IMG/VR virus record: IMGVR_UViG_3300030104_001873
Location: 1 to 27,333 of that record
Source of the DNA: a virus
Length of the DNA: 27,333 nt
Direction: 5' to 3' (one strand)
Each line of letters starts with the position of its first letter. Within the stretch, counting starts at the first letter, position 1. Below are positions 1 to 27,333 of this stretch, piece by piece. Position numbers and translations under genes: made by a program. The notes below the pieces were generated by a model. It was given only the letters and a program-made list of their open reading frames with translations, searched no databases and was not told where the DNA came from.

Positions 1-112
1 GCAATATATTAGTGACGCTGAAGACATATTTAAAGACTTACAGTCAGCCCTAGAAAAAGCAAGCAGTATTGAGGACGCAACCCAAAACGAAGAAACAAAA
101 ACAACTAACTAA
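1..112 (+). CDS. C-terminal end of an unidentified protein (5' end outside window)
   Basis: Reading frame 2 is open from the window edge to TAA at 110-112 and gives 36 residues, rich in Asp/Glu, Ser, Thr and Asn. The tail ends in a polar, disordered-looking stretch (NEETKTTN). The other two frames close quickly, and a strong intrinsic terminator follows 17 bases later, so this is the last gene of an upstream transcription unit. Too little is visible to name a family. Its strand and position match the small-gene block that follows. Confidence 0.7.
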   Translation, partial: QYISDAEDIFKDLQSALEKASSIEDATQNEETKTTN

Positions 113-129
113 ATAGAGAGGACTAAAAG

Positions 130-159
130 CCCGTACATTAATTTGTGCGGGTTTTTTTT
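130..159 (+). terminator. Intrinsic (Rho-independent) terminator
   Basis: Arms 130-137 (CCCGTACA) and 144-151 (TGTGCGGG) form an 8-bp stem with one G-U pair and a 6-base loop (TTAATT), followed directly by eight T (152-159). It ends the transcript of the gene closing at 112. Genes starting at 192 then need read-through, antitermination or a promoter that I cannot see in the 30 bases between. Confidence 0.88.
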
Positions 160-191
160 GTATCAATATGATAAAAGAAAAGGAAAGTAAT

Positions 192-452
192 ATGATAATA
201 GGAAATTTTAATAAATGGAAAATAGTAGAAGATGGAAGAACTTTAAAAGCAATGGAAAAAAGAGGCTTAATAAGTCAATCAGAATATAGTGTATTCCCGC
301 AAGTAGATGCTGATTTAAGTCAATTTGTATATAAAGATAGAACCTATTGGATAAAGTATTTCGACGGTTCATTTTTTCCGTTTGTAGTTACATTAACAGA
401 TGAATATATACACGCAAATTGGAACAATCTAAAAGAAAAATACAGAAAATAA
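192..452 (+). CDS. Hypothetical protein, 86 aa
   Basis: I prefer ATG at 192 over the in-frame ATG at 168, because GGAAAG at about 180-185 is correctly spaced for 192 and nothing like a ribosome binding site precedes 168. The product begins MIIGNFNKWKIVEDG and is rich in aromatic residues (FPFV, YWIKYF, ANWNN), which suggests a small globular mixed alpha/beta protein. No membrane segment, Cys cluster or catalytic motif is visible. It is the first gene after the terminator and is separated from the next gene by 16 bases containing AGAGAGGA. Function unknown. Confidence 0.75.
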   Translation: MIIGNFNKWKIVEDGRTLKAMEKRGLISQSEYSVFPQVDADLSQFVYKDRTYWIKYFDGSFFPFVVTLTDEYIHANWNNLKEKYRK

Positions 453-468
453 AAGAGAGGATAACTAG

Positions 469-768
469 ATGAAAATAACAATAAACTTTGACGGATTTGA
501 AAGAGCATTTAAAAGATATGGAAGAGGTGAACAATTTTCTTATGAAGGACTTATGGCGCTTTTTGAATGGCTGGAGGACTTAGAAGACAGTATGGGAGAA
601 GAACAAGAATTAGATGTGATTGGTCTTTGTTGTGAATATACAGAATACAGTAGCCTTAAAGAATTTCAAGAAAACTGTGGAGAAGAATACGAGTCTATTG
701 AAGATATAGAAAACGAGACAATAGTAATACCAATTGACGAAGAATCTTTTATAATAGTAAATTTTTAG
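469..768 (+). CDS. Conserved acidic phage protein, 99 aa, function unknown
   Basis: The protein is strongly acidic: the pattern runs FERAF..Y...EQFSYEGL.ALF.WLE.LE, then ELDVIGLCCEYTEY.SL.EF, then EEYESIEDIE, ending in IVPI.EESFI-VNF. I recognise this arrangement as a small protein found repeatedly in phage genomes, without a function I can name. The high negative charge and small size recall DNA-mimic or host-takeover proteins, but that is inference only. The start has AGAGAGGA about 8 bases upstream. It sits in the run of tiny early genes. Confidence 0.8.
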   Translation: MKITINFDGFERAFKRYGRGEQFSYEGLMALFEWLEDLEDSMGEEQELDVIGLCCEYTEYSSLKEFQENCGEEYESIEDIENETIVIPIDEESFIIVNF

Positions 769-778
769 AAAGGACAAT

Positions 779-958
779 ATGGAAAGAAAATTTAAATACC
801 TAACTAATAGGCAACTAATAAACAGAATAAATCATAGATTTGCAAATGGTTTAAATGATGATGATGAGGTTTATGAATTATTTGAAAGAAAAAAAGAACA
901 AGGGTTTAGAGTTGTAGTTGGATATGACACATATGATATTATAGAAAGGGGCAAATAA
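779..958 (+). CDS. Hypothetical protein, 59 aa
   Basis: ATG at 779 is preceded by AGAAAGGACAAT, a good ribosome binding site, 10 bases after the previous stop. The protein starts MERKFKYLTNRQLINRINHRF and ends VVVGYDTYDIIERGK. A basic helical N-terminus (residues 1-22), an acidic centre (NDDDEVYELFERKKEQ) and a short beta-like end (FRVVVGYD) are visible. No family is recognised. The coding call rests on the RBS, tight packing between neighbours and the open frame. Confidence 0.65.
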   Translation: MERKFKYLTNRQLINRINHRFANGLNDDDEVYELFERKKEQGFRVVVGYDTYDIIERGK

Positions 959-959
959 T

Positions 960-1124
960 ATGATAATAGAAGACTATTACACAAAAGATGAGATTGATTA
1001 TATATGTATGTATTATGGGCAAATGCCCGAAAATTTAACATACAATATGAAAGTTATGTTAGTAGAAAAATTAGAGAATGAAATTATTAGTAAAGTAGAA
1101 AAAATAAAAAGTGAGATGTCGTAA
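960..1124 (+). CDS. Hypothetical protein, 54 aa
   Basis: ATG at 960 follows the previous stop by one base; AAAGGGG at 945-950 is the likely ribosome binding site. The product (MIIEDYYTKDEIDYICMYYG...) looks like two or three short helices with a Tyr-rich N-terminus, and ends in a charged helix (LENEIISKVEKIKSEMS). Its stop overlaps the next start as TAATG, which indicates translational coupling. No function can be assigned. Confidence 0.65.
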   Translation: MIIEDYYTKDEIDYICMYYGQMPENLTYNMKVMLVEKLENEIISKVEKIKSEMS

Positions 1125-1252
1125 TGAGTAAAAGAAAAAAAGAAGAGTTTAACATAGTTGAATATGCACACAGCATATTTGAGTTTTACAAAACAATAGA
1201 CTTAGATAAAATAAAACAAAAAGAAAAGGAGGGCAATAAACGTGAAAAATAA
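1124..1252 (+). CDS. Hypothetical basic protein, 42 aa
   Basis: Starts at ATG 1124 inside the TAATG overlap with the upstream gene and ends at TAA 1250-1252, overlapping the next gene by 11 bases. The sequence begins MSKRKKEEFNIVEYAHSIFEF and ends in a Lys/Glu-rich tail (KIKQKEKEGNKREK). It is a short amphipathic helix with charged ends and no known family. It is too short for composition to prove coding; the coupled start and packed neighbours are the support. Confidence 0.5.
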   Translation: MSKRKKEEFNIVEYAHSIFEFYKTIDLDKIKQKEKEGNKREK

Positions 1253-1664
1253 AGACTTAATATTTCATATGCCAAAAGGAAAAGAAGAAGAAGAAGACTA
1301 TCAAACTATCATGGATAATACTGATTGGTCAGAAATATATGAAAAAGAGCGGAAGTTACGTCAAAAAGAGTATATTAAAAATCAATCTTTAGATGATAGG
1401 GGTATACTAAATGATATAGAATGGAATAGTGAACCAAACAAACTAATCTGGATAAATAAAATGGTATATGCTTTTGTGTACCATGAGGCTAATTATGCGT
1501 TGTGGTCAAAAAGGGTATCGGAGTACATGGGTTTAGAAGAGTGGACTGAAGTTACCTCGTTGCTTGATGTACCTTTATTCTCATATATCGAACTTAAAAA
1601 GTATGCAGTAGCAGTAGGCTGGATAGAAGAAGATGATAACAAATGGTTAATAGAAAGGAGGTAA
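1242..1664 (+). CDS. Hypothetical acidic protein, 140 aa
   Basis: Starts with GTG at 1242, 11 bases inside the upstream frame, with AAGGAGGGC at about 1227-1235 as a very strong ribosome binding site. The protein is acidic with many Trp and Tyr (TDWSEIYE, EWNSEPNKLIWINKMVYAF, YALWSKR, EEWTEV) and ends VGWIEEDDNKWLIERR. It is probably mostly helical; no Cys cluster, membrane segment or catalytic motif is visible. An antisense frame across its 3' end is a shadow. Function unknown. Confidence 0.75.
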   Translation: MKNKDLIFHMPKGKEEEEDYQTIMDNTDWSEIYEKERKLRQKEYIKNQSLDDRGILNDIEWNSEPNKLIWINKMVYAFVYHEANYALWSKRVSEYMGLEEWTEVTSLLDVPLFSYIELKKYAVAVGWIEEDDNKWLIERR

Positions 1665-1666
1665 AA

Positions 1667-1918
1667 ATGAAAAAAGATAAAGATGATGTGTGCAAACATA
1701 ATAATACTATAACTAACGAGTGTTCAGATTGTAATGAGCAAGAATTGTATGATTTACTTCTAAGGCCCGTATTAAATAGTATAGTAGATACTTATGTTGG
1801 CGGTTGCAATAATAATTTAACTGATTTAATATATGATGTTCACGAAGGCGAAGTAGATTTAACTGATGAATTAGTTGAAAAAATAGAGGCAGATATATTA
1901 AGGAGATTAAGCCTATGA
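1667..1918 (+). CDS. Small protein with possible N-terminal zinc site, 83 aa
   Basis: ATG 1667 is preferred over in-frame ATG 1643 because AAAGGAGGT lies at the right distance before 1667, whereas 1643 is buried in the upstream gene. Residues 1-25 contain C-x-H and C-x2-C groupings (CKHNNTITNECSDC), possibly a small zinc site. The rest is acidic and helical (DLLLRPVLNSIVDTYVGG, TDLIYDVHEG, LVEKIEADILRRLSL). The overall shape suggests a small helical bundle with a metal-binding head. No family is recognised. Confidence 0.7.
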   Translation: MKKDKDDVCKHNNTITNECSDCNEQELYDLLLRPVLNSIVDTYVGGCNNNLTDLIYDVHEGEVDLTDELVEKIEADILRRLSL

Positions 1919-1943
1919 TAACTAATAGAGAGGAAAGAACAAA

Positions 1944-2135
1944 ATGAGTATAAATGAAATATCAAAATGGCTAGAAGAAAGTGGATTGGTAGCCATAGCA
2001 GGAGAAGACTTAGACCTAATCAAAGATTATATAGATGATAAATGTATAATCATAATACCAAAAAAATATCACAAAGAAGCCAGTTGGGACATGGGTTCAA
2101 CACATATAGAAGAATCATACGAAAGGAGAAAGTGA
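1944..2135 (+). CDS. Hypothetical protein, 63 aa
   Basis: ATG 1944 has GAGAGGAAAG upstream. The product starts MSINEISKWLEESGLVAIAGEDLDL and has a hydrophobic strand CIIIIPKKY near residues 34-42. It ends in TGA at 2133-2135, overlapping the next ATG as TGATG, so the two are likely translated together. Probably a small alpha/beta protein; function not recognised. Confidence 0.7.
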   Translation: MSINEISKWLEESGLVAIAGEDLDLIKDYIDDKCIIIIPKKYHKEASWDMGSTHIEESYERRK

Positions 2136-2278
2136 TGGAGTATAAGTCAATACAAATACCTATAACAGAAGAAGATATAAGGATGTTCCAAGAGTTAGTT
2201 CATTATGATGGAGAACCATTTATTTGGACATTTGATAATGTAAATGTTGAGTTTGTAAAAGAAGAAGAGGAGGAGTAA
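2135..2278 (+). CDS. Hypothetical protein, 47 aa
   Basis: The longer in-frame opening from 2042 lies entirely inside the upstream gene. The real start is ATG 2135, overlapping the upstream stop (TGATG) and preceded by GAAAGGAGAAAG. The product starts MEYKSIQIPITEEDIRMFQEL and ends in a run of acidic residues (FVKEEEEE). It resembles small acidic proteins I remember from phage early regions, but no function is known to me. Its TAA overlaps the next ATG as TAATG. Confidence 0.7.
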   Translation: MEYKSIQIPITEEDIRMFQELVHYDGEPFIWTFDNVNVEFVKEEEEE

Positions 2279-2481
2279 TGAGAAAGCCTGATTACGCAGA
2301 GATGAGGCACATGTTGTCTTATAGAGAAGCAGAAGACATGACATACAGAGACATACAAGAAATATTATTGTTTGGAACTAAGCCATATGCAGAGATTCCA
2401 GATGAAGATATTTTTGATATGTTTGTAGCAACATTTGGCACACACTATATACCAAAGAAAAAAGTAAAGGAGATTAAATGA
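2278..2481 (+). CDS. Hypothetical protein, 67 aa
   Basis: Starts at ATG 2278 in a TAATG overlap with GAGGAGGAG just upstream. The product reads as two helices (YAEMRHMLSYREAEDMTYRDI) followed by a loop and a Lys-rich end (PKKKVKEIK). It overlaps the next gene by four bases (ATGA). The segment YRDIQEILLFGTKPYAEIPDED suggests a small helical domain; it is not recognisably HTH. Function unknown. Confidence 0.7.
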   Translation: MRKPDYAEMRHMLSYREAEDMTYRDIQEILLFGTKPYAEIPDEDIFDMFVATFGTHYIPKKKVKEIK

Positions 2482-2801
2482 ATATTGAAATTAAAAAATC
2501 AGAAGCATTAATATTGAGACGAGCAATAAGAGATGTTGCTTGGTTGATATATCATGATGAAGAATTGTGGTGTAGCAAAGTATATAAACGTAGCAGAAAG
2601 TTAAGTTATGATTATAAAGTTTCTTTATTAAAAAATCTTGCTCGGATAGAAGCAAAAGTAAACAAAGAATTTCGAGAAATAGGTTATTTAAAAAAGAAAA
2701 CGGGCAACACACGATGTGCTTGGTTATGGTCAATAACAAGCAAAAGATGTATTAATAAGTGGGGAAAGATGGAAGAAGAATATCAAAAGGAGGCTAAATG
2801 A
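2478..2801 (+). CDS. Basic helical protein, 107 aa, unknown
   Basis: ATG 2478 overlaps the previous stop (ATGA) and is preceded by AAAGGAGATTAA. The protein is basic (Lys/Arg-rich) with long helices (SEALILRRAIRDVAWLIYHDEEL, LLKNLARIEAKVNKEF). A C-terminal half with two Cys (TRCAWLWSITSKRCINKW) may bind metal or nucleic acid. An 82-aa antisense frame across it is a composition shadow. Function unknown. Confidence 0.7.
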   Translation: MNIEIKKSEALILRRAIRDVAWLIYHDEELWCSKVYKRSRKLSYDYKVSLLKNLARIEAKVNKEFREIGYLKKKTGNTRCAWLWSITSKRCINKWGKMEEEYQKEAK

Positions 2802-2881
2802 CAGAAATATTACCTTATATCATAATGGGTTTTACTCTTATGACTCTATTAGAATATTTTTATGATAGATATAAAAAATAA
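2798..2881 (+). CDS. Single-pass membrane micro-protein, 27 aa
   Basis: Starts at ATG 2798, overlapping the previous stop as ATGA, with AAAAGGAGGC upstream, one of the best ribosome binding sites in the region. Residues 4-20 (ILPYIIMGFTLMTLLEY) are a membrane-length hydrophobic helix followed by a basic end (YDRYKK), giving a positive-inside orientation. Small membrane proteins in early phage operons can act on host membrane processes or superinfection, but nothing here shows which. Confidence 0.6.
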   Translation: MTEILPYIIMGFTLMTLLEYFYDRYKK

Positions 2882-2884
2882 ATG

Positions 2885-2913
2885 TTGTTTATTAAACTAA
2901 GCATTAATAAAAT
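2885..2913 (+). promoter_or_regulatory. Possible sigma70-type promoter upstream of the replication operon
   Basis: TTGTTT (2885-2890) and TAAAAT (2908-2913) are separated by 17 bases. The -10 matches 5 of 6 consensus bases, the -35 only the TTG. Transcription would begin near 2920, placing the hairpin at 2922-2956 at the very 5' end of the RNA. Such matches are frequent in AT-rich DNA, so confidence is low; the geometry with the hairpin is the reason to list it. Confidence 0.3.
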
Positions 2914-2921
2914 AAAGAACA

Positions 2922-2956
2922 ATATGTGGGGTAACTATAAAAGTTACCTCGCATAT
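2922..2956 (+). promoter_or_regulatory. 15-bp RNA hairpin in the leader of the RHH/nuclease operon
   Basis: Arm 2922-2936 (ATATGTGGGGTAACT) pairs with 2942-2956 (AGTTACCTCGCATAT) over all 15 positions, 13 Watson-Crick and two G-U, around a five-base loop ATAAA. There is no T-run after it, so it is not a standard terminator. It ends 9 bases before the AAAGGAG ribosome binding site of the RHH gene. Possible roles are a 5' stabiliser, an RNase III processing site or a translational operator. Confidence 0.7.
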
Positions 2957-2981
2957 CAAAGCAAAGGAGATAAATAAATTG

Positions 2982-3149
2982 ATGAGAAATCATGAGAATC
3001 AAGAACAGATTAAAACAAAAAAGAACGTAATTATTACAAACATGGATAAGAACTTATGGAATAAATTTAAAGGCACTTGCTACACAAAAGGAATGTCTAT
3101 GAATCAAGCCATATCAGAACTTATTGAATCGTTTGTTTCTGAAAACTAG
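2982..3149 (+). CDS. Ribbon-helix-helix (Arc/MetJ-type) DNA-binding protein, 55 aa
   Basis: The first half ends in a short beta strand with alternating residues (KNVIITNMD), followed by helix one (KNLWNKFKGTCYTKG) and helix two (SMNQAISELIESFVSE). This is the layout of RHH repressors, which bind DNA as dimers through the strand. AAAGGAG lies at about 2963-2969; TTG at 2979 or ATG at 2982 may start translation and differ by one residue. Placed first in the nuclease, annealing and SSB unit and directly behind a leader hairpin, it is a reasonable candidate for autoregulation of that unit (inference). Confidence 0.75.
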   Translation: MRNHENQEQIKTKKNVIITNMDKNLWNKFKGTCYTKGMSMNQAISELIESFVSEN

Positions 3150-3157
3150 GAGAGTAA

Positions 3158-3979
3158 TTGAAAAGTAAATGTCCTGTTGACGTAGAGTCAATCTATAACG
3201 ACCATATTGTTAGAAAAAACGAAGAGAACTATCAGAAAAGATATGTTGGTAAAGAGCAGTACTATCATGCTTCTGGTACAGGCACTTGTTCAAGAAAGTT
3301 GTACTACGAGTCTGTTGAACTTGCTCCTACTACAAATCCAGCAAATGAAAAGTCATCTAGGATTATGCGTTTAGGTACAATTGTACATGATGATTTACAG
3401 CAAGCACTTTCCGATACTACTATATATAGTAATACTATAAATAGTAATACTACATATGAAGAATCTATATATAGTAAAGAAAAAGATATATATAATATCC
3501 AAAAAGAAAGTTTTAAATATCATATTGAAGGCGAAGTTATTATCGATTCCTTGAACGTCAGAGGTTTTTATGACTTAGTGGCGGTTAGCGAAGTTGATGG
3601 TAGTGTTCATTTGATAGATTTTAAAACTATGGCTAGTTATTCTTGGTCAAGAAAGTTTGGATATAAAAATAGAGACCCTTTGGCTTCAGTTCATCAAGAG
3701 ATGCAACTAGGCACTTATGGGCTAGCAATTAAAGAAAAATTTGGTAGACTTGATAGCATGTGGTTGTACTACTACAACAAAGACAATTCACAGATGAGGT
3801 CATACCAAGTTCCAATGGTTATGCTTGATAGAGCAAAAGCCTTTTGGACAAACGTAAACGAAGAACATAAAAAAGGCCTTCCAATGTTTAGAGAAAGATT
3901 CAGTCCTGTTGAGGATTGGAATTGCAATTATTGTAGATTTCTAGACCATTGTAAACCGCCTTTTCATAAGAAAAAGTAA
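3158..3979 (+). CDS. Cas4/RecB-like PD-(D/E)XK exonuclease with Fe-S cysteine set
   Basis: 273 aa, starting at TTG 3158 with AGGAGAG upstream. Visible Cas4-type features are Cys44 in TCSRKLYY, His77 in the helix TIVHDDLQQ, Asp139 in GFYDLV, the catalytic strand LIDFKT (Asp154, Lys156), a following Gln-containing helix (MQLGTYG), and the cluster Cys256-x2-Cys259-x5-Cys265, which together with Cys44 fits a 4Fe-4S site. In phages such proteins are DNA end-processing nucleases paired with an annealing protein, and the next gene is a Sak3-like annealing protein. Residues about 88-113 are a low-complexity Ser/Asn/Thr/Tyr insert made from repeated DNA. Confidence 0.85.
   Translation: MKSKCPVDVESIYNDHIVRKNEENYQKRYVGKEQYYHASGTGTCSRKLYYESVELAPTTNPANEKSSRIMRLGTIVHDDLQQALSDTTIYSNTINSNTTYEESIYSKEKDIYNIQKESFKYHIEGEVIIDSLNVRGFYDLVAVSEVDGSVHLIDFKTMASYSWSRKFGYKNRDPLASVHQEMQLGTYGLAIKEKFGRLDSMWLYYYNKDNSQMRSYQVPMVMLDRAKAFWTNVNEEHKKGLPMFRERFSPVEDWNCNYCRFLDHCKPPFHKKK
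3426..3452 (+). repeat. Short in-frame tandem repeat inside the nuclease gene
   Basis: The 12-mer ATAGTAATACTA occurs at 3426-3437 and again at 3441-3452, a 15-base period (five codons, SNTIN then SNTTY). A partial third copy (ATATATAGTAAAG) lies near 3468-3480. The surrounding 3415-3500 is a TA-rich stretch. It keeps the frame and falls in a predicted surface loop between His77 and the catalytic Asp. Confidence 0.75.
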
Positions 3980-3990
3980 AGGAGATAAAC

Positions 3991-4539
3991 GTGAGTGTAT
4001 TTCAAAAACTAAAAGACGTTGACATCTCTAAATTAGCAGAGCAAAAAGGTAAGTTTGATTACTTGTCTTGGGCGCATGCTGTAAGAGAGGTGTTAAAAGT
4101 ATTTCCAGAGGCAACTTGGGAAGTACATGAATATGATAATATGCCTTATATGCAAACAAATACAGGCTATTATACCAAAGTAAGTGTAACAATTAAAGGT
4201 ATTACAAGAACCCAGATTCATCCTGTTCTTGATAATAAAAATCAAACTATTGATGCACCAAATGCTTTTCAGATAAATACATCTATTCAAAGATGTTTGG
4301 CAAAAGCAATAGCGCTACATGGTCTTGGTCTTTCATTATTTGCTGGTGAAGATTTACCAGACAATATAACTGATAAGCAAAAGAAAGAAATAACTAAGTT
4401 TGCTAATCAAGTTAAAGACGAGGCTGTTAAAAAGTCTATGTTAGATGCTATTGAAAATGGCAAAGTAAACGAATCAAACTATGCAAAAAGTTTGGAACAT
4501 TGTAAAACAATTATTAAAAATCAAAAAGGAGATAAGTAA
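3991..4539 (+). CDS. Single-strand annealing protein, Sak3/DUF1071 type
   Basis: 182 aa, GTG start at 3991 with AAAGGAG spaced correctly. The N-terminal 125 residues carry the DUF1071 pattern: KFDYLSWAHAVREV near 21-34, FPEATWEVHEYD, PVLDNKN, and the signature INTSIQRCLAKAIALHGLGLSLFAGEDL near residues 96-123. The C-terminal part is a Lys/Glu-rich helical tail. The family anneals single-stranded DNA in phage recombination and replication (Sak3 of lactococcal phages). Co-transcription with a Cas4-like nuclease and an SSB-like protein makes a complete recombination module. It overlaps the next gene by one base (TAATG). Confidence 0.87.
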   Translation: MSVFQKLKDVDISKLAEQKGKFDYLSWAHAVREVLKVFPEATWEVHEYDNMPYMQTNTGYYTKVSVTIKGITRTQIHPVLDNKNQTIDAPNAFQINTSIQRCLAKAIALHGLGLSLFAGEDLPDNITDKQKKEITKFANQVKDEAVKKSMLDAIENGKVNESNYAKSLEHCKTIIKNQKGDK

Positions 4540-5165
4540 TGGCTAACGAAACAGCTAAAATGTTTGACGACATGTTAAACGATACAGAGAGTTTCTTTGT
4601 TCCAGGCGAAGAGACAGAAGATTCAAAACCTAAGAACGCACCAAACGTAAGAGGTGAGTTTTATGGTCACATGCAAAACTCATCAAATAGAGAAGTATCA
4701 TGGACAAAAGATGGTAAAACATTTAAAGCCCTAGTGTACAATTATGAGTTTGTAATTGATGGTAAAAACGAAGAAAATGAATATACAAAAGGTGAGAATA
4801 AATATTCTGGCAAAGAGTATGTAGGAAGAACATATAGGTCTAATGGTATTTTTAGATTTTTAGAACCTAAAAAAGGTGATGACTTTGTTTCAAATTCTTC
4901 TGGCAACAAAAGATACTTTCAATTCTGTGAAACTTTAGGTATAGAAATACCTAGAAAAGTGGTAAAGATGGACGGTCAAGATGTTGAGGTTCAGGTGTTA
5001 CCTCCACTAAAAGGCACAGATATTGATGGCGCTCCAGCAATTGCAATTATAGATGAAGGTAAATCTTATAAAAATAAAGACGGTCAAGAGAGAACTCCGT
5101 ATGTTGTTAAGTTTGTTAAAAAGTGGGAAGGAGGAGTAAAGAAAGATGCAGACATCCCATTCTAA
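4539..5165 (+). CDS. Single-stranded DNA-binding-like protein with SSB acidic tip
   Basis: 208 aa. The last residues, KKDADIPF, match the acidic C-terminal tip of bacterial SSB (DDDIPF in E. coli), which recruits replication partners. The body contains beta-strand-like segments (SWTKDGKTFKALVYNYEFVI, YVGRTYRSNGIFRFLEP, TPYVVKFVKKW) consistent with an OB-like fold. The region from about 45 onwards is conserved-looking, while residues 1-40 are acidic and probably flexible. It follows the annealing protein by TAATG. I cannot tell whether it is a true OB-fold SSB or another phage ssDNA-binding family; the tip and the context carry the call. Confidence 0.72.
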   Translation: MANETAKMFDDMLNDTESFFVPGEETEDSKPKNAPNVRGEFYGHMQNSSNREVSWTKDGKTFKALVYNYEFVIDGKNEENEYTKGENKYSGKEYVGRTYRSNGIFRFLEPKKGDDFVSNSSGNKRYFQFCETLGIEIPRKVVKMDGQDVEVQVLPPLKGTDIDGAPAIAIIDEGKSYKNKDGQERTPYVVKFVKKWEGGVKKDADIPF

Positions 5166-5301
5166 AAGAAAATACACAAAAGTAGGATGGTCTAGAGAGT
5201 TTCTTATCAATACCTTGTATGGTTTTGGTATGAAAGGCAAAAGAATAAGTAGAATTGTTGGTGTTTCGCCAGCAACAGTCTACAGACACATTAAACGATA
5301 A
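5146..5301 (+). CDS. Small helix-turn-helix DNA-binding protein, 51 aa
   Basis: ATG 5146 lies within the end of the SSB-like gene (20-base overlap, other frame), with GGAGGAG at 5129-5136 about 10 bases upstream. The C-terminal half, from about residue 28 (GMKGKRISRIVGVSPATVYRHI), is a clear HTH of the resolvase or transposase type: helix KRISRIVG, turn VS, recognition helix PATVYRHIKR. The N-terminus is basic. Likely a DNA-binding regulator. Its stop is five bases before a strongly folded RNA element, so the transcript tail or the next gene's leader is structured. Confidence 0.75.
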   Translation: MQTSHSKRKYTKVGWSREFLINTLYGFGMKGKRISRIVGVSPATVYRHIKR

Positions 5302-5305
5302 ATAA

Positions 5306-5398
5306 TGTGGGAGATTTTGTATATCGCGAGAATACATAGGTGGTTTGTTATGTGGTCCTCTCTACCACTGTTCTTTTCTACCTTTCAAGTCTCCCGCA
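5306..5398 (+). ncRNA. Candidate structured RNA / leader element, about 93 nt
   Basis: Outer stem 5306-5317 (TGTGGGAGATTT) pairs with 5387-5398 (AAGTCTCCCGCA) over 12 positions, including two G-U pairs. Inside are TGTAT 5318-5322 with ATACA 5332-5336, AGGT 5338-5341 with ACCT 5380-5383, and GTGGT 5352-5356 with ACCAC 5364-5368 (loop CCTCTCT). The result is a closed multibranch fold, GC-richer than its surroundings, in a 116-base gap between genes. It ends 8 bases before AAAAGGAG. It is not a tRNA, and the weak ATTTTA after it makes a pure terminator unlikely. No known family is recognised. Confidence 0.6.
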
Positions 5399-5417
5399 AT
5401 TTTAAAAGGAGAATAAT

Positions 5418-5576
5418 ATGCAATGTTGGCATTGTAAATCAGAATTAATTTGGGGCGGAGACCATACGTATGAAGACTACGGTAAAGAAGGAGAAGGTGT
5501 TGTTAGCAACTTTACTTGTCCAGACTGTGAATCTTATTACGAATGTTATCTACCATTAGGAGGTCAAAATGATTAA
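5418..5576 (+). CDS. Zinc-ribbon protein, 52 aa, conserved in phages
   Basis: Starts at ATG 5418 with AAAAGGAGAAT upstream. Two knuckles, CWHC (Cys3, Cys6) and CPDC (Cys34, Cys37), frame the centre ELIWGGDHTYEDYG and VVSNFTCP, giving a four-Cys zinc ribbon; Cys43 is additional. I recognise this small ribbon, with its WGGDH segment, as a protein repeated in many phage genomes, without a known function. It overlaps the next gene by 8 bases. Confidence 0.8.
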   Translation: MQCWHCKSELIWGGDHTYEDYGKEGEGVVSNFTCPDCESYYECYLPLGGQND

Positions 5577-5670
5577 TTGGTTAAACTTTATAGTCTACTC
5601 ATCTATGTTTATTTTAGGTGTGGTTTGTTGGGCTTCAATAATTGTTTACGTTGTAGGTTATTTTAGATAG
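5569..5670 (+). CDS. Single-pass membrane micro-protein, 33 aa
   Basis: ATG 5569 is preceded by TAGGAGGTCAAA, a near-perfect ribosome binding site placed within the end of the zinc-ribbon gene. The product is hydrophobic for almost its full length (residues 7-31, FIVYSSMFILGVVCWASIIV and on), with one Arg at the end. This is a membrane micro-protein of unknown function. A T-type lysis role is possible but unsupported, because the virion block has its own holin-like gene. Confidence 0.65.
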   Translation: MINWLNFIVYSSMFILGVVCWASIIVYVVGYFR

Positions 5671-5678
5671 GAGAGGTT

Positions 5679-5822
5679 ATGAAAACTAAAAATCGTATGC
5701 ACAGTAGAATAAAAAAAATTAGAAGGGAACTACAAAAAAGCCCTAATGGTTGGCCACTTTGTGTAATGGTCGGAGCAGAGTATACATGCACTAGAACTTA
5801 TAGGAAGATGCGTGATGCGTAG
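5679..5822 (+). CDS. Basic small protein, 47 aa
   Basis: ATG 5679 follows GAGAGGTT. The product is strongly basic (MKTKNRMHSRIKKIRREL...), with Cys28 and Cys37 in the second half (WPLCVMVGAEYTCTRTYRK). It is probably a nucleic-acid-binding peptide. It overlaps the next gene by eight bases. No family is recognised. Confidence 0.6.
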   Translation: MKTKNRMHSRIKKIRRELQKSPNGWPLCVMVGAEYTCTRTYRKMRDA

Positions 5823-6165
5823 AAATGAAATGCAAGCCTTGATGGGTAGGATAATGGATAAAATAGCAGAAACTCGCGATGCAGGTCAAAAAGAATATGC
5901 AAGAGATGTAGATAATGTATTTGCTAATTTTGAAAGAGTCGCTTCTTTTTGTGGTGTTAATAGAGAGAAGGCATTACTTACTTATATGATTAAACATGTT
6001 GATGGGCTTTGCGCTTACTCAGATGGACATCATTCTCAAAGAGAAGATGTTAGAGGTAGATTAACAGATATTATAGTATATTGTATTTTATTTTGGGGTA
6101 TGGTTGAAGATAATGAAAGTATGTTAAACGACAAGCATTTTCCAGGATATGAAGACAAACTATAA
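5815..6165 (+). CDS. NMAD1/DUF1599-like helical protein, 116 aa
   Basis: Start ATG 5815 (GTG 5812 is adjacent in frame); AGGAAG lies 7-12 bases upstream. Visible signature: KEYARDVDNVFANFERVASF, then GVNREKALLTYMIKHVDGL, then REDVRGRLTDIIVYCILFWG. The spacing Y..D...NF...A...G......Y..KH followed by E.v..Rl.DiivY fits the nucleotide-modification-associated domain 1 family (DUF1599), a MazG-like helical fold found in phages that hypermodify nucleotides. No modification synthase is visible here, so its substrate is unknown. MazG-type pyrophosphohydrolases are the alternative. It overlaps the HNH gene by 17 bases. Confidence 0.65.
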   Translation: MRRNEMQALMGRIMDKIAETRDAGQKEYARDVDNVFANFERVASFCGVNREKALLTYMIKHVDGLCAYSDGHHSQREDVRGRLTDIIVYCILFWGMVEDNESMLNDKHFPGYEDKL

Positions 6166-6628
6166 AAAGTGTAGACATTGTGAAAAAGTTTATAAAATAT
6201 CCGATTTCCATTGGAAAATTAAAAAGCAAGGCATTAGGTCTAATAAGTGCAAAACTTGTACAAATCAATACTCTAAGGCCCATTATGAACTACATAAGCA
6301 TAATTACATTGAAAGGTCTAGGGAGAATACTAAAAGGTATAGAAAGGATGCTCGGGACTTAATTTATGAGTTTAAACTTAGTAATCCTTGTTCTTCTTGT
6401 GGTGAAACTAATCCTATTGTCTTGGAATTTCATCATCTGGACCCGAAAAAGAAAAGAAATGATGTCTCGAATATGGCAACACATGGATATTCAATCGAAA
6501 GCATTGAAAAAGAAATCGAAAAGTGTATCATATTATGTGCAAACTGCCATAGGAGGAAGACAGCAAAAGAACAGAACTGGCACTCTCACAAACTCACAGA
6601 AAGGAGTAAAAAATGGGAAGAGCAATAG
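6149..6628 (+). CDS. HNH endonuclease with N-terminal zinc ribbon
   Basis: 159 aa. Residues 1-40 form a zinc ribbon (C8-x2-C11 and C34-x2-C37), followed by a basic linker helix (HNYIERSRENTKRYRKD). The HNH domain has C81-x2-C84, the catalytic strand LEFHHLDP (His95/His96), a helix, then C130-x2-C133 His134 (CANCHRRKT). The four Cys bind structural zinc and the two His segments bind the catalytic metal. It sits inside the recombination operon, so it may be a replication or packaging nuclease or a selfish homing gene; nothing flanking suggests an intron. The ribosome binding site is weak (AGGA four bases before ATG), consistent with coupling to the upstream gene. Confidence 0.85.
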   Translation: MKTNYKKCRHCEKVYKISDFHWKIKKQGIRSNKCKTCTNQYSKAHYELHKHNYIERSRENTKRYRKDARDLIYEFKLSNPCSSCGETNPIVLEFHHLDPKKKRNDVSNMATHGYSIESIEKEIEKCIILCANCHRRKTAKEQNWHSHKLTERSKKWEEQ

Positions 6629-6816
6629 ACATGGAAAACGATATATCCAAACTAAAAAAGGAAGTAGAAGATATAAAGAACGTATTGCAAGAAATTTTAA
6701 ATGAGGTAAAGAAAGATGAAAAGAAAAAAACCAACGTCAAAAGAAGTTCAGACAGTAATAGAAAATCTGATTCTACAGGTGATGAATCTGGAGGAAAAGA
6801 TACTAAGTCTAAGTAA
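6613..6816 (+). CDS. Coiled-coil protein with disordered basic tail, 67 aa
   Basis: ATG 6613 has AAAGGAG at 6600-6606 with ideal spacing. Residues 1-35 (MGRAIDMENDISKLKKEVED, then IKNVLQEILNEV) form a heptad-patterned coiled coil. The remainder is Lys/Ser/Asp-rich and disordered. The MGRAIDME opening followed by a coiled coil and charged tail is a pattern I remember from phage genomes, function unknown. Its 3' third (6716-6816) is read in a second frame by the next gene. Confidence 0.75.
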   Translation: MGRAIDMENDISKLKKEVEDIKNVLQEILNEVKKDEKKKTNVKRSSDSNRKSDSTGDESGGKDTKSK

Positions 6817-6937
6817 AGGTTTTATAGAATATATAGAATATAAAAAAGATTCTAAAAAGTTTGACAAATATTTACAAAGAAAGGAGGATGAACTTGATAG
6901 ACAAAAAGATTCTAGAAAAAATACTAACAGAAAATAG
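6716..6937 (+). CDS. Basic coiled-coil phage protein, 73 aa
   Basis: ATG 6716 follows GAGGTAAAGAAAG and lies 101 bases inside the upstream gene in another frame. The protein opens MKRKKPTSKEVQTVIENLI and continues into a helical pair (LEEKILSLSKGFIEYIEYKK) with a charged end. The KRKKP..KEVQ.VI pattern followed by YIE.K.D..KF..YL is one I recognise from other phages, which is why I accept it despite the long overlap. Function unknown; it may pair with the upstream coiled-coil protein. Confidence 0.7.
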   Translation: MKRKKPTSKEVQTVIENLILQVMNLEEKILSLSKGFIEYIEYKKDSKKFDKYLQRKEDELDRQKDSRKNTNRK

Positions 6938-7070
6938 TTGGGGTTTATATTTAAAAGGTAGACCGCTAGAAGAAATAAACACAAATGTTGGTGTGATATA
7001 TAAGATATGTGAAGTATCAATTGAAAAACTAGTAGAAGGATATAATAGTTATTTAGAAAAAGAAGAATAA
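6894..7070 (+). CDS. Small helical protein, 58 aa, TTG start
   Basis: The open frame extends to 6861, but AAAGGAGG at 6880-6887 directly abuts ATG 6888 and is spaced six bases before TTG 6894, so TTG is the best start; ATG 6888 is the alternative and adds two residues. The product begins (M)IDKKILEKILTENSWGLYL and reads as a winged-helix-like or HTH-like sequence: EEINTNVGVIYKICEVSIEKLVEGY. The segment from about 21 to 45 resembles an HTH weakly. It overlaps the upstream gene by 44 bases and ends just before the helicase. Confidence 0.6.
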   Translation: MIDKKILEKILTENSWGLYLKGRPLEEINTNVGVIYKICEVSIEKLVEGYNSYLEKEE

Positions 7071-7083
7071 AAAAGGAGATAAA

Positions 7084-8430
7084 ATGCAAGAGATAGCTGA
7101 TGTTGCCACAGAGGATGTGGTATTAGGGAGTGTTATCTTATACCCAAAAGAATACAGTAGAATAGCGCCATATGTACCAGATAGAAGAGTTTTTACTCAG
7201 ATAAAGGCTAAAAACTTATGGGACAAACTAACTGATATGGTGAAAGAGAACAAAACTATAGATTTGCCGATACTTTGTTCATCTCTTACAAGAGAGGATA
7301 ATTTAAACGGTATAACTACAGGATATTTAGTAGATATAACAACTGACACAGGCAGTTCTGGTATGATAGAGGCTTATGCTCAGATAATTTATGAGAAATA
7401 TCTACTAAGAAAAATTGTACAGGAGACAGAAAGTATTAGACAAAACGCACTACACAAAGGTAGCGATGTTTATACTTTAATTAATCAGGCACACTCTCTT
7501 ATGGGAGAACTTATAAGAGTAAAGCCAGGTGAAAAATTTACTATTGATAAGGCTATGTCAGAGACCTTGAACACTATGCAAGAGGGTAACAAGAAGATGA
7601 TTAAGACAGGCTTTAAAGAGATAGATGGACTTGCAGGAGGGCTAACAAGAGGTGAGATAAGTATAGTTGGCGGTAGACCGGGGCATGGTAAAACAACTTT
7701 TCTTGTCAACCTCTTAGCCTCCCTGATAAAAGGCGGTTATAAAGTTGCTATGTTTAACAGGGAACTGCCTAACAGTGAGGTTATAAAAAAATTAATATGC
7801 ATAGAGAATCCAAGATTAAACTATAGAGATGTTAGGAAAGGTATTGTTGATAAAACAAACGTAGGATTTATCAATGAACTTAAAAAAGCATCTAGGAAAA
7901 TAGCTGATATATATGGGGCAGACAATTTTATTATGTTTGATAGTATCAGAGATTTAACAAAAACTGCATCAGAGGTTAAAAAATTTGAACCAGATGTTAT
8001 TATAGATGATTACATACAACTTGTAACGCCAGCGGGAAGAGAAACTGAAAGAAGATTACAACTTGAACGTATCTGTAATGAGTATAAGTGGTTAGCAAAA
8101 GAATCAAACTGTGCAGTAATATTAGCATCACAACTTAACAGGTCATTAGAGTCTAGAAATAAAGAAGCTAAAAGGCCACAACTATCTGATTTAGCAGAAT
8201 CGGGAGCTATAGAACAAGTAGCAGAGAATGTATTTTTTGTATACTATTCTTATAAAGTAGACCCGTCAATGCACTCAAAAAATGAGATAAGATTAATCGC
8301 AAGTAAAGTAAGATATGGAGAGTCGTCTGAACTTACACTTCACTACAATGGTGATATATGTACAATTTATGATAACTGGTCCATACCACACGCAAAGGAA
8401 CTAGATGAAACAAAAGAATTACCATTCTAA
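7084..8430 (+). CDS. DnaB-like replicative helicase
   Basis: 448 aa, ATG 7084 with AAAAAGGAGATAAA upstream. Residues 1-110 match a DnaB N-terminal domain (EDVVLGSVILYP, VFTQIKAKNLWDKL). The RecA-like core has Walker A GGRPGHGKTTF (196-206, Lys203), a catalytic-type Glu in FNRELPNSEV (227), Walker B PDVIIDDYIQL (303-313, Asp308/Asp309), the conserved Gln in VILASQLNR (350) and ESGAIEQVAENVFF. It would unwind the phage replication fork as a hexamer. The end, DETKELPF, resembles an SSB acidic tip. There is no fused primase domain. The last 26 bases overlap the resolvase gene. Confidence 0.92.
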   Translation: MQEIADVATEDVVLGSVILYPKEYSRIAPYVPDRRVFTQIKAKNLWDKLTDMVKENKTIDLPILCSSLTREDNLNGITTGYLVDITTDTGSSGMIEAYAQIIYEKYLLRKIVQETESIRQNALHKGSDVYTLINQAHSLMGELIRVKPGEKFTIDKAMSETLNTMQEGNKKMIKTGFKEIDGLAGGLTRGEISIVGGRPGHGKTTFLVNLLASLIKGGYKVAMFNRELPNSEVIKKLICIENPRLNYRDVRKGIVDKTNVGFINELKKASRKIADIYGADNFIMFDSIRDLTKTASEVKKFEPDVIIDDYIQLVTPAGRETERRLQLERICNEYKWLAKESNCAVILASQLNRSLESRNKEAKRPQLSDLAESGAIEQVAENVFFVYYSYKVDPSMHSKNEIRLIASKVRYGESSELTLHYNGDICTIYDNWSIPHAKELDETKELPF

Positions 8431-8902
8431 AGCATTTATAGGTATAGACCCAGGAAAATCTGGAGGAATATGCTGTATTCAGGATAACAGATTATGGTCC
8501 TCTAAATGTCCAGATTCTGTACAAGGTATGTCAGAGCTGTTTCAGCGCATGCTAAAAGATATTAATACTCAGGACATAACATTGTGTATAGAAAAAGTAT
8601 GGGCTATGCCACATGATGGTAAAAGTTCGATATTTAGTTTCGGTCAGAATTATGGCCAATGGGAGGGAGTTATAGCATCTTCCAACATAGTCCCTATATA
8701 TGTAACTCCTTCCCTTTGGATGAAACATTTTGAAATACCAAAAGGATTAGATAAAAAAGATAGAAAGAACCTAATAAAACAAATGGCACAAGAATTTATT
8801 AATTCAAATAACTATATGTCATATCAATGGAGAGGGGTCGCTACACTAGCAACAGCAGATGCTATTATGTTAGCGAAGTATGCAATTGATAAAACTGACT
8901 GA
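8405..8902 (+). CDS. RuvC-like Holliday junction resolvase
   Basis: 165 aa, starting at ATG 8405 inside the helicase 3' end with AAAGGAAC upstream. The RNase H-fold metal ligands are visible: Asp15 in FIGIDPGKSGG, Glu63 in LCIEKVWAMP, and the C-terminal Asp152 in ATADAIMLAKYA. GQNYGQWEGVI matches the RuvC helix, and VTPSLWMKHF is the usual strand leading to the last helices. Length equals the family norm (about 150-175 aa). It would cut branched intermediates made by the annealing and replication genes of this operon before packaging. Confidence 0.88.
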   Translation: MKQKNYHSKAFIGIDPGKSGGICCIQDNRLWSSKCPDSVQGMSELFQRMLKDINTQDITLCIEKVWAMPHDGKSSIFSFGQNYGQWEGVIASSNIVPIYVTPSLWMKHFEIPKGLDKKDRKNLIKQMAQEFINSNNYMSYQWRGVATLATADAIMLAKYAIDKTD

Positions 8903-8960
8903 TATACATGAAGTTTTTGGTAGCCTAAGTTTAATAACTAACAATGGGAGGAAAATACCT

Positions 8961-9338
8961 TTGGAATACGAAGAAATGAAAAAGTTTGACATAGACCTTG
9001 AGTTTGGGAAAATGGGCGAGGACTTTGTCAGAGACCTACAAAATGGTAACAATATGATAGAGGTCAAAACAGAGAGAGATATATGGAAGACTACAGGTAA
9101 TATAGCTGTAGAGATAAGATGCAGTGGTAAGCCTAGTGGTATATCTACTACAGGTTCTAACATATGGATTCACTTACTATCTGATAATGGTAAGATTGTA
9201 GGCGGATATATATTTAGTGTTGATTATTTGAAGCAGAAAATAATAGACCTTAAAAAAGAAGGTAAACTAAAGATGACTATGGGCGGAGACTTTAATGCTA
9301 GTCAAATGGTATTAATACCTAGAACAGAATTATTTTAA
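8961..9338 (+). CDS. PD-(D/E)XK-like small nuclease, 125 aa, TTG start
   Basis: The open frame runs back to ATG 8880, inside the resolvase gene and without a ribosome binding site. GGGAGG at 8946-8951 is spaced nine bases before TTG 8961, which I take as the start. The nuclease-like core is FGKMGEDFVRDL (a helix with Glu), then MIEVKTERD (E-x-K strand), then VEIRCSGKPSGISTT and SNIWIHLL. This is the order of a short PD-(D/E)XK fold of the archaeal resolvase or phage endonuclease sort. The catalytic Asp before the ExK strand is not obvious. It is the last gene of the plus-strand block and ends inside the opposing virion gene. Confidence 0.68.
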   Translation: MEYEEMKKFDIDLEFGKMGEDFVRDLQNGNNMIEVKTERDIWKTTGNIAVEIRCSGKPSGISTTGSNIWIHLLSDNGKIVGGYIFSVDYLKQKIIDLKKEGKLKMTMGGDFNASQMVLIPRTELF

Positions 9339-12300
9339 AGATTTCATTTCTTTTTTTATCATATTAATAACTTCTTGGTCAGAAAACATTTTAGGCGCTA
9401 ACCTGTCAAAATCATTCTTTCTTTCTTTGTAATATGAATCTAAAACTCTTAGGTCGTAAAAGTATTCTTTTGAACGCTCTTTGTCTTTATTTAACCAGTT
9501 TTGCCACATTTTAAATCTTTTAGGTTCATTCTTCATAAACTTAGAAGGATTAGGATTAACAGCTTCTAACTTACCTTGCACAACAATTGCTGCTTGTTTT
9601 AATGCTTCACTAAACCCTTTAGGGTCTTTACCATATTGAGCAGAAGTTCCATCAGCATTAATATTTTCTTTTATTAAATCTGTTGCGATAGCATAAGTCA
9701 TTACTATTGTATGTCTAGTAAATTCTTCTGGTGTACCTTTATAAAATAATGTGTTAAAATCTTTGTAGTATTTACTTCTTCTGGTCATATATTTATTTCC
9801 AGTAGCATCATACTGTTTATCTGGAAACATCTCATCTTCAAAATCGTAATACAATCTTCTCATTCTTTTCATTTTAACAAACTCTTTGTTATCACGACCT
9901 TCAATTAATTTTAATGTTTGTCTATATAAAGCTACAGACCCTTTGGATGCTTCCTGTAAAGATTGGTTCCAAGTTTTTTGACCTCTTGCAAGTGGTACAA
10001 AACTTTCATACATAAGTTGAGCATAATTAAATACAGCAGGCTGTATGGTATATCTAACACCTTCACCTTCATATAAACGTAAGAAGTTACTTAATACCCC
10101 TAGCGCCTCACCTCTCATTAATGTGTGCTTCATCCATGTAAATGTATCAGAATTTTCTTTTGGAGGTTTTTCGTCAAAAACCATATCATAAATTGCCATC
10201 ATAGCCTGGCCAGCAACAAATGGTCCCATTGCTATAGCTGCCATTTTTACCATATTGCCATTTCTACGTGCTAATGAGAAATTATTTATCGTATTTACAG
10301 TTGAAGCATATGCCATTCTTTGGAATAGTAAGAATGATTTAGTCATAGGCTTATCCATCCATTCAGGAGTAAATAAAGATAAAGCAGCACCTTGTGTTTT
10401 AATGTGGGCCATGTTATTCATTTTCTCATAAATATTTTGTAACTGCCTGTCTACTTTAGCCCTTTCATAAGAACTTTTAAACTTTATATTATCTGTTCCA
10501 TTTAGTCCGTACTTTTTTAATAAAGCTCTTTGCTCATCTGTAAGGCTATAAAATTCTTTTAACTTTCTGTTAGCATTAGCTTCTTGTTTTTTAGAACCAC
10601 CAAACTGTAATATTTTAACTAATCTTTGTTGTTCTATTTTGCTCATAGCAACTGACATGTATCTGTTAAAGTTTTCTGAAGGTTTCATACCTCCAAACCA
10701 AAATATCTTATCTAAAAACTTTAAGTTTCTTGTCTCTATAATGTTACGCAAACCGATTTCTGTAGCACCTAACCCTCTAACCTCTCTTCTAAATTCAGAA
10801 CTCATAGTCATTGCCATAGCTTTAAAATAATCTCTCATTCTAAATGCTTGTGTTAAAGCAATTTGCCCTAATATTAAGTTTTTACCACCAGCTGTAGGAA
10901 ATGATAGTTGTGTTTTGGCTAAAAATGTAGATAATGTGCTAAACGCACCACTTACAGCACCACCACTTGGTTCAAACATTCTAGTAACGCCAGCTTGTTT
11001 GTCTACTTGTTTTAATATAAAATCTCCCCACTTAGGATTTTCTCTTTTAACTTTACCAATAAAAGATTTAATATCAGGAACACCGTAACCTTTAAAGTTA
11101 ACATACTCTGGTAACACTTCTGCAGTTGCCATAAATTTTGACATACCAAGAGCATATTTTTTTGCTGTATTTTCGTATGATGTTTCATAAACTTTTACTT
11201 TTTTGCCCTCAAACTCTATAAATTCAGGTAATTTCTCATGTCTAGATTTTAAATATTTACTATGCATTTTAGTGTCTGAGAATCCAAATAAATCAACAAG
11301 ATTAGCATCTACATGCGCTCTAGCGTCTTCTTTCATAGACAGTACTTGCTCATCAGTTGGTTTGTTTGTATTATATTTTTCTTTAGCCAATCTACGTGCA
11401 ACTGGTATAGACTGTTCATCTATAAGTTTATCTTGTGAGTGTCTTAGTATTCTTATAAACTCTGGAGTCGCAACTCTAGAAACATATATATTATCTTTAA
11501 TCCAATTAATTTTATTTTCTTTTACAAATTCTGCATATTCAACTTCAGATAAATTAGCTTTTATTGCTTTTTTAAAAGACTTGTAAACATACTCAGTATA
11601 ATTATTCCAACCAGCTATTAACTTGCCTTCATTTGTAGACATATTAACACCATCTAATCTTTTTTTGTATTTAGGGTTTTTAATAAATTTACCATCTTTT
11701 TTAATAACATAGTCAAATGCAAAAGCTTTTTTAACAAACGCTTTTTCTGATTTTGTTAATAAATCATTTTGTAATCTTTCAATATATCTTTCAGTGTCAG
11801 ACAAATATAATTTATCTCCTGCTTTTGCAAACTTACCTTTACCAAACAACTTTTCCATAGCAACTTCAAAAACAACAAACTCACCAGTATGACCAAGTTC
11901 TATGCTTGCATGGTCTTCAAGTTTTGAGGCAATTTTTTCTGCCTTTCCGCCAAGTTTTCTTAATATAGAATTTGTTGGTAAAGCAAACTTATACGCATCT
12001 CCAAGCATACCATCAAGAGAATCCATAATTTTATTCATTTCGCCCATATTCCCGCTTGACACCAGGCCTTGGTACCTATCTTTTGCTGGCATATTTAGTT
12101 CGCCAACAGCAGATAAATATGATTTTAATTCACGTCTAGAAGCTCCAAATAAAGTTTCTTTCTTAAAGTTTAAAGCTTTCATAATATTTTTAGTTTGCTC
12201 TTCAGGTATGTTCTTAGCATACTTTTCTATCTTAGATATAAGTTTAAACTTTTCTGAAAGTTGAGCTGTTCTTTTCATATCCTTGAATGGCATACTACCT

Positions 12301-15300
12301 AAAACTTTTCTAAATAATTCTAAGTTTAAATCTGTTGTGTTTGCATCTCCAAGAATAAAATCTTTAGGGTTTTCCATGCCAGATTTTTCTGCTAAATATT
12401 CTACAAGCTCTGCTTTTTCTTTTTTAGTTAGTTTTAAATTATTATTATTAAGAGCATCATTAAATTCTTTTTTAACACCTTTTGCATACTCAGCTGTGTT
12501 TTCATACTTATATTGAGCAATGCTAGTAGCTCTTGCGTTAGCATTAAATGCAAATCCTTTATAAACTTTATCGCCTAATATATTACGTATATCATTTTTG
12601 TTTAAATTTTCTTTGCCAAAAAATACTGATTTTACATTAGAATAAAGCCTATTAAGCCAAGCGCCCATTTTCTGCTTTAATGTTGCTGGTTGCTGACGTT
12701 TAAGGCCATATAAAGCTATTTCATCTGCAATAAACTCACTAAAACTTTTATTTGATTTTTTAACATCTTGAGCAAATATTTTTTTAGCTTGATTCCAAAC
12801 TTTATTTAATCTAGTATTTCCAGTTGTTTTAATCATAGATTCTAATCTATGAGCATTTTCATGAAAGAAAGTAAATTTATTAGATTTACCCATTGTAATA
12901 TCAATAACGCCTTCATAAAATCTTCCTGCATAATTAGCATCATCTATTTTTTTAAGTTTTATTCCAGGATTCTTTTTTATTTGATTATCAAGCCATGGAC
13001 TTAATGTTTTTGCTGATTCTGGCGGACCCTCTACAATTTCTTGTAATTGACCCTTTTTTCTAATACCTAACTTTTCTTGAATAATTTTATTTTCTTTTAG
13101 TAGCTGGCTAATTGGGTCATTTTTATAAATTGTTTTTATTCTAGTTTTATCTTGCCTTAAATAAGCACTTATATCTTGGTCTAATATTTTAACTTCACCA
13201 GCTTTTGTTCTTAATAAATTTCTATTAAGATTGTAATCAATATAATCCTTACCAAATACCTCCATAGCAATTTTCTTTTTAGCTGCCATTTTATCAATTT
13301 TAAAATCTTTATTAAAAATAGGAGTTTTTTTATTTCCAGCAAAATTTAATATTTCTTTAGCTAAAGCTTCTGGAATAGGTATAGCATTAGGTTTGGTTTG
13401 ACCTTTTGCTTTTTTAGCAATAACAGGGACCCCTTTTGCAACCCCAAAATCAATGTGCCAACCTTCTTTAGGATGCTCTCTAATATTTTTGATTGTCATC
13501 TTATTTAATTCTTGAGGTCTTATACCATATTTAATTAATTTTGCTAATAATTGAGCTTCAGGTTTTTTTTGTTTATTAACAACTTTGTTAATTGATTCAT
13601 CTACTTTGTTTAGCAATTTAGTGTCAGCAAACTCTGGCCCAGTCAATCTTTTTTCAGCAGCTATATTAACTTCAGAATAACTAATTAAATTTTTAACACT
13701 TAATCCGTCAGGATGAAACTTTTTATGAACATACTCATAAAATTTTGATAATGGCGCAACATCAGATGGCCCAAGTTTATTTTTTGTAGGGCTAGCCATA
13801 ACAACATCAATTAAATAATCATTAATATCCTGAACTGATGAGTCAGATAATTTTTTATTTTTTGCTTTATGAAGGTAATCTACGTATTTTGCTGCCTGTG
13901 TGCTATAAGACTTTCCTCTTTTAGTTTCAATTCCAAAACCTATAACAGCTTCAATGTCAGCTTTTGAGCCAGTGACACTATCTACTTTTACATTAGGCAT
14001 TTGTTTTTCTTTTTTTATTGCAAAACTTTGATTAGCAGGGTCTTTTATAAGCTCTTTTACTCTAAAACTTTCAGATTTTTTATCGTAACCTATTCCTCTT
14101 TTTTCTATCTCTTCACCAAAAACTTTTCTAATTTGTTCTGTTACTGGCGCTTGTTTTGTTTGGACTGGTTTAGTTACACCTTCTTCAACAAAACCTTCTT
14201 TCTTAGCAGCCATTTCTTCAGCTTGTGATTTAACTATTCTTTCTTCTGCTGGTCTAGGTCTACCTTTGTCGTCAACAAGTTTTGATTCTCTTGTTAGTGT
14301 CTTAGGAGTGTACCCTGGGTCTGCTTTAGTTAATTCATTCCTTAGTCCTGTTAACTGTTCATTTGTGACATTGAATGCATCTTCATAAACTTTATGCTCA
14401 GACTTTAAAGACTCTTTATAAACTTTAAACTCTGCGTCTGTAATTTTTTTATTACCTTTACTTAAAGATATTTCGTCTAAAACCTGCCTAAACAAAGCAT
14501 CATCATCAAGCATCATTTTAAGATGACCTTGCTCTACTAGTTTTACAGACAGTAAATGTTGTTGTGCTGCATCAATTTCTGTTTGAGTTAATTTTTCACC
14601 TTTTGCTACTTTTTTAAGAACATCGTTAACTTTTTTCTGTTCTTTTAAAAATTTAGCTGAACCCTCTGCTGTTGCATAATCACTTTGTTTTATTTTAACA
14701 GTCTCTTTAACAAGTTCTGGGTCTATAGAAAAACCTGCCTCTGTCATTGTTTTTTCTACATTTTCTGCACTTTTAACAAGCTTTGCGGCTTCCCTTTTGT
14801 GTATTTCCATTACCTGATTAGCAATATTAGCAGTTTCGTCAATACCTCTTAGCTTGTTACTAATTTTAACAGTTCCTGCCATAGCTCCTACAATAATAGT
14901 GTTTTGAATTAAAGAGCGCCCAAACCCTTCTTCAAAAATACCAGGAACGTCCTCATATACTTCTACACCAGCTAACTTCCCTAAACCTTTATAAAATGTA
15001 GGCATAGCAGAAAATGCAAGAGCTTCTACACCAACTTGTGCTGGAAAACCTTGTAGTACTCGACTTGTTAAATCTAAAGTTGCTTTATTGTTTTTGGCTG
15101 CTAACTTTTTAAGGGCGTACTGACTTCCTAAATAACCTTTAGCAACCGCACCTGCTGGGACTCCAAGCAAAAAACTTTCACCAAAACCTTTTGCGCCATC
15201 AAGTAAAGTTTTACTTATATCTACATTTCCAGTCTCTTTTCTTTGTTTTGCTGCTGAGTGTACAGCAGAATGAGAAGCTCCTAGTGTACCTAAGCCTATA

Positions 15301-15989
15301 CCAGTACCTAACCCTTCAGTAACCATAGCTGTTTTTATAGCTGAATTATTAACAGCTTTTTCAAAAGCTTTCTGTCCGCCTTTTTTCATAGCATTATTTT
15401 TAAAGGCAAGTAATCCAGCATCTTTAAGGCCCTTGAACGCTCCCTTTGTAACCGCCTTGCCAATTAAACCGCCAGAAAATAAAGCTGCTACTTCTGCAGC
15501 ATTAAACATTCCTAACATAAATGAACCAGCCTCACCAAGCAATCCCGCATCATAATTTTCTACTTCATATTTTGGTTTACCATAAATAGCTTGATAAGCC
15601 ATACCAGCTATTGATTCATTGTAAGATTTTTCAAAAAAGTCAGCTGATATACCTAAAGAAGATATACCGTCTGGAAATGTTTGAGCTAAAGCTCCTGACA
15701 AGCTAAAATCTGTAGCTAAATCTGCGAGCATACCTTTTAATCCGTTAATTTTTTCAGGCTCTGCATTGAGATTAGCCAGATAACTAGAGTCTCCTTCTAC
15801 AGGCTTATTTGTATAACCAGCAGAATGTTCTTGAGGTAATGGGGTAAGAGGTTTGTAAGGTTTTAAATATTCACCAGTTTTTGAATTTAAATATTCACTA
15901 GCTAAATTATACAGCTCTTCTTCATCTTGTGTATTAGGAGCAATATTTGCTTTAAACCATTTTAAATAATCGTCTCTATTATTTATCAT
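9330..15989 (-). CDS. Giant internal virion / polyvalent ejection protein with recombinase and metallopeptidase domains
   Basis: 2219 aa, the last minus-strand gene. Residues 135-380 are Gly/Ala-rich and hydrophobic in repeated stretches (GEAGSFMLGMFNAAEVAALF, GTGIGLGTLG, SLIQNTIIVGAMAG), like membrane-active ejection proteins. Residues about 385-600 are charged and helical. Residues about 690-960 read as a tyrosine recombinase (R824, R927, Y955). H1043-E-N-A-H1047 plus E1085-x3-D1089 is zincin-like. The C-terminal third contains further helical regions and a hydrophobic segment at 1913-1938 (MVKMAAIAMGPFVAGQAMMA). Large polyvalent proteins of phages combine enzyme domains in one injected chain; this assignment is inferred from architecture and position after three other internal virion proteins. 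The start has no visible Shine-Dalgarno and follows the upstream stop by six bases. Confidence 0.82.
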   Translation of the reverse strand: MINNRDDYLKWFKANIAPNTQDEEELYNLASEYLNSKTGEYLKPYKPLTPLPQEHSAGYTNKPVEGDSSYLANLNAEPEKINGLKGMLADLATDFSLSGALAQTFPDGISSLGISADFFEKSYNESIAGMAYQAIYGKPKYEVENYDAGLLGEAGSFMLGMFNAAEVAALFSGGLIGKAVTKGAFKGLKDAGLLAFKNNAMKKGGQKAFEKAVNNSAIKTAMVTEGLGTGIGLGTLGASHSAVHSAAKQRKETGNVDISKTLLDGAKGFGESFLLGVPAGAVAKGYLGSQYALKKLAAKNNKATLDLTSRVLQGFPAQVGVEALAFSAMPTFYKGLGKLAGVEVYEDVPGIFEEGFGRSLIQNTIIVGAMAGTVKISNKLRGIDETANIANQVMEIHKREAAKLVKSAENVEKTMTEAGFSIDPELVKETVKIKQSDYATAEGSAKFLKEQKKVNDVLKKVAKGEKLTQTEIDAAQQHLLSVKLVEQGHLKMMLDDDALFRQVLDEISLSKGNKKITDAEFKVYKESLKSEHKVYEDAFNVTNEQLTGLRNELTKADPGYTPKTLTRESKLVDDKGRPRPAEERIVKSQAEEMAAKKEGFVEEGVTKPVQTKQAPVTEQIRKVFGEEIEKRGIGYDKKSESFRVKELIKDPANQSFAIKKEKQMPNVKVDSVTGSKADIEAVIGFGIETKRGKSYSTQAAKYVDYLHKAKNKKLSDSSVQDINDYLIDVVMASPTKNKLGPSDVAPLSKFYEYVHKKFHPDGLSVKNLISYSEVNIAAEKRLTGPEFADTKLLNKVDESINKVVNKQKKPEAQLLAKLIKYGIRPQELNKMTIKNIREHPKEGWHIDFGVAKGVPVIAKKAKGQTKPNAIPIPEALAKEILNFAGNKKTPIFNKDFKIDKMAAKKKIAMEVFGKDYIDYNLNRNLLRTKAGEVKILDQDISAYLRQDKTRIKTIYKNDPISQLLKENKIIQEKLGIRKKGQLQEIVEGPPESAKTLSPWLDNQIKKNPGIKLKKIDDANYAGRFYEGVIDITMGKSNKFTFFHENAHRLESMIKTTGNTRLNKVWNQAKKIFAQDVKKSNKSFSEFIADEIALYGLKRQQPATLKQKMGAWLNRLYSNVKSVFFGKENLNKNDIRNILGDKVYKGFAFNANARATSIAQYKYENTAEYAKGVKKEFNDALNNNNLKLTKKEKAELVEYLAEKSGMENPKDFILGDANTTDLNLELFRKVLGSMPFKDMKRTAQLSEKFKLISKIEKYAKNIPEEQTKNIMKALNFKKETLFGASRRELKSYLSAVGELNMPAKDRYQGLVSSGNMGEMNKIMDSLDGMLGDAYKFALPTNSILRKLGGKAEKIASKLEDHASIELGHTGEFVVFEVAMEKLFGKGKFAKAGDKLYLSDTERYIERLQNDLLTKSEKAFVKKAFAFDYVIKKDGKFIKNPKYKKRLDGVNMSTNEGKLIAGWNNYTEYVYKSFKKAIKANLSEVEYAEFVKENKINWIKDNIYVSRVATPEFIRILRHSQDKLIDEQSIPVARRLAKEKYNTNKPTDEQVLSMKEDARAHVDANLVDLFGFSDTKMHSKYLKSRHEKLPEFIEFEGKKVKVYETSYENTAKKYALGMSKFMATAEVLPEYVNFKGYGVPDIKSFIGKVKRENPKWGDFILKQVDKQAGVTRMFEPSGGAVSGAFSTLSTFLAKTQLSFPTAGGKNLILGQIALTQAFRMRDYFKAMAMTMSSEFRREVRGLGATEIGLRNIIETRNLKFLDKIFWFGGMKPSENFNRYMSVAMSKIEQQRLVKILQFGGSKKQEANANRKLKEFYSLTDEQRALLKKYGLNGTDNIKFKSSYERAKVDRQLQNIYEKMNNMAHIKTQGAALSLFTPEWMDKPMTKSFLLFQRMAYASTVNTINNFSLARRNGNMVKMAAIAMGPFVAGQAMMAIYDMVFDEKPPKENSDTFTWMKHTLMRGEALGVLSNFLRLYEGEGVRYTIQPAVFNYAQLMYESFVPLARGQKTWNQSLQEASKGSVALYRQTLKLIEGRDNKEFVKMKRMRRLYYDFEDEMFPDKQYDATGNKYMTRRSKYYKDFNTLFYKGTPEEFTRHTIVMTYAIATDLIKENINADGTSAQYGKDPKGFSEALKQAAIVVQGKLEAVNPNPSKFMKNEPKRFKMWQNWLNKDKERSKEYFYDLRVLDSYYKERKNDFDRLAPKMFSDQEVINMIKKEMKSLK
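12690..12947 (-). other. Zincin-like metallopeptidase motif inside the giant protein (residues 1015-1100)
   Basis: FFHENAHRLES places an HExxH helix at His1043-Glu1044-x2-His1047. Thirty-eight residues after the second His, SEFIADEIALYG gives Glu1085-x3-Asp1089, the gluzincin-type third ligand with following Asp. Before it, YEGVIDITMGKSNKFT looks like the edge strand that precedes the active-site helix. A zinc-dependent peptidase is therefore plausible; phage polyvalent proteins are known to carry zincin domains. Confidence 0.7.
13110..13922 (-). other. Tyrosine-recombinase-like module inside the giant protein (residues 690-960)
   Basis: Residues 690-775 follow the core-binding domain pattern (YSTQAAKYVDYLHK, then DINDYLIDVV, then LSKFYEYVHK). 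The catalytic part has box I at YGIRPQELNKMTIKNI (Arg824), a Lys-bearing hairpin (AKKAKGQTKPNAIPIP, candidates K859-K862), box II at NLLRTKAGEV (Arg927, with Asn924 where His is usual), and LRQDKTRIKTIY ending in Tyr955. The last 12 positions match LGHxxxxTTxxY in spacing, with Gln946 replacing the second His. R-to-R distance is 103 (99 in XerD) and R-to-Y is 28 (32 in XerD). Two Arg, Lys and Tyr are kept; both His are replaced. Confidence 0.72.
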
Positions 15990-15995
15990 AATTAA

Positions 15996-17699
15996 TTATT
16001 TATTAGCAAAATAATTTTGCACTAATTCAGCATTTGATTTGCCTGTTTTTATTTGTTCTACGTTCATATCGCTAGCTATAGTGTTAAACCAAACATTTAT
16101 ATCTGTTGTATCAAGTAAATTTTCTTTTTTAGCAAGACTGTCTTGTAAATTTTTTATCTGTAAAGATAATTTATTTTTTTGAATTTGTAAAGATTTTTTG
16201 TTAAAAGAAGTCATTTGATTCATTTCTCTTGTTCTATCTTTTATATTTTTTTTAGTAATAGCAATTTCATTTTTTAACTTGTCTTGCCATTTTTTAAACT
16301 GTGGTTTTGCTTGCTTTAGTTGACTTTCATTTAAATTTGTATCTATTGTTTCGCCACCTGCTGGGGCAGTAACTTTGTTGTAAAAAGTATCAAAATCATT
16401 ATTGTATTCATTTTTTTGTTCTGCTGTGTAAGTATTCCACTCCTTACGTATTCTTTGCTTTTCTTCAGATTCTTCAGTTGTTTCTACGTTTAATGGCTCT
16501 ACACCTTGATTAGCTAAAGAATCCTCTGTTGTTTTTGATATTTGATTACCATCATCTAAGTTTTCATTATTATTATTTCCATCTTTATTAGCATTTTCAA
16601 ACATACTAACATCAATTGGTTCAAAATATCTAAAGCCCCAACCTTTTGCTTCTTTACTTACTATAAGTCTTTCGCCCTCTAGTGCAGTTTTTTGTTGATT
16701 TAAATTTTTAATTAATTCTTCTGGACTTAAATTTATATTAGTCATATACTGTGTAGCTTGCTCATAAGCTTCGTCTATATCTGTACTTATAGGCACATCA
16801 GGGTATAACTGTCCAAAACTACTTACAAAAGTTTGTTTATTTTCATTATTAAGAACTAGTTCAGTATAATTATTTTTATTTTTTAAAGCATCTGTATTTA
16901 TTTGATTTATTGTACTGTTTATGCTTTTTATTTTAACATCATAATCTTTTTTAAATGATTGAAACTCTTTATCTCTTTGATTTTTTCTTTGGTTATAAGA
17001 ATCTCTATCTCCAGTCATAACAAATATAGCCTCTTCAGGTAATAACTCATTGTCGTAAACTGAAGCTTGTATAAAAACATTTTTAGAACTTGAGTAATTA
17101 TCTACATCTACAATAAATTCTGAAGCAGACATTTGTTTGCCACCAAAGCCTGTAAATTTCATATTTTTATTATTAGACCCTTCTGTAAGTAATTTAAATC
17201 TTTTAATTTTAGCTAAATTATTCATTGTTTCTTCAAAAGCTGAATCTAATTCATTAGTCTGGTTGTAATAATTAACTATCTCTTCTTTATTTAATTGTGT
17301 AAATGTTTTTCCATCTATAAGAGGTTGAGTTACAAATGTAGCAATTTCATTTCCAAGGCTTTGTATTTCATTTATTTGAGATAATCTAGAGTTTCCTGAA
17401 CTTTTTGCAGCCTGATAAAATGATTGAGTTGAAGCGCTAAGATTAGAAGTGTCAATATTCTCCATAAGACTTAAAGCATGATTAATTTCAGCTCCACTAG
17501 AAGCTTTATTTATTAATTCGTTTGCTAAAGAGCCGACACCTAAAGCGTCTTGTTCTCGTTTTACTTGACGTCTCTCTTGAGCTTGTTGAAAAGCCCCACC
17601 TACCTTTAAAGCTAAATCAACAGTTTGAACTAGCCTATCCATTGGGTCTTTACCTAAATTTAAATCTACATTTGCTCCTGCGGGTAATATTTTAGCCAT
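15996..17699 (-). CDS. Internal virion protein, coiled-coil rich, 567 aa
   Basis: ATG at 17699 follows TAGGAAATTAT. The N-terminus (MAKILPAGANVDLNLGKDPM, then VDLALKVGGAFQQAQERRQV) and the helix-rich middle are typical of phage internal virion proteins that line up behind the portal. Residues about 455-530 form a long coiled coil (KKWQDKLKNEIAITKKNIKD through KLSLQIKNLQDSLAKKENLL). The region 370-420 is Asn/Glu-rich and probably disordered. No enzyme motif is seen. It lies six bases upstream of the giant protein, and the two probably function in the same ejection complex (inference). Confidence 0.75.
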   Translation of the reverse strand: MAKILPAGANVDLNLGKDPMDRLVQTVDLALKVGGAFQQAQERRQVKREQDALGVGSLANELINKASSGAEINHALSLMENIDTSNLSASTQSFYQAAKSSGNSRLSQINEIQSLGNEIATFVTQPLIDGKTFTQLNKEEIVNYYNQTNELDSAFEETMNNLAKIKRFKLLTEGSNNKNMKFTGFGGKQMSASEFIVDVDNYSSSKNVFIQASVYDNELLPEEAIFVMTGDRDSYNQRKNQRDKEFQSFKKDYDVKIKSINSTINQINTDALKNKNNYTELVLNNENKQTFVSSFGQLYPDVPISTDIDEAYEQATQYMTNINLSPEELIKNLNQQKTALEGERLIVSKEAKGWGFRYFEPIDVSMFENANKDGNNNNENLDDGNQISKTTEDSLANQGVEPLNVETTEESEEKQRIRKEWNTYTAEQKNEYNNDFDTFYNKVTAPAGGETIDTNLNESQLKQAKPQFKKWQDKLKNEIAITKKNIKDRTREMNQMTSFNKKSLQIQKNKLSLQIKNLQDSLAKKENLLDTTDINVWFNTIASDMNVEQIKTGKSNAELVQNYFANK

Positions 17700-17707
17700 A
17701 TAATTTC

Positions 17708-18385
17708 CTACATATTCATTGGTTCTATAATTGAACCATAGTCTTCTAGTTCAGAATATAGTTGCTGTAATGCATTTGCTCTTTGTTTATTAACATCTTC
17801 CATAATGGCTTGCGAACCTTCTACAAATTGTTGCTCTGCTAAATCTTCTGCTACATTTCTACTGCCATAACCTGCAAAACCACCACCTATTTGTGAAACT
17901 TTTGCTCTTTGCCTAGCTAAAGCGTCTGCTAGTGTGCCTCTTTTCATAGCGGTTTCTTTAGCATAACTTCCAGGGTCTAACGCTCTAAGAGTTGATAACT
18001 CTGCTGGTTTAGCCATTGCAGGGTCAAAGTCATAAAGACCAGCTCTTTCAAACCCTTCTGCTAATGATTGTCCTCCAAATATATTAATAGGTTGATTTGA
18101 TGTAAACATAAAAGCTGGACTATCTGGGTTTAAATAAGGGCTATCGGCAGGTATATTAGAAAACCCCATGTTATTAGCTACCCATTCTTCTAAAGCATTG
18201 TCGTACTCTAAGCCAATCATTTCCATAAAATCAGCAGTTGGCCCATAACCTTGAGCCACTAAATCTTTATAAACATTATAAGCTCCACCATCAGGAAAAT
18301 CTTCTTCTGATATAAGTTTAGGTCTAAATGTAGTTTGCACATCTGACATAAATGATTTTGGTAATAAATAATCTAATACGCTCAT
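17708..18385 (-). CDS. Internal virion protein-like, 225 aa
   Basis: ATG 18385 is preceded by AAGGATTTAT. The acidic N-terminal half (MSVLDYLLPKSFMSDV, FPDGGAYNVYKDLVAQGYGP) is followed by a Gly-rich turn and helices (LARQRAKVSQIGGGFAGYGS, then EQQFVEGSQAIMEDVNKQRA). The basic helix, GGGFAGYGSR turn and long helix recall a segment common in small internal proteins of podoviruses that act between portal and core. No catalytic motif is visible. It is packed between internal virion genes with eight-base gaps. Confidence 0.65.
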   Translation of the reverse strand: MSVLDYLLPKSFMSDVQTTFRPKLISEEDFPDGGAYNVYKDLVAQGYGPTADFMEMIGLEYDNALEEWVANNMGFSNIPADSPYLNPDSPAFMFTSNQPINIFGGQSLAEGFERAGLYDFDPAMAKPAELSTLRALDPGSYAKETAMKRGTLADALARQRAKVSQIGGGFAGYGSRNVAEDLAEQQFVEGSQAIMEDVNKQRANALQQLYSELEDYGSIIEPMNM

Positions 18386-18393
18386 ATAAATCC

Positions 18394-19209
18394 TTAATAT
18401 ACTTTAGGAGCTTGCGCTCTTGTCATAACTGGTTCTTGAGTTGAACCTAATAAATAGTCTTGTAATAAATTTTGCAATATTGGAGCATACATTCCTGGTG
18501 TAGATAATGCTGTAGCCATTTTACCACCCTCAACTAACGGTGTTGTTAAAGTTTTTAAGTCTAATCCTGGTGTGTATGGTAATACAGTTGACTCTAAAGC
18601 AGATACTGCTTTTCCTAATCTAGTTGGGCTGGTTACATTTTTCATAACTTGCTGTTCAATACTTGATAAACCGCCTTGGTCCATAATAGTTTCTCCTGCT
18701 CCCGCACCAACCATTTTACTAGTAGTTTTTGTAAGAGGTAAAGTTTTCGCAGCAGATACAGCAGTTGGTATCATAGATACTAAGTTAGTTATTAAATCAG
18801 CTTGCTTTCTACCTTGCAAGTTTCGTTTTAATTCAGCCTGACCTTGCATCATACCACCTGTAAGATAGTCTTCTAAAAATGTTCCTTTAAATCTTGCGGG
18901 TATATTAACATCTTTACCTGCTTTTTTAATCATTTTTTTTAAATCTTTTTGAGAAGTAACAGTATCTAATCCTTGAGCAATTAAACCAGCTACAGGGTTA
19001 ATCATACCAATTCCTGTTTTAACTAAACCGCCAAGTTTGCCGCCAAATAAACCAGTTCTTTTTGACGCTTCTTTTTGCATTCTTTCTAATTCTTTTTCAA
19101 GTAAATCAGTAGCTTCTTTAGCTCTTGCATCTAAATAATCTTGTTGCGCTCTTTTTTGAGCCAATCCTACTTTTGATGCTAAATTTTCTAATGCAAATGG
19201 TTGTGCCAT
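18394..19209 (-). CDS. Internal virion protein-like, Gly/Ala hydrophobic, 271 aa
   Basis: ATG 19209 has AAGGAGAAT upstream. Residues 10-50 are a charged coiled coil (AQKRAQQDYLDARAKEATDL, then EKELERMQKEASKR). Residues 53-85 (GLFGGKLGGLVKTGIGMINP and on) are glycine-rich and hydrophobic, as in membrane-active or core proteins. Further hydrophobic stretches (LITNLVSMIPTAVSAAKTLP) follow. It is the first gene of the internal-protein group after the only long noncoding gap of the virion block. Function inferred from position and composition only. Confidence 0.65.
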   Translation of the reverse strand: MAQPFALENLASKVGLAQKRAQQDYLDARAKEATDLLEKELERMQKEASKRTGLFGGKLGGLVKTGIGMINPVAGLIAQGLDTVTSQKDLKKMIKKAGKDVNIPARFKGTFLEDYLTGGMMQGQAELKRNLQGRKQADLITNLVSMIPTAVSAAKTLPLTKTTSKMVGAGAGETIMDQGGLSSIEQQVMKNVTSPTRLGKAVSALESTVLPYTPGLDLKTLTTPLVEGGKMATALSTPGMYAPILQNLLQDYLLGSTQEPVMTRAQAPKVY

Positions 19210-19293
19210 TATTCTCCTTACAGTTCTGTGTGTAATTTATAAAAATATATTAAATATTCATAATAAATATTTTTTAATAATCCTAATGTTTTA
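19210..19293 (-). promoter_or_regulatory. AT-rich intergenic gap with small inverted repeat
   Basis: This 84-base gap is the only sizeable noncoding stretch in the minus-strand block, between the tail-fibre gene and the internal-protein genes. It contains AAATATT (19252-19258) and AATATTT (19266-19272), a perfect seven-base inverted repeat with a seven-base loop, in DNA that is almost all A and T. It may hold a promoter for the internal-protein genes or a weak terminator after the fibre gene; no convincing -35/-10 pair can be fixed. Confidence 0.4.
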
Positions 19294-20517
19294 TTATCCA
19301 GCATCAGCTGCTCCTGTTGGGTTGCTCAGTGAAAACCAAGAAGTACCGTTACAATACAATGTATAGCCACCATAACCTACAACTCTTTCGTCAGAGCCTG
19401 ATGTTAAAAAAATCTTTTGATGTGTTCCTACTGCAGGACTTTCATTGTGTTCTAATTGTATAAAGTTTGTAGTATCTGTTTTAACTATATATAAAATCTG
19501 TCCTGCTACACCACCACTAAACCCTCCTATTACAACATTATTACTTGAAGTATCTACTTCTAATACTGTAGTATCTGATACATCAATACCATCTGTAGGC
19601 CCTGCTGTATTAAATGTAGTATGTTTATATTTAGCTATACCATCAACATCAAGAGTCGTGGCAGAAAAACTTCCAGGCACAGAAACGCTTGATGAGGATG
19701 CTGTAGCATGCGGAACTATAGTTAAAAAAGACGCTGGTGTTCCTGCTGAAGCTATATCATTACCAATTGTTAATCTTTGATTTGTGTTAGCTGTAATTGT
19801 CCAATCATCTCCAGCGTCATCACTATTATCTGACTGTAAAAGTATTTTTGCTGAACTGTCATTTGGAGCTTTTAATGTTAAATCTCCTGTATTGCTTATA
19901 GTTATTTCAGGGTCAGCTAAAGATGAGCCGCTTGATATATAAAGTTTACTTGTATCGTTTGCTATCATTCCTAAATTCCACCTAGGATTTAAAGCATTAT
20001 GTATTTGAAAAGCAATATCGCCAACGCCTGTACCAGTACCACTTATTGCTAGTTTTGCATCATTTGTTGTAGATAAGAATCTAGAAAGTGTAGCAGACCC
20101 AACTAACAAAGGCATCCCTTCTGTTAAAGTCCCGCCTGAATCTACTGTGCCAGTTTTAGCTATATCTACTGGTGCATTAGCACCATCTGTAGAACTCCTA
20201 AATGATACAGCTCCTTTTTTGTTTTGAACAGCAACAGCACTTGTGCCACCAGGTTCTCTAAGTAATATTTTATCTACAACAGGAGTATTATTTGTTTTAG
20301 TAGAAAGTCTTTTAACTTCGTCTTCTAATTTTCTAACAGTAGAAGCTATCTGTCTTAAATTTATACCAAGGTCTACACTATGCCATTTATTAGATTCTTT
20401 TACGTATAACTTTAGCCCTTTTCTAGATGAGCGTATTGTTATGTCTCCATTTTGGCCTTCAAGACGTTGTGGAGTACCTTTACCTAAAGTTATTCCTCTT
20501 GATTGTCTAATAGCCAT
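19294..20517 (-). CDS. Tail-fibre-like protein, 407 aa
   Basis: Residues 22-50 (GQNGDITIRSSRKGLKLYVK, then KWHSVDLG) match the short capsid/tail-proximal module seen at the start of many small phage fibre proteins. A short coiled coil follows (residues 53-74, LRQIASTVRKLEDEVKRLS), then a long Ser/Thr/Gly/Asp-rich beta region with repeats of the type GDLTLKAPNDS, and a beta-rich tip (QILYIVKTDTTNFIQLEHNE, then YTLYCNGTSWFSLSNP). This order of coiled coil, beta shaft and beta tip is that of a host-recognition fibre. It overlaps the upstream gene as TAATG. Confidence 0.78.
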   Translation of the reverse strand: MAIRQSRGITLGKGTPQRLEGQNGDITIRSSRKGLKLYVKESNKWHSVDLGINLRQIASTVRKLEDEVKRLSTKTNNTPVVDKILLREPGGTSAVAVQNKKGAVSFRSSTDGANAPVDIAKTGTVDSGGTLTEGMPLLVGSATLSRFLSTTNDAKLAISGTGTGVGDIAFQIHNALNPRWNLGMIANDTSKLYISSGSSLADPEITISNTGDLTLKAPNDSSAKILLQSDNSDDAGDDWTITANTNQRLTIGNDIASAGTPASFLTIVPHATASSSSVSVPGSFSATTLDVDGIAKYKHTTFNTAGPTDGIDVSDTTVLEVDTSSNNVVIGGFSGGVAGQILYIVKTDTTNFIQLEHNESPAVGTHQKIFLTSGSDERVVGYGGYTLYCNGTSWFSLSNPTGAADAG

Positions 20518-21470
20518 TACTTAATACTTTTTTCTCTGTATACTATACTTATATCGTTTATTTGAAATGATGAATGTATGTACCCTAAATCATATGCAGT
20601 TGATAATCCTACTCCAAAAGTTAATGCTGAAGACAAGGTAGCAACTTTACTATCTTTATCATAAGCAGTAATTTTTCTTATTTGCCCTTGACCATTTCCG
20701 CTGTAAAAAAATATAGGCATACCATTATAATAATTGACAGTGTTAGAAGCATCCGATGCTAAAGTAATTGTAGAGCTTCCAGATGCACTGCCTGCAGTTA
20801 ATTTTGAAACTTGACCTGCATTAGCATGACTAAACTGTAATGCTATTGAAAATACATTATTAATACTAGACGTTGGCTTTAGCCCTACTGTTATCCATTC
20901 ATTTGTACTTGTTCCAGCATTGTATGCATCAAAACCTTTTGCGTTACTGTAATATGTAGTATCTTGAAATGTTCCTGTAAAATTATTAGAACCATTAGTT
21001 GCATAATTTACTTTAATACCTGATACATAACTTTGACACTTAAATGTTACATATATTTTATAAATCTTTTTTCTTCTACTAGGACCAGAGTAAGTGTTTG
21101 TTGTAGAAGATGTTCTTGTTAAATCAAAATCTTTTGTTCTTAGTTTAAATTTTTCTGCAGCCTTTGTATGATTCCATACATCTCTAGCAGAATCATCCCA
21201 TACAGATATATTTCCTAAATTTAATGCTTGGTCTGTTTGAGATAACATTATAAGACCACCATTTTTAGATACAATCATATTACTTCTAAATATATTAGCA
21301 GGTTCTACAGGTATATTAGCATCATCTCCAGTGCTTTGTAACACAAGAGGTTGTCCAGGAATAGTAGAAGCAGCATCAGAACCTGTATGAGGAATTGTAA
21401 ATGCATCTGTTATAGGAACATTTAATCTTATTGAATTAAATGGTTTGCTTGACTCATCATTATTAGCCAT
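20517..21470 (-). CDS. Beta-rich virion protein, 317 aa
   Basis: Starts at ATG 21470 in a TAATG overlap with the nozzle-like gene and ends in a TAATG overlap with the fibre gene. The composition is Ser/Thr/Asn/Gly-rich with many short beta segments (KIYKIYVTFKCQSYVSGIKV, EWITVGLKPTSSINNVFSIA, GSSTITLASDASNTVNYYNG), consistent with a tail-associated beta-sandwich protein. The first 100 residues may be an attachment region. No enzymatic motif is seen. Its place between the nozzle-like and fibre-like genes suggests a tail accessory or adhesin component. Confidence 0.65.
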   Translation of the reverse strand: MANNDESSKPFNSIRLNVPITDAFTIPHTGSDAASTIPGQPLVLQSTGDDANIPVEPANIFRSNMIVSKNGGLIMLSQTDQALNLGNISVWDDSARDVWNHTKAAEKFKLRTKDFDLTRTSSTTNTYSGPSRRKKIYKIYVTFKCQSYVSGIKVNYATNGSNNFTGTFQDTTYYSNAKGFDAYNAGTSTNEWITVGLKPTSSINNVFSIALQFSHANAGQVSKLTAGSASGSSTITLASDASNTVNYYNGMPIFFYSGNGQGQIRKITAYDKDSKVATLSSALTFGVGLSTAYDLGYIHSSFQINDISIVYREKSIK

Positions 21471-24469
21471 TATACCTCACTCTCTGAATTACCAAATACT
21501 ACATCTCCTGGGTTAGATAATTGATACCAATTAAATAAATTGTCATGTTGAGTTACAGAACTGTTAGATATATCATATATATATCCACTGCTTGAAGCTC
21601 CTGAAATATTTGTTGTTAATATAATTAACTTGTTAGAGTATTTATCATAACCTACTATTACAGGCCTTTTAAAATCTTCATTAGTTAACCAATTGTCTAT
21701 TCTAAATTTATCTGCACTTACATTACTTAATTTTTCACCATCATAATAATATATACCGTTTGAATTAACCCAAAATATACCATCGCTAGATTTAGCTATT
21801 TGACATGGATTTTTTACGCCTGCCCCAGAAAATGTAGATACAAGCTCTTCACCTTCGGATGTTACTTTAATAACATATGCAGTTTTTTCTTTATACTGTA
21901 TTAGTTTATCTCCTACAGATTCTAATGCTATAATACTTTCACCATCAGAAGTAGCTACATCAATAAAGTGTGTACCATCATCTGGAAATGTGTCAAATTT
22001 ATCTGTATCTGAGCGTAACATTCTATCTGGAAATGTTTTGTCACCAATTTTTAAATTACCTATATACACTTTTCTATCTACAGTTGTTGTTGTTTTATAT
22101 CTGGCGGCTAAACTTGTACCTGCTTCATAACCATTATTTGCCTCATACGTAATAAGTGGTAAATTTTTAATAGTATCTCCAGACAAATTTCCAGTCACAA
22201 TAGCTCTTAAATCAGTCGTTTCGGTTGACCCCCATTGGTCTCCATCTATATCACCTAGCCTTAAATTTTCTACATCACTATCTTTAGCATGCATTATGTA
22301 TGTACCTTCTTTTAAGTCTACATGATATAACATAATCCACTCTTCTGCTAAACCACCTCCAACTATATCTACTTGTTTCATATAAATTCTAAAACCTTCA
22401 ATACGTTCATTCCAACTGTTATTTTGTGCTGTAGAATTAAATATACCTGTTCTAGAATTGTTACACAAAAAAGCTAAAGAAGCTTTTGCAACGCCTTGAA
22501 TTAATCTTAAATCAAAAGCATTAGCATGTGTCATTAATTGTTTAGCTGATTTTGTTACTGAAAATAAAATTAATTTTACTTTTTCTGAACCTCCACCATT
22601 AGCACCAATTACTTGTATAGCTAAAGGTACATCTGCATCAACACTAGTGTGTGTAGTTATAGTTCCAGTAAAATTAACCAAACCAGTGCCACCACTAGGT
22701 TGTGGGACAGTTAAAGATTCTACTCCAGTTTTATTTGATTGGTCAGGACCTACCCCAACATATAATTTTACAGAAACTCCTGAGCAAGATTCAAACCTAA
22801 TGCTAGCAGATATATCATAAGATGTTTGTGTAGAAACAGTAATGTTAGAGTCTTCATAAAACAAATGTTCTTGATTAGCTACAGATTCACAAAAATTAGA
22901 TACATGGTCGTAATTATTAGGATTAGAAGTAGATAAAGCGGCTTCTGAACCAAAGCTAGAATTTGCGGTTATCCATCCCGTTGTGCTAGTAAACCCTTTA
23001 TTTATTAACACCTCATCAGCTTGTGTAGTCATTAAGGCGTTAGTAATGTCTGATTCTTGCATTTCACTACCACCACCGTCATATAAATAAGACATGCCAA
23101 GTATATATTTATTTTTAAGATTATCATCCATAACCTCATCTTCCAATATAATTTCTTCAGTTCCTTCGCCTGGGTAACTAATAGCGTCTGAATCTCCTAT
23201 TATTTTAACTTGACCATCTGAACTTCCAAATCCTATTATTTCAAAAACACCATTTAAAGATGCTCCTGAAGTATCTTCAATACCAGCATTTGATATTGAT
23301 AAAAATTTACCAATTGCAAAGCCATATTTTGGTAATGTAACATCTATAGCAACAGTATCATCTAATGAATCTGCAATCGTTAATATTAAATGAGTTTCTG
23401 TAGATGTAGTAACTGAGCTTACTGTAGTTCCATCTACTAATGTAAATTTAGTATCTTCAGATATGTCATTAATATCAATACCTAAGCTAACTTTTTCTGG
23501 CTCATCTGGGTATAAATTACTTTCAAGTAATGTAGAGTCATTTGAAGATATAATGTTTTGGTTATATACATTTAAAGCTCCATACTTAGGCGCTTCTGGC
23601 ACCTGTATATCTTGTACCCATCTATTTATATTTGTATTAGCTCCTGCTTTTTTAAGCATAGGACGTTTAATATGAGTAAATACTTTAGGTACATTAATTT
23701 TAAATATTTTAGAATTATTGTCATGGTCTTCTATTTTAGTTCCAAAACGTCCTCTTTCTACAGTTATAGAACTAGCAGCTGAAACTGTTACTTTCATAAC
23801 CTCAGAGTCTATTTTTATATATTCTCCTACAGATAGCCCATGTCCAGCGTCTACATTAAATGATGTAGTAGAGTCTGCTGAAACAGAAATTGCAGTTAAA
23901 GCTGTTAACTCTTCTTCACTAAAGTTAGCGTCACAAACTCTTAATCCATTATCTGCTTTATAATAAACAGGCTTTACACCTTTTACATCTAATAAATTTT
24001 CACTATTACCATCAGTGCCTGTATTGTGTACAGTACCCATAGATATAAGAGAATCTTTCCAAGGCCCATAATCTGTTCCTTCAAAATTATCTGTCCATAT
24101 ATCTATATCTGCCCCATCATTAACACATATAAATTCTGTATTAACTTCATTAGGGCCAGTACCATCAGAAACACTTGTATTATTAAAATCATAATCGTGT
24201 GTAAATGAAAATAGCCCATGACCTGACGATATGGGCGTTTCGTTATCAAACCTATCTTGACCTTCACTATCTGTAGGGCTTACAGGAACATTTTCTGCGT
24301 TTACTGTAACAAACGAAGATTTACCATCACCTGGCATTGTTACTTTACCTACATTAGAAACATCTACATTAGTAGCTTCTACTAATTGATTGTCTTCTAT
24401 ATCTCTTGGGTCAGCCTTTTTGTTGATACCACCTTCAAAAGCTTTTATATGGTATACTTGTTTAGGCAT
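21470..24469 (-). CDS. Large tail nozzle / stabilisation-like protein, 999 aa
   Basis: The N-terminus FEGGINKKADPRDIEDNQ followed by NVDVSNVGKV is the start pattern of podophage nozzle or packaged-DNA stabilisation proteins. The C-terminal 160 residues read as propeller-like blades (ALESVGDKLIQYKEKTAYVI, DGIFWVNSNGIYYYDGEKLS, then YDKYSNKLIILTT), matching the same group (P22 gp10-like proteins). Residues about 488-642 are a separate beta-sandwich insert (KGFTSTTGWI through VKLILFSVTKS) of the carbohydrate-binding jelly-roll type. It is expected at the distal end of a short tail. The stop of the upstream gene and its ATG are adjacent (TAGATG). Confidence 0.7.
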   Translation of the reverse strand: MPKQVYHIKAFEGGINKKADPRDIEDNQLVEATNVDVSNVGKVTMPGDGKSSFVTVNAENVPVSPTDSEGQDRFDNETPISSGHGLFSFTHDYDFNNTSVSDGTGPNEVNTEFICVNDGADIDIWTDNFEGTDYGPWKDSLISMGTVHNTGTDGNSENLLDVKGVKPVYYKADNGLRVCDANFSEEELTALTAISVSADSTTSFNVDAGHGLSVGEYIKIDSEVMKVTVSAASSITVERGRFGTKIEDHDNNSKIFKINVPKVFTHIKRPMLKKAGANTNINRWVQDIQVPEAPKYGALNVYNQNIISSNDSTLLESNLYPDEPEKVSLGIDINDISEDTKFTLVDGTTVSSVTTSTETHLILTIADSLDDTVAIDVTLPKYGFAIGKFLSISNAGIEDTSGASLNGVFEIIGFGSSDGQVKIIGDSDAISYPGEGTEEIILEDEVMDDNLKNKYILGMSYLYDGGGSEMQESDITNALMTTQADEVLINKGFTSTTGWITANSSFGSEAALSTSNPNNYDHVSNFCESVANQEHLFYEDSNITVSTQTSYDISASIRFESCSGVSVKLYVGVGPDQSNKTGVESLTVPQPSGGTGLVNFTGTITTHTSVDADVPLAIQVIGANGGGSEKVKLILFSVTKSAKQLMTHANAFDLRLIQGVAKASLAFLCNNSRTGIFNSTAQNNSWNERIEGFRIYMKQVDIVGGGLAEEWIMLYHVDLKEGTYIMHAKDSDVENLRLGDIDGDQWGSTETTDLRAIVTGNLSGDTIKNLPLITYEANNGYEAGTSLAARYKTTTTVDRKVYIGNLKIGDKTFPDRMLRSDTDKFDTFPDDGTHFIDVATSDGESIIALESVGDKLIQYKEKTAYVIKVTSEGEELVSTFSGAGVKNPCQIAKSSDGIFWVNSNGIYYYDGEKLSNVSADKFRIDNWLTNEDFKRPVIVGYDKYSNKLIILTTNISGASSSGYIYDISNSSVTQHDNLFNWYQLSNPGDVVFGNSESEV
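22544..23008 (-). other. Jelly-roll (CBM4/9-like) insert in the nozzle-like protein, residues 488-642
   Basis: The segment opens with the NKGF....GWITANSSFGSEAA pattern typical of phage-borne CBM4/9-like beta-sandwiches, continues with SYDISASIRFESCSGVSVKL, and closes with DADVPLAIQVIGANGGGSEK. The regions on both sides resume the nozzle-like sequence, so it looks like an insertion that could bind surface glycans. Confidence 0.5.
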
Positions 24470-24655
24470 CTAGTCTTCTATTAAAGCTTCCTTAACTACT
24501 TCTTCAACAGAATCCCAGATAGCGTCTAATATTTTAGCTTCTGTTTTTTCTGATATAAATGGAATGTCTACATTCTCATTCATTTTATTAATCATTTTTT
24601 CTTTCATTTCGTCATTGAATATATATCCAGCAACAATTTTACCAAATCCTGACAT
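24470..24655 (-). CDS. Hypothetical small acidic protein, 61 aa
   Basis: ATG 24655 overlaps the stop of the 36-aa basic gene (TAATG), with AAGGAG upstream inside that gene. The product starts MSGFGKIVAGYIFNDEMKEK and ends in an acidic amphipathic helix (LDAIWDSVEEVVKEALIED). It could be an adaptor or chaperone-like small protein; no family is recognised. It lies directly before the nozzle-like gene. Confidence 0.65.
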   Translation of the reverse strand: MSGFGKIVAGYIFNDEMKEKMINKMNENVDIPFISEKTEAKILDAIWDSVEEVVKEALIED

Positions 24656-24765
24656 TAATAACTCCTTCTTTTAGCTTTCATAGGTTTTCTTTTAGTTTTC
24701 ATAGACTTCTTTTTTGCTTTAGGTCTACCTTTTTTACTTCCATATGTTCCTTTACCCATTGGCAT
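24655..24765 (-). CDS. Lys/Arg-rich micro-protein, 36 aa
   Basis: ATG 24765 is preceded by AAAGGAGAAATACT and the stop TAA (24657-24655) overlaps the next ATG. The product starts MPMGKGTYGSKKGRPK, and about half of its residues are Lys or Arg, with the near-repeat MKTKRK / MKAKRR at the end. I recognise the MGKGTYGSKxGRP opening from small basic proteins in other phages. It probably binds nucleic acid or packages with DNA; function is unproven. It lies between the holin-like gene and the 61-aa gene. Confidence 0.72.
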   Translation of the reverse strand: MPMGKGTYGSKKGRPKAKKKSMKTKRKPMKAKRRSY

Positions 24766-24781
24766 AGTATTTCTCCTTTGA

Positions 24782-25075
24782 TTACTCGTAATCTCTGTTT
24801 TTTAAAAATCTTTCTTTAAGACCATTACCACTTAATGCAGCAAGTATTTCTACAATTGCTCTATAGCTTGCTTTAATATCTTTTTGTTCTAACTGCATTT
24901 GTTTTTGAGAATCTATAAGTTTGATAACAATACCTTCAAACCTATCATTAGCCTCATCTAAATCTTTCTTTAAATCGTCTTGAATCCAGTTGTTTTGTTT
25001 CCATATAAAAAAACCAAATGCCATTGTCATTGCAACTGGCACTCCAAACTGTTCTATAACTTGTAGTATATCCAT
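24782..25075 (-). CDS. Holin-like single-TM protein, 97 aa
   Basis: Residues 1-26 (MDILQVIEQFGVPVAMTMAF, then GFFIWKQ) form one hydrophobic membrane segment after a short polar N-terminus, followed by a charged coiled coil (QDDLKKDLDEANDRFEGIVI, then DSQKQMQLEQKDIKASYRAI) and a polar end. One TM plus a cytoplasmic coiled coil is the architecture of BhlA/UviB-like and XhlA-like holin or holin-accessory proteins. No endolysin gene is visible next to it. A spanin is less likely because no lipoprotein or second TM is seen. Confidence 0.6.
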   Translation of the reverse strand: MDILQVIEQFGVPVAMTMAFGFFIWKQNNWIQDDLKKDLDEANDRFEGIVIKLIDSQKQMQLEQKDIKASYRAIVEILAALSGNGLKERFLKNRDYE

Positions 25076-25076
25076 C

Positions 25077-25484
25077 TTACATTCTAGGAACTGATAAAGC
25101 TCTTACTCCACTTTTTCTATGAGGATATTGTTTAATAGTTCTTTCATATTTACTTCTATAATAACCAGCTCTTTGCAAGTCACCCATATCTTCTAATAGT
25201 CTAGACTTTACATAATCTATTATTGAAGAATGTAATGAGGTATCTAATCCAGAGTTAGCTTTTAAATCATCTGTTACTTCTTCCACTTTACCATACTTAG
25301 AATGAGTATGTATGCGTAGACCACCTGTAACACTACTACCAGAATATGTATCATACTTATCTATTGTAGTTTCAGTTGTGTCGCTAACATCATTAGATAT
25401 AACTTTGCATACTAAAGCTAATCTTTCATCGTCATTATACCATGCAAAATAACTATTAGGATAACTTCTTTTATCTGTAGCCAT
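25077..25484 (-). CDS. Virion adaptor-like protein, 135 aa
   Basis: ATG 25484 follows TAGGAGATTAA. The C-terminal half (SSIIDYVKSRLLEDMGDLQR, then AGYYRSKYERTIKQYPH and GVRALSVPRM) is a helical pair with conserved-looking basic residues, as in head-tail adaptor or neck proteins; the N-terminal half is beta-rich (FAWYNDDERLALVCKVIS). It sits among small virion genes upstream of the nozzle-like protein. The exact role cannot be fixed from sequence alone. Confidence 0.6.
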   Translation of the reverse strand: MATDKRSYPNSYFAWYNDDERLALVCKVISNDVSDTTETTIDKYDTYSGSSVTGGLRIHTHSKYGKVEEVTDDLKANSGLDTSLHSSIIDYVKSRLLEDMGDLQRAGYYRSKYERTIKQYPHRKSGVRALSVPRM

Positions 25485-25492
25485 TTAATCTC

Positions 25493-25999
25493 CTATGCTG
25501 ATGCAATAAATATTTCTAAATCTACTGCTACTGAGCCACTTTCATTTAATGCTCTAATATCTGTAATAGCATCTAATGTTGGGCTATCTAAATCACCTGC
25601 TGCAGCATCAAATGCAGCATCAAAAGTGTTTAATATAAAAGATTTGCCCTCTTCTAATAAAAGCCATGCACATTCATCATCTGTAGCGTCAGAATTATTA
25701 TCTCTTACTATTTGAAGTTTTACACCTTCACTTGCTGCAGAATTTAAATTTGTTATTCTTAAATATTTCATATCACCAACTATAAACTTTCCTGCTGCAA
25801 CTGCTGTACCAGTATCTCCAGTTGTTTCTAATAATGTTATTGTACCGTCTCCACTTACAGGTACAGTTAATATTCTTTTAAAAACTTCACCTATAGAAGA
25901 AACTGTTGTAGTAGTTGTGCCACCTTGGTTTTTTCCATTTAAGTTAATAGACTCATTTATGGTTACAGTTAAGGTTGATGCTGTTAATGTACTTGCCAT
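25493..25999 (-). CDS. Small virion protein, paralogue B, 168 aa
   Basis: Shares its opening (MASTLTASTLTVTINESINL, then NGKNQGG) and its last residues (VDLEIFIASA) with the gene just upstream; the middle (SIGEVFKRILTVPVSGDGTI, YLRITN, LEEGKSFIL) also aligns. It is a beta-rich, Ser/Thr/Ala-rich, acidic protein without Lys/Arg clusters. Tandem duplicates of this kind are often decoration, fibre-base or tropism proteins, but the role is not known. AGGAGTAAAC upstream supports the ATG at 25999. Confidence 0.75.
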   Translation of the reverse strand: MASTLTASTLTVTINESINLNGKNQGGTTTTTVSSIGEVFKRILTVPVSGDGTITLLETTGDTGTAVAAGKFIVGDMKYLRITNLNSAASEGVKLQIVRDNNSDATDDECAWLLLEEGKSFILNTFDAAFDAAAGDLDSPTLDAITDIRALNESGSVAVDLEIFIASA

Positions 26000-26007
26000 G
26001 TTTACTC

Positions 26008-26463
26008 CTAAGCTGAAGCTATGAAAGCTTCTAAATCTACATCAGCACTATTTGCTGTTGCTTTTATTCCTGTTAAATCTTCTAATGTTGCGCCTGATAT
26101 ATCTCCATAATCTACAACTCCAGTGCTAGTGCTACTTACAATTAAATAACTTGCTCCAGGGTCTAAGCGTACACTAAAATCTGTACTATTAGCACCTTCT
26201 ATATTTAATGTGACATAATTACTATCATCTTTATTTGTAAGCCTAATATATCTTATTCCTGCAGCAACATAAATTCCACTACTAACTGCAGCGCCAAAAG
26301 AGCAAACAGTTACTTCCGAAGTAGGTATTGTTACAATTCGATTTGTAACTTCATTTATAGAGCCTATAGATAAAGTATTAGTAGCACCCTGATTCTTACC
26401 ATTTAAATTGATAGATTCTGATATAGAAACTGTCATTGTTGCGGCTGTTACTGTACTTGCCAT
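26008..26463 (-). CDS. Small virion protein, paralogue A, 151 aa
   Basis: ATG 26463 follows TAGGAGTAAAAA. The sequence begins MASTVTAATMTVSISESINL, then NGKNQGA, and ends VDLEAFIASA, closely matching paralogue B at both ends. It is shorter by 17 residues, mainly in the central loops (SEVTVCSFGAAVSSGIYVAA versus a longer stretch in B). It is predicted all-beta. I recall similar proteins in marine phage genomes without a defined function. The two genes are eight bases apart. Confidence 0.75.
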   Translation of the reverse strand: MASTVTAATMTVSISESINLNGKNQGATNTLSIGSINEVTNRIVTIPTSEVTVCSFGAAVSSGIYVAAGIRYIRLTNKDDSNYVTLNIEGANSTDFSVRLDPGASYLIVSSTSTGVVDYGDISGATLEDLTGIKATANSADVDLEAFIASA

Positions 26464-26472
26464 TTTTTACTC

Positions 26473-26778
26473 CTATTTTAATGAATCAGACGTTTCGTCT
26501 GTATCATCTTTTAATAATCTATGCGAGTCTGCCAACATAGGTATTCTCACATATCTATCATTGTTATCTAAAATTTCAACTCTTGTTACATCTATAACAG
26601 AGTCATCTAATTTATACCATCTTTGTTTTGAATTTAAATTTTGTATTTTTTCTGTAGTATAATGCTGTACTTTACCTGACATATCCATCAATGCGTCATT
26701 TATAAGTTGTACCATATACTGTTCGGGTTGCCTTCCCATTGTATATTCTATTTGTTGTATTAATTCTTTAACGGTCAT
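26473..26778 (-). CDS. Head-tail adaptor-like virion protein, 101 aa
   Basis: The open frame extends to 26835, but GGAGGT four bases before ATG 26778 marks the real start; the longer opening has no ribosome binding site and lies within the upstream gene. The product begins MTVKELIQQIEYTMG, continues in a helical region (QLINDALMDMSGKVQHYTTE) and a beta hairpin (RWYKLDDSVIDVTRVEILDN), and ends acidic. This helix-helix-beta arrangement is typical of small gp6-like connector proteins. It overlaps the upstream gene by 11 bases. Confidence 0.65.
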   Translation of the reverse strand: MTVKELIQQIEYTMGRQPEQYMVQLINDALMDMSGKVQHYTTEKIQNLNSKQRWYKLDDSVIDVTRVEILDNNDRYVRIPMLADSHRLLKDDTDETSDSLK

Positions 26779-27333
26779 CTCTACCTCCACCAGTAGTAGC
26801 AGGAACTGCTTGTCTTGGAGCTTGAACACTTGCAACGCCCATCATCTGTAAAGCCTGCGTATAATCTTGTTTTAATGCTGTAATCATAGGAATATAAAGT
26901 TCTGTATCTTCTTCTGAAGCAAGTAAGTATTCAGCCATTTTAATTGCAGCATATAGCACTACAATGTATTCCATATCATTAGATAAATTAGCTATAGCAC
27001 TATCACCATGCGCTATTTGTGTAAGTGGTAAAAATAATACTTCTGCAGTTTGACTAGCAGTAGGGTCTGGAAATACATTAAGTACAGAGTTTTTAATAAA
27101 ATACACTGGGTCTGTTTCTTTTGCATGCATTAAGTCATTTGTATCTGCAACTCTAGAAGCCAACACAGGAGACACTTGTCTACATATTTGATTAAACCCT
27201 TTTGAGTCTTTTCTTGTTACAGCCATTATAGGTCCAATAGTATTTGTATTTAATGCAAGTGTAGAAGGTGAATTATTAAGTTCTGTATGTGTAACACACT
27301 CTAATAACTTATCAGGAGGTAAAACATTATACA
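26768..27333 (-). CDS. Virion adaptor/neck-like protein, 5' end outside window
   Basis: The frame stays open from the right edge through 27227 into the Met at 27226, and no start with a ribosome binding site exists there, so the N-terminus lies beyond the window; 187 residues are visible. They include LPPDKLLECV, ICRQVSPVLASRVADTNDLM, VYFIKNSVLNVFPDPTASQT, and the helical end EYIVVLYAAIKMAEYLLASE then MITALKQDYTQALQ. The FPDP turn with acidic helices matches small adaptor proteins that follow the portal and capsid genes. It ends in a Gly/Arg/Asp tail (TTGGGRDDR). Confidence 0.72.
   Translation of the reverse strand, partial: YNVLPPDKLLECVTHTELNNSPSTLALNTNTIGPIMAVTRKDSKGFNQICRQVSPVLASRVADTNDLMHAKETDPVYFIKNSVLNVFPDPTASQTAEVLFLPLTQIAHGDSAIANLSNDMEYIVVLYAAIKMAEYLLASEEDTELYIPMITALKQDYTQALQMMGVASVQAPRQAVPATTGGGRDDR

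Follow-up and report, generated by a model that had tools for sequence, protein, structure and literature searches.

The window analysed here is the whole 27,333-base record of an uncultured virus. Its late operon lies on the minus strand and ends in one open frame for a giant protein of 2219 aa (9330..15989, minus strand), with the gene for a 567-aa late protein directly upstream (15996..17699, minus strand). The early genes are on the opposite strand, facing the late operon, and encode a Cas4-like exonuclease, a Sak annealing protein, an HNH endonuclease, a DnaB-like helicase and a RuvC-like resolvase. No lysogeny genes were recognised in the window, and a PHROG search gave no match telling the virion function of its late proteins. 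In the relative L034 the operon starts with the terminase, portal and major head protein genes, and from this order we infer that the 2219-aa product is an internal virion protein. Synteny together with domain content suggests that it is probably a giant 'polyvalent' protein ejected with the genome. Two adjoining late genes (25493-25999 and 26008-26463) have products of 168 and 151 aa that resemble each other and begin with a common, SESINLNGKNQG-like N-terminus, and this pair is likely a tandem duplication.

In the middle of the 2219-aa frame, residues 670-976 (13062..13982, minus strand) were delimited as a tyrosine-recombinase-fold module by AlphaFold2 modelling, Foldseek, VIA-align and a family profile. 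The first-pass annotation had described such a module at residues 690-960 (13110-13922), and its motifs were indeed present there in the open frame. As modelled, the module is composed of a core-binding and a catalytic domain, and this fold assignment is well supported. The SAM-like core-binding subdomain covers residues ~670-785 (13635..13982, minus strand); it was helical in the model, and relatives matched Pfam Phage_int_SAM_1 and SAM_4 weakly (best 0.0083 and 0.0053). The catalytic subdomain, residues ~787-960 (13110..13631, minus strand), was placed by VIA-align to the P2 and HP1 integrases.

Two AlphaFold2 models of the domain were obtained, with pLDDT of 63.8 and 71.5; confidence is moderate, and lowest at the Lys and Tyr loops, which makes the modelled active-site geometry unreliable. 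In Foldseek searches with both models the leading matches were superfamily members only, with E-values near 5e-3. Every row listed by VIA-align was likewise a superfamily member. An archaeal Xer aligned across both domains (model 5-307) with Z 12.1 and an rmsd of 12.1 A, which we read as reflecting two domains turned against each other in the model, and the P2 and HP1 integrases matched the catalytic domain with Z 10.7 at 3.2-3.4 A over 132-137 residues. Type IB topoisomerases were also among the matches (Z 6.8-8.6), with Xer and phage integrases scoring higher.

Sequence profiles pointed to the same superfamily. When the profile of seven family members was searched against PDB sequences, an archaeal Xer recombinase came out at 8.7e-7, in an alignment that covers the stretch from LGH to Tyr; the next match, at 0.045, was unrelated. 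Pfam Phage_integrase (PF00589) was detected inside the giant frame of the relative P0002 (1.6e-7 per genome, 2.2e-5 on the segment) and at the same place in L067 (1.8e-5), L069 (9.8e-5) and P0006 (1.3e-3), all four matches lying below the curated cut-off of 27.1 bits, the best at 25.3 bits. The window domain alone matched neither PF00589 nor any other relevant Pfam family, and nothing relevant in the PDB by single-sequence search. Profile-profile comparison with a three-sequence alignment of XerD, Cre and lambda Int aligned no more than 22 columns locally, at box I; we consider that reference alignment too poor for the result to count for or against. No clear lox/dif-like arms or other recombination site were found within the window. 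The tyrosine-recombinase identity put forward in the first-pass annotation holds on fold comparison, the family profile against PDB sequences, Pfam matches in relatives and residue conservation.

The two arginines and the tyrosine required for the superfamily were found in the expected order: R824 in box I (GIRPQEL at 822; 13518..13520, minus strand), R923 in box II (NLNR; 13221..13223, minus strand) and Y955, the candidate nucleophile (LRQDKTRIKTIY at 944; 13125..13127, minus strand). R824 and Y955 are the residues named in the first-pass annotation. Its box II arginine, Arg927, was in the wrong register, as residue 927 is Asn in P0003, whereas all ten family members have the Arg at 923. When these ten were aligned with L-INS-i, R824 and R923 were the only two invariant columns. 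In the seven-member alignment, nine of 307 columns were invariant, R824, R923 and Y955 among them; the chance that all three named columns fall within nine of 307 is 1.8e-5. The module is conserved over a diverse group of phages. The family alignments are uncertain outside the core. The pattern of box I, G[IVLMF]Rxx[ED], followed 110-160 residues on by L[RG][HQ]x7[IV]Y, was met in none of 20000 shuffles of the protein, a rough guide only, as the pattern was devised after the sequence had been seen.

The remaining active-site positions were more variable. The probable hairpin lysine is K862 (13404..13406, minus strand), within the K859-K862 stretch named in the first-pass annotation; it or a neighbouring residue was placed there by eye in the alignment, in a low-confidence loop with pLDDT below 50. 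Replacement of both histidines had also been noted in the window copy. This was right for Q946 (LRQ; 13152..13154, minus strand) at the second His/Trp position, nine residues before the Tyr; the first position is N920 (13230..13232, minus strand) rather than Asn924, because the box II arginine is R923. The box II His, three residues before the second arginine, is absent from nearly all members and is a Lys in P0002 and L069. At the second position His is present in P0003 and P0005 (both LRH), L060, L065 and L067, and most others have LGH or MGH, so that Q946 is unique to the window copy among its nearest relatives. The window copy therefore retains both arginines, the probable lysine and the tyrosine but neither His, having Asn at the first of these positions and Gln at the second, and it may be weakened by this double replacement.

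Directly after the recombinase-fold module lies a putative zincin-like metallopeptidase region (residues ~990-1110; 12660..13022, minus strand), recognised by conservation of an HExxH motif, here HENAH (residues 1043-1047; 12849-12863, minus strand). HExxH was present in 11 fused-type proteins and missing from P0002, and a downstream Glu was also invariant in a six-member alignment. When a profile of the HExxH region was run against the PDB, nothing matched. According to Iyer et al. 2017 (PMC5512222), no domain is more frequent in injected polyvalent proteins than the zincin-like metallopeptidase, which is proposed to process them. A polyvalent protein combines at least two enzyme-like domains in a single large phage polypeptide; here these are the recombinase-fold module and the putative HExxH...E peptidase. 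Ejection of the product would fit both the gene order and this adjacent motif.

Relatives were reached first through a tail gene and DnaB and later by way of stretches conserved in the C-terminal part. Viral contigs scanned with the single sequence of either the domain or the entire protein gave no relatives, a scan with a three-member domain alignment recovered the P0003 record only, and none were found among 50,697 phage records. Two main kinds were recognised. Fused giants of 2219-2495 aa comprise the window protein (P0001) and P0002, P0003, P0006, L057, L060, L065, L067 and L069, the homologues in relatives having 2233-2495 aa; P0005, L066 and L068 are partial members of this kind. The domain equivalent to the window's 670-976 spans residues 656-976 in L067 and 690-1006 in P0003. 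The second kind consists of split pairs of ~1200 and ~1020 aa. Two records from different samples, L060 and L061, carry seemingly the same 2361-aa giant protein at identical coordinates. A 1688-aa giant in L062 (4020-9086; partial copies in L063 and L064) keeps the C-terminal part and has no HExxH, and it does not clearly match the profile of the recombinase domain.

In a midpoint-rooted tree of the C-terminal parts, all split-type proteins formed one clade (support 1.0) nested among the fused proteins, and the group of this clade with L066, L067 and L069 was supported at 0.978. Because of this nesting, the fused form looks older than the split form. The split-type ~1200-aa proteins perhaps carry a degenerate recombinase domain, which profile searches did not confirm. 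In residues 680-974 of L028 (1196 aa) and the equivalents in L029-L033, L041, L044 and L047, an invariant R, a GLGH-type stretch and a Tyr were seen at matching relative positions, with GLTH in place of that stretch in L031.

The window and the record holding L010 and L029 share six early genes at 98.6-100% identity and one identical (100%) tail gene, whereas the ejection locus (window 9330-17699) is only ~23% identical and its giant is split in two in L010/L029. Judged from this contrast in identity, the whole ejection module, including the 567-aa gene, has been exchanged. In that record the 567-aa protein finds only local similarity, despite the near-identical early genes.

We propose that the virion delivers the recombinase-fold domain and that the domain acts on the phage DNA as it arrives, possibly by holding its ends or joining them, with catalytic activity somewhere in the family. 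The proposal draws on the position in a late operon, the head genes of a relative's operon, the HExxH neighbour and the lack of any other Phage_integrase match or stand-alone integrase in 33 records, some of which may be fragments. A DNA-end role has a precedent in gp44 of phage 80alpha, which also has a Sak protein as in the window (PMC7290940). The 2219-aa protein would enter the cell together with the DNA, and its peptidase may cut the module loose. Once inside, the module would bind the incoming DNA and align its ends; members with an intact R-K-R-H-Y set could then cut and rejoin strands, for example circularising the genome, before phage gene expression. We hold the general proposal tentatively, as a little short of an even chance. 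Its strongest form, a tailed-phage lineage that delivers an active tyrosine recombinase in its ejection protein, frees it by the peptidase and joins the genome ends on entry before any gene is expressed, is conceivable and on balance unlikely.

The recombinase may instead be retired, its fold serving the ejection protein only for DNA binding or scaffolding and cleaving no strands, as in MrpR, YopR, SroF or Ndc10. We regard this as a real possibility, less likely than the proposal above. Both histidines are replaced in the window copy, split-type relatives may carry a version in which most members have no box I Arg, and MrpR, YopR, SroF and Ndc10 were among the fold matches. MrpR, YopR and SroF are recombinase-fold phage proteins which, going by their entry titles, serve as DNA-binding regulators; unlike the window module they are stand-alone, and they are not virion proteins. 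DNA binding alone, however, would not need both arginines and the tyrosine, which stay unchanged even where identity to the window domain is only 18-28%, nor the second His, which most members keep.

A packaging or assembly role within the virion, like that of baculovirus VLF-1, is improbable. VLF-1 is a virion structural component in which mutation of the conserved Tyr gives non-infectious virus (PMC3649998), and one VLF-1 was recovered as a weaker viral fold match (E 0.96). VLF-1 itself is stand-alone, however, and the adjacent metallopeptidase motif and giant-protein architecture point to injected proteins. Still less likely is a type IB topoisomerase-like swivel relaxing the entering DNA with no site specificity: these enzymes have the same catalytic fold and were among the matches, but a SAM-like core-binding domain precedes the catalytic domain here, as in recombinases, and Xer and phage integrases scored higher. 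Integration of the phage into its host's chromosome, which the first-pass annotation had also suggested, is the least probable reading and found no support. The module does resemble phage integrases as a family, but a pattern-based scan of 84,980 bacterial and archaeal genomes, which can miss distant copies, found nothing related to the protein's C-terminal part, no stand-alone integrase was seen in the 33 records, and the window has no recognised lysogeny genes.

The literature searched contained no paper naming both tyrosine recombinase and ejection protein, and none naming internal virion protein together with an integrase domain. Internal virion protein and tyrosine recombinase occur together in one paper, on a Paraburkholderia prophage. 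Polyvalent protein and tyrosine recombinase occur together in three, among them PMC7824862, where the two terms are used separately. We found in this literature no earlier report of a recombinase-fold module in a giant ejection protein of a tailed phage. The finding would extend the injected multidomain phage proteins by a further class of domain, and it bears on a question common to many phages, namely how the entering genome is kept safe and made circular while the phage has yet to produce enzymes of its own.

Compared with known tyrosine recombinases (Xer, Cre and the P2 and HP1 integrases), the module has the same core-binding and catalytic fold and the same R...R...Y order, with LGH in most of the window's relatives. 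Those enzymes are stand-alone, the named viral fold matches called integrase having 252-543 aa, whereas the present module is embedded centrally in a late protein of 2219 aa; active members have R-K-H-R-H/W-Y, whereas the window copy lacks both histidines. The polyvalent proteins of Iyer et al. 2017 (PMC5512222), including the N4-type virion RNA polymerase, are likewise giant and multidomain, with an enzyme-like module beside HExxH, and the main text of that paper names neither a recombinase nor an integrase. VLF-1 of baculoviruses and bracoviruses is also a virion component of the tyrosine-recombinase family, a nucleocapsid component needed for assembly (PMC3649998), but it is a stand-alone protein of insect viruses and not a giant ejected protein like the candidate in the window. 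The ejected gp44 of 80alpha is proposed to bind the genome ends and to aid circularisation, as a non-specific DNA end-binding helper of a recombinase that is not known for this phage (PMC7290940). Unlike gp44, which is not described as being a recombinase itself, a recombinase-fold module within an ejected protein would be a direct candidate for the early circularisation or protection of the genome.
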